Source: Tropicibacter naphthalenivorans (GTDB taxonomy: Bacteria > Pseudomonadota > Alphaproteobacteria > Rhodobacterales > Rhodobacteraceae). From it: DNA of 64,000 nt. Location: positions 1 through 64,000 of the forward strand of contig NZ_FWXX01000004.1 of NCBI RefSeq assembly GCF_900176475.1, read 5' to 3'. The position numbers were made by a program, and so were the translations under genes. A model generated the notes under the pieces. The model was not told where the DNA came from, did no database searches, and worked only from the letters and a program-made list of their open reading frames with translations. This document shows, piece by piece, positions 1 to 64,000 of this stretch (positions within the stretch are counted from its first letter, which is position 1; the number at the start of each line of letters is the position of its first letter).

Positions 1-353
1 TTGGCCGGATCAATCGAGTTGATCACGAGGTCTTCGTTCAGGTGCTTGGGCAGGGGCAGCTGCACCAGGATGCCGTGCACCGCCGGGTCATTGTTCAGCT
101 GGTCGATCAGCGCCAGCAGGTCCGCCTCGGAGGTGTCCGCGTCCAGCTTGTGCTCGTAAGAGTTCATGCCGACCTCGACGGTCTGCTTGCCCTTGGAGCG
201 CACGTAAACCTGGCTCGCCGGGTCTTCGCCGACGAGGACAACCGCCAGACCCGGCGTGATCCCGTGCTCTTCCTTCAAGCGCGCCACATGGCCCGCCACC
301 TTTTCGCGCACCGTGCCTGCAAACGCCTTGCCGTCGATAATCGTTGCGGTCAT
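1..353 (-). CDS. folD: FolD, methylenetetrahydrofolate dehydrogenase/cyclohydrolase (N-terminal part)
   Basis: Only the first 117 or so codons are inside the window; the rest lies beyond the left edge. The product begins [12 protein letters not shown] and contains the FolD signatures YVRSKGKQ (substrate and catalytic lysine region) and [11 protein letters not shown]. The family is a cytosolic bifunctional enzyme that oxidises 5,10-methylene-THF and hydrolyses 5,10-methenyl-THF to 10-formyl-THF. The start is the ATG at 353-351. The next gene on the same strand is fhs, so the two C1-folate enzymes are neighbours, separated by about 230 bp that hold a dispersed repeat. Confidence 0.93.
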
Positions 354-515
354 CCGTCCATCCCTTCCTTGCCAAGCCCCCGCACCAACAGCGCGCCAGG
401 CCTTGGTCCATCAAGCCCCCAAAGCGCGGCGGCGCATCAGGGATCACCTGTCATACAAAACTCAACATCCCCCTAAACCGCGCGCGCTAACATTTCCATG
501 GGGCGAACGCGGCCG

Positions 516-561
516 GGGACGGTGGGCGGGGCGAATTCGCAGAAGAGCGCCGTCCCGCCGT
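516..561. repeat. Dispersed intergenic repeat, copy 1 (partner at 15829)
   Basis: Starts with GGGACGGTGGGCGGGGCG, 18 bases identical to the start of the element at 15829. It is followed by a short hairpin around TTCGCAGAA and then CCGTCC, which can pair back to GGACGG at the left. It lies just beyond the fhs stop codon. The partner copy also lies at a gene 3' end. The shared 18-mer and architecture are seen directly; a role as terminator or REP-like element is inference. Confidence 0.55.
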
Positions 562-583
562 TTCCGATCTTAGCCAAAATGGC

Positions 584-2260
584 TCAGAACAGACCTTCGA
601 TCAGGCCTTCGTCGTTCAGGTGGATGCTTTCCGCCGCCGGAACGCGCGGCAGACCCGGCATGGTCATGATCTCGCCGCAGACGACAACCACGAACCCCGC
701 ACCGGCGGACAGGCGCACCTCGCGCACCGGGATGTCAAAGCCGGTGGGCGCGCCGCGCTGGCCCGGATCGGTGCTGAACGAGTACTGGGTTTTCGCCATG
801 CAGACCGGCAGGTTGCCGTAGCCTTGCGCTTCCCATTCCTTCAGCTGCGTGCGGATCTTGGCATCCATCACCACGTTGTCGGCGCGATAGATTTCCTTGC
901 AGACCGTCTCAATCTTTTCGGCCAGCGGCATCTCGTCGGCGTAGAGCGGCGCATAGTTCGCCTCACCCGCTTCACAGATCTCGACAACCTTGCGCGCCGT
1001 CGCTTCGATGCCCGCGCCACCTTCGGCCCAGTGCTTGTTCACGATGGCTTCGACGCCAGCTTCGGCGCAATAGTCGATAACCGCCTGAACCTCGGCATCG
1101 GTATCGGCGTAGAAGTGGTTGATCCCGACAATCGCCGGCACACCGAACTTCTTCATGTTCTCGATGTGACGCCCAAGGTTCGGGCAACCCGCCTTGACCG
1201 CTTCGACGTTCTCGTTGTTCAGGTCCGCTTTGGCCACGCCGCCGTTCATCTTCATGGCGCGCACGGTGGCAACGATCACAACCGCGTCGGGCTTCAGGCC
1301 CGCTTTGCGGCACTTGATGTCCATGAACTTCTCAGCGCCCAGATCCGCGCCAAAGCCCGCTTCGGTCACAACGTAATCGGCCAGCTTCAGAGCGGTGGTC
1401 GTCGCGATGACAGAGTTACAGCCGTGCGCGATGTTGGCGAACGGGCCGCCGTGCACAAACGCCGGGTTGTTTTCCAGGGTCTGCACCAGGTTCGGCTGCA
1501 TGGCGTCCTTGAGCAGGACGGTCATTGCGCCCTCGGCCTTGACGTCGCGGCAGAATACCGGGGACTTGTCGCGGCGGTAGCCGATAATCATGTCGCCCAG
1601 ACGCTTTTCCAGATCCTTGAGGTCGGACGCGAGGCACAGGATCGCCATGACTTCGGACGCCACGGTGATGTCAAAGCCGTCTTCGCGGGCAAAGCCGTTG
1701 GCCACACCGCCAAGCGACGAGGTGATTTGGCGCAGCGAGCGGTCGTTCATGTCGACCACGCGGCGCCACGTCACGCGGCGGGTGTCCAGCTGCGCTTCGT
1801 TGCCCCAGTAGATGTGGTTGTCGATCATCGCCGACAGCAGCGAGTGCGCCGAGGTGATCGCGTGGAAGTCACCGGTGAAGTGGAGGTTCATTTCCTCCAT
1901 CGGCACGACCTGCGCCATACCGCCGCCAGCGGCCCCGCCCTTCATGCCAAAGTTCGGCCCAAGCGACGCTTCGCGGATGCAGATCATCGCCTTTTTGCCG
2001 ATCTTGTTCAGACCGTCGCCCAGACCCACGGTGGTGGTGGTCTTGCCTTCGCCCGCCGGGGTCGGGTTGATCGCGGTCACGAGGATCAGCTTGCCGTCCT
2101 TGCGATCCTGCACCGAGTCGATGAACCCTTGGCTGATCTTGGCTTTGTCATGGCCATAGGGCTGGAGGTGCTCATAGGCGATGTCCAGCTTTTCACCGAT
2201 CTCTTTGATCGGCTGCTTCTTCGCCTCGCGGGCGATTTCGATGTCGGATTTAAAAGCCAT
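584..2260 (-). CDS. fhs: Formate-tetrahydrofolate ligase
   Basis: 558 aa, the usual length for Fhs. ATP-dependent formation of 10-formyl-THF from formate and THF in the cytosol. Visible signatures are the P-loop-like [10 protein letters not shown] (residues 67-76), [20 protein letters not shown] and FTGDFHAI. The start [10 protein letters not shown] is preceded by a GGAA-type ribosome site (GGAACCTTTCC). With folD next door it forms a C1-folate pair that can feed formate carbon into purines and serine or drain C1 units back to formate. No frame damage is seen. Confidence 0.97.
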
Positions 2261-2410
2261 GATGGAAAGGTTCCCGTTGGTGTCGCTATTGGGCTAACCG
2301 ATAACGACCCGGGCAACGACACGTCACGGCAAATCCGACCTTTCAACGCGAACTTGCGGCGCTGGCCAAATCCCGAAACGCGCAAAATGCGCGCATCGGA
2401 AACTTCGTGC

Positions 2411-2998
2411 TCAAGATTCGGGCTGCCACGCGCGCTGGTCGGGGATGTGCAGCGTCAGGGTGTCGCCCACCGCCATGCGCCCTTCGCGCTCGACCCAGGC
2501 GGTCACGCCGCGGCGGCCCTCGGCGGCGGGTTTAAAGCCTTTGCCGTGGCCGGGGCTGGCCTTTTCGATGCTTTTGGCCGGGTACTGGCAGGGGCGGTTG
2601 TGCATGTCGACGGTCACGCTCGCCCCGTCCGGCCCTTGCAGGCGCGAGGACGGCGGCAGGTGGGTAAAGTCCGGCAACCCGCGCACCACCATGCTGGCCC
2701 CCAGCCGCGCCGGGTCGATGGCATCCACGCCGATCTCAGCCGCGATGGCGTCCAGCTCCTCTTGCGAGACGATGGTCAGCTGGCGCACGTTGCGGATGGG
2801 GGTGCCGGGTTCGTACTGCGCCTTGGTGCGCACGCAGGCCGCCCGCTCGCGCCCGCCATGGACCGACCCCGCGATCCCGTCAAAGCGCAGCTCCAGCGCG
2901 TCGCGCGTCTCAGACAGCAGCTCGGCGCGGTCGTCCGAGGTCACGATCCCCAGCCAGACGATTTCGGCGGTGTAGTCGGTGGGCTTCAAGGCAGGCAT
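2411..2998 (-). CDS. MOSC domain protein
   Basis: About 195 aa from MPALKPTDY. This start is chosen because AAAGGACG lies just upstream; a start 10 codons earlier (3028) lacks a site as good. MOSC (molybdenum cofactor sulfurase C-terminal) domains carry sulfur on a conserved cysteine and act in sulfur transfer or in molybdenum-enzyme reductases. The candidate cysteine is in NRPCQYP. Other landmarks are GSVHGGRERAAC and RLGASMVVRGLPDFTHLPP. There is no ferredoxin or beta-barrel extension, so this is a stand-alone MOSC unit whose substrate cannot be read from the sequence. The neighbours fhs and tam give no clear link. Confidence 0.8.
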   Translation of the reverse strand: MPALKPTDYTAEIVWLGIVTSDDRAELLSETRDALELRFDGIAGSVHGGRERAACVRTKAQYEPGTPIRNVRQLTIVSQEELDAIAAEIGVDAIDPARLGASMVVRGLPDFTHLPPSSRLQGPDGASVTVDMHNRPCQYPAKSIEKASPGHGKGFKPAAEGRRGVTAWVEREGRMAVGDTLTLHIPDQRAWQPES

Positions 2999-3020
2999 GA
3001 TACGTCCTTTGCGAAATGCG

Positions 3021-3782
3021 CTATGCAACTTTAAGTGTTATGAACAAACGCCGGAACGGGAACAAGACCCGCCCGTCAGGACCGGCGGGATAGACCTTGG
3101 CGATGGCCTCTTCGTACAGGGCAATCAGGCGGGCCTGCTCGGCGGCGTCCAGTTTTTCCAGCACGGGGCGGGCATAGGTCGATTCGGTAAAGCGGCGGAC
3201 GGGGTGGCCCGCGTCCACCCGATCGAGCACTTGATAGTACTCGGTCTCCCAGATCCGCAGATCACCCAAGCCCTCGAGCAGGTGGAAATAGGCGGCCGGC
3301 AGCAAAATGCCCGGCCCGTGATCATGGTCGACGCGGCCCGGAAACAGCTCTTCGGCCAGCTGCCGCCACAGGCGGTGCGAGGGCGCGTTGTTCTGGTGCG
3401 GCACCTGGATGGCCAGCGTCCCGCCGGGCTCGAGACCCGCCACCAGGCGGGGCAAGAGCGCCGCATGATCCGGCAGCCAATGTAGCGCCGCATTCGAGAA
3501 AATCAGCGCCGCAGGGCCGGTCCAATCGCTGATGTCCTGCGGGTGCAAGGCGTCATAGGCGTCGGTCTGCGCCGCCTCTTGCAGCATGGCGGCCGAGCTG
3601 TCGACGCCGATGATCCGACGATCGCCAAACCGCTGGCGCAGCGCCGGACCCACCGCGCCATTGCCGCAGCCCAGATCGACCACATCGCCCTCGGGCAGCG
3701 GCCCCACCTGCATCAGCAAGTCCAACGCAGGCCGCAGCCGCACCCCGGCAAAGCGCGCATAGTCCCTTGGGTTCCAGTCCAT
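3021..3782 (-). CDS. tam: Trans-aconitate 2-methyltransferase
   Basis: 253 aa from MDWNPRDYARF, close to E. coli Tam in length. SAM-dependent class I methyltransferase. Motif I is VVDLGCGNGAVG, motif post-I is IIGVDSSAAML, and ALIFSNAALHWLPDHA is the Tam-like motif IV region. Tam methylates trans-aconitate, an inhibitory by-product of citrate-cycle aconitate isomerisation. A longer reading from 3815 adds 11 residues but MDWNP matches the family start. The stop lies 22 bp from the start of the MOSC gene on the same strand, so the two may be cotranscribed. Confidence 0.88.
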   Translation of the reverse strand: MDWNPRDYARFAGVRLRPALDLLMQVGPLPEGDVVDLGCGNGAVGPALRQRFGDRRIIGVDSSAAMLQEAAQTDAYDALHPQDISDWTGPAALIFSNAALHWLPDHAALLPRLVAGLEPGGTLAIQVPHQNNAPSHRLWRQLAEELFPGRVDHDHGPGILLPAAYFHLLEGLGDLRIWETEYYQVLDRVDAGHPVRRFTESTYARPVLEKLDAAEQARLIALYEEAIAKVYPAGPDGRVLFPFRRLFITLKVA

Positions 3783-3806
3783 CTTTGCCCCCGACCCTCT
3801 GCCCCT

Positions 3807-3842
3807 GAAAAGCAATCAACCGGAGCTTACGCCCCGGTTGAT
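3807..3842 (-). terminator. Likely intrinsic terminator of ftsH
   Basis: Inverted repeat ATCAACCGG / CCGGTTGAT (3815-3823 and 3834-3842) with a 10-nt loop. On the minus strand, downstream of the ftsH stop, it is followed by TTGCTTTTC. The 9-bp stem plus T-run fits a Rho-independent terminator between ftsH and tam. Confidence 0.65.
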
Positions 3843-3873
3843 CCCGTTTCAATTCAACAGTTTGGCTATGCCA

Positions 3874-5790
<1,917 letters not shown>

Positions 5791-5867
5791 GGGAAAACTC
5801 CTTTGACTGCGGAGCGGTCTCCGCGTTTTATGGGGTTGGCTGTAACATAGACATCCCCCGCCTCGGT

Positions 5868-7142
5868 TCAATGCGAAAGAAGAAATCGGGCAAAGCTGAT
5901 TTCCCCTTGGCCCCGATGACGAAACGAAATGCCGTGGTTTTCGGCGTCCGTAAGGCCCGCGCAGGCGGTCAGGTGATCGCCTTGCCAGACCGACGGCCAA
6001 GCCAGCGCGACCCGGTGGCGCAGCCCCTCGCGGTGCTCCCTGGGCAGTTGGTCCCAGCCGTCTTGCCCCAGTGCACGCAGGGTGAAGCCCTTGAGGTCAG
6101 GCGCCTTTACCGTCCAGCTTGTGTCCCAGTTGGCCGTCTCGCTTGTATCGTCAACGGTGCCGCACATCTGCGCGACTGAGGCATACTCTCGGAAAATAGT
6201 TAACCGCCCGTTTACGAATTGCAGATCGCAGCCGTGAAGCGTCCCTGCCCCGCCGCTGGTGACGCGGCTGACCAAGGCGTCCAGCGGCGCGGCGCGTGGG
6301 CCATACTCCGCCCCTGCGACATAGCGCAGCGCGGCGTTCAGCAGGCGTCTTTGGGTGGCGACCTCGGTCTGAGCGGCCCAGTCGGGGTGCAGCGACAGCA
6401 CCGGGCCGTCTTGCGCGCCAAAACGGTTCCAGATGTCGGCGGCGCGGGCGTTCAGCGCTGCGCGTTCGGCGCGCAGGTGTTCGGCGGTCTCGGCTAGCGT
6501 CTCGCGCGCAAACCCGTGGGTTTGCAGCAAAGGCAACAACGCGCGCATCCGGGCGCGCACGTAGGCCGGGTCGTCGTTGCTGGGATCGTCGACAAAGGGC
6601 GATTTCAGCACGGTCGCATAGTGGCGCAGCTCGGCGCGGGCCATGCCAAGGCAGGGGCGGACCAGCGTCATGCCACTGGCCAGCGCGCGCAAGGGCTGCA
6701 TCGCCGACAGCCCGTCCAGCCCCGCCCCGCGCGCGAGGCGCATCAGAAAGGTCTCGGCCAGATCGTCGCGCGTGTGCGCCAGTAGGACGTGGGCGATCTG
6801 ACCGCGCCACGCGTCGATCAGGCGCAGACGGGCGCGGCGGGCGGCATCCAGCTTGTTCCCCGTGCCGTCCCACCGCCAGCGCAAAATGGTATGCGGATGG
6901 CCCAGCAGCGCGCATTCTTCGGCGACCATCTGCGCCTCGGCGGCTGACTCAGGGCGCAAACCGTGATCCACCGTCACCACATGCAGGCGCACGCCCCACG
7001 CGCGCGTCCAGTTGTGCGCCAGCAGCAGCATCGCCATGCTGTCGCCGCCGCCCGACACGGCCAAAGCCACGTCAGACGGAAAAGAGGGGCCCAGAAGGCC
7101 CCCCATCGCATCCGCAAACCGCTTGTCCAGCGTCACTGGCAT
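5868..7142 (-). CDS. tilS: tRNA(Ile)-lysidine synthetase
   Basis: 424 aa from MPVTLDKRF. It carries the N-type ATP pyrophosphatase loop SGGGDS (30-35), with [11 protein letters not shown] and [17 protein letters not shown], all hallmarks of TilS. TilS converts C34 of the AUA-reading tRNA-Ile to lysidine, and is essential. Translation is coupled: its ATG overlaps the last 10 nt of cpoB upstream. A longer in-frame reading exists but would run deep into cpoB, so the short start is preferred. Confidence 0.94.
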
Positions 7143-7945
7143 CCCAGCGCGGCGCGGCTGTCTTGGGCCTGCGCCACAAAGCCCGACTGCGGGTAGCGGC
7201 CCGCGACTTCGGACAGGGTCACGCAGGCCTCGGGGACAGAGCCAAGCTCGCCCAAGGACACACCCAAGCGCCACAGCGCCTCGGGGGCGATTTGGCTCTC
7301 GGGAAAGCCCGAGTAGGCGTTGAGGTAGCGGCGCGCCGCTTCGCGGGTGTCGCCGGTCAGGGCCAGCGCCTTGCCTTCGCCCACGAGGGCCGCCGCTTCG
7401 AGCGGACCCATGGGATAGGTCTCGCGGAATTGCGCGAACAGCAGCGCGGCGTGTTCCCCGTCGCCATCGGCCAAAGCCTTTTCCGCCGAGCGAAAATCGG
7501 CCTCTTCGCTGACGGCGAGCTCGCCGTCATAGGGCAGGCTGTCGGTGGCGGGGGCCACGGGTTGCGCCGCGTCAGGCGCGATTTCGCCGCCAAGGGGCAA
7601 GGACGCGCCCAAAGCGCCGATGTCGCAGCCGTCCTCCAGCTCGCAGATGCGGAATTCGAGATCGCCAAGACGGTTGGCCCCGTCCTGCGCCACCTGCCCG
7701 ATGCGGAATTCCAGCTGCTCGGTCTTGGAGGTGATATACGCCAACTGGCCTTCGATGGCGTTGATCCGGTCCAGTTGAGAGCCGCCAACCGCCACGCCGC
7801 TGGCGCCGGTGGTGGACAGCTCTCGTTTGAGCTTTTGCAACTCGACCGTCAGCACGGCCAGATCCTGTTTCATATCCGCAAGCGTGTCCTGCGCGGGGGC
7901 CTGCCCCGCCAGAACGCACAGCACAAGGGCCAGAACGCGCGTCAT
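7133..7945 (-). CDS. cpoB: CpoB/YbgF, Tol-Pal system coordinator
   Basis: 270 aa with a signal peptide ending at GQAPAQ (about residue 19). A coiled-coil region follows (about 20-95, with heptad-like TVELQKLKREL and LEFRIGQVA). The C-terminal half has TPR repeats (AEKALADGDGEHAALLFAQF, LNAYSGFPESQIAPEALWRLG). CpoB is periplasmic, binds TolA, and links cell-wall synthesis with outer-membrane constriction at division. It starts 5 nt after the pal stop and overlaps tilS. Confidence 0.92.
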   Translation of the reverse strand: MTRVLALVLCVLAGQAPAQDTLADMKQDLAVLTVELQKLKRELSTTGASGVAVGGSQLDRINAIEGQLAYITSKTEQLEFRIGQVAQDGANRLGDLEFRICELEDGCDIGALGASLPLGGEIAPDAAQPVAPATDSLPYDGELAVSEEADFRSAEKALADGDGEHAALLFAQFRETYPMGPLEAAALVGEGKALALTGDTREAARRYLNAYSGFPESQIAPEALWRLGVSLGELGSVPEACVTLSEVAGRYPQSGFVAQAQDSRAALGCQ

Positions 7946-7949
7946 CCGC

Positions 7950-8477
7950 TTACCCCGTCAGGCTGGAGGCCGAGATCACCGTCACGGCGCGGCGGTTCTT
8001 GGCGTAGCAGGATTCCTCGGAGCAGATCTCGATCGGGCGTTCCTTGCCGTAGGAGATGAACTTGAGGCGGCTCGACGGCACACCCTTGGACACGAGGTAT
8101 TCCATGACCGAGTTGGCGCGGCGCGCGCCGAGCGCGAGGTTGTATTCGCGGGTGCCCTGCTCGTCGGCGTGGCCTTCGATGATCGCAAGGTAGTCCGAGT
8201 TGGTCAGCAGCCACTGCGCCTGACCGTCCAGCACGGTGCGGGCCTCGGGCGAGAGGGTCGACTGGTCTACGGCGAACAGCACGCGGTCGCCGACGCGCTG
8301 GGTGAAATAGGCGGTCGAGGTCGGGTCATCGACGCTGCCCGGCACGAAACCGGCGTTCGCGCCGCCCGCGTTGGGGCCAAGCGCCCCCGCGTCAGCGTTG
8401 TCGAACCGGTTGGGGTTGGTACAGGCAGCAAGCCCGAGGGCGGCCACCAGCAAAACAGCTTTGGTTGCGAGTTTCAT
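7950..8477 (-). CDS. pal: Pal, peptidoglycan-associated lipoprotein
   Basis: 175 aa. Lipoprotein signal with lipobox LAAC (Cys19). The C-terminal OmpA-like domain binds peptidoglycan: VLFAVDQSTLSPEARTVLD, IIEGHADEQGTREYNLALG, RRANSVMEYL. The Asp and Arg that contact meso-diaminopimelate in the family are present (GHADEQGT, RRANSV). Pal sits in the outer-membrane inner leaflet and is remodelled by TolB and TolA. A ribosome site AGGAAGTCCT is just upstream. Confidence 0.97.
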   Translation of the reverse strand: MKLATKAVLLVAALGLAACTNPNRFDNADAGALGPNAGGANAGFVPGSVDDPTSTAYFTQRVGDRVLFAVDQSTLSPEARTVLDGQAQWLLTNSDYLAIIEGHADEQGTREYNLALGARRANSVMEYLVSKGVPSSRLKFISYGKERPIEICSEESCYAKNRRAVTVISASSLTG

Positions 8478-8547
8478 AGGACTTCCTGCTCTGATCTTTG
8501 CCCCTGCTGTAACACGCAGAAAGGCAGTTGTGAATCGGGCGCGTGCA

Positions 8548-9867
8548 TCATTGCAGCGGCCCCCAGCTGGGGTCGGACGCGCCTGCGGGGGTGCGCACCC
8601 GTTTCAGGTTGCGCCCCGAGATGTCGACGGAATACAGCGCGGTTGCGCCCTGCGCCCCTTGGGTTTCGCGCGAGAACATGATGACGCGGCCATTGGGCGC
8701 CCAGGTCGGGCCTTCGTCCAGGAAGGACGCGGTCAAGAGGCGCTCTTCGGAGCCGTTGGTGCGCATGACGCCGATGTGGAACCGGCCCGCGTTCTGCTTG
8801 GTAAAGGCGATCATATCGCCGCGCGGCGACCAGACCGGGGTGCCATAGCGCCCCTCGCCAAAGGAAATGCGCGTGCCCTCGCCGCCCATGGCGGGCATGA
8901 TGTACAGCTGCTGGGTGCCGCTCTGGTCGCTTTCATAGACGATCTGCGTGCCGTCGGGCGAAAAGCTGGGCGCGGTTTCAATCGCCGGGCCAGAGGTCAG
9001 GCGGCGGGTCGCGCCGCTGGCCACGTCCATCGCCCAGATATCGGTGTTCGAGCCTTGGGTCAGCGAATAGACCACCATCGAGCCATCGGGGGAAAAGCGC
9101 GGGGCAAAACTCATGACGCCTTCGTTGGATTGCAGGATGCGGCTGTTCACGTCGCCAACGCTGAGGATGTGAATGCGCGGAAAGCCCGTCTCATAAGACG
9201 TATACAGCACCCGGCTGCCATCGGGGGAAAAGCGCGGGGCCAGCACGATGGACGAGCTGTCGGTCAGATACTGCACGTTCGCGCCGTCATAATCCATGAT
9301 GGCAAGGCGCTTTTGCCGCTCGTTCTTTGGCCCGGTTTCAGAGACGAACACCACGCGGCTGTCGAAATAGGGGCTTTCGCCGGTCAGGCGGCTATAGACC
9401 TGATCCGCCACCTTATGCGCCAGACGCCGCCAGCCGTCCGAGGTCGAGGCGAACTGCATCCCCTGCCCCAGCTCGGTCCCGGCGAACACGTCCCAGACGC
9501 GGAACTTGACCACCACACGCCCCGAGGCATCAGCAGAGACCGCGCCGGTAATCAAGGCTTGGGCGTTGATCGCCTTCCAGTCGGCGAATTGCACCGGGGC
9601 GGCAAAGCTGCTGACGCGGCTGATATGCGCATCGCGCGGGATCTCGCGGAACAGGCCCGTGCCGATCAGGTCGTCGGCGACCACGCGGCTGAGCTCTTCG
9701 GCGTATTGCGCCCCTTCCGAGGTCTCGGCGACAAAGGTCGGCACCGCAAAGGGCATGGGTTCCACCACGCCTTCGGTGATCTCGATGCGCAAGGGCTGGG
9801 CCGAGGACAGCGCGGGGAAAAGCGCCAGAGTGAACGCCACAAGGACGGCGGCAAAGCGGTGGATCAT
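8548..9867 (-). CDS. tolB: TolB, periplasmic beta-propeller of the Tol-Pal system
   Basis: 439 aa from [12 protein letters not shown], chosen because GGGAGGTCCTTG precedes this ATG; a longer frame from 10005 lacks support. Signal peptide to LSSA (about residue 22), N-terminal TolB domain, then WD40-like PD40 repeats with the recurrent pattern APRFSPDGS / APSFSPDGT / TPVWSPRGD / GPTWAPNGR. TolB binds Pal and is released by TolA. It lies between tolA and pal. Confidence 0.97.
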
Positions 9868-10021
9868 CAAGGACCTCCCTTGGGGACTGCTCGGATCGGG
9901 GCGGCGGGTCTGCGCCCGCCCAACGGCACCATACGCAAGATTAACAAACCGCAAAACACCCCAGAGCGGGGTCAGCGGCGGGGAATTGCCGATCAAAGGC
10001 GTCATGTTTCACGTCTCGCGG

Positions 10022-11164
10022 TCATCGCAGGCGCATATCCTGAGGGTTAAAGGTCATCTCGACCTGTTTCCATTGGTCGTATTTGTCGGCGGGCAGGTCA
10101 TAGCCGTTGGGCAACTGGCAGCGCAGCACGGCGCGGCGGGCGGCTTGGAACGCCGTCTCGGTGGCGGACGCATTGCCGCCATCGGCGCCGATCATCCGCA
10201 CGGTGCCGTTCACGACCTTGCCGTCCTGGCCCAGCTCAAAGCCCACGGTGACGGTGACATTGGCGGCCTGAGAGCCGACGTCCACCTGCCAGCATTTCTG
10301 CACCGCAATGCGGAAGGCATCCCGCTCGCCGCCGGTCATCGGCGGGCCGTTCGGGGCGGCAGGCTCAGGCGTTCCCCCGGCCAAAGCTTCGGCCAGAGCC
10401 GCGGCGATGGCGTCATCTGCGGCCGATTGCGGGGCCTCGGGTTCCGGGTCGGGCTGAGCGGTTTGCGCCGGTTCCGCACGGGTCAGCTGCTGCGGGCGCG
10501 ACTTGGGCCGCATCGAGGACGACGGCGCGCGGGCGGCGGCGGGCTCTTCGGCCTCGGTGACGATCTCGGTGGTGGTTTCCTCAGGCGCGGTCTGCTCGCG
10601 CGCCTCTTCGGCGACGTCCGGGCTTTCGGCGTCGGGATCGGCGGCTTGCTGGACCTCGTCAGCGATCACCGCGTCCGGCTCAGGCGGCGCGACGGGATCA
10701 GGGGCGACACGCGGGGCCGGGCGCGGCTTGGGCCGGACCGAGCTGATGGGCGCATTGGGAATGACCGCCGCGGGCGGCTCTGGCGTTGGCGGCTCTGGCG
10801 TTGGCAGAGGGTCCGGCGCGGGCGGTTCCGGCTGCGGGATCGGTTCGGGGTCCAGCTGGGGCTGCGGTTCGGGAATAGGCTCCGGTGCCGGGGTCGGCTC
10901 GGGCGCGGGTTCCGGTTCCTGCGCAGGGGTCGGTTCCGGCACGGGTTCAGGTTCCGGCGCGGGCGTAGGCACGGGCACCGGGTCCAAAGGCGTCTCAGCC
11001 TCGACCTCGGCGGGGCGGGACAGCGCGGCGAAGTCCTCTTCGGACAAGACGGTCACATCGGCCACCTGCATGTCAGGCGGCTCGGGCCGGAACACACCGC
11101 CCAAGAGCAAATACAGCAGCAGCGCCCCATGCGCCGCGCCAGAGATATACAGCCCACGGCTCAC
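10022..11164 (-). CDS. tolA: TolA, Tol-Pal energy-transducing protein
   Basis: 380 aa read from a GTG codon (no nearby ATG fits) 6 nt after the tolR stop. One N-terminal membrane helix (SGAAHGALLLYLLLGGV, about 8-24). A long Pro/Glu/Ala-rich segment follows (about 60-245), with many PEP/PTPAPEPEP repeats spanning the periplasm. The C-terminal domain (about 285-380) has the TonB/TolA fold: FRIAVQKCWQVDVG, VTVTVGFELGQDGKVV. TolA transmits proton-motive force from TolQR to TolB-Pal. Its identity rests mainly on position and architecture because the linker is low complexity. Confidence 0.9.
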   Translation of the reverse strand: MSRGLYISGAAHGALLLYLLLGGVFRPEPPDMQVADVTVLSEEDFAALSRPAEVEAETPLDPVPVPTPAPEPEPVPEPTPAQEPEPAPEPTPAPEPIPEPQPQLDPEPIPQPEPPAPDPLPTPEPPTPEPPAAVIPNAPISSVRPKPRPAPRVAPDPVAPPEPDAVIADEVQQAADPDAESPDVAEEAREQTAPEETTTEIVTEAEEPAAARAPSSSMRPKSRPQQLTRAEPAQTAQPDPEPEAPQSAADDAIAAALAEALAGGTPEPAAPNGPPMTGGERDAFRIAVQKCWQVDVGSQAANVTVTVGFELGQDGKVVNGTVRMIGADGGNASATETAFQAARRAVLRCQLPNGYDLPADKYDQWKQVEMTFNPQDMRLR

Positions 11165-11170
11165 GATGAT

Positions 11171-11647
11171 TTACTCGGTTCGGCCATCAAGCGCGGGGCC
11201 GCCCACGTCGGTCACAAGGCCAATCGACGAAAAGCCCCCGGCGTTCAGCGCGCCCATGATCTGCGCGACCTGCTCGTACGGGACAGTGCCATCGGCGCGC
11301 AGGTACACCCGGTCGTCGGCGCGTTCGGCGGCAATGGCGCGCAGGCGGTTCACCAGATCGTCGCGCGCGACCTCGGTCGTCTGGATCAAGACCGCGCCAT
11401 CGGCGGAAATCGTCACGGTCAGCGGCTCTTCGGTTTCGGACGGCAGGGCTTGAGCGGCGGTTTTCGGCAGTTCCACCGGCACGCCCACCGTCAGCAAAGG
11501 GGCCGCGACCATAAAGATGATGAGCAACACCAGCATCACGTCGACAAACGGCGTGACGTTGATTTCCGACATGGGCTGCGCGCCGCTGCGGCGGCTGCGA
11601 CGGCGGCGGCTGCCTCCTCCGCCCTTTTTCATGACACCCGCGCCCAT
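11171..11647 (-). CDS. tolR: TolR, ExbD-family proton-channel component
   Basis: 158 aa. A basic N-terminus (KKGGGGSRRRRSRR) precedes the ExbD/TolR signature MSEINVTPFVDVMLVLLIIFMV. It contains the Asp in PFVDV that takes part in proton flow, in a single membrane helix. The C-terminal periplasmic domain follows (LRADGTVPYEQVAQIMGALNAGGF). The gap to tolQ is 3 nt, so the two are translationally coupled. With TolQ it forms the motor for TolA. Confidence 0.96.
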   Translation of the reverse strand: MGAGVMKKGGGGSRRRRSRRSGAQPMSEINVTPFVDVMLVLLIIFMVAAPLLTVGVPVELPKTAAQALPSETEEPLTVTISADGAVLIQTTEVARDDLVNRLRAIAAERADDRVYLRADGTVPYEQVAQIMGALNAGGFSSIGLVTDVGGPALDGRTE

Positions 11648-11650
11648 GGA

Positions 11651-12346
11651 TCAGGCGTCCAACTGGCGCGACAGGATGGTCGAGAATTCGTCGGCAAAGC
11701 TTTCGTAGCCGCCGATGATACGGTCGGCGTCGGCGCTGAGCTTGTTATAGAAAATCACCGCCGGGATCGCAGCCATGAGGCCAAGCCCGGTGGCCAGCAG
11801 CGCCTCGGCGATACCGGGGGCCACCACCACAAGCGAGGTGTTCTGCTGCGCGGCGATCTCGATAAAGGCGTTCATGATGCCGAACACCGTGCCGAACAGA
11901 CCGATAAAGGGCGCGGTGGACCCAACCGTCGCCAGCACCGGCAAGCCCTTGAGAAGGCTCTCGGATTCCTTTTGGATGGCCACGTCCATGCTGCGGTCGA
12001 TGCGCTGCTGGGCGTTGGCGATCAGCGCGCCGTCCTCGCGGTGCGAGCGGCGCCACTCGGTCATCCCGGCGGCAAAGACCCGTTCGGACCGGCCCTTTGG
12101 CTCTGGCCCCAGCGTGTCGAACAGCTCATCCAGCGGCTCGCCGGACCAAAAGGCTTGGTCAAAGCGCCGCGCCTCTCGGCGGGCATTGCGGTAGGACATC
12201 AGCTTGTCGATGATGATCGCCCAGGACCACACGGACGCCGCGATCAGCATCAACATCACGATCTTGACGGTCAGTGTCGCGCGCGCAAACAGCGCCCACA
12301 TCGAAAAATCGATCGCCTGTGCGGCGGCCAGCGTTTCAGCTTCCAT
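11651..12346 (-). CDS. tolQ: TolQ, ExbB-family proton-channel component
   Basis: 231 aa starting MEAETLAAAQAIDF. Three membrane helices near 20-45, 135-155 and 170-195. MotA/TolQ/ExbB signature: ATVGSTAPFIGLFGTVFGIM, and GIAEALLATGLGLMAAIPAVIFYN. First gene of the Tol operon in transcription order after ybgC; a 142-bp gap before it can hold a promoter. Pairs with TolR in the inner membrane. Confidence 0.97.
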   Translation of the reverse strand: MEAETLAAAQAIDFSMWALFARATLTVKIVMLMLIAASVWSWAIIIDKLMSYRNARREARRFDQAFWSGEPLDELFDTLGPEPKGRSERVFAAGMTEWRRSHREDGALIANAQQRIDRSMDVAIQKESESLLKGLPVLATVGSTAPFIGLFGTVFGIMNAFIEIAAQQNTSLVVVAPGIAEALLATGLGLMAAIPAVIFYNKLSADADRIIGGYESFADEFSTILSRQLDA

Positions 12347-12442
12347 TGCTCTGCTCTTTCCTGTCGGCCCCTGTTTGCGAGGCTCTGATTAACGGCAGGT
12401 TTAGCTGATTTGCACGCGATTGGCTATCATATTGGCGTTATC

Positions 12443-12458
12443 GCGCCAAAATTGGCGC
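12443..12458. promoter_or_regulatory. Inverted repeat upstream of tolQ
   Basis: GCGCCAA and TTGGCGC arms separated by AA, within the otherwise empty gap between ybgC and tolQ. It could be an operator or a small hairpin in the tol leader. The symmetry is seen directly; the function is unknown. Confidence 0.3.
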
Positions 12459-12488
12459 GGATCGGCGGACAAACGCGCAATTGCGCCC

Positions 12489-12878
12489 CTAGTGCACCTT
12501 TTGGCGCAGCTTGGCAGGCAGGCGCGACGGGTGGCCGTCCATCGTGGCGCAGACCGCCGTGACCTCCGCGCGAAACAGGATCTCTTCGCCGCGCAAGACC
12601 TCTTGGGTCATGATCAGGCGCACCCCGGTCATGGATTTGACCTGCGTGCGGACCTCTAGCTCGTCGTCGTATTTGGCGGGCGCGAGGTAGTCGCAGTCGA
12701 TCTTGCGCACCACGAAAACGATACCCTCTTCGCGCATGGCGTTCTGGTCAAGCCCCTGTTCCTTGACCCATTCGGACCGCGCCCGTTCAATGAACTTGAG
12801 GTAATTGGCGTGGTAAACGATCCCCGCCATATCGGTGTCTTCGTAGTAGACGCGGACGGGAAAGCTGTAGGTCGTCAT
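12489..12878 (-). CDS. ybgC: YbgC, Tol-Pal-associated acyl-CoA thioesterase
   Basis: 129 aa from MTTYSFPVRVYYEDTDMAG; the ATG with upstream GGAGCGCC is preferred to an in-frame start 22 codons earlier. Hot-dog fold 4-hydroxybenzoyl-CoA thioesterase type; the catalytic Asp is in YYEDTDMAGIVYHANYLKF. Hydrolyses short- or medium-chain acyl-CoA or acyl-ACP. It heads the tol cluster as in many proteobacteria. Confidence 0.93.
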   Translation of the reverse strand: MTTYSFPVRVYYEDTDMAGIVYHANYLKFIERARSEWVKEQGLDQNAMREEGIVFVVRKIDCDYLAPAKYDDELEVRTQVKSMTGVRLIMTQEVLRGEEILFRAEVTAVCATMDGHPSRLPAKLRQKVH

Positions 12879-12953
12879 GGGCGCTCCATCGGGGCAATGG
12901 GAAATTCCTGAGCGGAGACAAACACATGGGCGCGCGCCCCGCAACCCAAGGCG

Positions 12954-13250
12954 TCACTTGCGCTTGCGCCGCCCGCCAGAGCTTCGGGCGTGGAAGGTCG
13001 GCGGGCGCTTGGCCACCCACGCCAAAAAGCCCTGCATGTCGGGATGCGCGCGCAAGGCATCCACGTCGTGCAGATCGCGGGCAAGCTCTGCCTCGGTAAA
13101 GCGGGCGTGGATTTCATTGTGGCAGATCTGGTGCAGGCGCACGGTGGGGCCGCCCTTGCCGCCTTTGAGCTTGGGGATCAGGTGATGCAGGCTTTGCTTG
13201 GCCTCGGGTGGGATCGGGCGCCCACACAGCGGGCAAATCGGGTCGGTCAT
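12954..13250 (-). CDS. Small HNH-motif protein
   Basis: 98 aa from MTDPICPLCGRP (a start 14 codons earlier at 13292 is possible). It has the zinc-binding pair CPLCG (C6, C9), the HH of the beta-beta-alpha-metal motif (22-23) and CHNEIH (43-48), so a full HNH nuclease core is visible. The C-terminus is basic (RSSGGRRKRK). It stands alone, without a methyltransferase or phage genes, 75 bp from ybgC. A nicking or repair role is possible but not shown. Confidence 0.72.
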   Translation of the reverse strand: MTDPICPLCGRPIPPEAKQSLHHLIPKLKGGKGGPTVRLHQICHNEIHARFTEAELARDLHDVDALRAHPDMQGFLAWVAKRPPTFHARSSGGRRKRK

Positions 13251-13328
13251 GGCTTGTGCCTGCGGCGTGGTCTGGGCAAAAGTCTTGGGCAATCATCTGG
13301 CCCGCCACGCATAAGGATCAAGCCCGCG

Positions 13329-14651
13329 ATGAATTTCGACCTCGCCTCGCAGCCGCAGTTTGTCCAGACGGCGGCGGGATACGCCCTGCAAGGCTGGGAC
13401 GTGGCCAAGGGGTGGCTGCTGTCGCCCGCCGCCTGGTCGCAGTTCGGCCTGCTGGTGGCGGCGTTTCTGGCAGCGTGGCTGCTGACGCGGCGGCTGGGGC
13501 CGTGGCTGACGCGCGTCTTGACCCCGCCCGAAGACGCGCGCAGCCTGCTGGCGACGCTGCGCCGCTTTGTGCTGGTGTTCGTGGCGCTGCTGCTGCCGCT
13601 GCTGGCGTTTGGGTTCACCGCGATTGGCGAGCAAGCCACGCGCGCCATGTTCGGCTCTGGCGCGGTGATCGCCTTTGGCAAGCGGGTGTTCCTGTTCCTC
13701 GCCGCGCGCATCTTGGTGCGCGAGATCATCACCGACGGGTTCCTCAAGCTGCTGGGGCGCTTTATCCTGATCCCGGTCATGGCGTTGTACGCGCTGGGTC
13801 TGCTGGACGTGGCGACCGCGCGGCTGAACGAGATGACCGTGGCGCTGGGGAACATTGAATTCACCCTGATGGCGGTGATCCGTGGCCTCATCGCAGGCTC
13901 GATCCTGTTCTGGCTGGGGCGCTGGTCCAACGACCAGACCGGCGGCTACATCCAACGCCAGCAGGAAATGCCCCCCGCGACGCGGCAACTGGCGACCAAG
14001 GCCGCCGAGCTGACGATTTACGGCATCGCCTTTATCCTGCTGATGAACATCGTCGGCATCCCCCTGACCTCGCTGGCGGTGATCGGCGGCGCGGTCGGTG
14101 TGGGCATCGGCTTTGGCCTGCAACAGATCGCGTCGAACTATATCTCTGGCGTGATCTTGCTGCTCGAGGGCCAAGCCACCGTGGGCGACTATGTCGAGCT
14201 GGACAACGGCCTTGCCGGGACCATCGTGCAGACCACCGCGCGGGCGATGATCCTGGAAACCTTTGATGGCCGCTGGATCGTCGTCCCGAACGAGGATTTC
14301 ATCACCACGCGGGTGATCAACTACTCTGACCAAGGCTCTTCGAACCGCTACGAGGTGCCGTTCCGCGTCAGCTATGACACCGACATCAACCAAATCCCCA
14401 AGATCATCGAAGCCGCCGTGGCCACCCACCCCGACGTGCTGTCCGACCCCTTCCCCCCCGATTGCGAGCTGCGCGCCTTTGGCGACAGCGGGGTGGAATT
14501 CGCGGTGGAGTTCTGGGTGAACGGGCTGGATGACGGGCGCAATCGCTACACCTCGGACGTGGGGTTCCTGATCTGGAACGCGCTGAAGGACAACGGGATA
14601 CAGATCCCCTATCCGCAGCGCGTGGTGCACATGAAGCAGGCCGAGGCATGA
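13329..14651 (+). CDS. MscS-family mechanosensitive ion channel
   Basis: 440 aa starting MNFDLASQPQFVQTAAG (a longer frame from 12990 would overlap the HNH gene and is not favoured). About four membrane helices come before the pore: near 37-54, 77-95, 108-126 and 180-198. The pore helix and beta domain signature is VIGGAVGVGIGFGLQQIASNYISGVILLLEG, followed by VGDYVELDNGLAGTIVQ, a typical MscS core. Releases solutes under hypo-osmotic shock. It overlaps the flavoprotein gene by 4 nt (ATGA). Confidence 0.9.
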   Translation: MNFDLASQPQFVQTAAGYALQGWDVAKGWLLSPAAWSQFGLLVAAFLAAWLLTRRLGPWLTRVLTPPEDARSLLATLRRFVLVFVALLLPLLAFGFTAIGEQATRAMFGSGAVIAFGKRVFLFLAARILVREIITDGFLKLLGRFILIPVMALYALGLLDVATARLNEMTVALGNIEFTLMAVIRGLIAGSILFWLGRWSNDQTGGYIQRQQEMPPATRQLATKAAELTIYGIAFILLMNIVGIPLTSLAVIGGAVGVGIGFGLQQIASNYISGVILLLEGQATVGDYVELDNGLAGTIVQTTARAMILETFDGRWIVVPNEDFITTRVINYSDQGSSNRYEVPFRVSYDTDINQIPKIIEAAVATHPDVLSDPFPPDCELRAFGDSGVEFAVEFWVNGLDDGRNRYTSDVGFLIWNALKDNGIQIPYPQRVVHMKQAEA

Positions 14652-15817
14652 GCCAAGCGGTTGTGATCGGCGGCGGCCCGGCGGGCCTGATGGCGGCGGA
14701 TGCCTTGCTGTCGGCGGGGGTGCGCGTGACGCTGGTCGAGGCGAAACCCTCGGTGGCGCGCAAGTTCCTGATGGCGGGCAAGTCGGGCTTGAACCTGACC
14801 AAGATGGAGCCTTTGGACGCTGTATTGCGCGCATACGACAGCGCGGCTCTGGCCCCCATGGTGCGCGCCTTTGGGCCGACGCAGGTCAAGGCATGGGCCG
14901 AAGGTTTGAACCAAGAGACGTTCACCGGCTCCAGCGGGCGGCTGTTCCCAGTGGTGATGAAGGCCTCGCCCCTCTTGCGTGCATGGCTGGCGCGGCTGGA
15001 TGGCATGGGCCTACGGGTGCTGACACGCTGGCGCTGGACGGGCTGGGCCGGCGAAGCATTGACGTTCGACACCCCGGACGGCGTGCAGGGTTTGCCAGCC
15101 GATGTGACGATCTTGGCGCTGGGAGGCGCGTCCTGGGCGCGGCTCGGCGCGGATGGGCAATGGGCCGACGTGCTGCGCGGAATCGGCGTGCCTTTGACAC
15201 CTTTTCAGCCGTCGAACGCCGGGGTTGTGGTGCCTTGGTCGGCGCACATGACCAAACATTTCGGCCAGCCGCTGAAGAACGTGTCCTTCGCCGCCGGGAC
15301 TTTGCGCAACCGGGGTGAAGCGGTCCTCTCGGCGCGCGGGATCGAAGGCGGCGGGGTCTACCCCCTCTGCCCGGCCCTGCGCGAGGGCCATGCGCTGAGC
15401 GTTGACCTGTTCCCCGATCTGGACGCCGCCGCGCTGACCGCGAAACTGTCGAAACCGCGCGGAAAACAGAGCCTTTCCAATCACTTGCGCAAAGCCCTGC
15501 GGCTGTCCCCCGCCACTATGGCTCTGGTCATGGAATGCGCCCGCCCCCTGCCCGGTGCGCCCGCCGCGCTGGCAACGCTGCTCAAAGCCCTGCCGATCCC
15601 CGCCACCGGCCTGCGCCCCATGGACGAGGCAATCTCGACCGCGGGCGGCGTGCCGTTCAGCGCGCTAAACGATGGCCTGATGCTGACCGCCCGTCCCGGC
15701 GTGTTTTGCGCGGGCGAAATGCTGGACTGGGACGCGCCGACGGGGGGCTACCTGCTGACCGGCTGCCTCGCGACGGGCCTGTGGGCCGGACAACACGCGG
15801 CGCGCTGGCTGGGATAG
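14648..15817 (+). CDS. HI0933-like flavoprotein (NAD(P)/FAD-dependent oxidoreductase)
   Basis: 389 aa. N-terminal FAD-binding Rossmann motif VVIGGGPAGLMAADALL, followed by the KFLMAGKSGLNLTK signature of the YhiN/HI0933 group and C-terminal CAGEMLDWDAPTGGYLL. Members bind FAD; their substrates are poorly known, and some are proposed to act on tRNA or to reduce quinone-like compounds. Its start codon overlaps the mscS stop, so it is the second gene of a two-gene operon. Confidence 0.85.
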   Translation: MSQAVVIGGGPAGLMAADALLSAGVRVTLVEAKPSVARKFLMAGKSGLNLTKMEPLDAVLRAYDSAALAPMVRAFGPTQVKAWAEGLNQETFTGSSGRLFPVVMKASPLLRAWLARLDGMGLRVLTRWRWTGWAGEALTFDTPDGVQGLPADVTILALGGASWARLGADGQWADVLRGIGVPLTPFQPSNAGVVVPWSAHMTKHFGQPLKNVSFAAGTLRNRGEAVLSARGIEGGGVYPLCPALREGHALSVDLFPDLDAAALTAKLSKPRGKQSLSNHLRKALRLSPATMALVMECARPLPGAPAALATLLKALPIPATGLRPMDEAISTAGGVPFSALNDGLMLTARPGVFCAGEMLDWDAPTGGYLLTGCLATGLWAGQHAARWLG

Positions 15818-15828
15818 CGCTGGCCCAA

Positions 15829-15873
15829 GGGACGGTGGGCGGGGCGTGGTTCCGCAGGAACGAGCGTCCGCCC
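15829..15873. repeat. Dispersed intergenic repeat, copy 2 (partner at 516)
   Basis: Shares GGGACGGTGGGCGGGGCG with the element at 516. Here the inner hairpin is GTTCC-GCA-GGAAC and the outer arms are GGACG / CGTCC. It fills the gap between two convergent genes (flavoprotein and BON/OmpA protein), where a bidirectional terminator would be expected, but there is no T-run. Confidence 0.55.
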
Positions 15874-15876
15874 CCG

Positions 15877-17892
15877 TCACTCAAACACGAACGTCACGTG
15901 ATCCGCAGACACCTCGCCGCGCGCGACCACGCGCGTCTCGGGGACCCCACGCGCGATCATCTCGCGGCGCAAGGCTTCGGCCCGTCGCCTTGCCAATTGC
16001 CTTGCCAAAACAGGCACTTCACCCTCGGCCACACCCACGACGATCTCGGCATCCAAGCCCCCGATCCGCGTGCAGGCGCGCAACACCGCCGTCATGCGCG
16101 CCACGTCCCAGACTGCCCTCTCATCCAAGACGAACCGTTTGTCCGCAAACGGCACGGCCATCTCGCCGGCTGTAGAGCACGCCTGCAACGTCGGTTCAAA
16201 CCCCAACTTTGGCAGCCAGAATCCGTCGGCAAAGACCTGCCCCCCGCCCGTCACCTGATGTACCCGCCGCGTGCCACTTGGCGCGGGGGATGCCACGCGC
16301 ACCTCCGACCTTGGCAGGCCATAGCGCCGCTGCCAGCCTTCGGGCGTCACCCCCGGCGTCACCGCCACCTGCAAGCCCATCGAGGGGTAGTCCAAAGTCA
16401 AACTCTCGACCTCGGCCAAGCCCGCCTGCACCCGCGCGAGCACCCGCAAAACCGCCGCCCCGTCGCCGCTTGGGGCCACGCGTGGATCGCCGCGCAGGTC
16501 GGCCCCCAAGGCCCGGGCCAGATCGGTCATCCCCAACCCGCGCGGCAGTTTTCCGGTCACCGACCCGCCCGTGCCTGCGTCCCACGTCAGGGTAAAGGCC
16601 GCCGGGGTGCCATCGTCGCGCAGATCAGCCTCCAGCGTGCCCGCCTCGCCCAAGGCTTGCCGCGCCAAGGCCCGTGTCGCAGGGTCGGCGGCCACCCCCG
16701 TGATGCGCAGCCCTTCGGCGTCGTAGGCCATCACGCCGCTATCGAGCAGCCGCAGCGCGTCTAGCCCCGGCCAGATGGGCGCGGCCCAATCGGTCAGGTC
16801 GGGATAGGGCGCAGCTTCTGGCGCGCCCTCCACCACGCCCATCCGGTCCAAGGGGAAATCCCTCGGCACCCGGCCCGAGACGGCCAAGGCTTTGCCATCC
16901 CAAGTCGCGCGCAACGCCAACGGTGCGCCGTCATCCGGCGGAGCCACAGCGGCGTTCAAGACATATCCCGGCGGCAAAGCCGCACGCAGCCTGTCCAGTT
17001 CAGAGGTCAGGTCCAGCGGCCCGCCGATCAGGGTGACAACAAAGGGCGACACCGACAGGCTGCCCTGCGGGACTTGCGCAAAGACCGGCAGGGCCAAGGC
17101 GACGGCTTTGGCAAATCCCGGTTGATCCAAGGGCAGCACAGCCCGTTGAATGGCGCTCAGATGCAGCTTGCCCAAACCCTCAAAGATGCTGGTATCGAAA
17201 TCGGGGGGCAGCTTACCGCGCAGCTCTTGCCCCATCAGCGGATCGCGGGTCAGCAGCAGGCTGTAGGGCAAACCGTCGTCCAGCGTCTCGATGGTCAAAA
17301 CCGCAGTCAGCCCCTCGGGCAGGTCCGCAAACAGGGCGTCCACCGCCGCGCGCCCCTTGGGCAGATGCACCTGCCCCGACAGCGTCAGCGCGCCGTCCAC
17401 GATCTGCGCTTCGCCGTCCAGCATCAGGGCCAAAGCCTGCGCCGCCCGCATCGCCAGATCATCAAACCCCTCCGGCGCGCCCGCGCCCAGCGGCAGATCG
17501 GGCACCGCGCCCAACACGTCCCCCAGCCGCGCGCCCAGCGCTTCAGACGGCAAATGGCCCGCGTAAGCGACGGTCGGCCCGCCTGTGATCGTCAAGGAAT
17601 ATGGCGTCACGGTCGGCATCAAGGTCAGGTCGTCCACGACCTCCTGCACCCCGTCCAAGTCCCGCAAAACCGCCAAGACCGCCTGACGCGCCGCGTCGGT
17701 TTCGACCCGGCCTGTGGCGGTCACTTTGCGCCCCTCCACCGTCACCGCGATGGGATGCGGCGTGTGGGTCAGGGCGCGCTCGGCCGCAGCGGTGATCCCC
17801 GCCGCGACCAAGGCATTTTCGTCGGGCACGCGAAACACGCCCAACCCCACCACCGCTGCGATGATCGCAAGGATGGCAAAGAGGTCGCGCAT
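15877..17892 (-). CDS. Large BON / degenerate OmpA-like envelope protein
   Basis: 671 aa. N-terminal membrane anchor or signal helix (LFAILAIIAAVVGLGVF). BON-like segments follow (VTVEGRKVTATGRVETDAARQAVLAVLRDLDGVQEV and several later alpha-beta repeats). The C-terminal region (about 570-671) reads as an OmpA-type domain (VPFADKRFVLDERAVWDVARMTAVL, ARRRAEALRREMIARGV). The usual GHTD segment is replaced by IVVGVAEGEVP, so classic peptidoglycan ligands are missing. The start overlaps the aminotransferase stop by one base (TGATG), so the genes are translationally coupled. Function unknown; periplasmic or inner-membrane anchored by inference. Confidence 0.68.
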   Translation of the reverse strand: MRDLFAILAIIAAVVGLGVFRVPDENALVAAGITAAAERALTHTPHPIAVTVEGRKVTATGRVETDAARQAVLAVLRDLDGVQEVVDDLTLMPTVTPYSLTITGGPTVAYAGHLPSEALGARLGDVLGAVPDLPLGAGAPEGFDDLAMRAAQALALMLDGEAQIVDGALTLSGQVHLPKGRAAVDALFADLPEGLTAVLTIETLDDGLPYSLLLTRDPLMGQELRGKLPPDFDTSIFEGLGKLHLSAIQRAVLPLDQPGFAKAVALALPVFAQVPQGSLSVSPFVVTLIGGPLDLTSELDRLRAALPPGYVLNAAVAPPDDGAPLALRATWDGKALAVSGRVPRDFPLDRMGVVEGAPEAAPYPDLTDWAAPIWPGLDALRLLDSGVMAYDAEGLRITGVAADPATRALARQALGEAGTLEADLRDDGTPAAFTLTWDAGTGGSVTGKLPRGLGMTDLARALGADLRGDPRVAPSGDGAAVLRVLARVQAGLAEVESLTLDYPSMGLQVAVTPGVTPEGWQRRYGLPRSEVRVASPAPSGTRRVHQVTGGGQVFADGFWLPKLGFEPTLQACSTAGEMAVPFADKRFVLDERAVWDVARMTAVLRACTRIGGLDAEIVVGVAEGEVPVLARQLARRRAEALRREMIARGVPETRVVARGEVSADHVTFVFE

Positions 17893-18755
17893 CAGACCGC
17901 GGCTTTGCGGCTTTCGTCGAGGTAGATCTCGCGCAGGCGCAGGGCGCGCGGACCCGGCACACCTTCGCCCAGGGAAACGCCGTCGATTTCCACAACCGGC
18001 ATCACAAAGGTCGAAGCCGAGGTGATGAACGCCTCATCGGCCTGCTGCGCTTCTTCGATGGTAAAGTTGCGCTCTTCGACCTCCATCTGCGCCTCTGCGG
18101 CAAAGCGCAGAACGGCGGCGCGGGTGATGCCGTGCAGAATGTCGTTGGACAGCGCGCGGGTCACGATCTTGTTGCCCTTGATGAAGTAAGCGTTGTTCGA
18201 GGTGCCCTCGGTGACGAAGCCATCCTCGACCATCCACGCGTCATCGACACCGGCCTTTTTCGCCATCATCTTGCCCATGGACGGATACAGCAGCTGCACC
18301 GTTTTAATGTCGCGGCGGCCCCAGCGGATATCGTCGATCGAGATGACCTTGATGCCCTTTTTCGCAGCGGGGCTGTCGGCCAGACCGGGCTTGTTCTGGG
18401 TGAACAACACCAGCGTCGGCTTGGTGGTTTCGGGATCGGGGAAGACAAAGTCACGATCATCCGGCGCGCCGCGCGTCACCTGGAGATAGATCATGCCCTC
18501 TTCGATATTGTTCAGCTTGACCAGCTCGCGGTGGATGTCCAGCAGCTCGTCCATGGTGCAGGGCGCCGCGATGTCCAGCTCGGACAGCGAGCGTTGCAGG
18601 CGCTTGGCGTGGCCGTCAAAGTCGATCAGCTTGCCGTCCAGCACGCTGGTCACCTCGTAGACGCCGTCCGCCATCAAGAAGGCGCGGTCAAAGATCGACA
18701 CCTTGGCTTCGGTTTCGGGCAGGTACTCTCCGTTGACGTAAACGGTGCGGGTCAT
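17892..18755 (-). CDS. D-amino-acid (D-alanine-type) aminotransferase
   Basis: 287 aa, PLP fold type IV. Signatures: FDRAFLMADGVYEV, the catalytic lysine in RRDIKTVQLL (K151), and TEGTSNNAYFI. Family members exchange amino groups between D-amino acids and 2-oxo acids, making D-glutamate or D-alanine for the wall, or degrading D-amino acids. A branched-chain or 4-amino-4-deoxychorismate activity cannot be excluded by eye. The BON/OmpA gene follows with a one-base overlap. The D-glutamate genes dgcA-dgcN lie 1.2 kb away on the same strand. Confidence 0.85.
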   Translation of the reverse strand: MTRTVYVNGEYLPETEAKVSIFDRAFLMADGVYEVTSVLDGKLIDFDGHAKRLQRSLSELDIAAPCTMDELLDIHRELVKLNNIEEGMIYLQVTRGAPDDRDFVFPDPETTKPTLVLFTQNKPGLADSPAAKKGIKVISIDDIRWGRRDIKTVQLLYPSMGKMMAKKAGVDDAWMVEDGFVTEGTSNNAYFIKGNKIVTRALSNDILHGITRAAVLRFAAEAQMEVEERNFTIEEAQQADEAFITSASTFVMPVVEIDGVSLGEGVPGPRALRLREIYLDESRKAAV

Positions 18756-18821
18756 GGCATGTCCTCAATCTGTGTTGAACTCTTCAAACGGTGGTTGCCG
18801 CGTCAGGTCAAGCCCCTCTGG

Positions 18822-19640
18822 CTATTTGGCCGCCCCGCGCAGCGCATCCCCAGCCACCAAAAGCCCGTTGCGTATGGTCTTGGGCTGCGTCGCATAGGCA
18901 TAGCGGGCTTTGCCATTTTCGAAGCTGTGGACGATCAGGCAGCTGGTGCCAACCCGCTTGCCGGTGCTTTTGTATGCGCCATTGTAAGTGCAGACGAGAC
19001 CCGCCTCGGTGGCCATCCAGCCGGTGTACTCAATGCGCAGCTTGCCGCCTTTGTTATGGCGTTCGACGCGGTCGCTACCAAAGAACTGGGCAAACACGCG
19101 CGGGTCCTTGGACATCAGCGAATGGTCTCTCAGCAGCGCCTCCAGCGCCTTGCCCTTGCGTTCGGTGACGCTGACATCGGTGCCGGCCTTTAGGGCTTCG
19201 AATTGTTCCAGAGCCTTGGCGGGATTGCCTTTGTAGCTGCCGCTGACAAGGCCAAAAAACGCCGAGGCCTTGCGGCTGTGTGTCGGAACGTAAACCTGCG
19301 TCACCTTGGTCAAGGTGACCTGCTTGGGGGCGACAACCTTGCCGTTCACCGCATAGACAAAACAATCGCCGCGCCCCTTTTTCAGGTTCTTGCGGCAAAA
19401 GGCCAGCGAGCTGGTCTTGGCCAACTCTGCGCTGTCATAGCCCCACGACCGACCCCACGCGCCGTCTGGCGCAATAGAGATCGCTGTGTGTTTCTTTTTG
19501 CTGGTCAGTTCGGCGGCGGCGGCCTGCTGCTTGGCGGTTGGCGCGACGGTCCAGGTGACGGTGTCGGCGTGGGCCTGAAGCGCAGAGGCCGCAAGGCAGG
19601 CCGAAACGATCAAGGGGCGAAGGAAGGTCGGGAAAGTCAT
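18822..19640 (-). CDS. Secreted protein of unknown function
   Basis: 272 aa with a clear Sec signal peptide cleaved after LQAHA (about residue 25). The mature part is Lys-rich. Four cysteines could form two disulfides: SLAFCRKNLKKGRGDCFVYAV (C82 and C93) and GLVCTYNGAYKS with GTSCLIVHSF. The first pair sits in a stretch resembling small periplasmic domains of the ..C...C.VYAVNG type. I cannot assign a family. It lies between the aminotransferase and the 80-bp tandem duplication. Confidence 0.6.
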   Translation of the reverse strand: MTFPTFLRPLIVSACLAASALQAHADTVTWTVAPTAKQQAAAAELTSKKKHTAISIAPDGAWGRSWGYDSAELAKTSSLAFCRKNLKKGRGDCFVYAVNGKVVAPKQVTLTKVTQVYVPTHSRKASAFFGLVSGSYKGNPAKALEQFEALKAGTDVSVTERKGKALEALLRDHSLMSKDPRVFAQFFGSDRVERHNKGGKLRIEYTGWMATEAGLVCTYNGAYKSTGKRVGTSCLIVHSFENGKARYAYATQPKTIRNGLLVAGDALRGAAK

Positions 19641-19737
19641 TGGGCCGTCCAGAAAAGTCTAATGTGCGCAGCGGGATAGCGCTCTGCGCGCAGGTCTGCA
19701 ACACATTGGGGAATGCTGGAGGTGGCCCGATGGCCTG

Positions 19738-19908
19738 CGGGCGCGCCTGCCTTCGGCCCGGCGATTTGCTCGCGCAAAACGCGTTCGGCGCTGACGGCTT
19801 GCCACTGGCAACCCGTCCGGGCGCGCCTGCCTTCGGCCCGGCGATTTGCTCGCGCAAAACGCGTTCGGCGCTGACGGCTTGCCACTGGCAACCCGTCCGG
19901 GCGCGCCT
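19738..19908. repeat. 80-bp tandem duplication (2.1 copies)
   Basis: Copy 1 is 19741-19820 and copy 2 is 19821-19900; I see no mismatch between them. A partial third start GCGCGCCT runs to 19908, and a three-base match (CGG) precedes copy 1. Each unit contains two hairpins: GATTTGC-TCGC-GCAAAAC and TTGCC-ACT-GGCAA. The array ends exactly at the dgcA stop codon. It is non-coding; 80 is not a multiple of three. Confidence 0.9.
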
Positions 19909-20870
19909 CACCCCCACAAAGTCGCGCTCGGGGGATGCACGCCCTTATCGTCGAACTGCAACGCCGCCGCGCGGTCTTCGGCCAGCAGCAAAGGCCCGTC
20001 GAGGTCGGTCACAAGCACGCCCTGCGCCACCAAGGTCGCCGGGGCCATGGCCAGCGACGAGCCGACCATGCAGCCGACCATGACTTGGTAGCCTTCGGCG
20101 AGGGCAGCCTGTTTCAGCGCCAGCGCCTCGGTCAACCCGCCGGTCTTGTCGAGCTTGATGTTCACCACGTCGTACTTGCCCTTGAGAGCCGCGAGACTGG
20201 CGCGGTCGTGGCAGCTTTCGTCGGCGCAGACGGGCACCGGGCGATCCATGCCGATCAGCGCATCGTCCTCGCCTGCGGGCAAGGGCTGTTCCACAAGGCT
20301 CACGCCAAGCCGTTGAAGATGCGGACAAAGATCGGCGTAGACCTGTGCGCTCCAGCCTTCGTTAGCGTCGATGATGATGCGCGATTTCGGCGCGCCGCGG
20401 CGAACCGCTTCGAGGCGGGGCATGTCGTCGGGCGTGCCGAGCTTGATCTTGAGCAAGGGCCGGTGGGCGTTCTTGCGCGCCGAGGCCTCCATCACCTCGG
20501 GGTCCGCCAGGGACAGGGTGTAGGCGGTGATTTCCGGCCCCGGCGCGGGCAGACCGGCGAGATCCCACGCGCGTTTGCCCGCCTGTTTACACTCAAGATC
20601 CCACAGGGCGCAGTCCACGGCATTGCGGGCGGCCCCGGCTGGGAGCAGCCCCTGCAAGCCCGCGCGGGTGACGTCGACAGGCAGCCCCGCGATCTCGGCC
20701 TCGACACTGTCCAGCGTTTCGCCGTAGCGGGCGTAGGGCACGCATTCGCCCCAGCCGGTGACGCCATCGCGGGTCAGGCGCACGGTGAGAACCTGCGCCT
20801 TTGTGCGCGAGCCGCGCGAGATGGTGAACACCTCCGCCAGCCGAAAGGTGTCGCGGGTTACCTCGATCAT
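19908..20870 (-). CDS. dgcA: DgcA, N-acetyl-D-glutamate racemase (enolase superfamily, dipeptide-epimerase type)
   Basis: 320 aa from MIEVTRDTFRLAE; GAGAGGCAG precedes the ATG. Muconate-lactonising/enolase superfamily: KIK motif (K141, K143), metal ligands D168, E194 and D217, and second catalytic lysine K239 (VNIKLDKTGG). By sequence class it looks like an L-Ala-D/L-Glu epimerase. Its pairing with dgcN matches the described pathway in which DgcN acetylates D-glutamate and DgcA racemises N-acetyl-D-glutamate to the L form. The substrate is inferred from this pairing. The gap to dgcN is 38 bp, same strand. Confidence 0.82.
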   Translation of the reverse strand: MIEVTRDTFRLAEVFTISRGSRTKAQVLTVRLTRDGVTGWGECVPYARYGETLDSVEAEIAGLPVDVTRAGLQGLLPAGAARNAVDCALWDLECKQAGKRAWDLAGLPAPGPEITAYTLSLADPEVMEASARKNAHRPLLKIKLGTPDDMPRLEAVRRGAPKSRIIIDANEGWSAQVYADLCPHLQRLGVSLVEQPLPAGEDDALIGMDRPVPVCADESCHDRASLAALKGKYDVVNIKLDKTGGLTEALALKQAALAEGYQVMVGCMVGSSLAMAPATLVAQGVLVTDLDGPLLLAEDRAAALQFDDKGVHPPSATLWG

Positions 20871-20908
20871 CTGCCTCTCCTTATTACAGGGCAATTGCTG
20901 GGCGTTCC

Positions 20909-21910
20909 TTACAGGGCCGCCAGCGCGCTCGCCAAACGATCCGCGCCGTGGCGGAACGGGTCGACCGTGGGCAGGCCCAGCTGCGCCTCGATGTCGGCGC
21001 AATAGCGTGCGGCCTCGTCTTCGCCCATATGCTGCGTGTTGATCGAGACGCCTGCAACCACACAATCGGGGTTGGCCACCTGCGCCAGCTGCAAGGACAG
21101 GTCGCGCACCGCTTCCAAGGTCGGCAAACGATAGCCCGGCAGGCCGCGCATGTGGGCGCGGGTGGGTTCGTGGCACAGGATCAGCGCGTCGGGCTGGCCG
21201 CCGTGGATGAGCGCCATGGTCACGCCAGAGAAAGAGACGTGATAGAGGCTGCCCTGCCCTTCGATAATGTCCCAATGGTCGGGGTCGTTGTCGGGGGTCA
21301 GCCACTCAATCGACCCGGCCATGAAGTCCGCGATCACCGCGTCCAGCGGCACGCCGTCGCCGGTGATCAGGATGCCGGTCTGGCCGGTCGCGCGGAAGGT
21401 GCTCTTCAGGCCTGCGGCCTGCATCGCCTTGTCCAGCGCCAGCGCGGTGTACATCTTGCCCACGGAACAATCGGTGCCCACGGCGAGCACCCGCTTGCCG
21501 GTGCGCTTGACGCCATTGGCGATGGGGTAGTCGACCTCGGGGACGCGCACGTCGTGCAGCGTGCGCCCGCATGCCTCTGCCACGGCGACCAGGTCGGGTT
21601 CCTCGCGCAGCAGGTTGTGCAGGCCAGAGGCGAGGTCAAAGCCCTCTTCCAGCGCCGCCACCAGCACCTTTTTCCACGCCGGCGAGATCACCCCGCCGCG
21701 ATTCGCGACACCAATGACAAGGGTCTGCGCGCCCGCCGCCTTGGCCTGTTCCAGCGTCATGTCGGGCAGGCCCAGATCGGCCTGACAGCCCTCCATCCGC
21801 AGTTGGCCGACGCAATTGTCCGGGCGCCAATCCTTGATCCCCTGCGCGACCTTGGCGGCCAGAGCGTCGGGGGCATCGCCGAGAAACAGCAGGTAGGGTG
21901 TCTTGATCAT
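20909..21910 (-). CDS. dgcN: DgcN, D-glutamate N-acetyltransferase (DUF1611 family)
   Basis: 333 aa. The DUF1611 family has a P-loop-like segment (GTDCSVGK, 145-152) followed by RATGQTGILITGDGVPLDAV and the C-terminal GQPDALILCHEPTR. Published work on marine proteobacteria and haloarchaea assigned DgcN as D-glutamate N-acetyltransferase acting before DgcA; I rely on memory for that. The pair here would channel D-glutamate from wall or environmental peptides into central metabolism. Transcribed divergently from mcl1 across a 261-bp promoter region. Confidence 0.82.
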   Translation of the reverse strand: MIKTPYLLFLGDAPDALAAKVAQGIKDWRPDNCVGQLRMEGCQADLGLPDMTLEQAKAAGAQTLVIGVANRGGVISPAWKKVLVAALEEGFDLASGLHNLLREEPDLVAVAEACGRTLHDVRVPEVDYPIANGVKRTGKRVLAVGTDCSVGKMYTALALDKAMQAAGLKSTFRATGQTGILITGDGVPLDAVIADFMAGSIEWLTPDNDPDHWDIIEGQGSLYHVSFSGVTMALIHGGQPDALILCHEPTRAHMRGLPGYRLPTLEAVRDLSLQLAQVANPDCVVAGVSINTQHMGEDEAARYCADIEAQLGLPTVDPFRHGADRLASALAAL

Positions 21911-22009
21911 GGGGGCTCTCCGGTGTTGGTGTTTGTCCCCAGCCTAAGCGTGCCCGCGCCCAATTCCTTACGGAAGTCCGCGCCCAATGCTGCGCTGCGG
22001 CGGAGATTC

Positions 22010-22116
22010 TGCGAAAATTTGGGCGCTTTGGCGAAGAATCTTGCATTGCGCACGCCCTGTCCCCGCCAAAGGTGCTGCACCACAGCGGCGGATTTCGCTT
22101 GCGCAGCATTGCGCAA
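22010..22116. promoter_or_regulatory. Putative regulatory region of mcl1
   Basis: TGCGAAAATTTGGGCGC at 22010-22026 resembles TGCGAAATTCGAGCGC upstream of mcd (33584). Nearer the gene, TTGCGCA occurs twice ten bases apart (22099-22105 and 22109-22115), one helical turn, in TTGCGCAGCATTGCGCAA. Regulators of this pathway in relatives (RamB/PccR type) are reported to bind TTTGCAAA-like palindromes. The repeats are seen; the regulator is inferred. The region also serves the divergent dgcN. Confidence 0.4.
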
Positions 22117-22171
22117 TTTAATAACCACCATGGCAATCGAAACGTAATTTCCTTACGCAAAGAGGTGACAC

Positions 22172-23131
22172 ATGTCCTTCCGCATCCAGCCGACCGCCCC
22201 GGCGCGCCCGAACCGCTGCCAGCTTTTCGGCCCGGCGTCGAACACCAAGCTGCCGCCCAAGATGGCGACTTCGGCCGCTGACGTCATCAACCTCGACCTC
22301 GAAGATTCCGTCGCACCGACCGACAAGGACATGGCGCGCAAGATGGCCATCGAGGCCATCGGCGACATCGACTGGGGCAACAAGACCCTGTCCGTGCGCA
22401 TCAACGGGCTCGACACGCCCTATTGGTATCGCGACGTGGTCGACCTGCTGGAGCAGGCCTCGGAGCGTCTGGACCAGATCATGATCCCCAAGGTGGGCTG
22501 CGCCGAAGACCTTTATGCCGTGGACGCGCTGGTCACCGCGATCGAGCGCGCCAAGGGCCGCACCAAGCCGATCAAGTTCGAAGTGATCATCGAATCCGCC
22601 GCCGGTATCGCCCATGTGGAACAGATCGCCGCCGCGACCCCGCGCCTTGAGGCCATGAGCCTTGGCGCGGCGGATTTTGCCGCCTCGATGGGCATGGCGA
22701 CCACCGGCATCGGCGGGACGCAGGAAAACTATTACATGCTGCACGAGGGCCAAAAGCATTGGTCCGACCCGTGGCACTGGGCGCAGACCGCCATCGTCGC
22801 CGCATGCCGCACCCACGGTGTGCTGCCGGTCGACGGCCCTTTTGGCGATTTCAGCGATGACGAAGGCTTCCGCGCGCAGGCGCTGCGCTCGGCGACGCTG
22901 GGCATGGTGGGCAAGTGGGCGATCCACCCCAAGCAGATCGCGCTGGCCAACGAGGTGTTCACCCCGACCGAAGCGGCCGTGACCGAGGCGCGCGAAATCC
23001 TCGCCGCCATGGAAGAGGCCAAGGCCCGCGGCGAAGGCGCCACCACCTACAAGGGCAAGCTGATCGACATCGCGTCCATCAAGCAGGCCGAAGTGATCGT
23101 CCGCCAGTCGGAAATGATCGCCGCGTCCTAA
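22172..23131 (+). CDS. mcl1: L-malyl-CoA / beta-methylmalyl-CoA lyase
   Basis: 319 aa, HpcH/HpaI-CitE family. Signatures: NLDLEDSVAP (40-49), R76 in SVRINGL, the Mg-binding pair E141 (FEVIIES) and D168 (LGAADFAASMG), and the C-terminal lid GKWAIHPKQIALANEVF. The length and N-terminus (MSFRIQPTAPARPNRCQLFGP) match Rhodobacter Mcl1. It splits beta-methylmalyl-CoA to glyoxylate and propionyl-CoA and acts on malyl-CoA, in the ethylmalonyl-CoA pathway for acetate assimilation. AAAGAGGTGACAC upstream is the ribosome site. Confidence 0.95.
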   Translation: MSFRIQPTAPARPNRCQLFGPASNTKLPPKMATSAADVINLDLEDSVAPTDKDMARKMAIEAIGDIDWGNKTLSVRINGLDTPYWYRDVVDLLEQASERLDQIMIPKVGCAEDLYAVDALVTAIERAKGRTKPIKFEVIIESAAGIAHVEQIAAATPRLEAMSLGAADFAASMGMATTGIGGTQENYYMLHEGQKHWSDPWHWAQTAIVAACRTHGVLPVDGPFGDFSDDEGFRAQALRSATLGMVGKWAIHPKQIALANEVFTPTEAAVTEAREILAAMEEAKARGEGATTYKGKLIDIASIKQAEVIVRQSEMIAAS

Positions 23132-23151
23132 GCGCTGCCTGATCTTTTCAG

Positions 23152-23185
23152 CGGCCCTGCCCTCGTGGCGGGGCCGTTTGCGTTT
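23152..23185 (+). terminator. Terminator after mcl1
   Basis: CGGCCCTGCC / GGCGGGGCCG arms (one G-T pair), loop CTCGT, followed by TTTGCGTTT. Lies between convergent mcl1 and the cysteine hydrolase gene. Confidence 0.75.
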
Positions 23186-23197
23186 GTGGACAAGAGC

Positions 23198-23887
23198 TTA
23201 GAGGCTGTCATACAGCGCCTGAACCGTCTCGGCGGTATAGAGCAGCGGCACCGGATCAACCACGCGCCAGACCGGGGCGGAACCGCCCCCCAGCAAGGTT
23301 TCGGCGCGCGCGGTGTCACAGACGCCCCCGCCGTACAGCCGGTTGGCAAGGTTCAGAATTCCCGTCTGGTGCATCAACTCGGTCCCCGACCCGATGGCAT
23401 CCTTGACCAGCAAGGCGCGATAGCCCAGCCGGGTCGCATCCCGCACGGTGGCGGCGATGCAGGCATCCGTCCACGTCCCCGCGATCACCAGCCATTCGAT
23501 GTCCGCGAACCATTCTAGCAAATCCGTGCCGTAAAAAGCCGAAGCGTCCTGTTTGACGAACACCGCCTCGCCGTCCAGCGGCGCCAGCTCGGGGCAGATG
23601 GCGGTCAACTCAGATCGCGCGTCGGAAAAGGTCGGCGCCCCGTCCGCCGCCACGGGCTCAAAGGCGCGGGGCGGGGCAATCGCGTGATCGCGGACATAGC
23701 AGGCGTGGCCCACCGGGATGCCCGCTGCACGCGCCGCCCCCAGCAGGCGGGCGGCATTGGCCACCACATCTTCGATTCCGGCGACGGTGTAATCGGGGTC
23801 TTGCCGCGCCTCTTGCTGGATGTCGATCAACAGCAGGGCAACCTTGCCCTCTGGCAGGGTCAGCTTATCGTGAACAGGAGCGCGCAT
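23198..23887 (-). CDS. Isochorismatase-family cysteine hydrolase
   Basis: 229 aa. The catalytic triad is readable: D22 (LLLIDIQQEA), K112 (VFVKQDASAF) and C143 (GTWTDACIAATVRDA). The family includes nicotinamidases, N-carbamoylsarcosine amidases and isochorismatases. The substrate pocket cannot be judged here. It is convergent to mcl1, and 33 bp from the Lrp gene on the same strand, so it may share the Lrp transcript. Confidence 0.82.
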   Translation of the reverse strand: MRAPVHDKLTLPEGKVALLLIDIQQEARQDPDYTVAGIEDVVANAARLLGAARAAGIPVGHACYVRDHAIAPPRAFEPVAADGAPTFSDARSELTAICPELAPLDGEAVFVKQDASAFYGTDLLEWFADIEWLVIAGTWTDACIAATVRDATRLGYRALLVKDAIGSGTELMHQTGILNLANRLYGGGVCDTARAETLLGGGSAPVWRVVDPVPLLYTAETVQALYDSL

Positions 23888-23920
23888 GGGGACCTCGGGG
23901 TTAGTTGCCCCGTCAGCTTA

Positions 23921-24373
23921 TCAGCCGCGCTCATCCTTGGGAGAGCCCATAACCACATAAGTGGTCAGGGTGTTGACCTGAGGCAACGCCCCCAGAATCT
24001 CGGTGTGAAAGTGTTTGTAGGCTGCCAGATCGGCGGCCTCGACCCGCAGCAGATACTCATAGGCGCCGGTGATGTTGTGACACTCGCGCACCTGCGGGGC
24101 GGTGGCCATGGCGCGCTCAAAATCCTCCTGCGCGGTCTTTGTGTGCGCGTTAAGACCGACCGTAATATACGCGGTAAAAGTGACGCCCGTCTTTTCCGCC
24201 GACAGGACCGCGCGGTAGCCCTTGATAATGCCTGCCTTTTCCAACGCGTTGGTGCGCCGCAAACAGGCAGAAGCGGACAGGCCGACTCGTTCCGCCAAAG
24301 CCAGATTCGACAGGCGACCGTCGCTGGACAGCTCACGCAATATCCTGCGATCAACAACGTCAATTTCGGTCAT
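23921..24373 (-). CDS. Lrp/AsnC-family transcriptional regulator
   Basis: 150 aa. N-terminal winged HTH (VDRRILRELSSDGRLSNLALAERVGLSASACLRRTNALEKAGII) and C-terminal RAM ligand domain (VRECHNITGAYEYLLRVEAADL). Family members sense amino acids as octamers. It is divergent from a LysE-type exporter, the classic arrangement for an amino-acid-responsive exporter switch. Confidence 0.93.
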   Translation of the reverse strand: MTEIDVVDRRILRELSSDGRLSNLALAERVGLSASACLRRTNALEKAGIIKGYRAVLSAEKTGVTFTAYITVGLNAHTKTAQEDFERAMATAPQVRECHNITGAYEYLLRVEAADLAAYKHFHTEILGALPQVNTLTTYVVMGSPKDERG

Positions 24374-24407
24374 AAATTGCTCCAGACCCCGAATTCCGGG
24401 TGAGAAT

Positions 24408-24442
24408 GCAATTTAATGCCAAAAATTTCAAGTATTATTGCA
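24408..24442. promoter_or_regulatory. Candidate Lrp-type operator between lrp and lysE genes
   Basis: TGCAAT (24408-24413) and ATTGCA (24437-24442) form an inverted repeat around an A/T-rich core, in the 71-bp gap between the divergent regulator and exporter. A/T-rich imperfect dyads are typical for Lrp family operators. Symmetry is observed; binding is inferred. Confidence 0.4.
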
Positions 24443-24444
24443 CC

Positions 24445-25038
24445 ATGGATACGGAAATCATGCTTGCCCTTTTTAGCTTTAGTGTTGTCACCCTGTTTAC
24501 GCCGGGGCCGAACAACGTGATGTTGATGGCCTCGGGGGCCAACTTTGGTCTGCGCCGGTCGGTGCCACATCTGCTGGGCGTCGCGGCGGGCTTTCCGCTG
24601 ATGGTGCTGCCAGTGGGGCTGGGGGTGATGCGGCTGTTCGACATGTTCCCGCCTGCCCTGCTGGGCCTTCAGGTCGCCTCGATTCTCTACCTGCTGTATC
24701 TGGCGTGGAAGATCGCCCATGCCGCCCCGCCCAAGGACGCCCCCGCCAGCGCGCGCCCGTTGACCTTTGTTCAGGCGGCGGCCTTTCAATGGGTCAACCC
24801 AAAAGCGTGGAGCATGGCTCTGGGCGCGATCACGCTGTATGCGGCGAACCGCGATCTGGCCGCGATCCTGTGGGTGTCGGGCAGTTTTCTGGCGATTGGC
24901 ACGGTGTCGGCCCTGACGTGGACGGCGCTTGGCACCGGGGTGCGGCGCTGGCTGGATCAGCCGGGGCGGCTGCGCGTCTTTAACTGGACGATGGCGGCTT
25001 TGCTGGTGGGGTCCGTGGCGATGGTCATGGTCCGCTGA
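24445..25038 (+). CDS. LysE/RhtB-family amino-acid exporter
   Basis: 197 aa from MDTEIMLALFSFSVVTLFTPGPNNVMLMASG; the ATG at 24445 is chosen because an earlier one at 24400 lies inside the operator region. The FTPGPNN motif is diagnostic, and about six membrane helices are visible. Exports an amino acid (threonine, homoserine, leucine or lysine type). Likely controlled by the divergent Lrp protein. Confidence 0.92.
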   Translation: MDTEIMLALFSFSVVTLFTPGPNNVMLMASGANFGLRRSVPHLLGVAAGFPLMVLPVGLGVMRLFDMFPPALLGLQVASILYLLYLAWKIAHAAPPKDAPASARPLTFVQAAAFQWVNPKAWSMALGAITLYAANRDLAAILWVSGSFLAIGTVSALTWTALGTGVRRWLDQPGRLRVFNWTMAALLVGSVAMVMVR

Positions 25039-25113
25039 CCCGGGCGCACAGACCGGCGGACTCGCGCCAATTCCCGAACATTCGTCGAAAATTTTGACCT
25101 CCATCAATTTTAA

Positions 25114-25129
25114 ATTCCACTCTTGGAAT
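25114..25129. promoter_or_regulatory. Inverted repeat upstream of the Spy-like gene
   Basis: ATTCCA-CTCT-TGGAAT, perfect 6-bp arms, 34 bp before the start codon at 25164. The same ATTCCAA word occurs twice upstream of the EF-hand gene at 35945. Possible shared operator; not tested. Confidence 0.3.
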
Positions 25130-25163
25130 ATCAAAGAGGCATCACATCTGGAAGGAAGCCCCT

Positions 25164-25571
25164 ATGAAACATCTCGTCCTGTCTGCCGCGCTGCTGGCCC
25201 TGACCGCCCTGCCCACCTTGGCCGCGCCGCCTGCGGAACTGTCGCGTCCCATCGTGGCCTACACGCCCGTCATCGCAAAGAATGCCGACGCGCTAAAGCT
25301 GACCTTGGACCAACGCGAAACCCTGAAAAACTGGCTCGCGACCATGCCGGCCAAGCGCGAAGCCCTGCAAAACGCCGCCCTCGCCGCCCGCGCTGAACTG
25401 CGTCAGGCGATCAACACCGGCGCGCCCGTCGCTGACCGTCAGGCTCTGGCCGCCAAGGTTGGCGATCTGGAAACGCAACTGGTGATGATGCGCTCGAATT
25501 GTACGGATCACTGGCGCGGCGTGCTGACCGAAGCGCAGTTTGCCAAAATGCTGGAATTGGCGGGCAACTAA
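25164..25571 (+). CDS. Small periplasmic protein, Spy/CpxP-like by architecture
   Basis: 135 aa with a signal peptide ([20 protein letters not shown]). The mature part is almost wholly helical: [38 protein letters not shown] resembles the LTxxQ-type helices of Spy/CpxP, and one cysteine is in RSNCTDHW. A chaperone or metal-sensor role is possible but unproven. GGAAGG precedes the ATG. Transcribed with, or just ahead of, accA. Confidence 0.6.
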
Positions 25572-25662
25572 GCGCCTGCTGCGCCGCGCCGACCTTGGCA
25601 GATTTGATTGCAATCGCCGCGCGGCGCGGCCATATAGCCTTGCGACGACAAGGAGGCCTTGC

Positions 25663-26625
<963 letters not shown>

Positions 26626-26628
26626 TCC

Positions 26629-27834
26629 ATGCTCGAAGGGCTGGACCAGATCGACTGGGCGGCGCTGCGCCACGCCTATGGTCCGGCCGCTGACGTGCCC
26701 GGAGATCTGCGCGCGCTGGCCTTGGGCGGCGAGCGGCAGGCCGCCAAGGCTTTGGAGCGGCTCTACAGCAACATCTACCACCAAGGCACGCGCTACACCG
26801 CGACCGTCGCCGCGGTGCCGTTCATCGCCGAAATGGCGTTGGCACGGCGCGACCGGGCGGCGCGCTGCCTGACGCTGCTGGCGGCGATTGCCCAGCCCTC
26901 GGTGCGGCAGATGCTGGACATGGGGCTGGCCTCGCAGGGATATTATCAAGAGATGGCTGGCCAAGCGCGCGCGCGGAGAGACTGCGAGCGCGCCGAGGGC
27001 GAGACCTACGGCATCGGCCCCGATGTCGACGCGGATGTGCACGCCGCCGTGGCCCGCGCCCTGCCCGCGCTGCTGCCGCTGTTCCGCCAGAGCGACCCTG
27101 CGGTCACCGCCGCGCTGATCGAGCTGACCGGGCAGGTTCCACAGGCCGCCGGGGCCACCCTGCCCCACCTGCGCGCCGCCCTCGGCGCAACGCCGGACAC
27201 CGCATCAGACGAGGGCGTCACCCTTGCCGCGATCCGGGCGCTTGGCCAGTTGGGGCAAACCATAGAGCGGCCAGAGGTCACGCCCGACCTGACCGCCCTG
27301 CTCACACCGGACCACAGCGCCCTGATCCGCGCCCGCGCCGCCGTGGCGCTGTGTGACATCGGCCAAGGCCAGTTCGAGCCGCTGACCGAAGCCCTGACCG
27401 CTGCTGCCACGATCTACGACCAGGACGCCGCCCGCCCGCCGGGCCACGGCTGGACGATTCCGCAGGTGGCCCGCGCCTTGCGTCCCTTTTGCGCCGCCCA
27501 CGGCCCGGAAATCGCCCACCGCCTGATCAAGGTCCTGCCCATCGCCGCCGAGCGCGGCGTCACCAGCACCGCCATCGTCGACACGCTGATCACCGCCCTG
27601 CTGGACGGCGCGCCGACGCAAAACGCCTTTACCGGGCGGCGGCGCTCTAAATTGGGCGATCTCGACCGCAAAGCCCTAGGCGCCATTGCCGAGCATGGCC
27701 CGTGGCGGATCGCCGACCGGGTCTATGGCAACTTCACCGGCCAGATGCGCGGCTACGGCCTGCCCGACACCGCCGAAGGCTTGGCGCACTTCGCCCGCAA
27801 ACCCGGCTTTTTCAAACGCCTTGCCGGGGCGTGA
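26629..27834 (+). CDS. HEAT-like helical repeat protein of unknown function
   Basis: 401 aa, no signal peptide or membrane helix. Repeated helical pairs (LPALLPLFRQSDPAVTAALIEL, VTLAAIRALGQLGQT, HSALIRARAAVALCDIGQGQ) fit HEAT repeats. The segment LYSNIYHQGTRYTATVAAVPFIAEM resembles a motif in bacterial HEAT proteins found near polymorphic toxins and in Actinobacteria. It begins 3 nt after accA, so it is probably cotranscribed; accA itself gives no functional hint. No toxin gene is visible nearby. Confidence 0.65.
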   Translation: MLEGLDQIDWAALRHAYGPAADVPGDLRALALGGERQAAKALERLYSNIYHQGTRYTATVAAVPFIAEMALARRDRAARCLTLLAAIAQPSVRQMLDMGLASQGYYQEMAGQARARRDCERAEGETYGIGPDVDADVHAAVARALPALLPLFRQSDPAVTAALIELTGQVPQAAGATLPHLRAALGATPDTASDEGVTLAAIRALGQLGQTIERPEVTPDLTALLTPDHSALIRARAAVALCDIGQGQFEPLTEALTAAATIYDQDAARPPGHGWTIPQVARALRPFCAAHGPEIAHRLIKVLPIAAERGVTSTAIVDTLITALLDGAPTQNAFTGRRRSKLGDLDRKALGAIAEHGPWRIADRVYGNFTGQMRGYGLPDTAEGLAHFARKPGFFKRLAGA

Positions 27835-27916
27835 CCCGCGCGCGCCGTAACAATCCCCACGCCCACGTGAAACTCTGTCAGGTGACAGGCGCGGCGGTTT
27901 CGGCCTAACTCGGACC

Positions 27917-28630
27917 ATGGAGATTTTATTCGCATATGGCGCGGGGCTGCTGACCCTCATCAACCCCTGCGTGGTGCCGGTGCTGCCCATCGTTATCGCG
28001 GGCGCGCTGCAATCGGGGCGGGCCGGGCCGCTGTTCATGGCGGCGGGGCTCAGCCTGTCCTTTGTCACGCTTGGCGTGCTGGTCACTGCCTTTGGCCACC
28101 TGATTGGCCTCGACATCGAGATGATCTCGGACGCCGGCGCGATCCTCATGATTGCCTTTGGCGCAATGCTGCTGATCCCGCGCGCCAGTGCCGTGCTTGC
28201 GGGGGCGACCGCCGGTCTGTCCGCCCAAGCCGACGCGCGCATCGACGGCCTCGACCGCAGCGCCTATGGCGGGCAGTTCCTTGGCGGGCTGCTGCTTGGC
28301 GCGGTCTGGAGCCCCTGCATCGGCCCGACCCTGGGCGGGGCCATCGCGCTCGCCAGCCAGGGCGAGAGCCTTTTGCGCGTCACCGCCATCATGATGGGCT
28401 TTGCGGCGGGGGTGTCGACCCTTGTGCTGGGTCTCGCCTATGGCACGCGCGGAGCCATCACCCGCCACAACGCCACGCTGCGCCGTCTGGCGATCTCGGC
28501 CCGGCCCATCCTTGGCGTGGTGTTCATCGCCGTCGGCCTTGGCCTGCTGTTCAACATCCACCACGTCATCGAAGCCACCCTGATCGGCATCATGCCCGGC
28601 TGGCTCATCGACCTGTCCGTCGCCCTCTAA
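27917..28630 (+). CDS. CcdA-like thiol-disulfide membrane transporter
   Basis: 237 aa with about six membrane helices. The two redox cysteines are in NPCVVPVLP (C18) and WSPCIGPTLG, the hallmark pair of CcdA/DsbD-beta proteins. Carries electrons from cytoplasmic thioredoxin to periplasmic acceptors. The next gene encodes an exported thioredoxin, its likely partner. Used for cytochrome c maturation, oxidative repair or copper handling in relatives; which applies here is not evident. Confidence 0.88.
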   Translation: MEILFAYGAGLLTLINPCVVPVLPIVIAGALQSGRAGPLFMAAGLSLSFVTLGVLVTAFGHLIGLDIEMISDAGAILMIAFGAMLLIPRASAVLAGATAGLSAQADARIDGLDRSAYGGQFLGGLLLGAVWSPCIGPTLGGAIALASQGESLLRVTAIMMGFAAGVSTLVLGLAYGTRGAITRHNATLRRLAISARPILGVVFIAVGLGLLFNIHHVIEATLIGIMPGWLIDLSVAL

Positions 28631-28647
28631 CTCATAGGAGACCTTAC

Positions 28648-29058
28648 ATGAATCGCCGCACTTTCCTGACCCTCACCGCCGGGGCCGCCGCCCTGCCGCT
28701 GACCGCCCATGCCGCGCCGCTGGACTATACGCCGGGGCTGGTGGAAGAACGCCTCGCTGCGGGCGACACCGTGTTCCTAGATTTCAAGGCCAGCTGGTGC
28801 AGCACCTGCGCCGCGCAGGAACGTGTGCTGGACAAGCTCAAGGCCGCCAACCCCGCGTATGAGGCCAACATCACCTTTATCAACATCGACTGGGACACCT
28901 ACAGCAAGGCCGATCTGACCAAGTCGCTCAAGATCCCGCGCCGCTCGACGCTGGTGGTGCTAAAAGGCGAAGAGGAGCTTGGCCGCATCATCGCCCAGAC
29001 CGCCGAATCGACGATCCAGGAACTGCTGGACACCGCGCTCAGCGCCGCAACGGCTTAA
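28648..29058 (+). CDS. Exported thioredoxin-like protein
   Basis: 136 aa. The N-terminus NRRTFLTLTAGAAALPLTAHA has a twin-Arg plus hydrophobic stretch, so Tat or Sec export is likely. Thioredoxin active site WCSTCAAQ (C51, C54). Begins 17 nt after the CcdA gene with AGGAGACC. Likely reduced by CcdA in the periplasm. Its stop codon overlaps that of the convergent membrane gene by a few bases. Confidence 0.88.
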   Translation: MNRRTFLTLTAGAAALPLTAHAAPLDYTPGLVEERLAAGDTVFLDFKASWCSTCAAQERVLDKLKAANPAYEANITFINIDWDTYSKADLTKSLKIPRRSTLVVLKGEEELGRIIAQTAESTIQELLDTALSAATA

Positions 29059-29621
29059 AGCACCGCCTCAAGCCCCAGCGTGGTGATGAGGCGGTAATAG
29101 GCAAAGACAATCACCGCGAAGAAGGCGACCATGATCAGCTCGTGTTTGAACTGATGCGAGTGGAAAAAGTCGCGGTCGCGGTGATGCAGCACGTCCATCA
29201 GCTCATCCCCGAACTTGACCGACAGGAACGTCCCCGCGCCGGACAAGAGCACGATCAGCCAATAGGGCCACGGATGCAGCAAGATCTCGTGGAACAGCCG
29301 CGTTAGCGACGTGGTCTGGTAGTAATGCGGCGCCAGCAGCAGCACCGCGCCGTTAATAAACCCGGCCAAGGCCCAGACCACCACCTCGGACACCACCATC
29401 CGCACACCGAACAGCAACCGCAGCGGGAAATCCAGCAGGAACCCGGCGTCGGCGATCGGCGTACACAGGACAAAAAAGCTCCACGTCAGGGCGGCGGCGA
29501 TGGCCCCGGTGGCGGCGTCAAACCGCACCCAGAGATAGATGAAATAGGCGACCAACAAGGCCAGCAAAAGGGCGAACTTGATCAGAACTTGGCGGCTGGG
29601 GCTTTGGGCGGGGTGGGTCAT
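29055..29621 (-). CDS. Integral membrane protein, unknown family
   Basis: 188 aa from MTHPAQSPSRQVLIKF (a longer reading from 29852 crosses the GntR gene and is rejected). About five membrane helices (17-32, 37-57, 66-92, 110-130, 160-180). A charged loop is rich in His: VLHHRDRDFFHSHQFKHE. I do not recognise it. Convergent with the thioredoxin gene. Confidence 0.6.
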   Translation of the reverse strand: MTHPAQSPSRQVLIKFALLLALLVAYFIYLWVRFDAATGAIAAALTWSFFVLCTPIADAGFLLDFPLRLLFGVRMVVSEVVVWALAGFINGAVLLLAPHYYQTTSLTRLFHEILLHPWPYWLIVLLSGAGTFLSVKFGDELMDVLHHRDRDFFHSHQFKHELIMVAFFAVIVFAYYRLITTLGLEAVL

Positions 29622-29668
29622 CACAGCACCTGTTTTGCGCCCTTTGTCCCGCCATTTCAGAGCCTTGT

Positions 29669-30313
29669 CTAGCCCACCAACAGCCGCAGCCCCTGCGTCA
29701 CATCGGACCGCACCGCAAGGCGCAGGCCCGGCTCGTCCCCGGCCTTGAGCGCGGCGATGATCAGGCGGTGGTATTGCGGCGCTTCGGACCGGCGCAGACG
29801 GCCATAAAGCGCGCGCATGGTCGGCCCCAGTTGCAGCCACACGGTTTCGCACATGGCCAACATGGCGGGGGCCTGCGCGCGCAGATACAACGTGCGGTGA
29901 AATTCAAGATTGGTGCGGATATAGCCCACCGCGTCGCGGTTGCTGACCACATCGGCGATCGACGAATTGATCGTCTGCAAGCGCTCGATCAAAGCCATAT
30001 GGGCGCGCGGCAAGGCCCGCGAGGCCAATTCGACCTCTAGCAAGGCGCGCAGGGCCGCGAGTTCCTCAATCCGCTCGTTGGACAGCTCGGGCGTCTGCAC
30101 GCGCCCCGACGCCGACATGGACAGCGCGCCCTCGGCCACCAGACGGTTCACCGCCTCGCGCGCGGGTGTCATGGACACCTCGAATTCCTTGCCCAGTCCG
30201 CGCAGGGTCAAGGCCTGCCCCGGCGCGATCTGGCCGTGCATGATACGGGTGCGCAGCCCGCGATAGACGCGGTCATGGGCAGAGGCGGATTCGGGTTTCA
30301 CGGTCGGTTGCAT
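29669..30313 (-). CDS. GntR-family regulator (FadR subfamily)
   Basis: 214 aa from MQPTVKPES. Winged HTH with ALTLRGLGKEFEVSMTPAREAVNRLVAEGAL and an all-helical FCD ligand domain (LRALLEVELASRALPRAH, NLEFHRTLYLRAQAPAM). Ligand unknown. A start 8 codons earlier (30337) has a GGAG further upstream, but it would place a perfect 16-bp palindrome inside the coding region; I favour 30313 with low certainty. Confidence 0.88.
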   Translation of the reverse strand: MQPTVKPESASAHDRVYRGLRTRIMHGQIAPGQALTLRGLGKEFEVSMTPAREAVNRLVAEGALSMSASGRVQTPELSNERIEELAALRALLEVELASRALPRAHMALIERLQTINSSIADVVSNRDAVGYIRTNLEFHRTLYLRAQAPAMLAMCETVWLQLGPTMRALYGRLRRSEAPQYHRLIIAALKAGDEPGLRLAVRSDVTQGLRLLVG

Positions 30314-30318
30314 AGCGC

Positions 30319-30334
30319 GTTTGTGATCACAAAC
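30319..30334. promoter_or_regulatory. Perfect palindrome GTTTGTGATCACAAAC, probable GntR operator
   Basis: A 16-bp perfect dyad centred 13 bp from the GntR start codon, in the form TTGTGATCACAA seen for FadR-type regulators. Consistent with autoregulation and with control of the divergent dnaJ-like gene. Also overlaps an alternative longer start. Confidence 0.55.
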
Positions 30335-30521
30335 CATTAACGCGTCAACTCCCTGTTTGTCGCGGGCGCGCGCCACATAGATGGCAGCGCCGCGTTAACT
30401 TTATGGCAAGAATGTGGCTAGGCCGCTGGGCCGGGAAAGTTTATCTTCAATTTGTCAGAAATTGACCGGCCAAAGGGGGCTTCGGACGGTCAGTGACAGA
30501 GTTGAAAACAAGGATCGTGTG

Positions 30522-31001
30522 ATGACCCGTACCGTGCCCCAAGCTGCCTATGACATCCTCGGCGTGCTGCCGACCGACGACTTTGCCACGATCCGCAAGG
30601 CCTATCTAAAGCAGGTGCGCCTGCACCATCCCGACGTAAACGCGGGCGACGTGGACGGCGCGACCCAGCGTCTGGCGCAGATCAACGACGCCTATGACGC
30701 GCTGGTCTGGCACATCAAGATGGACGAAGAGGCGTATGCCGCGCGGCGGGCCGAAGAGGCCCGACAAGCCGCCGCCAAGCGCCGCGCCGAAGCCGCCCGC
30801 CGCGCCGCCGCCGAAAAGGCCGAGGCCGAGCGCCGTGAGGCCGCCCGCCGCGACGCACAGGCGCAGGCCCGCCGCGCCGAGATGATCCGCCGCGCCCGCC
30901 AAGAGGCCGAAGCCCGCGCCCAAGCCCCGATCAGCGTGAAATTCAACGATGCGCGCCGGGTGTTCAGCGGTCAGCAGACGCGCACGCTGCGCTGCGCGTA
31001 A
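30522..31001 (+). CDS. DnaJ-domain protein with coiled-coil tail
   Basis: 159 aa. J domain at 8-65 with the HPD tripeptide (36-38) in QVRLHHPDVN. Then an Ala/Arg/Glu-rich segment (about 72-135) that should form a single long charged helix, and a short C-terminal end (VKFNDARRVFSGQQTRTLRC). No zinc finger or client-binding domains, so it is a J-only co-chaperone targeting DnaK to an unknown partner. An inverted repeat (CAATTT / AAATTG at 30448-30464) lies upstream. Confidence 0.82.
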   Translation: MTRTVPQAAYDILGVLPTDDFATIRKAYLKQVRLHHPDVNAGDVDGATQRLAQINDAYDALVWHIKMDEEAYAARRAEEARQAAAKRRAEAARRAAAEKAEAERREAARRDAQAQARRAEMIRRARQEAEARAQAPISVKFNDARRVFSGQQTRTLRCA

Positions 31002-31008
31002 TCCCGGC

Positions 31009-31701
31009 TTAATCGTCGAAGCGATAGCGGTGCAGCTCGTGCCCGTGCTTGCGCAGCCAATTGCGTGAGGGCTTCCAGTCGCCATACAGCCGCTCCACCT
31101 GCGCCCAGAAGGCCGGGGAATGGTTCATCTCGGCCAGATGCGCCACCTCATGCGCGGCGACATAGTCGAGCACCTCGGGCCACGCCAGAATCAGCCGCCA
31201 CGAATACATCAAGCCGCCGTCATGGGTGCACGACCCCCAGCGCGAGCGCGTATCGCGCAAGGTCAGACGGCTGTAGGGCCGCCCCAAGGCCGCCGCATAG
31301 CGATCCGACGCCTCGGCCAGACGGTCGCGCGCCCGCGTGCGCAGCCACCCCTTGAGCCGTGCGGCCACGCGCTCCTCTGGCCCCGGCACCAGCAGCGCGT
31401 TGCCTTCGATCCGCACCGACCGCCCTGCCCCGCTGCGCACCACCAGCGGCACGCCTTCGACCGGGACCGTCGCGCCAATCGCCACCGGCACCGGCATTCC
31501 CTGCTTGGCGAGGTTCTCTCGCAGCCAGTCTTCTTTGTCGCGCACAAAGGCCGCGCCTTCGCGCTCGGACACCGATGTCGGCAAGGTCAGCGTCACCCGC
31601 CCATCCAAGGACGACACGCGCAACGACAGCCGCCGCGCCCGCGCCGAGCGCCGCACAATCACGTCGATCACAGGGTTGCCCGAAAGCCTGATATGCCCCA
31701 T
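31009..31701 (-). CDS. SprT/YgjP-type zinc metalloprotease
   Basis: 230 aa. Zinc motif HEVAHLAEMNH (H184, E185, H188, with H194), and RSRWGSCTHDGGLMYSWRLILAWPEVLDYV, the DUF45 signature. Cytosolic metal-dependent peptidase of unknown substrate. The start MGHIRLSGNP lies in a short divergent region shared with the FYDLN gene. Confidence 0.86.
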   Translation of the reverse strand: MGHIRLSGNPVIDVIVRRSARARRLSLRVSSLDGRVTLTLPTSVSEREGAAFVRDKEDWLRENLAKQGMPVPVAIGATVPVEGVPLVVRSGAGRSVRIEGNALLVPGPEERVAARLKGWLRTRARDRLAEASDRYAAALGRPYSRLTLRDTRSRWGSCTHDGGLMYSWRLILAWPEVLDYVAAHEVAHLAEMNHSPAFWAQVERLYGDWKPSRNWLRKHGHELHRYRFDD

Positions 31702-31808
31702 ATGCCCCTTGCCTGTTCAGGAATGCGCCCAAAGCCTTTGACACCAGAGCCGTGGTATGGCAATGGGCGCAGATTGTCGACATGACCACGAGTTGAAAGG
31801 GATCACCC

Positions 31809-32132
31809 ATGCCCAAAGAAGAATGGGGCACGAAGCGCGTCTGCCCGACCACTGGCAAGCGTTTCTATGACCTCAACCGCGACCCGATCGTTAGCCCCTA
31901 CACCGGCGAGGTTGTGAACCTCGAAACCGGCAAGCGCGGCCAGATCGCTGCTGACGCAGAGGACAAGGCCAACCCCAAGAACCAGAAGGACGACATGGAA
32001 GATGATGTCCTGCTGGATGATGACGATGTTGATGTGGATATCGACGATGATGATGTCCTCGAAGACGAGGATGACGACAACGTCTCGCTCGACGACATCG
32101 CAGACGTCGCATCGAACGACGACGATTCCTAA
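31809..32132 (+). CDS. FYDLN acid protein (TIGR02300 family)
   Basis: 107 aa. The conserved N-terminus MPKEEWGTKRVCPTTGKRFYDLN is followed by SPYTGE and then a long Asp/Glu tail (DDDDVDVDIDDDD and similar) making the protein extremely acidic. The family is alphaproteobacterial and uncharacterised. The cysteine in KRVCPTTGKRF with a rubredoxin-like look may bind metal in relatives, but only one CPxxG is present here. AAAGGGATCACCC precedes the ATG. Confidence 0.9.
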   Translation: MPKEEWGTKRVCPTTGKRFYDLNRDPIVSPYTGEVVNLETGKRGQIAADAEDKANPKNQKDDMEDDVLLDDDDVDVDIDDDDVLEDEDDDNVSLDDIADVASNDDDS

Positions 32133-32139
32133 GATTTTA

Positions 32140-32171
32140 GGCGCGCGTGGGGCCAAAATCCCAAGCGCGCC
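32140..32171 (+). terminator. Strong hairpin after the FYDLN gene
   Basis: GGCGCGC-G-TGGG pairs with CCCA-A-GCGCGCC with one mismatch, loop of 8 nt. No T-run follows, so it may be a Rho-dependent end or 3' stabiliser. Confidence 0.45.
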
Positions 32172-32245
32172 AAGGGTTTGACAGCGCCCCGCAGGTGGGA
32201 ATGCAGAAAAATCCAAGAAAAAGCTGATGGGCGTGATTTTTCCGC

Positions 32246-32274
32246 TTGATCCCGCCCTCAGCATTGCGTAATCA
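32246..32274 (+). promoter_or_regulatory. Possible sigma-70 promoter of tRNA-Ala
   Basis: TTGATC (32246-32251), 17 nt spacer, TAATCA (32269-32274), with the tRNA starting 32 nt further on. Reasonable spacing and tRNA distance; alternative TTGACA at 32178 lacks a good -10 box. Confidence 0.4.
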
Positions 32275-32306
32275 CCGCCGCACAGCGCCACGGTGCTGCA
32301 CATGAT

Positions 32307-32382
32307 GGGGCCTTAGCTCAGCTGGGAGAGCGCCTGCATGGCATGCAGGAGGTCAGGGGTTCGATCCCCCTAGGCTCCACCA
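32307..32382 (+). tRNA. tRNA-Ala(GGC)
   Basis: 76 nt including encoded CCA. Acceptor GGGGCCT pairs with AGGCTCC; D-loop AGCTGGGAGA; anticodon stem CCTGC / GCAGG around loop ATGGCAT (anticodon GGC, reading GCC); T-arm AGGGG-TTCGATC-CCCCT. All four arms are complete. Reads alanine codon GCC, frequent in this GC-rich genome. Confidence 0.97.
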
Positions 32383-32465
32383 TCACCCCCCCCCTGCCAG
32401 ACTTGGATGCCCGCGACACCGGAAGGTGGTGCGCTTTGCATTTTAGCCTATGGCTCATGCCTGCC

Positions 32466-32777
32466 TCAGACCGCAGAGAACACCCGCAGCGCCGGGCCAT
32501 GCACGCCAATATCCAGCGGGCCGAAATCCGAATCGACGCACAAAGAGAAATAGCCAGCGGTGGGCAGGTAGACCGTGCTGTAATCGCCGTTCGACCGCGT
32601 CACCGTCCAGCATTTCTGGGTGATCCCGCCGGAAAAGTTCACCGTGATCTGGCGGGGCCGTTTGACCCGCAGGCGCTGAAAGTCGTCCAACAGCATCCGT
32701 CCGGCGCGCGCGCTGGCGTCATGAGCCGAAATCTCGGCTTCGATCAGGCTGGTGACGTGGTCGGCGAGGTCTTGCAT
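32466..32777 (-). CDS. Conserved-looking small protein, function unknown
   Basis: 103 aa from MQDLADHVTSLIEAEISAHDAS, starting 5 nt after the stop of the TauE-type gene, hence probably cotranscribed. N-terminal helix, then beta-rich part (RPRQITVNFSGGITQKCWTVTRSNGDYSTVYLPTAGYF, shown here as one region) without signal peptide. No known motif seen. A much longer overlapping frame (to 34301) runs antisense to the mcd gene and is not credible. Confidence 0.6.
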   Translation of the reverse strand: MQDLADHVTSLIEAEISAHDASARAGRMLLDDFQRLRVKRPRQITVNFSGGITQKCWTVTRSNGDYSTVYLPTAGYFSLCVDSDFGPLDIGVHGPALRVFSAV

Positions 32778-32782
32778 GTGGC

Positions 32783-33550
32783 TCAGGTTAGCCCGCGCCG
32801 CACAAGGTTCAAGCCCGCAATCAGCAAGACACACAGCGTCGCCCGGCGAAAGGCGGTCTGGTCGATGCGGTCCTGGATCTGTCCGCCAATCCACATGCCC
32901 AGCACGGCGGGGGGAATCAGTGCCAGCGACAGCCAGACGGTGCGCCCGTTCAGAATGCCCGATCCGGTGTGCGCCAGCGTCAGCGCCACCGCGCCAAGAC
33001 CATAGACCACGCCTTGGATGCGCATCTGTTCGGCCTTTTCGGTGCGCAAGGCGGTCAAATAGGCCACCGTCGGCGGCCCCCAGACGCCGGAAAACCCGCC
33101 AATAAAGCCCGCAAAGCCGCCAATGGCCGCCTCTAGCCCGCGCGAGGGGCCGCTTTTCAGGTGCGGCTGCCAGCCCGCCAGTTGCAGCACCGCGAACAGC
33201 GTGATCGGCCCGCCGATCATCAGCAGCAGCACGCTTTGCGGCAGCACCGCCACCAGCTGCGCAGAGACCAGCAGCGCGCATAGCGCGACCCCCAGGAACA
33301 GCCGGAATCGCTTGACCGAGGCCCAGGCCGCCGCCCGCCCCTGCCGCATGGCCTGCATCCCGTTGGTGACAACGGTGGGCAGAATCAGCGCCGCCAAGGC
33401 CAGCTCTGGTGCGACGATCGACCCCAGCCCGGAAATCAGGATCATCGGCATGGCAAAGCCCACCATGCCCTTGACGATGCCTGCCAGCGTCGCAATTCCC
33501 ATCACAAGCGCCAGTGTTGGCGCGGTTAAGCTGGTAAAAATCTCGGTCAT
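32783..33550 (-). CDS. Sulfite exporter TauE/SafE-family permease
   Basis: 255 aa with about eight membrane helices. Family features: N-terminal GIATLAGIVKGMVGFAMPMILISGLGS, and FIGGFSGVWGPPTVAYLTAL. Members export sulfite, sulfoacetate or organosulfonates, or import small anions. Substrate not determinable. Divergent from the mcd gene. Confidence 0.88.
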   Translation of the reverse strand: MTEIFTSLTAPTLALVMGIATLAGIVKGMVGFAMPMILISGLGSIVAPELALAALILPTVVTNGMQAMRQGRAAAWASVKRFRLFLGVALCALLVSAQLVAVLPQSVLLLMIGGPITLFAVLQLAGWQPHLKSGPSRGLEAAIGGFAGFIGGFSGVWGPPTVAYLTALRTEKAEQMRIQGVVYGLGAVALTLAHTGSGILNGRTVWLSLALIPPAVLGMWIGGQIQDRIDQTAFRRATLCVLLIAGLNLVRRGLT

Positions 33551-33583
33551 GGCGGATGCTTAGCACGTCCACGGACCGAGGCA

Positions 33584-33657
33584 TGCGAAATTCGAGCGCG
33601 CAATAAATGAACAAAGCGCCGCAGCAATGGGTATTTTTGTTGCGCTGCGCCTGCAAA
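33584..33657. promoter_or_regulatory. Putative regulatory region of mcd
   Basis: TGCGAAATTCGAGCGC (33584-33599) aligns with TGCGAAAATTTGGGCGC upstream of mcl1. A second TGC/GCA-rich part follows: GCGCCGCAGCAA, 11 bp, GTTGCGCTGCGC, an imperfect inverted repeat. Both genes belong to one pathway, which makes a shared regulator plausible. Confidence 0.4.
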
Positions 33658-33698
33658 ATGGCTAGGACCAGCGAGAAAGATAGAGAGGAGCCGATGAA

Positions 33699-35387
33699 AT
33701 GGCGCATGACGGACAAGACCTGAGCCTTGGCAGCGTGATCCTGCCCGATCTTCTGGAGCTCACCGGCGCGGCAATTGCCCCGGTCGAGAGCCTGTTTGCC
33801 GACGCCCGCAGCGCGGTGCGCGAGATGGTCAGCAAGGATGGCCGTATCTCTGGCGGTCTGATCGAAGAACACCAGTTTGCCTGCCATGGTTTGGCGTGGT
33901 TGGCCACTTATGTGGAATCGCTGCGTCAAATGCAAGCATGGGCAAACCGCTTGGTGGAACAAAACACCTTTGGCGAGGTGGAACAGCTGCTGCACCAGAT
34001 CGCCTTTGGCGAGTATCTGGCGCAGGTCAAAGGCGGCATCCAGATGAACCAGGGCGAGATCGTGCGCCTTGCGGACATGGGTGTCACCGACGCCTCGGCG
34101 CTGGACACCGATGCTGTGACCATCCTGCTGGGGCAGGCAAACTCGCCCGCCGCGCGCACACGTCTGGTTGCCCTGATGGAAGAGCGCAGCGCAGAGATCA
34201 CCGTGGGCAAGACCGGCCTTGATGAAGAGCTGGAAATGATCCGCGAGCAGTTCCGCCGCTACGCCGTGGACAAGGTCGAACCCTACGCCCACGAATGGCA
34301 CCTCAAGGATGAGCTGATCCCGATGGAGGTCATCGAAGAGCTGGCCGAGATGGGCGTTTTCGGCCTGACCATCCCCGAGGAATACGGCGGCTTTGGCCTG
34401 TCCAAGGCGTCCATGTGTGTTGTGTCCGAGGAACTGTCGCGCGCCTATATCGGTGTCGGCTCTCTAGGCACGCGTTCCGAAATCGCGGCCGAGCTGATCA
34501 TCGCCGGCGGCACCGAAGAGCAAAAGCAAAAGTGGCTCCCGGCGCTGGCCTCCGGTGAGAAACTGCCGACGGCTGTGTTCACCGAGCCGAACACCGGCTC
34601 TGACCTTGGCTCGCTGCGGACCCGCGCGGTCAAGGACGAGAACGGCGATTACAAGATCACCGGCAACAAGACCTGGATCACCCACGCCGCACGCACCCAT
34701 GTGATGACCCTGCTGGCCCGCACCGACCCGTCGACCGACAACTATAAGGGTCTGTCGATGTTCCTCGCGGAAAAGACCCCCGGCACCGATGAAGAGCCCT
34801 TCCCCACCGAAGGCATGACCGGCGGCGAGATCGAGGTTCTGGGCTATCGTGGCATGAAGGAATACGAGCTGGGCTTTGACAACTTCCACGTCAAGGGCGA
34901 GAACCTGCTGGGCGGCGAAGAGGGCAACGGCTTTAAACAGCTGATGGAGACCTTTGAATCGGCCCGTATCCAGACCGCCGCGCGCGCCATTGGTGTGGCC
35001 CAGTCGGCGCTGGACGTCGGGATGCGCTACGCGCAGGAACGCAAGCAGTTCGGCAAGTCGCTGATCAACTTCCCGCGTGTGTCGGGCAAGCTGGCGATGA
35101 TGGCCGTGGAACTGATGATCGCGCGCCAGCTGACCTACTTCTCGGCTTGGGAAAAGGACCACGGCCGCCGCTGCGACCTTGAGGCTGGGATGGCCAAGCT
35201 GCTGGGCGCCCGCGTGGCCTGGGCGGCGGCGGACAACGCGCTGCAAATCCACGGCGGCAACGGTTTTGCGCTGGAATACACCATCTCGCGCATCCTGTGT
35301 GATGCGCGCATCCTCAACATCTTTGAGGGCGCTGCGGAAATTCAGGCGCAGGTCATTGCGCGCCGCCTGCTGGCCGACGCGAACTAA
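33699..35387 (+). CDS. mcd: (2S)-methylsuccinyl-CoA dehydrogenase-type acyl-CoA dehydrogenase
   Basis: 562 aa, longer than ordinary acyl-CoA dehydrogenases because of an N-terminal extension of about 175 residues, as in methylsuccinyl-CoA dehydrogenase. The ACAD core follows: IPEEYGGFGLSKASM, TEPNTGSDLGSLRTRAV, ITGNKTWITHA, GVAQSALDVGMRYAQERKQFG, and probable catalytic Glu543 in NIFEGAAEIQ. Mcd oxidises methylsuccinyl-CoA to mesaconyl-CoA with FAD in the ethylmalonyl-CoA pathway; Mcl1 acts two steps later. Start: GAGGAG 8 nt upstream; an overlapping ATG at 33694 leads to an early stop. Confidence 0.88.
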   Translation: MAHDGQDLSLGSVILPDLLELTGAAIAPVESLFADARSAVREMVSKDGRISGGLIEEHQFACHGLAWLATYVESLRQMQAWANRLVEQNTFGEVEQLLHQIAFGEYLAQVKGGIQMNQGEIVRLADMGVTDASALDTDAVTILLGQANSPAARTRLVALMEERSAEITVGKTGLDEELEMIREQFRRYAVDKVEPYAHEWHLKDELIPMEVIEELAEMGVFGLTIPEEYGGFGLSKASMCVVSEELSRAYIGVGSLGTRSEIAAELIIAGGTEEQKQKWLPALASGEKLPTAVFTEPNTGSDLGSLRTRAVKDENGDYKITGNKTWITHAARTHVMTLLARTDPSTDNYKGLSMFLAEKTPGTDEEPFPTEGMTGGEIEVLGYRGMKEYELGFDNFHVKGENLLGGEEGNGFKQLMETFESARIQTAARAIGVAQSALDVGMRYAQERKQFGKSLINFPRVSGKLAMMAVELMIARQLTYFSAWEKDHGRRCDLEAGMAKLLGARVAWAAADNALQIHGGNGFALEYTISRILCDARILNIFEGAAEIQAQVIARRLLADAN

Positions 35388-35409
35388 GCTCTGCCACATG
35401 ACCTAGATG

Positions 35410-35437
35410 GGCCTCGCCGGTTTGGCGGGGCCTTTTT
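35410..35437 (+). terminator. Intrinsic terminator of mcd
   Basis: GGCCTCGCC-GGTTT-GGCGGGGCC followed by TTTTT, 22 nt after the stop codon. One G-T pair in a 9-bp stem. Confidence 0.88.
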
Positions 35438-35517
35438 CGTTGGTGCGCATGATCTTGATCAAAGTGCGCGGCGGCTGGATTTGCTCTTGAGGACAAAACA
35501 CATCTCAGGAGTAAAAT

Positions 35518-35856
35518 ATGTCTTTCAAGGAAAAATTCGCCGAAACCCGTAACAACCTGCGTGGGCTGCGCAAGGCGATCCCCGACACCTTTGCGGGCTT
35601 TGTCAGCCTTGAACAAGCAGCCAGCCCCGACGGCGCGCTGACCCACAAGGAAAAAGAGATGATCGCGCTGGGGATCGCCGTGGCGCTGCGCTGCGAGGAT
35701 TGCATCATCTCACATGTGGGGGCCGCGATCCGCGCCGGGGCCACGCGCGAAGAGGTGGCAGAGGCGCTGGGAACCGCGATTCAGATGTCAGGCGGGCCGG
35801 GGCTGATGTACGCGTCCAAGGCGCTGGCTGCGTTCGACGAACTGTCCGAAGGCTAA
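35518..35856 (+). CDS. Carboxymuconolactone decarboxylase-like (AhpD-type) protein
   Basis: 112 aa. CxxC with nearby His as in AhpD: LRCEDCIISHVGAA (C59, C62, H66). The GATREEVAEALGTAIQMSGGPGL tail is typical. Probably a small peroxidase or thiol oxidoreductase rather than a true decarboxylase. AGGAGTAAAAT precedes the ATG. Stands alone after the mcd terminator. Confidence 0.88.
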   Translation: MSFKEKFAETRNNLRGLRKAIPDTFAGFVSLEQAASPDGALTHKEKEMIALGIAVALRCEDCIISHVGAAIRAGATREEVAEALGTAIQMSGGPGLMYASKALAAFDELSEG

Positions 35857-35890
35857 GGCGCGCGGCTGCGACAGCCTGTCACGACGGAAT

Positions 35891-35930
35891 TATATTCCAA
35901 CTTCGTTATATGAATATCAGTTACATATTC
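35891..35930. promoter_or_regulatory. A/T-rich repeats upstream of the EF-hand gene
   Basis: TATATTCCAA (35891-35900) and CATATTCCAA, plus the inverted repeat GAATAT-N7-ATATTC (35912-35930), all within 55 bp of the start codon. Very A/T-rich compared with its surroundings. Likely promoter/operator; compare ATTCCA-N4-TGGAAT at 25114. Confidence 0.4.
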
Positions 35931-35944
35931 CAAAGGATAGCTCG

Positions 35945-36406
35945 ATGAAGCACCTCACCCTCGCCCTCATTCTTGCCGCAGCGCCTGTTTTCGCGCAGGG
36001 CGTCCCTGGCCAGCACTTTGTGGAAAACTGGGATCTGGACGGGGACGGCGCTGTCTCTGTCGCAGAGGCAACCGAGCGCCGCGGCGACGTCTTCCTGAGC
36101 TTTGATCAGGACGACGACGGCTTTCTGGACGCCGAGGAATACAAGGTGTTCGATCAGGCGCGCGCCAATGACATGGAAAACGAGGGCGGTGGCCACGGCC
36201 AAGGCAATATGAAGAACGCCGCCGAGGGCATGGAGCTGGCGATGAATGACGTAGACGGCGACGGCAAGGTCAGCCGCGACGAGTTCCTTGGCCAGGCCAA
36301 AGTCTGGATCGCCGAGATGGACCTTGATGAGGACGGCGTGATCACCACGCAAGACTTTGCCATGCGCCGCAAGATGATGGGCGGTGGCCACGGCAAGGGC
36401 AACTAA
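35945..36406 (+). CDS. Exported protein with four EF-hands
   Basis: 153 aa, signal peptide MKHLTLALILAAAPVFA. Four calcium-binding loops: DLDGDGAVSVAE (30-41), DQDDDGFLDAEE (54-65), DVDGDGKVSRDE (102-113) and DLDEDGVITTQD (126-137, ending in Asp instead of Glu). Gly/His-rich linkers (GGGHGQGN, GGGHGKGN) may bind metals. Periplasmic or secreted calcium-binding protein; role unknown. Confidence 0.85.
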   Translation: MKHLTLALILAAAPVFAQGVPGQHFVENWDLDGDGAVSVAEATERRGDVFLSFDQDDDGFLDAEEYKVFDQARANDMENEGGGHGQGNMKNAAEGMELAMNDVDGDGKVSRDEFLGQAKVWIAEMDLDEDGVITTQDFAMRRKMMGGGHGKGN

Positions 36407-36420
36407 GCCCCTGAAAACGA

Positions 36421-36454
36421 AACGCCCCGCTGAAGATCCAGCGGGGCGTTTTTT
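36421..36454 (+). terminator. Terminator of the EF-hand gene
   Basis: Perfect 12-bp stem AACGCCCCGCTG / CAGCGGGGCGTT, loop AAGATC, then TTTT. Confidence 0.93.
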
Positions 36455-36465
36455 CTGGGTGGGAC

Positions 36466-36510
36466 CAAAAGTCTTTCAAGACTTTTGCAAATTCCTTTGA
36501 AAGGAATTTG
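36466..36510. repeat. Double-hairpin element, copy 1 (36466)
   Basis: Hairpin 1: CAAAAGTCTT / AAGACTTTTG (36466-36475 and 36478-36487). Hairpin 2: CAAATTCCTT / AAGGAATTTG (36488-36497 and 36501-36510). Hairpin 2 arms are identical to those at 48777 and 59913. Lies between the EF-hand terminator and the pheT stop. Confidence 0.9.
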
Positions 36511-36519
36511 GACGCGCCG

Positions 36520-38919
36520 TCAGCCGCGCAGGGTGCCGCCGGTGGCCTTGGTGACCTTTTCGACGATCTTGGCGGCGACCGCCTCGATGTCTTTTTCCTT
36601 CAGCGTCTTGTCGGTGGGTTGCAGGCGCACGGTGATCGCCAGCGATTTCTTGCCCTCCCCGAGGCTGCCGCCGATGAATTCGTCGAACACGCGCACATCG
36701 TCGATCAACGCCTTGTCCGCACCCGCCGCTGCATTGACCAGGGTCAGCGCCTCGACGCCCGCGTCCACCACAAAGGCAAAGTCCCGCTCGACCGCTTGCA
36801 GGTCATTCAGGCGCAGCGCCGCACGGGTAGAGCCGGATTTGCGCGGCAGCGGCACTTCGGCGGGGTACAGCGTAAACGCCACCGCCGGGCCTTTGACGCC
36901 CATCTCGTCAAGCACCTTGGGGTGCAGTTCGCCGAACACGCCCAGCACCTTTTTCGGGCCGAGGCAGATCTTGCCGTGGCGACCCGGGTGCCACCAGCCT
37001 TCGGCGCCGCGCAGGATTTGCACCTTGGCGGGCGCACCGATGGCGGCCAGCACCGCTTCGGCATCGGCCTTGGCGTCGAACACATCCACCGCGCGCGCGG
37101 CACCGTGCACATCCTTGGGCCCAGTGCGGCCCACCAGCAAGCCAGAGACCTGCACGTGCTGCTCCCCCGGCTCGCCGCCGTTAAAGGCGTGGCCCAGTTC
37201 GAACAACGCAAGGTCCATGTAGCCGCGCGCCTGGTTGCGGGCCGCCGCTTGCAGCAGGCCGGGCAGCAGCGCCGGGCGCATGTGGCTCATCTCGGAGGAG
37301 ATCGGGTTGGCCAGCATCGTCGCATCGTCCCCGCCGCCGAACAGGCTGGCGGATTTGCGGTCGATAAAGCTGTAGGTCACGCATTCGTTGTAGCCCAGCG
37401 CCGCCGCCGTCCGGCGCGCCTGTTGCTCACGCTTTTGCTGCGGCGACAGGATCGCCTTGGGCACGCCCGGTTGCAGGCGCGGCAGCGGCTTGCCTTGCAA
37501 CTTGGTCAGCGAGGCGATGCGCGCGACCTCTTCGACCAGATCGGCCTCGCCCAGCACGTCGGGCCGCCAGGACGGCACATGCGCGAGGTTCCCTTCCATG
37601 CGGAAGCCAAGCCGGGTCAGGGTCTGGCGCTGCTCGGCCTCGGGGATCTCCATCCCCACTAGGCTGATGACCCGCGCCGGGTTCAGCTTGTAAGCGCGCG
37701 AGGTGTCGGGCACCTGTCCTGCCACCACCACGTCGGAGGCCTCACCGCCGCAGAGGTCAAGGATCATTTGCGTTGCATCCTCAAGGCCTTGCATATTGTA
37801 GGCCGGGTCGATGCCGCGTTCGTTGCGATAACGCGCGTCCGAGTTGATTTTCAGTGCGCGGCCCGTGTGGGCGATCTGCACGCGGTCCCAGACGGCGGCC
37901 TCGAGGAAGACGTTCACGGTCTCATCGGTGCAGCCCGTGGCCAGACCGCCCATGATGCCGCCAACGCTTTCAACGCCGTTGTCGTCGGAAATCACCACCT
38001 GACCAGCGGAGAAAGTATAGGTCTTTTCGTCCAGACCCACCATTTCTTCGCCGCCCTTGGCACGGTGCACCCGCAACGCACCCGAGACCTTGTCGGCGTC
38101 GAAGACGTGCAGCGGGCGGTTGCGGTCAAAGGTGAAAAAGTTCGTCACGTCCACCAGCTTCGAAATCGGACGCAGGCCAATGGCGCGCAGGCGGTCCTGA
38201 AGCCACGCCGGCGACGGGCCGTTCTTGACGCCGCGAATGAGGCGACCGGCAAAGACTTCGCAGCCGTCCGTGGCCGCATCCTCGTCGATGGAAACCTTCA
38301 CCGGGCAGCTGAACGCGCCGTCCACGTGGTTTTCCTTCAAAGGTTTCAGCGTGCCCAAGCCGCGCGCCGCGAGATCACGGGCGATGCCGTGCACGCCCAG
38401 CGCGTCCTGACGGTTGGGGGTGATGGCGATCTCGATCACCGGGTCAACCTTGGCCGGGTCGTTCTGCGCCAGCCAGTCGGTGAACTTTTGGCCGACCTCG
38501 CCCGAGGGCAGCTCGATGATGCCGTTATGCTCGTCCGACAGCTCCAGCTCGCGTTCAGAGGCCATCATGCCGTGCGATTCCACCCCGCGGATGTTACCCA
38601 CAGACAGGGTCACGTCGATGCCCGGCACGTAGTCGCCCGGCTTGGCCAGCACCACGGTGATGCCCTCGCGCGCGTTGGGCGCGCCGCAGACGATCTGCTT
38701 TTCGCCCTCGTCGGTCATCACCTTGCAGACGCGCAGGCGGTCGGCGTCGGGGTGCTGCTCGGCGTGGGTCACCTTGGCCAGCGTAAACGTCGCCAGCTTG
38801 GCCGCCGGGTTTTCGACGCCCTCGACCTCCAGGCCAAGGTCGGTCAGCGTCTCTGCGATCTCGTCCACGGAGGCGGTGGTGTCGAGATGCTCTTTGAGCC
38901 AGGAGAGGGTGAATTTCAT
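36520..38919 (-). CDS. pheT: Phenylalanyl-tRNA synthetase beta subunit
   Basis: 799 aa, full family length. N-terminal tRNA-binding (EMAP-like) domain (LAKVTHAEQHPDADRLRVCKV), B3/B4 editing domain, B5 domain (GMEIPEAEQRQTLTRLGF), synthetase-like core and C-terminal anticodon-binding FDX-ACB domain (ALRLNDLQAVERDFAFVVD, KSLAITVRLQPTDKTL). Pairs with PheS as alpha2-beta2. The YrhK-like gene and a hairpin cluster stand between it and pheS, so the usual pheST adjacency is broken. Confidence 0.97.
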   Translation of the reverse strand: MKFTLSWLKEHLDTTASVDEIAETLTDLGLEVEGVENPAAKLATFTLAKVTHAEQHPDADRLRVCKVMTDEGEKQIVCGAPNAREGITVVLAKPGDYVPGIDVTLSVGNIRGVESHGMMASERELELSDEHNGIIELPSGEVGQKFTDWLAQNDPAKVDPVIEIAITPNRQDALGVHGIARDLAARGLGTLKPLKENHVDGAFSCPVKVSIDEDAATDGCEVFAGRLIRGVKNGPSPAWLQDRLRAIGLRPISKLVDVTNFFTFDRNRPLHVFDADKVSGALRVHRAKGGEEMVGLDEKTYTFSAGQVVISDDNGVESVGGIMGGLATGCTDETVNVFLEAAVWDRVQIAHTGRALKINSDARYRNERGIDPAYNMQGLEDATQMILDLCGGEASDVVVAGQVPDTSRAYKLNPARVISLVGMEIPEAEQRQTLTRLGFRMEGNLAHVPSWRPDVLGEADLVEEVARIASLTKLQGKPLPRLQPGVPKAILSPQQKREQQARRTAAALGYNECVTYSFIDRKSASLFGGGDDATMLANPISSEMSHMRPALLPGLLQAAARNQARGYMDLALFELGHAFNGGEPGEQHVQVSGLLVGRTGPKDVHGAARAVDVFDAKADAEAVLAAIGAPAKVQILRGAEGWWHPGRHGKICLGPKKVLGVFGELHPKVLDEMGVKGPAVAFTLYPAEVPLPRKSGSTRAALRLNDLQAVERDFAFVVDAGVEALTLVNAAAGADKALIDDVRVFDEFIGGSLGEGKKSLAITVRLQPTDKTLKEKDIEAVAAKIVEKVTKATGGTLRG

Positions 38920-39020
38920 CGGAATGGCCCCGGATAAGATTGCGCGTTGACCGCGTCCTTACCGGATGCGCGCTTGGGTGAAAAGGGGCAGAGCCATCGC
39001 TGGGCTTGGCAGAGCGCTTT

Positions 39021-39302
39021 TCAGTCGCGGAAACGCTCGGCCAGATCCTCGGCGTCGCCCATGGCGGCCAGTTTGAGCTCGCGGATCAGGCGCAGGGTGG
39101 GCTTGAGCGCAAAGAAGGCCGAGCCGATGACGAACAGCCAGATCGCCGGGGTCTCATACGCTTTCCAGAAGAACAGGATGGAGCCGATTAGAAAGCAGAT
39201 CGCCGCGAGGAAGTCGACGATGGTGTGGGCGATTTCAAAGGCAGCGTACAGGCGGCGGCTGCGGTCAGTCTTTTGGCGGTTCTCGTGGGTGAAAAGGGTC
39301 AT
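39021..39302 (-). CDS. YrhK-like small membrane protein
   Basis: 93 aa, two membrane helices (about 24-46 and 52-70) with FEIAHTIVDFLAAICFLIGSILFF and KPTLRLIRELK, resembling the YrhK domain. AGGAGCCGAC precedes the ATG. A possible promoter upstream is TTGCTC, 16 nt, TAGGTC. Unknown function; its insertion between pheS and pheT is unusual. Confidence 0.75.
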   Translation of the reverse strand: MTLFTHENRQKTDRSRRLYAAFEIAHTIVDFLAAICFLIGSILFFWKAYETPAIWLFVIGSAFFALKPTLRLIRELKLAAMGDAEDLAERFRD

Positions 39303-39597
39303 GTCGGCTCCTGTCTTGGGGGTGACCTAGCCGATTTTCAGCCTTGAGCAAGCGCAGACGGGCCGCGCCCTCCCTGGTGGGCGCTTGGGTCCGCATGTGA
39401 GGTTCGCATCTTCGCAAAACACGCAGACGTTGCGTGTCAGGTGAGCTTGCAAAAGCGCCCTCCGGGGGGAGGGTTCGCCCCGGTCCGCCAATGGCGGTGA
39501 GCCGCCCAGTGGGCGGATCAAGGGGAGAACGAGCGGAGCCCCGGGCAGGCGCTGCCCGGCTGAGCCGGGCGGGACACATCAAGTGGTCCCTGCTAAC
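39303..39597. other. Gene-free stretch with hairpin cluster between pheS and the YrhK gene
   Basis: No convincing gene. Four stem-loops lie within 90 bp: CCGCC-AAT-GGCGG (39485-39497), CCGCCC-AGT-GGGCGG (39502-39516), CCGGGCAG-GCG-CTGCCCGG (39541-39559) and GCCCGGC-TGA-GCCGGGC (39554-39570). The last two share bases and cannot both form. Left part contains a possible yrhK promoter. Confidence 0.7.
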
Positions 39598-39627
39598 AAA
39601 AAAGCCCCGGAACCAGTCCGGGGCCTT
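39598..39627 (-). terminator. Intrinsic terminator of pheS
   Basis: On the minus strand: GCCCCGGA / TCCGGGGC stem (39604-39611, 39617-39624), loop of 5, followed by six Ts (39603-39598). Confidence 0.92.
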
Positions 39628-39630
39628 GTC

Positions 39631-40704
39631 TTACTTACTCAAACCGCCATGCAGCGTCGGCACGTCCAGCGACGCAAAACCGTAATGGCGCAGCCAGCGC
39701 AGGTCGCTGTCAAAGAAGGCGCGCAAATCCGGGATGCCGTATTTCAGCATCGAAATCCGGTCGATCCCCATGCCAAAGGCAAAGCCCTGCCATTCCTCGG
39801 GGTCGACGCCCGCCGCTTGCAGCACCTTGGGGTGCACCATGCCCGAGCCAAGCACTTCGAGCCAGCCGTCGCCCTCGCCGATCTTGAGCTGACCGTCCAC
39901 CCACGAACACTGGATATCGACCTCGGCCGACGGCTCGGTGAAGGGGAAGTGCGAGGCGCGGAAGCGGGTCTTGATCCCGTCGATCTCGAAGAAGGCGGAA
40001 AAGAACTCTTCCAGCACCCACTTGAGGTTCGCCATCGAGATGTCCTTGTCGATCGCCAGACCTTCGACCTGGTGGAACATCGGGGTGTGCGTCTGGTCGT
40101 AGTCGGCGCGGTACACCCGGCCCGGCGCGATCACCCGGCAGGGCGCGCCGAACTTTTCCATATGGCGAATCTGCACCGGAGAGGTGTGGGTGCGCAGCAC
40201 GTGCGGCGGGCGGTCATCCCCCTCGGCGCGGTGCATGTAGAAGGTGTCCATCTCGGCCCGCGCAGGGTGATGCGAGGGGATGTTCAGCGCGTCGAAGTTG
40301 TACCAGTCAGTGTCAATCTGCGGCCCTTCCGCCACCGAGAACCCCATGTCGGCAAAGATCGCGCTGACCTCTTCGGTCACCTGGCTGATCGGGTGGATGG
40401 TGCCCCGACGCTGGGTGCGCACGGGCAAGGTGACGTCCAGCCACTCGGCCTTGAGACGCTCATCCAGCGCGGCGTCGGCCAAGGCTGCCTTTTTCGCCGC
40501 CAGCGCGGTGTTGATTTCGTCCTTGAGGGCGTTCAGCGCAGGCCCGGCAACCTGGCGCTCTTCGGGGGTCATCTTGCCCAGCTCGCGCATTTGCAGGCTG
40601 ATCTCGCCCTTCTTGCCGACGGCCTTGACGCGCAGGTCCTCCAGCGTGGCTTCGTCGCCAGCCTTGGCAATCAGTTCGATGTACTTGGCGCGCAGATCGT
40701 CCAT
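39631..40704 (-). CDS. pheS: Phenylalanyl-tRNA synthetase alpha subunit
   Basis: 357 aa from [16 protein letters not shown] lies 7 nt before this ATG (a GTG one codon upstream is possible). N-terminal coiled coil, then class II core with motif 2 ([34 protein letters not shown]) and motif 3 ([18 protein letters not shown]). Charges tRNA-Phe with PheT. Its own terminator follows at once, so pheT needs another promoter or read-through. Confidence 0.97.
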
Positions 40705-40865
40705 CACGGGGCCTCCTGAAAAAGTCGCCCTCTGCTAGCACATTTCGGCCCGTGTGCAAGCTGTTCCCCGCCAATGCAAAGACGTGCCTGAAATTTTACT
40801 TTAGGATCAACAGAGGCGGGCGTAGGGTCAAACGAACTGCAACACTTCGCTTTATCAGGCATTTC

Positions 40866-42443
40866 ATGACCAAACGCACCGAATTCCGGGTCCATTGGCC
40901 GGACATCGCCCCCCAAATCCAAGCGCTCAGCACCGATGCGCAGCTGCCCCAGGCGATCGCCCTGCTGCAAGAGACGCTGGAACTGGATGCTGCGGACCTT
41001 AGGCGCACCGATGTGTCGCATGTGCCGGACGCGCGGCTGGTCCGCCACGTCAAGGAAACAGAGCGGCTGGCGCGGCTGCACCTGCGGCTCAAGGAGATGC
41101 CCGCAGCGCATCAGACCATCCGCGCGGCGCTGGCCTTTGCGGCCCAGACCGGTCAGACCGTCAGCCCGTGGATCATGCTGGCGGGCCTGATGCTGGAGCG
41201 TAAGGACACCGAGGCCAGTGCGATCCTGCGCGACGCGCCAGAGCTGTCCCCGATAGAGCTGCGCCACCTGACGCAAATCGCGGTGGACGCAGGCGCGGGC
41301 GCGGCGGGCGAGATTCTCGCGCATCGGGTGCTGACGACCCAAGGCCCGACGCAGACCTTCTACGCCTTGCTGCTAGAGGCGCGCGCCATCCACGACCCGG
41401 ACACCCTGCTGAGCAAGATCGCGCAGGACATCGCGGACGGGCTGATCACGCGCGAACTGGCCCCCGTGGTGCGCACCGCGGCGCGCCAAGGCGCAATCAC
41501 CCGCGCGCAACACGCCGAGGCCACCGCCCTGCTGGCGCAAAAATGGCCCGAGGACGCGGCCCTTGCCCGCCGAGCCAAGGCGCTGTCCGCCCCCGGCTTG
41601 GAGTTGCGGGACGACATTGCGCCGCAAGAGCAGGTTCAGCAGATGCTGGACAATGCCCGCCGTATGAACCCGGATGACGCCAAGTTCGAAACCCGCACCC
41701 GGATGCTGGAGCGGCTGGCCGCGTCGAACATGTACCGGCGGGTGATCTCGGACCCTGGCAGCGCCGAGGTGGCCTTTTCGCCCAAGGTCGAGGGCGGCGA
41801 TGTCCTGCTGCGCTTTGCCGGTCTCGCCGAGCCGGGCAAGCTGCATTACCTTGACGCCATGGCCGCCGCTGCCGGGCTGAATGCCATCTACCTCAAGGAT
41901 CCGAACCGGCTGTTTTTCTGTAACGGCCTGCCCAGCATGGGCGGCACGCTGGACAGCACCATCGAGGGGCTGCGCGCCAAAATCGCCGAGTACGGCGAGG
42001 GCCGCAAAGTCACCGTTCTAGGTAGTTCGGCGGGCGGCTATGCGGCGCTGCTGTATGGCGTGTTGCTGGGCGCGGACCGGGTGATCTCGCTGTCCGGACC
42101 GAGCACCGCGCTGCGAGAAGTCGGAGACACGATCAAGGACCGCCGCGTGCGCGCCATCCTGCACCGTTTGGAACAACACACCACTCCCGAAAGCCGCGAC
42201 ATCCGTCTGCAAATCGAGCGCGCCGGGTATTGTCCGCAGCTTGATCTTGTCTATGGCGAGAATAACCGGCTTGACCGCGCCCATGCCGAGCTGCTGGCGG
42301 ACCTGCCGCAGGCGACCCTGCACCCAATCAAGGGCTTTGATGGCCATAACACCATCGCCTACCTGACCGACAACGGCCTGCTGCTGGATGTGCTGCGCGG
42401 CGACATGAGCGGGATCAACAGCGTTGCCGCCGCGAGGACATGA
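40866..42443 (+). CDS. Two-domain protein: helical-repeat N-terminus plus alpha/beta-hydrolase-like C-terminus
   Basis: 525 aa from MTKRTEFRVHWPD (a start at 40752 is possible; neither has a strong ribosome site). Residues 1-270 are helical, TPR-like (LPQAIALLQETLELDAADL, RLARLHLRLKEMPAAHQTIRAAL). Residues about 300-525 look like an alpha/beta hydrolase: nucleophile elbow GSSAGG (Ser388) and late His494 in GFDGHNTIAY. Preceded by FFCNGLPSMGG. Substrate unknown. The stop overlaps the ATG of the radical-SAM remnant (ATGA), so both were once translationally coupled and probably act on one product. Confidence 0.62.
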   Translation: MTKRTEFRVHWPDIAPQIQALSTDAQLPQAIALLQETLELDAADLRRTDVSHVPDARLVRHVKETERLARLHLRLKEMPAAHQTIRAALAFAAQTGQTVSPWIMLAGLMLERKDTEASAILRDAPELSPIELRHLTQIAVDAGAGAAGEILAHRVLTTQGPTQTFYALLLEARAIHDPDTLLSKIAQDIADGLITRELAPVVRTAARQGAITRAQHAEATALLAQKWPEDAALARRAKALSAPGLELRDDIAPQEQVQQMLDNARRMNPDDAKFETRTRMLERLAASNMYRRVISDPGSAEVAFSPKVEGGDVLLRFAGLAEPGKLHYLDAMAAAAGLNAIYLKDPNRLFFCNGLPSMGGTLDSTIEGLRAKIAEYGEGRKVTVLGSSAGGYAALLYGVLLGADRVISLSGPSTALREVGDTIKDRRVRAILHRLEQHTTPESRDIRLQIERAGYCPQLDLVYGENNRLDRAHAELLADLPQATLHPIKGFDGHNTIAYLTDNGLLLDVLRGDMSGINSVAAART

Positions 42444-42844
42444 ACGCTCCGCTCCATGCCCCTGCCCGGCTTGATGCCGCCCGTCTGCGCGAAATGCGCC
42501 GCAAGATCGGCCCGATGCGCGCCAGCACCTACGACATCTCGGCGGTCTGCAACCTGACCTTCGAGGGATGAGTGCTCTTTGCCAAGGGCGGCGCGCGGCG
42601 GCTGACCTATCGCTTTTTCTCGCCCACTCTGGCCTATCAGCCGCGCACCCCCGGCGACGCGCGGGGCGATTACATGCGGCTGGATTGCGGCAACCGCCTG
42701 AGCGACTTGCACCGGCATTATGAGAGTGACGGCAGTGCCAGCGCGGGCAAATGCCGTTCGCCGAACGTCGATTGCCGGGACTGCCGCGCCTACGAGCAAC
42801 GAACCTGTGGTACGAGCTGTTTATGCCCTTGGACTCGTGGCTTA
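42440..42844 (+). pseudogene. Radical-SAM protein remnant
   Basis: Frame opens MNAPLHAPARLDAARLREM and reaches SAVCNLTFEG, then TGA (42569). Family members here have CNLTCEGC, the CxxxCxxC iron-sulfur site. So the second Cys (TGC) has become Phe (TTC) and the third Cys position is the stop. The same frame continues with LFAKGGARRLTYRFFSPTLAY and a Cys-rich end (KCRSPNVDCRDCRAYEQRTC), like a C-terminal cluster domain. The middle (barrel) is missing, so an internal deletion is inferred. The sequence ends in the OmpA gene. Confidence 0.65.
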
Positions 42845-43756
42845 GTGCGCGGCGGCGTGCTCTGCCGTGCGGTCGGTCACCACGAACTCGACCCGGCGGT
42901 CGATCACGTCGTAGTGCTGGCAAAAGTCCGGGTGATCCTCGGTCAGGTGGCTGACGGTGTTGAAGGTTTCGGTCTCAAACCCCGCCGCCTTGATCACCGC
43001 GACCACGGCCTGCGCCCGGCGCAGACTGACAAGGCGGTTCGATTCGGTGCTGCCCAGCGGGTCGGCAAAGCCCATCAGCGTGATCTTGGCCTCGGGGCAG
43101 GATTGCACCGCCGCCGCCATTTGCAAGGCTACGCTGGTGGCCAAGGGGGTCAGCTCGGTCGAGTTGGGGCCGAAATAGATGCGCGAGCGGTCGGCGATGG
43201 TCTGAAGCTCGGCCACGCAGGGCGTCAGGGTCGGATCGGGCATCGGCATGTCCATATGCGCGTGGTCGTCATGCTCGGGCTCGGCGATGGGCTGGGCGAC
43301 AGGCGCTGGTGTCGGCTCTGCTGCGGCAGCGATAAGCGGCTCGGCAACAGGATCAGCCGTGGCCACGACGATGGGTTCGGGCAGGTCCAGCGCCTCATTC
43401 AACGGCAGGTCGGATTTGAGCGCCGCGAGGATGTCTTGCGCACTGACGGCCGGCTCTTCAAAGGTCTCCGGGGCGGCGGCGGGCAGAGGATCGGGCAGCG
43501 GGACGGCGGTCGGCATCGGCGTCATCGCCGGCGCGATCACGGGGATGTCGGGCTGCGCCGCAGGTTCGGGTGGCAGCGCCGGGGCAAAGGTGGTGAAATC
43601 GTTGCGGGCCACCTCTTCGCTTGGTTCTGGCAGCCCCTGCTGGTTCAGCATATTGAGCAACAGCATCACCAAGTACAGCTGCGTGGCCAGAAATCCGCCC
43701 GCCAGCACCCAGCCCAGCGTCTTGAGATGAAACCGATTTGCCGCCGTCTTTTGCAT
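42842..43756 (-). CDS. OmpA-family protein with long proline-rich linker
   Basis: 304 aa. Membrane helix near the N-terminus (LGWVLAGGFLATQLYLVMLLL, about 13-35), Pro/Ala-rich linker (about 50-175) and C-terminal OmpA domain (YFGPNSTELTPLATSVALQMA, LMGFADPLGSTESNRLVSLRRAQAVV). The peptidoglycan-binding Asp and Arg are present (FADPLGST, RRAQAV). Inner-membrane anchored and reaching the wall. Its 3' end overlaps the radical-SAM remnant by a few bases. Confidence 0.85.
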   Translation of the reverse strand: MQKTAANRFHLKTLGWVLAGGFLATQLYLVMLLLNMLNQQGLPEPSEEVARNDFTTFAPALPPEPAAQPDIPVIAPAMTPMPTAVPLPDPLPAAAPETFEEPAVSAQDILAALKSDLPLNEALDLPEPIVVATADPVAEPLIAAAAEPTPAPVAQPIAEPEHDDHAHMDMPMPDPTLTPCVAELQTIADRSRIYFGPNSTELTPLATSVALQMAAAVQSCPEAKITLMGFADPLGSTESNRLVSLRRAQAVVAVIKAAGFETETFNTVSHLTEDHPDFCQHYDVIDRRVEFVVTDRTAEHAAAH

Positions 43757-43924
43757 CGCGCCACTCCTATTAATCGTACAGAAAACACCTAGATACAGGG
43801 GCGGAGTTTTGCGCCTGTACCGAATATGCCAAGCGTACCACGATATTGTAGGTTGTAAAAGCGTGCGACCTTCGCCTGCGGCACTTTCTTGGGGATAACT
43901 CCCCCTGCCCTGTCCAGAGGCGCA

Positions 43925-43960
43925 AAAGCAAAAAGGCCCGAGGTGTCCCCCGGGCCTTTT
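43925..43960 (-). terminator. Intrinsic terminator of rpmI-rplT
   Basis: AAAAGGCCCG / CGGGCCTTTT arms (43931-43940, 43951-43960) with a 10-nt loop; on the minus strand followed by TTTTTGCTTTTG. Confidence 0.9.
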
Positions 43961-43984
43961 CGTAATCTCAAGCTCCGCTTGGCC

Positions 43985-44350
43985 TTAGGCTGCCAGCGCG
44001 CCTTTTGCCTGATCGACGATCGCAGCAAAGGCTTCGGGCTCGTGCACGGCCAGATCTGCCAGAACCTTGCGGTCCACTTCGATGCCGGCCAAGTTCAGGC
44101 CGTTGATGAACTTGGAGTAGGTCAGTGCTTCGTCATGCGCGCGCACAGCGGCGTTGATGCGCTGGATCCACAGAGCGCGGAAGTTGCGCTTGCGGTTATG
44201 ACGGTCGCGGGTTGCGTACTGGTTGGCCTTATCAACGGCCTGTGCTGCAACCTTGAAGGTGTTCTTGCGACGGCCGTAGTAACCTTTGGCTGCCTTGATG
44301 ACCTTCTTGTGACGTGCGTGCGTAACGGTTCCGCCTTTGACTCGGGACAT
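43985..44350 (-). CDS. rplT: Ribosomal protein L20
   Basis: 121 aa. [33 protein letters not shown] and [18 protein letters not shown] are diagnostic for bL20. Binds 23S rRNA early in large-subunit assembly. Follows rpmI by 14 nt. In E. coli the operon begins with infC; here no infC is present. Confidence 0.98.
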
Positions 44351-44364
44351 AGCTGTATCTCCTC

Positions 44365-44565
44365 TTAGCGGTCGTAGGGCATGTAGCTCTTGACGATCTT
44401 GGCGTCAGGAGCGGACAGCGTGGTGGTGCCGCGAGCATCGCGGATGAATTTCTTGTGGCGCTTGATCATGCCGTGGCGCTTGCCCGCCTGGCCTGCCATC
44501 ACCTTGCCGGTCGCGGTGACCTTAAAGCGCTTTTTGGCGCTCGATTTTGTCTTCATCTTGGGCAT
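44365..44565 (-). CDS. rpmI: Ribosomal protein L35
   Basis: 66 aa, [22 protein letters not shown], basic, typical bL35. GGAGACC precedes the ATG. First gene of a two-gene operon with rplT; promoter at 44632-44660. Confidence 0.98.
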
Positions 44566-44631
44566 TTCGGTCTCCTTCTACGTCGCGCGACTCGGCATGC
44601 CTCTGGTGGCCGGACGCACGGTGGAAGGCGC

Positions 44632-44660
44632 CGTATAGGGGGGATGGGCGATTTTGGCAA
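44632..44660 (-). promoter_or_regulatory. Sigma-70-type promoter of rpmI-rplT
   Basis: On the minus strand: TTGCCA (44660-44655), exactly 17 nt, TATACG (44637-44632), about 67 nt upstream of the rpmI start codon. The best-looking promoter in the window. Confidence 0.65.
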
Positions 44661-44685
44661 TAGGCTTGGCGGGGTTTTCTGCGCG

Positions 44686-44910
44686 CTAGAACACCACCTG
44701 CCCAATGACCGTATAAACCGCGTCGGGGATGTCGGACCAGCGATAACCGCCCTCTTTGATGCGCATCGCATACAGGATCATGCCCGCGCCCCAGACCAAG
44801 ACGATGGCGGCCCCGCGCGGCGCCCGCCCATCGGTCCAGGCCGAGACAATGGCAGGGATGGAGAGGACCAGAAACAACAGCCCCACCACCAATAACGTAT
44901 CTGGCTGCAT
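44686..44910 (-). CDS. Small two-helix membrane protein, unknown
   Basis: 74 aa, helices near 5-24 and 34-50 (LLVVGLLFLVLSIPAIVSAW; GAAIVLVWGAGMILYAMRI). C-terminal GGYRWSDIPDAVYTVIGQVVF. No known family recognised. Sits just upstream of the rpmI promoter on the same strand. Confidence 0.6.
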   Translation of the reverse strand: MQPDTLLVVGLLFLVLSIPAIVSAWTDGRAPRGAAIVLVWGAGMILYAMRIKEGGYRWSDIPDAVYTVIGQVVF

Positions 44911-44965
44911 CGCGCCCCCTTTGATCCCAAAGGCAGGCTAGACCGGAACAGGGGCCAAGGCAACG

Positions 44966-46257
44966 TTACGCGCTGGCGCGCTGCTCGGTCGCCGCGCCTG
45001 CGGATTCGGTGCGGAACTCGGCGATGCGCTGGTTGATCTGCGCCACCGTGCCTTCGAACGCGCGGACCTGGTTGCTGGCCTGCCCCACCGCCGCCGCGTT
45101 GGCCTGGTTCGACTGATCCAACTGGCGCTGGTTCGCGGCCACCTGCCGGATGCTGTCGTTTTGCTCCTGCGTTGCGGCGTCGATGCGGGCAAAGCTTGCG
45201 GCCACATTGGCGATTTCCGAAACCAGTTCGGCCAAGCGGGCCTCCATGTGCTCGGACCGGTCGTTGATGCCGTTCACCCGATCGAGGATGTCCTTGACCA
45301 CGGCGGCGATTTAGGCGGCGGACTTGGCGCTTTGATCCGCCAGCGAGCGGACCTCGGTCGCCACCACCGAAAAGCCGCGGCCATGTTCGCCCGCGCGGGC
45401 CGCCTCGACCGAGGCGTTCAGCGCCAGCAGCTTGGTTTGCAGGGCGATCTGGTCGTCCATGTCCACAAAGCGGCGGATCTCCTCGGTGCTGGTGACCACC
45501 TCGCTGATCGAGCGCCGGGTCTGCACCACCTCGTCCTGCGCGGCGCGCGCCCGCAAACGGCAGTCTGCGCCTGTTCGGCAGCGCCACGCGCGTCGGTGGC
45601 GGTGGCCTTCACGCGCTCTTCGAGCTCGGTCAGGGCGGCGCTGTTTTCCTCGAGCGAAGCAGCCTGCGACTCGGCTGCAAGGGCGAGGGAATCAAACGTG
45701 CCGCTCAGCTCGGTCGAGGAAAAGCTCAGCGCCTGCGTGTCTTCGCCGATGTGGGCAAACAGCCGATCCAGCAACGCCTTGCGGTCGGCGGTGGCCTTGG
45801 CCTCCATCTGGTCGAAGTAGTACTGCATGGCGAGGACCGAGTCGCCCGTGGTGCCCAGCTGGATAGCCTTGGTCGCCAGGGTCAGATCATAGGGCGGCGG
45901 GCGCAGGCGGCCCTTGGCGTCAGGCTTGTGGCGCATGGCCAGCGCGGTGATCCCGGCCTGATAGTTGGCGTAGCCGGACATATAGGCCTGCCATTCGATA
46001 CCGGTGGCGGCGATGCCCTGAATCAGCTCGGCCTCAAGCTCGGCGTAGCCGGTGTCGAAGTCGCCGGACAGGATATACTTGCCCTTTTGACGCTCTCCCT
46101 CGACCACTTCGGCAGGAAGATCGGCAGGGTCCATCCCGATGGCATCGCCGTAAACGCTGCGCAACATCGGCTCAAAGCCGTCATTGACCCATTCAAAGAC
46201 CTCGGCCCCGACAGCCTGAAGTTCCGGTATCCAGCATCTCCGAAACGACTCGTGCAT
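44966..46257 (-). pseudogene. Methyl-accepting chemotaxis protein, disrupted by frameshift and nonsense codon
   Basis: Start ATG at 46257 with AGGAGG upstream. N-terminal sensor (about 190 aa) has a protoglobin-like look (SGDFDTGYAELEAELIQGI, YMSGYANYQ) but no clear proximal His. The signalling domain breaks at about 45556: after AEQAQTAV the frame shifts and the true sequence continues [19 protein letters not shown]. It reaches [30 protein letters not shown] and meets TAA (about 45311-45313) where Glu is expected. The same frame then resumes IAAVVKDILDRVNG to 44966. Two lesions make loss of function likely. Confidence 0.88.
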
Positions 46258-46328
46258 CGCAGTCCTCCTAGCAATCGCCAAGACGCTAGGAGAAATCCGC
46301 AAACATCATCTTACAATGACGTCTAAAA

Positions 46329-47774
46329 TCACTCGGGGTCGGTCGAGTAAATCAGCCGCTCGTCGCAGGGCGCCACGCGCAGAATGTTGGTGGTGCCCGG
46401 CTGGTTGAACGGCACACCGGCGGTCACGACGATCTGGTCGTTTTCATCGGCATAGCCGTTGGCACGGGCGGCGCGGGCGGCGTTCACAACCGCTTGTTTG
46501 AACCGTTCCAACTCGCCGGTCATGACGCTTTGGGTGCCCCAGGTCAGGGCATGACGGCGCGCGGTCCCCCGGCAGGACGTCATGGCGATGATCGGCACAC
46601 GCGGGCGTTCGCGCGCGACCAAAGCCGCCGTGGTGCCCGAAGAGGTAAAGCAGCAGATCGACTTGATGTTGGTCGTCTCGGCGATCTCGCGCGCGGCGGC
46701 GACGATGCCATCGGCGACAGAGTTGCGCTGCGCGGTGCGGGACGCCTCGATGATCTCGACGTAGGTGCTGTCGGATTCGACCTCGATGGCGACGTTGTTC
46801 ATGGTGGTGACCGCCTCGATCGGATAGTCGCCTGCCGCCGACTCCGCAGACAGCATGACCGCGTCGGTGCCCTCGTAGATGGCGGTGGCCACGTCCGAGA
46901 CTTCGGCGCGGGTGGGCATGGGCGATTCGATCATCGATTCCAGCATCTGGGTCGCCACGATCACCGGCTTGGCCGCCGCGCGGCACTTGCGTACGAGGCG
47001 TTTCTGGATCGGCGGGACGTTCTGCACGGGCAGTTCGACGCCCAGATCGCCACGCGCCACCATGATGCCGTCGGACACCGCGAGGATGTCGTCAAAGCTT
47101 TTGACCGCAGCGGGCTTTTCGATCTTGGAGAGGATCGAGGCGCGGCCCCCAGCCAGTTCGCGCGCCTCCATCACGTCCTCGGGACGCTGGACAAAGGACA
47201 GCGCCAGCCAGTCGACGCCCAGCGCGCAGACAAATTCCAGATCCTTGCGGTCCTTTTCCGACAAAGCGGCCAGTGGCAGCACCACGTCGGGGACGTTCAC
47301 ACCCTTGCGGTTGGAAATGGTGCCGCCGGTCTCGACGATGCAGTTGGCGAAATCCTCGCCGCATTCCTCGACCCGCAGGGAGATCTTGCCGTCGTTCACC
47401 AAGAGGTGCGAGCCGACTTCCAAAGCGGCGAAAATCTCGGGGTGGGGCAGGTTCACACGCTTGTGGGTGCCGGGGGTCTCGTCCAGATCAAGACGGAAGG
47501 TTTCGCCCCACTCCAGCTCTTCGCTGTCGTTGGCAAAGACGCCGACGCGCAGTTTCGGCCCCTGAAGGTCGGCCAGAATGGCGATCGGGCTGTCGAGGTC
47601 CTTTTCCACCTGGCGGATCATCTTGTGCCGCTCGGCGATTTCCGGGTGCGAGCCGTGGGACATGTTCAGGCGGAACACGTCGGCGCCGGCCTCATGCAGC
47701 TTGCGGATCATCTCGTAGGTGTTCGAGGCCGGGCCCAGCGTGGCCACGATTTTTGTCTTACGGTCGCGTTTCAT
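46329..47774 (-). CDS. pyk: Pyruvate kinase
   Basis: 481 aa from MKRDRKTKIVATLGPAS; GGAGAGAC precedes the ATG, and a start 38 codons earlier is not supported. Motifs: FRLNMSHGSH, LSKIEKPAAVKSFDDILAVSDGIMVARGDLGVEL (active-site Lys and Mg ligands), TQMLESMIESPMPTRAEVSDVATAI, C-terminal domain SGTTAALVARERP. Last step of glycolysis. Possible CceR-type operator upstream. Confidence 0.97.
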   Translation of the reverse strand: MKRDRKTKIVATLGPASNTYEMIRKLHEAGADVFRLNMSHGSHPEIAERHKMIRQVEKDLDSPIAILADLQGPKLRVGVFANDSEELEWGETFRLDLDETPGTHKRVNLPHPEIFAALEVGSHLLVNDGKISLRVEECGEDFANCIVETGGTISNRKGVNVPDVVLPLAALSEKDRKDLEFVCALGVDWLALSFVQRPEDVMEARELAGGRASILSKIEKPAAVKSFDDILAVSDGIMVARGDLGVELPVQNVPPIQKRLVRKCRAAAKPVIVATQMLESMIESPMPTRAEVSDVATAIYEGTDAVMLSAESAAGDYPIEAVTTMNNVAIEVESDSTYVEIIEASRTAQRNSVADGIVAAAREIAETTNIKSICCFTSSGTTAALVARERPRVPIIAMTSCRGTARRHALTWGTQSVMTGELERFKQAVVNAARAARANGYADENDQIVVTAGVPFNQPGTTNILRVAPCDERLIYSTDPE

Positions 47775-47905
47775 AAAGTCTCTCCTGCCTCGTCTGGCTG
47801 GCCAGTTCCTGGCCGGGTCGTTGGCCCGATTTACGGCCATCCGGATGGGCGGTTCCCGATCCGGCAAATCTGATGCGGTGCGGCACACACGTCAAAAGCC
47901 GCATA

Positions 47906-47919
47906 TGTTACCGCTAACG
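47906..47919. promoter_or_regulatory. CceR/PckR-like operator between pyk and hutG-like gene
   Basis: TGTTACCGCTAACG fits TGTTANCGNTAACA at 11 of 12 fixed positions. From memory, LacI-family regulators of central carbon metabolism (CceR, PckR) in alphaproteobacteria bind this type of palindrome and pyk is among their targets. It lies 132 bp before the pyk start codon. Confidence 0.55.
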
Positions 47920-47992
47920 TCATGGGCGTTATGGCGCATTTGCCGCCGCCGCGCAACTTGCTTATGTGTAGAGCAGCACGGATGACGGGACC

Positions 47993-48730
47993 ATGACATA
48001 CACTCCTTACCAAATCGAAGGCGAAAGCCGCAAAAGCCGCTTTTTGATCACCTGCGATCACGCTGCCAACACTGTGCCCCCGGATTTGGGCGGAACGCTA
48101 GGGCTGCCGGATGCGGATATGGCGCGGCATATTGCCTATGACGTGGGCGCGGCGGGGGTGTCGCTCGCGCTTGGCGAAGCGCTGGATGCGCCGGTGATCC
48201 TGTCGAACTTTTCGCGGCTGGTGATCGACCCGAACCGCGGCGAAGACGACCCGACGCTGCTGATGAAACTTTATGATGGCTCGGTCATTCCCGGAAACCG
48301 ACACGCCGACGCGGCAGAACGCGAGCGCAGGCTGACCGCCTACCACCGCCCCTACCATGCGGCGCTGGAACGGCTGGCGACGCGGCGGGACGATACGGTG
48401 ATCGTGTCCATGCACTCGTTCACGCGGCAGCTGCGCGGACGGCCTTCGCGGCCCTGGCACGTTGGGATTTTGCACGCCTATGACGCGCGCCTGTCCGATC
48501 CGCTGATCGCCTTGCTCGAAGCGGAACCGGACCTGACCGTGGGTCGGAATGAACCCTACCCCGGCCACCTGCCCGGCGACGCGGTGGACCGTCACGCGCT
48601 GCGCCATGGCAGACTGAACACGCTGATCGAATTGCGCAACGACCTGATCGAAACGGAAGCCGCCCAAGCGCATTGGGGCGCACGGCTGGCCCCCCTGCTG
48701 ATCAAGGCACTGCAACAGGTGCCGGATTAA
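47993..48730 (+). CDS. N-formylglutamate amidohydrolase family protein
   Basis: 245 aa. Family features: FLITCDHAANTVPPDLG, YDVGAAGVSLALGEALDAPVILSNFSRLVIDPNR, VIVSMHSFTRQLRG, RNEPYPGHLPGDAVDRHA. Hydrolyses N-formyl-L-glutamate in histidine degradation or related amides; no hut genes are nearby, so the true substrate is open. Zinc-dependent by family. A double-hairpin element follows its stop. Confidence 0.88.
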   Translation: MTYTPYQIEGESRKSRFLITCDHAANTVPPDLGGTLGLPDADMARHIAYDVGAAGVSLALGEALDAPVILSNFSRLVIDPNRGEDDPTLLMKLYDGSVIPGNRHADAAERERRLTAYHRPYHAALERLATRRDDTVIVSMHSFTRQLRGRPSRPWHVGILHAYDARLSDPLIALLEAEPDLTVGRNEPYPGHLPGDAVDRHALRHGRLNTLIELRNDLIETEAAQAHWGARLAPLLIKALQQVPD

Positions 48731-48754
48731 GACCCCCTGCCCGGCACGCCCGGG

Positions 48755-48800
48755 CAAAAGTTTTGGAAAACTTTTGCAAATTCCTTACTCAAGGAATTTG
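48755..48800. repeat. Double-hairpin element, copy 2 (48755)
   Basis: Hairpin 1: CAAAAGTTTT / AAAACTTTTG (48755-48764, 48767-48776). Hairpin 2: CAAATTCCTT-ACTC-AAGGAATTTG (48777-48800). Preceded by a G/C hairpin TGCCCGG-CACGC-CCGGGCA (48738-48756). Relative to copy 1, hairpin 1 has C-to-T and G-to-A changes at paired positions, keeping the stem. Confidence 0.92.
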
Positions 48801-48824
48801 CACCGCGACCATAGGAGACACCAC

Positions 48825-49139
48825 ATGGACGACCAGACCCGAATCGAAATCGAGGCCGCCGCCTTTCGCCGCCTGCGCCAGCATCTGATGGAGGACCGCA
48901 AGGACGTGCAGAACATCGACCTGATGAACCTCGCCGGGTTCTGCCGCAACTGCCTGAGCCGCTGGTACCAAGAGGCCGCCGCCGAGCGCGGCATTGAACT
49001 GTCCAAGGACGAAGCCCGCGAGACCTACTACGGGATGCCCTACGACGACTGGAAAACCCAGAACCAGACCGAGGCAGACGCCACCAAACAGGCCGCCTTT
49101 GAAAAGGCGTTCAAGGAAAACGTCACCGACAAAGCCTGA
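48825..49139 (+). CDS. DUF1244-family protein
   Basis: 104 aa from MDDQTRIEIEAAAFRRL; AGGAGACACC precedes the ATG. Features FRRLRQHLMEDRKDVQNIDLMNLAGFCRNCLSRWY and DEARETYYGMPYDDWK define the family, which is conserved in proteobacteria, small, soluble and without known role. The CRNC cysteines could bind metal. Confidence 0.88.
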   Translation: MDDQTRIEIEAAAFRRLRQHLMEDRKDVQNIDLMNLAGFCRNCLSRWYQEAAAERGIELSKDEARETYYGMPYDDWKTQNQTEADATKQAAFEKAFKENVTDKA

Positions 49140-49154
49140 CACCGGCGGGGCGGC

Positions 49155-49562
49155 TCAGCTTGGGCCGCCCTCGCGCGCCTCTTCGACCTGTTGGTGCAGC
49201 CAAAACGCATAACTGACGATCACGTTCTCGGTCAGCTCGCTCAGCTGGTTGGCTTGGCTCACCATTTGCGTTTGCGCCTGCAAGTACATGTTGTTGGTGC
49301 GTTCTGCGACCTTGGGGATCGTGTCCGCCCCCACCACCGTCCAGCAATAGTGCCCCCAGGCGCCCCAGTCGCGCGCCCAACTCTGCTGTAGCTGCGCCAC
49401 CCGCTTCACCGTGGCTGTCGCCAGGTCCAGCCCTTCGACATAGGCGCTGGGTTTTGGGGGTGCTGCGGCCAGGATCGCCGTGTCCTGCGCCACCTGCGCC
49501 AATCGCGTTGCCTGATTGGTCTGAAGGCTCAGCGCCTTTTCCACGGGCCGTGTGATCGACAT
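49155..49562 (-). CDS. Phasin-like protein
   Basis: 135 aa, all-helical, amphipathic, no signal peptide (LQTNQATRLAQVAQDTAIL, NNMYLQAQTQMVSQANQLSELTENVIVSY). It begins 1 nt after the stop of the PHB depolymerase, so the two are cotranscribed; this context and composition suggest a PHB granule-coating phasin. Sequence alone is not diagnostic. Confidence 0.6.
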   Translation of the reverse strand: MSITRPVEKALSLQTNQATRLAQVAQDTAILAAAPPKPSAYVEGLDLATATVKRVAQLQQSWARDWGAWGHYCWTVVGADTIPKVAERTNNMYLQAQTQMVSQANQLSELTENVIVSYAFWLHQQVEEAREGGPS

Positions 49563-49563
49563 G

Positions 49564-50622
49564 TTATCCTCCGGTCAGGCGCGTCAGCATCGCGTAGAGC
49601 GCCTGTATCTGCACCGCGCTGCGGCTGTAGTAATCAGGGTTGTTGGGATCGTCCGAGCAATAGCCCCACCAGTCCCAGCAGCCTTCGGGATTTTGCACCG
49701 CGTTGTCGTCGCCGCCATCCACCTGCGGGAACAGCACGATCAGGTCGTTCGCCTCGGCGATCTCCAGATACCCGGTCGAGGTCACGTAGCGCGTGCCATA
49801 GGGCGGCTGGTTACGAATGTCGGCGCGACCATTGATGAAATCCACGTAGGCGTAGCCCTGCTTGCAGCCGTGCAGCGCGATATGCACCCCCAGCGCCTGC
49901 GCCTCGCCCGAGGCCACGCGCGAGGGGATGTAGGCATAGCCAAACTCCGCCATGCTCGCCTCGCGCAGGGATTTTGGTACGAAATCCTTTTGCTCAAAGC
50001 GGATCAGATCGCCCTTGCGCGCATCCGCAGGCGCGGCGAGCGGGCCGTAGATATGACGCAACAGCTCGTGCGACTGGATGAATTCGCCCTTGTTGATGTA
50101 GGGCGGGCGGTTCGCGTCCAAGGGGTTATCCTCGGGGTTCATGGTGATGATCGAATGGCCCGCCTCGATGTCATCCACAAACATCATGGCGTCCCCCCGC
50201 ACCCCCAGCGCCTCGTAGAACGCATGGGTCGAACGCACGGCAAACTGGTTCACCACCGTGTCACGCGTGCCGGTAAAGATGTACATCCGCTGGCCTGCCA
50301 CATGTGCCAGATCGTCGATGTCCTCGGTCTCTTGCGCCATCCCCAGCAGCTTTTCGGTATCCGGCGCGGTGGCCGGGGTCAGCGGCGTCATGGCGATATA
50401 GAGCGAATTCAGAATACACGAGGTCGGCACCGTCATCGCCGCCCCGCGAAAGGTCTCGGCGGCGCGGTACGGCCCGCCCGCGATCACCCCCGCCCCGACA
50501 AAGCTGGACGAATGCGCGATATGCAGTTGCACCGTCATGAACGCGCCAGAGGACAGGCCAGAGATCGAGTGCTTGCCTTGGGTCTGATAAGAGCCGAGAT
50601 CGGACACCGTGCTGTCGAGCAT
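49564..50622 (-). CDS. phaZ: Polyhydroxybutyrate depolymerase
   Basis: 352 aa, no signal peptide. Lipase box GLSSG (Ser24) in SISGLSSGAFMTVQLHIAHS, oxyanion region GVIAGGPYRAAE, then VHIALHGCKQGYAYVDF and YCSDDPNNPDYYSRSAVQIQAL. The nucleophile near the N-terminus is typical of a PHB depolymerase subgroup (compare the R. rubrum enzyme). Releases 3-hydroxybutyrate from storage granules. Upstream promoter region has a TGC-rich stretch; downstream gene is phasin-like. Confidence 0.8.
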   Translation of the reverse strand: MLDSTVSDLGSYQTQGKHSISGLSSGAFMTVQLHIAHSSSFVGAGVIAGGPYRAAETFRGAAMTVPTSCILNSLYIAMTPLTPATAPDTEKLLGMAQETEDIDDLAHVAGQRMYIFTGTRDTVVNQFAVRSTHAFYEALGVRGDAMMFVDDIEAGHSIITMNPEDNPLDANRPPYINKGEFIQSHELLRHIYGPLAAPADARKGDLIRFEQKDFVPKSLREASMAEFGYAYIPSRVASGEAQALGVHIALHGCKQGYAYVDFINGRADIRNQPPYGTRYVTSTGYLEIAEANDLIVLFPQVDGGDDNAVQNPEGCWDWWGYCSDDPNNPDYYSRSAVQIQALYAMLTRLTGG

Positions 50623-50683
50623 GTCGAACCCCTAAAGGTTGTTTCACACCCAGCTTTTCGCGCGAATGACGCTAGGGCAAGCG

Positions 50684-50710
50684 TGCAATGCTGCACTGCG
50701 GCATAATTGC
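50684..50710. promoter_or_regulatory. TGC-rich stretch upstream of phaZ
   Basis: TGCAATGCTGCACTGCGGCA is part of the only promoter-sized gap before the phaZ-phasin operon. PhaR regulators in relatives bind TGC/GCA-rich sites near phasin genes. Suggestive only; no exact consensus copy. Confidence 0.3.
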
Positions 50711-50746
50711 CAGCCACCCGCGCACAAGCGCCCAAAAATCAGTCGT

Positions 50747-51772
50747 TCAGCGGCGCGCCATGTAGGCCAAGCGCACAAACGCGCGTTCAACCAAGGCCAG
50801 CGCAGGCGCCTTTTGCCCTGCCGAGCGCAGCGTCAGGTCGGTTTCCATCAGCAGCGACAGCGCGTCTTCGAGCCGCGAGACGGTCCACGACTGCGCCTGC
50901 CGCAGCATCCGGTCGCGGCGCGGGCCAAAGATCGGCGGGCGCAGACGCTGGATGCCCTGCGCGGGGCCGCCGTGCGCCGAAGCGATGGCGAACAAGGTGC
51001 GAAAGTGCCGCGCGCCCATGATCAGCAGGGTCACGGGGGCGACGCCCTGCGCCTCGAGCCGGGCCATGACGGGGGCGATGTCTGCGGTGCGCCCCTCGGC
51101 CAGGACGTGGAAAATCTCGTCCATTTCCGCTTCGATCGAGGCGGGCGCGTTGATCTCGACCTCTTCGGGCGACAGCGGTTCGGGGTCGTCCAGTTTATAC
51201 AGCGCGACCTTTTCCAAGGTCTGGCGGAAATCGCCGGGGGTCAGGCCGCGCGCCAGCGCCTCTAGCGCGCCCATGGCGTCGCGGCTGACGTCAGCGATCC
51301 CGGCGCGTTTGAGTTCCGATTCGATCTCGGAGCGCCCCATGGGGTCGTTGAACAGCGCCGCCGCCCCGGCGTTGGGGGCCGCTTCGAACAGCTTGCGCAG
51401 GGAGGATGTCTTTTTCAATGACCCCGCCGTCGCCACCACCTGTGCATCGCCGGGCCGCCAGTCTTTGAGCACTTCGCCAAAGGCCTTGGTCAGCCCGACC
51501 GTCGCCTCTTCGACCAGCACGGCGCGCGGGCCGGGGAAAAAGCCCACCGACTTGACCGCGTCGAACAAAGCCGCCGGGTCGCCGCGCAGATCGCCTCCGG
51601 GAATGCGGGTCAGGCGCATCTCTGCCTCGCCCTCGGGGCCGACGATATTGGCGATCAGTTCCTGCCGCTTGAGGGCCACGCGCATGGTGTCCTCGCCATA
51701 GATCAGCACGCCAGCGACATTGGCATCGGGGCGCGCGAAAAAGGCGTTGGCGTCGCGCGGGCTGAACTTCAT
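50747..51772 (-). CDS. holA: DNA polymerase III subunit delta
   Basis: 341 aa. HolA features: GVLIYGEDTMRVALKRQELIANIVG, RAVLVEEATVGLTKAFGEVLKDW, and a C-terminal helical domain. Part of the clamp loader that opens the sliding clamp. The ATG overlaps the lptE stop by 4 nt. Confidence 0.9.
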   Translation of the reverse strand: MKFSPRDANAFFARPDANVAGVLIYGEDTMRVALKRQELIANIVGPEGEAEMRLTRIPGGDLRGDPAALFDAVKSVGFFPGPRAVLVEEATVGLTKAFGEVLKDWRPGDAQVVATAGSLKKTSSLRKLFEAAPNAGAAALFNDPMGRSEIESELKRAGIADVSRDAMGALEALARGLTPGDFRQTLEKVALYKLDDPEPLSPEEVEINAPASIEAEMDEIFHVLAEGRTADIAPVMARLEAQGVAPVTLLIMGARHFRTLFAIASAHGGPAQGIQRLRPPIFGPRRDRMLRQAQSWTVSRLEDALSLLMETDLTLRSAGQKAPALALVERAFVRLAYMARR

Positions 51773-52251
51773 AGCGTCGACGCGCGCAAGAACAGACGGT
51801 CGATGACCTGATCGGCCAGCATGACCATCAGGCGTTCCTGCGCGTCCCGCTCGGCCGCCAGCGTCGCCACGGTCGAACCGGTGGTGGAATAGCCGGTAAA
51901 GGCGGTGGTGGTGCCTTTGATGGCGCTTTGCCCGGTGGCGAGGTCGACCAGATCAAACGCCGCCGTGCCGTCGATCCGGTAGCGCGTGGTGCTGCCGGTC
52001 GAGGTGGATCCCTGCCCGACCTGCGCGGTCGTCAGCGTCACGTTCAGGCGATAGGCCGGGGACACGCCCCGCCCCATGCGGTCCTCGAACCGGCGGTTGA
52101 ACAGGTAGGCGTCGGGCGTCGCGGCATCGCTCAGGGCAATGCTGCCCTGCAACGCCCGCCCGCCGCCGTTCGGCCCGTAGACCGGGGTAAAGCCGCAGCC
52201 CCCAAGGGCCACGGCACCCAGCAGAAACGCTCTTCGGTCAGACAACCACAT
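51769..52251 (-). CDS. lptE: LptE-like LPS-assembly lipoprotein
   Basis: 160 aa. Lipobox LGGC (Cys19) after the signal ..[52 protein letters not shown] is the LptE-type fold. Plugs LptD at the outer membrane. Short overlap with leuS (14 nt) and holA (4 nt): the conserved leuS-lptE-holA order supports the identification. Confidence 0.9.
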
Positions 52252-54808
52252 TGACGATACGCCCCGGCACCACGATCAGCTTTTTCGGCTGGCCGCCGTC
52301 CAAAGCCTTGACCACAGCTTCGTGCGCCAGAACCAGTTTTTCAACCTCGTACTTGGGCAGATCCTTGGGCACGGTCAGCTCGCCGCGGCGCTTGCCGTTG
52401 ACCTGGATCGGCAGGGTGACGCTGTCTTCGACCAGCATCGCCTCGTCGGCCACGGGCCAGGGCGCGTTGGCGATCAGACCTTCGCCGCCGAGCAGCTGCC
52501 AGAGTTCCTCGGACAGGTGCGGGGTCATGGGCGACATGAGCTGCGCCAAGGTCTTGGCCGCAAAGGTTTTTGCCTCGGTCCCGGCGCGCGATTTGTGCAG
52601 CGCGTTGGTAAAGGCATAGAGCTTGGCAATCGAGGCGTTAAAGCCAAAGGATTCGACACCCATGGTGACGTCGTGGATCGCCTTGTGCGTCTCGCGCAGC
52701 AGGGCGTCGTCCTCTTTGGTGGGGGCCACGTCGCTGGCGGCAATCTCGGACGCGATACGGAACACGCGCGCCAGATGCTTGGAGGCCGCTTCGGCGCCCG
52801 AGGCGGTCCATTCCACGTCCCGCTCGGGGGGCGAGTCGCTGAGGACAAACCAACGCGCGGTATCCGCGCCATAGGTGGCGATGATGTGCATCGGATCCAC
52901 GACGTTGTTTTTGGACTTGGACATCTTGGCCGAGGGCACGATGGTGACCTCTGTGCCGTCCTTCAAAAAGCCCTTGCCGTCGCGCAGTTCGACCTCTTCG
53001 GGGTAGTGATAGACCGGGCGGCCATCGGCGCCGGTGGTCTTGTAGATCGCGTGGGTCACCATGCCTTGGGTGAAGAGCGCGTTGAACGGCTCGGCGCATT
53101 TCTGCGGCAGGTGGCCGGTCTCGATCATGCCACGCGCGAAAAAGCGCGAGTAGAGCAGGTGCAAGATCGCGTGCTCAATCCCGCCGATGTACTGGTCGAC
53201 GTTCATCCAGTAGTCGGCGTCGGCCATATCGGTCGGCGTGCCGGCGCGCGGCGCGGTGAAGCGGGCGAAATACCACGACGAATCGACAAAGGTGTCCATC
53301 GTGTCGGTCTCGCGCTGAGCGGGCTTGCCACAGGACGGGCAGGCGCAATCGCGCCACGTCGGGTGACGGTCCAGCGGGTTGCCGGGGATGCTAAAGTCGA
53401 TCGGCTTGCCCGCCTCATCGTAGGGCAGCTGGATCGGCAGGTTTTCCTTTTTCTCAGGCACCACGCCGCAGGTGTCGCAGTGCACCACCGGGATCGGGCA
53501 ACCCCAGTAGCGCTGGCGGGACAGACCCCAGTCGCGCAGGCGGAACTTGGTCACGCCTTGGCCCACGCCGTTGGCTTCGCAGAAGTCGATGGTGGCGTCG
53601 ATGGCCTCTTCGCCGGTCTGGATTTCCGCGCCCGCGACCAGACGGGTAAAGCGGACCTTCTCGGTTTTCGCAGGCACAAAGGGCTCGGCCTGAATGTCGT
53701 GCTCGCCCTCCACCGGCATAAAGGTGTCGACAATCGGCAGGCCGTATTTGGTGGCAAAGTCGTGGTCGCGTTGGTCGTGGCCGGGGCAGCCAAAGATCGC
53801 GCCCGTGCCGTAATCCATCAAGATGAAGTTCGCCACGTAGACCGGCAATTCCCAAGCGGTGTCAAAGGGATGACGGACGCGCAAGCCGGTGTCAAAGCCC
53901 TTCTTCTCGGCCTTTTCCATCTCTTCTTCGGTGGTGCCCATCTTGCGGCATTCGGCGGCAAAGGCGGCCAGCTCGGCGTTGTCCTTTTCCAGCTGTTTGG
54001 CCAGCGGATGGTCCGGCGAGATGCCGACAAAGCTTGCGCCCATCAGCGTGTCGGGACGGGTGGTGTAGACCTCGATCCGGTCAAAGCCATCAGGGGCGTC
54101 GATGGTGCTGAAGGCAAACTGCAACCCGCGCGAGCGGCCGATCCAGTTGGCCTGCATCGTCTTGACCTTGGCGGGCCAGTTTTCCAGCGTGTCGAGCGCG
54201 TCCAGCAGCTCGCCCGACATGTCGGAGATCTTGAAGAACCACTGCGTGAGTTCCTTGCGCTCGACCGGCGCGCCAGAGCGCCAGCCGCAGCCGTCGATCA
54301 CCTGCTCGTTCGCCAGCACGGTCATGTCGACCGGGTCCCAGTTGACCATGGCGTTCTTGCGGTAGACCAAGCCCTTTTCGAGGAAGTCGAGGAACAGCGC
54401 CTGCTGCTGGCCGTAGTATTCCACGTCGCAGGTGGCGAACATGCGGCTCCAGTCGAGGCCAAAGCCCAGCGGCTTCATCTGGCCGACCATGGTGTCGATG
54501 TTGTTGTAGGTCCAGTCCTTGGGATGACCGCCCGACGCCATGGCGGCGTTTTCCGCAGGCATCCCAAAGGCGTCAAAGCCCATGGGGTGCAGCACGTTAT
54601 GGCCGGTCGCCAGCTTGTAGCGCGCGATCACGTCGCCCATGGTGTAGTTGCGCACGTGGCCAATGTGGATGCGGCCCGACGGATAGGGGAACATTTCCAA
54701 GACGTAATACTTGGGCTTGTCGCCCTCACGCGAGGCTTTGAAGGTCTGGGCGTCTTCCCAGGCGGCTTGCCATTTCGGCTCGATCGAAGCGGGGTCGTAG
54801 CGGGACAT
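52238..54808 (-). CDS. leuS: Leucyl-tRNA synthetase
   Basis: 856 aa. Class I HIGH motif RIHIGH (46-51), CP1 editing domain (near residues 230-420), zinc-like and leucine-specific inserts, and KMSKS (about 628-632, in [13 protein letters not shown]). C-terminal anticodon domain ends [13 protein letters not shown]. Heads the leuS-lptE-holA operon. Confidence 0.98.
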
Positions 54809-54922
54809 CCGAGTGGTTCCTTTGACAAAGGCGGGGGGCCGCGCGGGCGCGGGCCTGCATGTTTGGCAAGCGTGATAGGGCTTGGCGCGGCAATCGTCCA
54901 GCCTGATGGCTGGCCTCTTGAT

Positions 54923-55723
54923 CTATTCCGGGGGCGTTTGTGCGGCGCGGCGGGCGATGCGCAGCAGCTTTTGCTTGGTCTGGTGGACAACGTCATCGGG
55001 CAGGCCCGAACGGTTGAGTGCCAGAAAGACCGGCTCCAGCCCCAGATCGACGCGGGCATTTTCGGGTTTATGCGTTGCGCGCAGCCCGTCAGGCAGGTTC
55101 AGCAGCTCGTAAATCGGGGTCAGCGGCCCTTGGGGGGCGGTTTTGAGCGCCTCTAGGGGTTGGCTTTCGACGGGCGCCTGCGTTTCGGCGCGGATCTGCG
55201 CAACGATGGCGTCCAGATCGGCACCCAAGGCGGCGTCGGCGCGGTAGTCGGGATAGTCCGCCTCGATCCGGGTGCTGCGCAGGTGCTGCCACCACAGGCT
55301 GGCCATCCACGGCTCGGGGGCGCGGGTGGACAGGTAAAACACCACCTCGGCCCCGGGCAAAACGGCGCGCGCTGCCCTTGCCATCTGCCCCATCAGGATC
55401 GGTGTCGCGCTATAGCTGGTCACGCCTGCGCGCCCCGGCATGACGCCCGCGAGGTCTTCGGCAGAGATGACAACCGGCTGGGGGATGCCGTCGAACAGGG
55501 CGAAAAGCTCGGTCGCGCGGTCATAAAAGCGGGTCAGCGAGTCGTCCGTGCGCCGCCGCGAAAAGCTTTGCGCCGCGTGGGTCAGATAGGGGATGTCATC
55601 GCGCAGGATCACATGGGCGTGGCCGTCCAGCGCTGTGCGCCCTGCCTCCAGCCCCTTTTGCACCGTGCTGGTGCCGGTCTTGTGAAACCCCGGATGGATG
55701 ATGATCCGCGACGGATACGTCAT
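54923..55723 (-). CDS. Sulfotransferase-like protein
   Basis: 266 aa from MTYPSRIIIHPGFHKTGTSTVQ; the ATG is chosen at this family-like start rather than 40 codons earlier. HPGFHKTGTSTVQ resembles the 5'-phosphosulfate loop of PAPS sulfotransferases, and VVISAEDLAG and VVFYLSTRAPEPWMASLWW fit the 3' part. Divergent to a glycosyltransferase, so a role in sulfated surface sugar is possible. Confidence 0.65.
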   Translation of the reverse strand: MTYPSRIIIHPGFHKTGTSTVQKGLEAGRTALDGHAHVILRDDIPYLTHAAQSFSRRRTDDSLTRFYDRATELFALFDGIPQPVVISAEDLAGVMPGRAGVTSYSATPILMGQMARAARAVLPGAEVVFYLSTRAPEPWMASLWWQHLRSTRIEADYPDYRADAALGADLDAIVAQIRAETQAPVESQPLEALKTAPQGPLTPIYELLNLPDGLRATHKPENARVDLGLEPVFLALNRSGLPDDVVHQTKQKLLRIARRAAQTPPE

Positions 55724-55911
55724 GTGCGCCCCCTGCCCTTGCGCGTTAACCTCACCCGGCGGCTCGGCAACCGCAAGAGGACGCGCTGCACCTTTGGTGC
55801 AAGATGACATTTCCGCAACCGCCCCGCCGCAAATCCGCGCCAAGCCTTGGAGCCCCCGCCCGCCCGTGCCATGTATGACCTCAAAGCATTTGACCCCAAG
55901 GCGTACGCGTT

Positions 55912-57171
55912 ATGAAAATCCTGTTGATCCACCAGAACTTTCCCGGCCAGTACAAGCACCTTGCGCCCGCTTTGGTGGAACAGGGGCATCAGGTCGTTGC
56001 CCTGACCTGCAAGGTCAAAGAGCCGCAAAAGTGGAAGGGCGTGCACATCCTCCCCTACGAGATCAAGGGATCGAGCACCCCGAACATTCACCCTTGGCTG
56101 GCGGATTTCGAGACCAAGATCCTGCGCGCCACGTCCTGCTATCGCGGGGCCAAGGCCTTGCGTGACAAGGGGTTCATCCCGGACGTGATCTGCGCGCACC
56201 ACGGCTGGGGCGAGTCGATGTTCCTCAAGGACATCTGGCCCGAGGCGCGGTTGGGTCTGTATTGCGAGCTGTATCACCTGACCACGCCGACGTTCCTGAA
56301 TTTCGACCCCGAGTTCCCCTCGCAGAGCGTCGAGGCCGACCGCCTGCGCATCCGCATGAAGAACCTCAACAACCGCCTGCACGAAGAGGTGATGGATGCG
56401 GGCATCTCGCCGACGAAATTCCAGGCCTCGACCTTCCCGGACAAATGGCAGGACCGCATCACCGTCGCCCATGACGGCATCGACACCGATCTGGTCTGCC
56501 CGAACCCGGACGCGCAGCTGGTCATCGACGAGACCCTGACCCTCACGCGCAAAGATGAGGTCATCACCTTTATCAACCGCAACCTCGAACCCTACCGCGG
56601 CTACCATATCTTTATGCGCGCCCTGCCCGAGATCCTCAAAAAGCGACCCAACGCACATGTGGTGCTGCTGGGCGGCGACGAGGTGTCCTATGGGGCCAAG
56701 CCGCCCAAGGGCCAGACGTGGAAGCAGATCTTCATCGACGAAGTGCGCGGCCGCATCCCGACGCCGCACTGGAACCGGGTGCATTTCCTTGGGCGCGTGC
56801 CCTATGATCGGTTCCTTTCGATGATGCAGGTCAGCACCGCGCATGTGTATCTGACCTATCCGTTCGTGCTGTCATGGTCTTTGCTGGAGGCGATGAGCGC
56901 CGGCTGCGCCATCCTCGCCAGCGGCACCGAACCCGTGCGCGAAGTCATGACCGAGGGCGAAAACGGCTGGATGGTCGACTTCTTTGACAAGGACGCGCTG
57001 GTCGAACGGCTGGACGCCCTGCTGGACGATGCCGAGGCACGGACACGCATGGGCCAGACCGCCCGCGCCTATGTTCAGGAAAACTATGACCTGCAAAAAG
57101 TCTGCCTGCCGCAGCATATCGACTGGGTCAATCGCCTCGCGCAGCTCGAGCCGCGCCCGGTGCAGGATTGA
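55912..57171 (+). CDS. Glycosyltransferase, GT4-like
   Basis: 419 aa. N-terminal MKILLIHQNFPGQYKHLAPAL, donor-binding part TFINRNLEPYRGYHIFMRALPEIL, VHFLGRVPYDRFLSMMQVSTAHVYLTYPFVLSWSLLEAMSAGCAILASGTEPVREV with the EAMSAGC GT4-type segment. Transfers an activated sugar to a surface glycan or lipid; acceptor unknown. Divergent to the sulfotransferase-like gene. Terminator follows. Confidence 0.88.
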   Translation: MKILLIHQNFPGQYKHLAPALVEQGHQVVALTCKVKEPQKWKGVHILPYEIKGSSTPNIHPWLADFETKILRATSCYRGAKALRDKGFIPDVICAHHGWGESMFLKDIWPEARLGLYCELYHLTTPTFLNFDPEFPSQSVEADRLRIRMKNLNNRLHEEVMDAGISPTKFQASTFPDKWQDRITVAHDGIDTDLVCPNPDAQLVIDETLTLTRKDEVITFINRNLEPYRGYHIFMRALPEILKKRPNAHVVLLGGDEVSYGAKPPKGQTWKQIFIDEVRGRIPTPHWNRVHFLGRVPYDRFLSMMQVSTAHVYLTYPFVLSWSLLEAMSAGCAILASGTEPVREVMTEGENGWMVDFFDKDALVERLDALLDDAEARTRMGQTARAYVQENYDLQKVCLPQHIDWVNRLAQLEPRPVQD

Positions 57172-57186
57172 TCCGCACAGAGCACA

Positions 57187-57217
57187 ATAAAAAAGCCGGA
57201 CGCACTGTCCGGCTTTT
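57187..57217. terminator. Bidirectional terminator
   Basis: Perfect 11-bp stem AAAAGCCGGAC / GTCCGGCTTTT with loop GCACT, T-rich on one side and A-rich on the other (T-run on the minus strand). Between convergent glycosyltransferase and DUF3576 genes. Confidence 0.95.
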
Positions 57218-57241
57218 AGCTCTTCTCAAAGGCCCCAAAGC

Positions 57242-57742
57242 TCAGAGCCTGCTGTCCTGCCCGCGCAGCTGACGGGCGCGCGTCAGGATCGCATCTTCGA
57301 CCGCGCGAACCGTTTCGGCAGACGCCGGGCCCGACCGCGTCATCAACGCCACGTTCAGCGACCGCGCATCCAAGGCCGGGTCGGTCACGTAGATCGTCGC
57401 GCGATAGGCACGGCCCCCACCCGGAGGCGTGCCATAGCCGGTGGTGATCACGCCGGTGAACGGGTCCACCGACTGCACCGGCAAAAAGTTCAACGTCTCG
57501 AGCGCTGCGTTCCAGATGTACTTGTTGACCGCGCCAACCTGCCCCGCATCGCCGCGCTTGCGGAACAGATCCCAGATGGTGCTCGTGGGCTTTACCCGAT
57601 CGCGATAGATGATGTCGTCTGCGATTTCACTGGCGGGGGGCGTTTCGACCGCCTGACCGCGTCCTCCGAACGCACTACAGCCCGACTGGACAACCAGAGC
57701 GGCCATAAGGCCCGCGCCCAGAAGGATTTGCGACTTACGCAT
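57242..57742 (-). CDS. DUF3576-family lipoprotein
   Basis: 166 aa from MRKSQILLGAGLMAALVVQSGCSAF, lipobox QSGC (Cys22). The body TSTIWDLFRKRGDAGQVGAVNKYIWNAALETLNFLPVQSVDPFTGVITTGY fits the alphaproteobacterial DUF3576 family. Outer-membrane or inner-membrane lipoprotein; role unknown. A reading 14 codons longer lacks a ribosome site. Confidence 0.88.
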   Translation of the reverse strand: MRKSQILLGAGLMAALVVQSGCSAFGGRGQAVETPPASEIADDIIYRDRVKPTSTIWDLFRKRGDAGQVGAVNKYIWNAALETLNFLPVQSVDPFTGVITTGYGTPPGGGRAYRATIYVTDPALDARSLNVALMTRSGPASAETVRAVEDAILTRARQLRGQDSRL

Positions 57743-58152
57743 GACGACTTCTCCCCACCAAGGATCCTTTTGCATTGCATACAAGTCAGGTGGCGGGGCG
57801 GCAAGTCGTCAATGAATCGGCGCGATTCCAAAGACAGCCCAACAGCGCCCAATCTAAGGAATCGGGCGCGCGCGCGTAGGAGGCGGCTTTTTCGCCCCAA
57901 TCCGCACCCTGCGATTTTCGCGCGCGGACAAGCCGACCCCCCGGATTTCCCCTGTGAATCGGCAGGTTTCCGCACATTTTGCCCTGAAACGCCGGGGCGG
58001 GACCACAGCTTGTGGCAATATCGCATCACTGATCTGCTTGTTGCGCACGGGCGTTTCAGGCGGGTTGCAAACGCAGCCCCCGAGGGCGCATAGAAAGCTC
58101 ATCAAAGTCGGACAGCCGGCTTGGTAGTGCCTTTGAACACATGAGGGAAACA
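57743..58152. other. 410-bp gap between the DUF3576 gene and the porin
   Basis: No convincing gene. Contains a divergent promoter area, an imperfect GCGCCC..GGGCGC hairpin (57845-57868), and a possible porin promoter (58065-58094). Frames of 100-145 codons on both strands here have no ribosome site and no family resemblance. Confidence 0.6.
58065..58094 (+). promoter_or_regulatory. Possible porin promoter
   Basis: TTGCAA (58065-58070), 18-nt spacer, CATAGA (58089-58094), about 60 nt before the porin start codon. Weak -10. Confidence 0.35.
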
Positions 58153-59118
58153 ATGAAAAAGATTCTGTTTGCAAGCACCGCTCTGGTTGCTTTCGCGGGC
58201 GCAGCTTCCGCAGAAGTCGCTCTGTCCGGCGTCGCTGAACTCGGCGTTATCGGCAGCGACGCATACGCTGGTACCGAATTCCACACCGACATCGACGTCA
58301 CCTTCACCATGACCGGTGAAGCAGACAACGGCCTGACCTTCGGCGCATCCATCGACCTGGACGAGTCGGACGAAGATGACGCAGAAGCGGCAATCGTTCC
58401 TCCGGGCACCGCACCGCGCGGTTCCAACGCATTCGCAGAACGCACTCAGGGCGGCGAGTCGATCTTCGTTGCTTACGGCGCAATGCGTCTGGACATGGGC
58501 GACGTTGACGGCGCGTACGACGCAGCTCTGACCGAAGCCATCATCGGCGGTTCCATCACCGACGATCTGGAGCACGCAGGCTACAACGGCAACGCTGGCC
58601 TTGACGGCACCTACGGCGGTCAGATCGCAACCTTCTCCTACGCGGCGTCCGGCTTCACCGGTTACGTGTCGGCAGAAATCGACGATCAGGCAGCTGGCAC
58701 CGCTCAGCGCGACGCAGTCTGGGGTGTTGGTGTTAAGTACTCCACCGCAATCTCCTCCGCGACCGTTGGCTTTGGCCTCGGCTACCAGTCCGCTGGTTCC
58801 GTGGAGATCATGGGTGTGTCCGCAGACATCAAAATGGACAACGGCATCCAGGCAATCCTGAACTACTCCGACACCGATGGCATGGCAGCTGACTACAAGC
58901 ACATGGGCATCGCTCTGGGTTACACCATGAACGCTCTGACCGTTGGCGTGAACTACGGCAAGTACGACTTCGACGCCGGCACCGAGAACACCGGTTACGG
59001 CTTGGCCGTGAACTACGACCTCGGCGGTGGCCTGGTTGCTCAGGCTGGCTACGGCAAGTCCGACCGCGCAGGCGTGGAAGCCGACCAGTGGTCGCTGGGT
59101 CTGGCAATGTCCTTCTAA
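58153..59118 (+). CDS. Outer-membrane porin
   Basis: 321 aa from MKKILFASTALVAFAGAASA (signal peptide). The mature part starts EVALSGVAELGVIG, alternating beta-strand pattern, ends in Phe (LGLAMSF), the C-terminal signature for BAM insertion. Glycine-rich strands, acidic loop (DLDESDEDDAEAA). Codon use differs from neighbours (more GCA, GCT, TCC) as in highly expressed genes. Strong terminator follows. Confidence 0.92.
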   Translation: MKKILFASTALVAFAGAASAEVALSGVAELGVIGSDAYAGTEFHTDIDVTFTMTGEADNGLTFGASIDLDESDEDDAEAAIVPPGTAPRGSNAFAERTQGGESIFVAYGAMRLDMGDVDGAYDAALTEAIIGGSITDDLEHAGYNGNAGLDGTYGGQIATFSYAASGFTGYVSAEIDDQAAGTAQRDAVWGVGVKYSTAISSATVGFGLGYQSAGSVEIMGVSADIKMDNGIQAILNYSDTDGMAADYKHMGIALGYTMNALTVGVNYGKYDFDAGTENTGYGLAVNYDLGGGLVAQAGYGKSDRAGVEADQWSLGLAMSF

Positions 59119-59143
59119 GGACACCAGCCTTACGGCATAAGAG

Positions 59144-59175
59144 AGAGCGGGCCTTGCGCCCGCTCTTTTCTTTTT
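59144..59175 (+). terminator. Porin terminator
   Basis: AGAGCGGGC / GCCCGCTCT perfect 9-bp stem, loop CTTGC, then TTTCTTTTT. Confidence 0.95.
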
Positions 59176-59228
59176 GGGGCCATGGCGTTACTCCGGCCCT
59201 CGCGGAAACGTAAAACAGGAGCATCGCC

Positions 59229-59891
59229 ATGGGACTCAGTGATATTCAGGCTCGTGTGGCCAAAGCCTGCACCAAAGCCGGGCGCGATGTGGCGGACGTA
59301 CAGCTGATCGCCGTGTCCAAGGTGCAACCGATCGAACGCGTGGAACATGTGCTGGACGAAGGGCACCGCCTGTTCGGCGAAAACCGCGTCCAAGAGGCCG
59401 CGGGCAAGTGGCCCGCCCTGATGGAGCGCTATAGCGGCGTCGATGTCCACCTGATCGGCCCGCTGCAATCGAACAAAGCCCGCCAAGCGATGGAGCTGTT
59501 CTCGGCCATCCATTCGCTCGACCGCCCCAAGCTGGCGCAGACGCTGGCCCGCCTTGCCCAAGAGCTGGGCCACTGCCCCGATCTGTTCATCCAGGTGAAC
59601 ACCGGCGAAGAAGAGCAAAAAGCCGGGGTGCGCCCCGCCGAGGCTGACGCGTTCATCACGGAATGCAAAGGGCTGGATCTGCCGATCAAGGGTCTGATGT
59701 GCATCCCCCCCGCCGAGGAAACCCCGTCGCTGCACTTTGCCCTGCTGCGAAAGATCGCCGAGCGCAATGGCCTGAGCGGCCTGTCCATGGGGATGAGCGG
59801 CGATTTTGAACAGGCGATTGCGCTGGGGGCGACCCATATCCGCGTCGGTTCGGCCATTTTCGGCGCGCGCGTTCCGCCCCACGCGGGCTAA
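59229..59891 (+). CDS. yggS: YggS/PROSC-type PLP-binding protein
   Basis: 220 aa. PLP lysine K31 (LIAVSKVQP), LFGENRVQEA, HLIGPLQSNKA, GMSGDFEQAIALGATHIRVGSAIFG. Maintains PLP balance; no enzyme activity known. A double-hairpin element begins inside its stop codon. Confidence 0.95.
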   Translation: MGLSDIQARVAKACTKAGRDVADVQLIAVSKVQPIERVEHVLDEGHRLFGENRVQEAAGKWPALMERYSGVDVHLIGPLQSNKARQAMELFSAIHSLDRPKLAQTLARLAQELGHCPDLFIQVNTGEEEQKAGVRPAEADAFITECKGLDLPIKGLMCIPPAEETPSLHFALLRKIAERNGLSGLSMGMSGDFEQAIALGATHIRVGSAIFGARVPPHAG

Positions 59892-59936
59892 ATCTTTTCC
59901 TTAAAAGATTTGCAAATTCCTTATGCAAGGAATTTG
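59890..59936. repeat. Double-hairpin element, copy 3 (59890)
   Basis: Hairpin 1: AAATCTTTT-CCTT-AAAAGATTT (59890-59911). Hairpin 2: CAAATTCCTT-ATGC-AAGGAATTTG (59913-59936). The hairpin 1 arm sequence differs from copies 1 and 2 but still pairs perfectly. Hairpin 1 overlaps the yggS stop codon. Confidence 0.92.
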
Positions 59937-59995
59937 CCCGCCCCCCCTGTCAGGTCCAGATTGCACCCATCATAAGGCCAGTTTACCAAGGTCTT

Positions 59996-61471
59996 ATGGT
60001 CATACCTGTCGAAACCTTCGTTCTGCCCACCGCCGCCCAAGGCACGCTTCAGGCGCGCATCCAGCAGATGGTGGCCGAGGGCATCCTCTCGGGCCGCTTC
60101 CGGCGCGGGGAAAAGCTGCCCTCGTCCCGCCGCCTCGCCGCCCATCTGGGTGTCAGCCGCATCACTGTGACGCTCGCCTATACCGAGCTTCTCGCGAATG
60201 ACTACCTCACCTCGCGCGGGCGTTCCGGCTATTTCGTGTCGGACAACGCCCCAGAGCCGCCGGACTTTGGCCCCCTCGCCCCGCGCCGGGACAAGGTCGA
60301 CTGGTCCAGCGCGCTGGCCCAACGCTACACCACGCAGACGCGCCTTGGTCAGGGCAAGCCAGCCGACTGGGCCAGCTACCGCTATCCCTTCATCTACGGC
60401 CAGGCAGATGCCACCCTGTTCGACCACGCCAACTGGCGGCTTTGCGCGACCAAGGCCTTGGGCATCAAGGACTTTACCACCCTCACGCAGGATCAATACG
60501 ACGCCGACGACGCCGAGCTGGTCACCTTTATCGCCCGCCACACCCTGCCCCGGCGCGGCATCATGGCCCGGCCCGAAGAGATCCTCATCACCCTTGGCGC
60601 CCAGAACGCCCTGTGGCTGGCCACCCAACTGCTGGCGACCCAGCGCCCCACCGCCATCGAAAACCCCTGCTATCCGGCCCTGCGTGCCCTGCTGCACCAA
60701 GCGGACGCGCATATCACCCCGGTGGATGTGGACGAACACGGCTTGCCGCCCGGTGCCATCCCGGACGGCACCTCCGTCATCTTTACCACCCCCAGCCACC
60801 AGTGCCCCACCTCGGCCACCCTGCCGCGCGCGCGGCGTCATGACTTGCTGACCCGCGCCGCCGAGCTGGGCGCGGTCATCGTCGAGGATGACTACGAGTT
60901 CGAGATGTCCTTTCTTGGGCCGCCCTCCCCCGCGCTCAAGAGCCTCGATGAGGACGGGCGCGTGGTCTACGTCGGCAGCTTTTCCAAGTCGCTCTTTCCG
61001 GGGCTGCGGCTGGGCTATCTCGTGGGCTCTGCCGAGTTCATCGCCGAGGCCCGTGCCCTGCGCGCCTCTGTCCTGCGCCACCCGCCGGGGCACATCCAAC
61101 GCACCGCCGCCTATTTCCTGTCGCTGGGCCACTACGACGCACTGGTCCGCCGGATTGGCCGCGCGCTGGGGCAGCGCCGCCGCGTAATGGAACACGCCAT
61201 CGCCCAACATGGGCTTGAAATCGCGGGCAAAGGCGCGCATGGCGGCTCTTCTTTCTGGATGCAGGCGCCGACCGGCACCGACACCGCCGCCCTTGCCGAA
61301 ACCCTGCGCGCAAAAAGCGTTCTCATCGAACCAGGCGCTGCCTTTTTCGCGGGCAACGCGCCGCCAACCAATTACTATCGCCTCGCCTATAGCTCGATTC
61401 CCGCCGAGCGGATCGAAGAGGGCGTCGCGCAGATTGCAGCAGCGCTTGCACCCGCTACAAACCAAGGCTAA
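59996..61471 (+). CDS. MocR-type (GntR plus aminotransferase) regulator
   Basis: 491 aa. N-terminal GntR winged HTH (LPSSRRLAAHLGVSRITVTLAYTEL, about 40-65) and C-terminal class I aminotransferase-like domain with PLP lysine K331 (YVGSFSKSLFPGLRLGY). PdxR-type members control PLP synthesis; others control taurine or GABA genes. Neighbour yggS also concerns PLP, but no pdx operon is visible. Confidence 0.9.
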   Translation: MVIPVETFVLPTAAQGTLQARIQQMVAEGILSGRFRRGEKLPSSRRLAAHLGVSRITVTLAYTELLANDYLTSRGRSGYFVSDNAPEPPDFGPLAPRRDKVDWSSALAQRYTTQTRLGQGKPADWASYRYPFIYGQADATLFDHANWRLCATKALGIKDFTTLTQDQYDADDAELVTFIARHTLPRRGIMARPEEILITLGAQNALWLATQLLATQRPTAIENPCYPALRALLHQADAHITPVDVDEHGLPPGAIPDGTSVIFTTPSHQCPTSATLPRARRHDLLTRAAELGAVIVEDDYEFEMSFLGPPSPALKSLDEDGRVVYVGSFSKSLFPGLRLGYLVGSAEFIAEARALRASVLRHPPGHIQRTAAYFLSLGHYDALVRRIGRALGQRRRVMEHAIAQHGLEIAGKGAHGGSSFWMQAPTGTDTAALAETLRAKSVLIEPGAAFFAGNAPPTNYYRLAYSSIPAERIEEGVAQIAAALAPATNQG

Positions 61472-61480
61472 TCCCCCCTC

Positions 61481-62416
61481 ATGCGCATCGTCAGAGACTA
61501 TCAGTTCACCCGACCCGAAGACCGTGGCGCCAGCGCCGCGATTGGCAATTTCGACGGCGTCCACCTGGGCCACCAGGCGGTGATCGACCTCGCACGGCAG
61601 GCCGCCCCCGGTGCGCCCTTGGGCGTCATGACGTTTGAGCCGCACCCGCGCGAATATTTCGCCCCGGACGCCCCCGCCTTTCGCCTGATGAGCGCCGAAG
61701 CCCGCGCCGCGCGGCTGGAAAAGCTGGGCGTCGAGCGGCTGTATCAACTGAATTTCAATACCTCTCTGGCCAATCTGACCCCGCGCGAATTTGCGCAAAA
61801 GGTCATTGTTGACGGGCTGGGCCTTGTGCATGTGGTGGTTGGCGCCGACTTTTGCTTTGGTAAAGGGCGCGCGGGCACGGTCGAGGATCTCAAAGCATTC
61901 GGCGCGGAAATGGGCTTTGGCGTGACCGTGGCTGACCTGCTGGAAACCGGCGGTATTCAGGTGTCGTCCACCGCAATCCGCGAGGCGCTCGCCGATGGTC
62001 GCCCCGATGATGCCGCCGCCCAGCTGGGCCACTGGCACCGCATCGAAGGCGAAGTGATCGGCGGCGAACAGCGCGGGCGCGAGCTGGGCTATCCCACCGC
62101 GAACATGTCCATCGACGGGCTGCACCCGCCGAAATTCGGCGTCTATGCCGTTTATGTCGACGTGCGCGATGGGCCGCACAAGGGCCACTATACCGGCGCG
62201 GCCAGCGTCGGCGTGCGTCCCATGTTCAACGGCCAGATCCCCAACATCGAAACGTTCCTCTTTGACTTCACCGGCGATCTGTACGGCGCGACGCTGTCGG
62301 TCGCCCTGGTCGAATACCTGCGCCCCGAGCTGAAGTTCGATTCGCTCGATGCGCTGATCGAACAGATGGCCGCCGACTGCGACCGCGCCCGCCAAATCCT
62401 GGCGGACAAGGCATGA
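61481..62416 (+). CDS. ribF: Bifunctional riboflavin kinase / FAD synthetase
   Basis: 311 aa. FAD synthetase domain with GNFDGVHLGH (22-31), VGADFCFGKGRAGTVEDL and SSTAIREALADGR; riboflavin kinase domain with ERGRELGYPTAN-like RGRELGYPTANM. Makes FMN and FAD. Starts 9 nt after the MocR stop; overlaps the next gene by 4 nt. Confidence 0.96.
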   Translation: MRIVRDYQFTRPEDRGASAAIGNFDGVHLGHQAVIDLARQAAPGAPLGVMTFEPHPREYFAPDAPAFRLMSAEARAARLEKLGVERLYQLNFNTSLANLTPREFAQKVIVDGLGLVHVVVGADFCFGKGRAGTVEDLKAFGAEMGFGVTVADLLETGGIQVSSTAIREALADGRPDDAAAQLGHWHRIEGEVIGGEQRGRELGYPTANMSIDGLHPPKFGVYAVYVDVRDGPHKGHYTGAASVGVRPMFNGQIPNIETFLFDFTGDLYGATLSVALVEYLRPELKFDSLDALIEQMAADCDRARQILADKA

Positions 62417-62880
62417 GCGAGATCGACCGCAAGGGGCTGTCCCCTCGGTTCTGGGAACACAAGCCTTTGAAATCCATGACGCAACCCGAATGGGAAGCGC
62501 TGTGTGACGGCTGCGGCAAGTGCTGCCTGAACAAGCTGGAGGACGAGGAAACCGGCGAAGTTGCCCTGACCCGCGTGGCCTGCCGCCTGCTCGACGACGC
62601 GACGTGCCTGTGCGCGCAATACCCGATCCGCCACCAGTTCGTGCCGGAATGTATCGTGCTGAAACCGTCGAACATCGAAAGCAACCTGTACTGGATGCCG
62701 GAAACCTGCGCCTACAAGCTGCTGTGGAACGGCGAGCCTTTGTTCGACTGGCACCCGTTGATTTCCGGCACGCCGGAAAGCGTCCACGCCGCCGGCGTTT
62801 CCATGCGCGGGCTGACGATCCCTGAGTTCGAAGTGGGCGAAGACGACTGGGAAGAGCACATCATCGCCGAGCCTACCTAA
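62413..62880 (+). CDS. YcgN-family cysteine-cluster protein
   Basis: 155 aa. Cysteine cluster CDGCGKCCLNKLEDEETGEV and RLLDDATCLCAQYPIRHQFVPECI (UPF0153/YkgJ/YcgN type), which likely binds an iron-sulfur or zinc centre. Overlaps ribF by 4 nt, hence same operon. Confidence 0.9.
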   Translation: MSEIDRKGLSPRFWEHKPLKSMTQPEWEALCDGCGKCCLNKLEDEETGEVALTRVACRLLDDATCLCAQYPIRHQFVPECIVLKPSNIESNLYWMPETCAYKLLWNGEPLFDWHPLISGTPESVHAAGVSMRGLTIPEFEVGEDDWEEHIIAEPT

Positions 62881-62883
62881 GAC

Positions 62884-62905
62884 CCGGCCTTGAAAGGCCG
62901 GTTTT
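62884..62905 (+). terminator. Terminator after ycgN-like gene
   Basis: CCGGCCTT-GA-AAGGCCGG then TTTT. Closes the ribF operon. Confidence 0.88.
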
Positions 62906-62977
62906 GCGCCCCTGCCCCCTTGGCCTTGGGCGCGATCCACGTCACCTTGCGCCAAGACCCCTCGCAAGGAGCATCCC

Positions 62978-64000
62978 ATGCATTTCGCCTCTGACAATTC
63001 CGCCCCGGTGCACCCTTTGGTGATGCAGGCGCTGACGCGCGCCAATGACGGCAGCGCCATGGGCTATGGCAACGACGATCTGTCGGCGCAGGTGGTCCAG
63101 CAGGTCCGCGACCTGTTCGAAGCCCCCGAGGCCGCCGTTTACCTTGTGCCCACCGGGACCAGCGCCAACGCGCTGGCGCTGTCGATCCTCTGCCAGCCCT
63201 ACCAGACGGTGTTCTGTTCCGAGCTGGCCCATATCAACGTGGATGAATGCAACGCGCCCGAGTTCTACACCGGCGGGGCCAAGCTGACCCTCGTGCGTGT
63301 GCCGGACGTGATGACGCCGGACAGCTTGCGCGCCGCTCTGGACGGCGAGGAAAACCGCGGCGTTCACGGCCCTTTGCGCGGCCCGGTGTCGATCACCAAC
63401 GTCACCGAAATGGGCAATGTCTATAGCCTGCGCGAAATGACCGAGCTGTGTGCCGTGGCCAAGGACTACGGCCTGCCGGTGCATCTGGACGGCGCGCGCT
63501 TTGCGCAGGCCTGCGTCGCCATGGGCTGCACCCCGGCCGAAATGACGTGGCAGATCGGCGTCGACGTGGCGGTCTTTGGAGGGACGAAAAACGGCCTTAT
63601 GGGCGTCGAAGCGGTGGTGATCTTTGACCCCGCCAAGGCGCAGGAATTCGAGTACCGTCGCAAGCGCGCGGGCCATCTGTTTTCGAAACACCGCTACCTT
63701 GCTGCCCAGATGGAACCCTATCTGACGGATGATCTGTGGCGCGAACTTGCGATCTCTGCCAACACCCGCGCCGCCGAACTGCGCGCCGGGCTAGAGGCCT
63801 TGGGCCTGGAAATCGTAAACGACACCCAAGCCAACATGATTTTTTTCCGGATGCCTCTGCGCGCGCATTATGCCGCGAAACAGGCCGGCGCCGCCTATCA
63901 CCTGATGGAGCCGGAAAACGTCCCCGAGGACACCCCCGTCATGGCGCGTCTGGTCTGTAGCTGGGACACCCCGTCCGAAACGGTCCAAGCGCTGCTGCAC
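62978..64000 (+). CDS. ltaE: Low-specificity L-threonine aldolase (C-terminus cut by window)
   Basis: 341 codons are inside the window without a stop. PLP fold type I: TGTSANALAL, H85 (ELAHINVDE), D171 and R174 (HLDGARF), PLP lysine K204 (FGGTKNGLMG). Cleaves threonine or allo-threonine to glycine and acetaldehyde. CAAGGAGCATCCC precedes the ATG. Confidence 0.93.
   Translation, partial: MHFASDNSAPVHPLVMQALTRANDGSAMGYGNDDLSAQVVQQVRDLFEAPEAAVYLVPTGTSANALALSILCQPYQTVFCSELAHINVDECNAPEFYTGGAKLTLVRVPDVMTPDSLRAALDGEENRGVHGPLRGPVSITNVTEMGNVYSLREMTELCAVAKDYGLPVHLDGARFAQACVAMGCTPAEMTWQIGVDVAVFGGTKNGLMGVEAVVIFDPAKAQEFEYRRKRAGHLFSKHRYLAAQMEPYLTDDLWRELAISANTRAAELRAGLEALGLEIVNDTQANMIFFRMPLRAHYAAKQAGAAYHLMEPENVPEDTPVMARLVCSWDTPSETVQALLH

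Follow-up and report, generated by a model that had tools for sequence, protein, structure and literature searches.

Radical-SAM enzymes of the twitch/SPASM type (SkfB, BlsE, AbmM, SpeY and anSME) are the closest described counterparts of one half of the locus analysed here, having in common with its intact relatives the CxxxCxxC motif, the predicted fold and a C-terminal set of cysteines for a putative auxiliary cluster. The other half resembles the alpha/beta-hydrolase esterases and acyltransferases (HSL-like esterases, S-formylglutathione hydrolases, Ag85C and the Gap123 complex), with which it shares the fold and the Ser-Asp-His triad. Prokaryotic viperins (pVip) come close by a partial likeness of fold and by a weak profile match in many relatives of the radical-SAM protein. 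The locus lies in a 64,000-nucleotide stretch of Tropicibacter naphthalenivorans DNA (hereafter the window) and departs from all three. Specifically, the radical-SAM family has a C-terminal motif of its own (C267, then KCCxPxxDCxxCR) and has a TPR-hydrolase or acyl-transfer enzymes as its coupled partners, its copy in the window being dead; compared with pVip, it has an invariant C-terminal cysteine motif and different neighbours, and its member in Tropicibacter alexandrii goes unmatched. The window hydrolase, unlike the known esterases and acyltransferases, carries an N-terminal TPR-like domain, scores below the Pfam Abhydrolase cut-off and is coupled to a radical-SAM gene. The parts are of known kinds, and their combination was not found described in the literature searched. 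Our results establish the hydrolase and radical-SAM pair as a real recurring two-gene module, of which the radical-SAM half is dead in the window. The features of the locus are as follows.

39631..40707, minus strand: pheS, the left boundary of the insertion, which adjoins rplT in most relatives.
40866..42443, plus strand: TPR-like / alpha-beta hydrolase gene, 525 aa, intact, with the triad S388 (in GSSAG), D470 and H494.
42440..42443, plus strand: ATGA stop/start overlap, the translational coupling site, where the hydrolase stop overlaps the next ATG (42440) by 4 bases.
42440..42583, plus strand: radical-SAM pseudogene, retained block 1 (about aa 1-50 of the intact protein).
42548..42571, plus strand: destroyed CxxxCxxC, with Cys-1 kept as TGC (42548), Cys-2 (C43) changed to TTC, Phe (42560-42562), and Cys-3 (C46) changed to a TGA stop (42569-42571).
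42584..42601, plus strand: junction of deletion 1, where about 132 codons (aa 51-182) are replaced by 6 unalignable codons.
42602..42685, plus strand: retained block 2 (aa 183-210).
42683..42685, plus strand: junction of deletion 2, with aa 211-265 (about 55 residues) gone, in frame, at a shared GAT codon.
42683..42796, plus strand: retained block 3 (aa 266-302), in which the candidate auxiliary-cluster cysteines C267, C289, C296 and C299 are readable.
42802..42843, plus strand: retained block 4 (about aa 328-338), in a shifted frame, the native stop lost.
42842-43756: OmpA-like gene between the pseudogene and rplT.
43985..44350, minus strand: rplT, the right boundary.

The frame downstream of the hydrolase reads MNAPLHAP...YDISAVCNLTFEG*VLFA, and its start resembles a radical-SAM protein. 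A reading made earlier from the letters of the window alone (the sequence-only reading) had described the ATGA overlap, the loss of the second and third cysteines of CxxxCxxC to Phe and a stop, and a C-terminal cysteine-rich end that can still be read; all three descriptions hold, and the window gene has no functional CxxxCxxC. Alignment shows the four retained blocks to be collinear with the intact gene of T. alexandrii, which encodes 339 aa, and a single stretch of 39 residues matches the T. alexandrii protein at E=2.3e-12, so that the homology is not due to chance. The same alignment bears out the absence of the middle part that the sequence-only reading had noted, with the correction that three deletions rather than one are involved and that the damage had been understated: the first two deletions preserve the frame, and the third, of about 26 residues, breaks it. 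Gone with the deleted segments are the GAEP and TNG elements, W127 and R137, in addition to the loss of both C43 and C46, and the frame, devoid of its native stop, continues to 43790. Given the three deletions, the frameshifted 3' end and the lost stop, the gene is dead, not dying as had been proposed. Within the retained blocks, 13 of 16 strongly conserved positions are kept, which would fit a fairly recent loss. No second radical-SAM copy was found in the genome to which the window belongs.

The hydrolase, by contrast with its dead partner, has kept both its open reading frame and its triad. S388, D470 and H494 are invariant in an alignment of relatives (12/12), as is G386; the last glycine of GxSxG is not universal among them. 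An AF2 model of the protein (pLDDT 80) comprises an N-terminal helical repeat domain followed by an esterase domain, and its matches to esterases, Ag85C and Gap123 (Z ~16-17) place the predicted structure in the alpha/beta-hydrolase fold. The TPR-like character attributed to the N-terminal region needs a qualification: helical hairpins are visible there in the model, and the Pfam TPR profile exceeds its cut-off in two relatives (L104 and L122), is sub-threshold in a third (L073) and falls below the cut-off in the window copy.

Both genes are intact in T. alexandrii (strain LMIT003, locus L072), where they are syntenic, lie next to pheS and show the identical ATGA overlap. In most Rhodobacteraceae relatives, rplT lies just upstream of pheS with neither a hydrolase nor a radical-SAM gene between them, and the pair therefore represents an insertion at this site. 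A genome of another genus (G020) carries at the same site a hydrolase gene with an Acyl_transf_3 gene behind it and without a radical-SAM gene (L034:8016-10727). The hydrolases of the window and of T. alexandrii are sisters in the tree (support 100/99), yet they are only about 37% identical (49% in the domain), as against 94% for pheS and 89% for pheT. This points to very fast evolution of the module or to the receipt of a different version at the site by one of the two species.

The AF2 model of the T. alexandrii radical-SAM protein (pLDDT 86.5) is predicted to have a radical-SAM fold with a C-terminal extension of the twitch/SPASM type, matching SkfB with Z 18.5 over 250 residues and BlsE with Z 18.1 over 256, followed by anSME (Z 16.8), viperins (~16), AbmM and other SPASM/twitch enzymes. 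SkfB is also the best solved relative by sequence (2.9e-9). Across 61 aligned members of the family, the intact relatives carry CxxxCxxC, and C39, C43, C46, G84, E86, N109, G110, W127, R137, C289, C296 and C299 are invariant; C267 is conserved in 90%, and together with C289, C296 and C299 it is a candidate ligand of an auxiliary [4Fe-4S] cluster. No curated family has matches throughout the group, and at 0.001 the T. alexandrii member finds no counterpart among the NCBIfam models and is missed by Pfam Radical_SAM; literature searches found nothing relevant. As far as tested, this agrees with the earlier suggestion of a modification pathway not named so far.

Scanning about 85,000 species genomes with a five-member radical-SAM alignment yielded 80 loci, and 73 of these (L072-L144) entered the survey; the alignment served in place of a single-sequence hydrolase query, which retrieved no relative from the genome contig collection. 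A hydrolase relative lies beside the radical-SAM gene at 13 of these 73 loci, and a further genome (G210) and the window bring the number of pair loci to 15. They span Rhodobacterales, Sphingomonadales, Maricaulales and Hyphomicrobiales, in organisms including Tropicibacter, Shimia, Tropicimonas, a Paracoccus MAG, Maricaulis, Jiella, Cohaesibacter, Acuticoccus and Methylopila; named strains with an intact pair are T. alexandrii, Shimia sagamensis, Maricaulis alexandrii, Jiella pelagia and Cohaesibacter marisflavi. The two genes are directly adjacent at 14 of the 15 loci, frequently overlapping and in either order (reversed at five), the one exception being a locus where 1.2 kb and a TauD-like gene separate them (L075). 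The ATGA overlap of four bases occurs at six loci (the window, T. alexandrii, G210 (L035), L073, L076 and L077), and an overlap of eight bases is one available start choice at five (L093, L133, L099, L090 and L122). The hydrolase match is weak at L082, L090 and L099. At L133 (G190, Rhodobacteraceae MAG-99; 5857-6952), the hydrolase-paired radical-SAM gene is frameshifted, by independent decay or assembly error.

Since the pair is intact in a genus-mate and recurs at 15 loci, the module is real, in line with the proposal that the two genes once acted together; the search for relatives with the hydrolase beside an intact radical-SAM gene, suggested at the time, succeeded in T. alexandrii and other Rhodobacterales. 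The companion suggestion of a conserved third gene did not hold, none recurring convincingly at the 15 pair loci. The supposed pathway is thus at least a two-enzyme module, and its substrate probably originates elsewhere in the cell. Among 394 Rhodobacteraceae genomes, these searches placed a hydrolase relative in 27, a radical-SAM relative in 6 (window included) and both in 4 (window included). The sequence-only reading had held that a hydrolase occurring in many genomes without a radical-SAM partner would speak against the coupling. This is the case in part, as only 4 of the 27 hydrolase-bearing Rhodobacteraceae have a detectable radical-SAM gene, but co-occurrence nonetheless exceeds chance (hypergeometric P=2.4e-4), and wherever a genome of the family has both genes they stand side by side. 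The existence of hydrolase relatives without a radical-SAM gene also makes survival of the hydrolase alone plausible. Apart from the window, no radical-SAM remnant was found beside uncoupled hydrolases among the top matches. Hydrolase pairings are scattered over the radical-SAM tree, and a search of plasmids returned one hydrolase relative; the radical-SAM relatives there were all distant, and their neighbours were NRPS, ACP, TauD or phenylacetate-type genes.

Beyond the pair, the neighbours of the wider radical-SAM family at the 73 loci are P450 (19), MBOAT (14), the hydrolase (13), a TPR-LpxL-like acyltransferase (12), ketosynthase (9), GDSL (8), carbamoyltransferase (6), a GNAT-like protein (5), B12-type radical-SAM (5), TauD-like (4) and DUF4915 (3), where the labels MBOAT, B12-type and TauD-like come from sequence reading and clustering and GNAT-like is our own label for a protein without a Pfam family. 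Like the hydrolase, the TPR-fused LpxL-like acyltransferases (for example, L120 and L126) combine a TPR region with an acyl-handling domain and neighbour genes of this radical-SAM family; they differ from it in the catalytic domain, standing alone with the radical-SAM gene in one subclade and with P450 or carbamoyltransferase in others. Because acyl-handling neighbours recur, and two kinds of them are TPR-fused, we propose the hydrolase as an acyl-transfer or deacylation partner. The survey as a whole is mixed, with acyl-transfer enzymes beside P450, dioxygenase, carbamoyltransferase and ketosynthase genes, which counts against a single family-wide chemistry. Several individual loci deserve mention. 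An HlyC-type acyltransferase gene lies immediately upstream of one radical-SAM gene (L083:5335-5838). Members from Myxococcota and Desulfocapsa (L127-L140) have two tandem radical-SAM genes, mostly followed by ketosynthase genes, and at L128 there is a glycosyltransferase that may include a carrier domain. On a Methylomagnum plasmid (L068:7356-16148), genes for an acyl carrier protein, a TauD-like dioxygenase, a radical-SAM member annotated as hypothetical and an NRPS stand in a row.

Several models can be envisioned for what the pair does. One possible, though not probable, role is modification of an envelope glycan, in which a surface polysaccharide would have the hydrolase as its O-acyl esterase or acyltransferase and one of its sugars would be altered by the radical-SAM enzyme. 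The twitch enzymes BlsE, AbmM and SpeY act on sugar or nucleoside substrates, and the first two also turned up as fold matches. Uncoupled hydrolase relatives occur near genes for glycosyltransferases, sulfotransferases, UDP-sugar dehydrogenase, FkbM and ABC-2 exporters, some are fused to a polysaccharide pyruvyltransferase, and the relative on a Novosphingobium plasmid is near CMP-KDO genes. The Acyl_transf_3 gene behind the G020 hydrolase and the strong divergence of the hydrolase between sister species, compared with pheS, point the same way. Set against this, no glycan gene is conserved next to the pair at any of the 15 loci, and the pairs of the window and of T. alexandrii adjoin housekeeping genes. 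We consider it improbable that the module matures a RiPP, with the radical-SAM protein as an SkfB-like peptide maturase and the hydrolase as a tailoring or processing enzyme: SkfB leads both by sequence and by fold, and the NCBIfam matches of the relatives include peptide-modifying SPASM enzymes, but no short open reading frame (at least 30 aa) within 4.5 kb proved to be conserved among the 15 pair loci.

An antiviral role, in which the radical-SAM protein would be a prokaryotic viperin and the hydrolase its accessory, appears highly unlikely. Although 49 of the 61 members match the PADLOC pVip model weakly (best 5.3e-8) and viperin structures are among the fold matches, the T. alexandrii member lacks such a match, the best fold matches are SPASM/twitch enzymes, the C-terminal Cys motif is invariant and, apart from generic TPR, the hydrolase family has no hit among the defence models. 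These weak matches mean that automated defence annotation could mislabel this radical-SAM family. Equally unlikely is an incidental association, that is, a dead gene that came to stand behind the hydrolase by chance and shared no function with it. It could draw on the fact that most hydrolase relatives in Rhodobacteraceae have no radical-SAM gene, and it is largely refuted by the 15 loci, the occurrence of both gene orders, the ATGA overlap in six and the adjacency in every family genome with both genes.

The reading that we prefer, and to which we give about even chances, is that the window holds a decayed copy of a two-gene tailoring module made up of a TPR-like serine hydrolase/acyltransferase and a twitch-type radical-SAM enzyme, translationally coupled. 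In such a module, the intact radical-SAM enzyme would bind a SAM-binding cluster on CxxxCxxC and one auxiliary cluster on C267, C289, C296 and C299, and would carry out a radical oxidation, an epimerisation or rearrangement, or a bond formation on a small or carrier-bound substrate. The next step would fall to the hydrolase, which would transfer or remove an acyl group by means of its Ser-Asp-His triad and might use the TPR-like repeats as a docking surface. In the genome of the window, where the radical-SAM enzyme is lost, the acyl-handling step alone could remain, and the hydrolase may still be in use.

More tentatively, the family may represent an undescribed class of tailoring modules, in which one twitch radical-SAM family works with exchangeable acyl-transfer partners, several of them TPR-fused (the hydrolase and the LpxL-like enzymes), towards an acylated product, the hydrolase pair being the minimal form. 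Under this model, the window would exemplify a hydrolase that outlasts the loss of the radical step. Starting from the dead gene of T. naphthalenivorans, one arrives at a radical-SAM family that is live, has not been curated, occurs in Pseudomonadota, Myxococcota, Thermodesulfobacteriota and other groups, and pairs repeatedly with acyl-handling enzymes.
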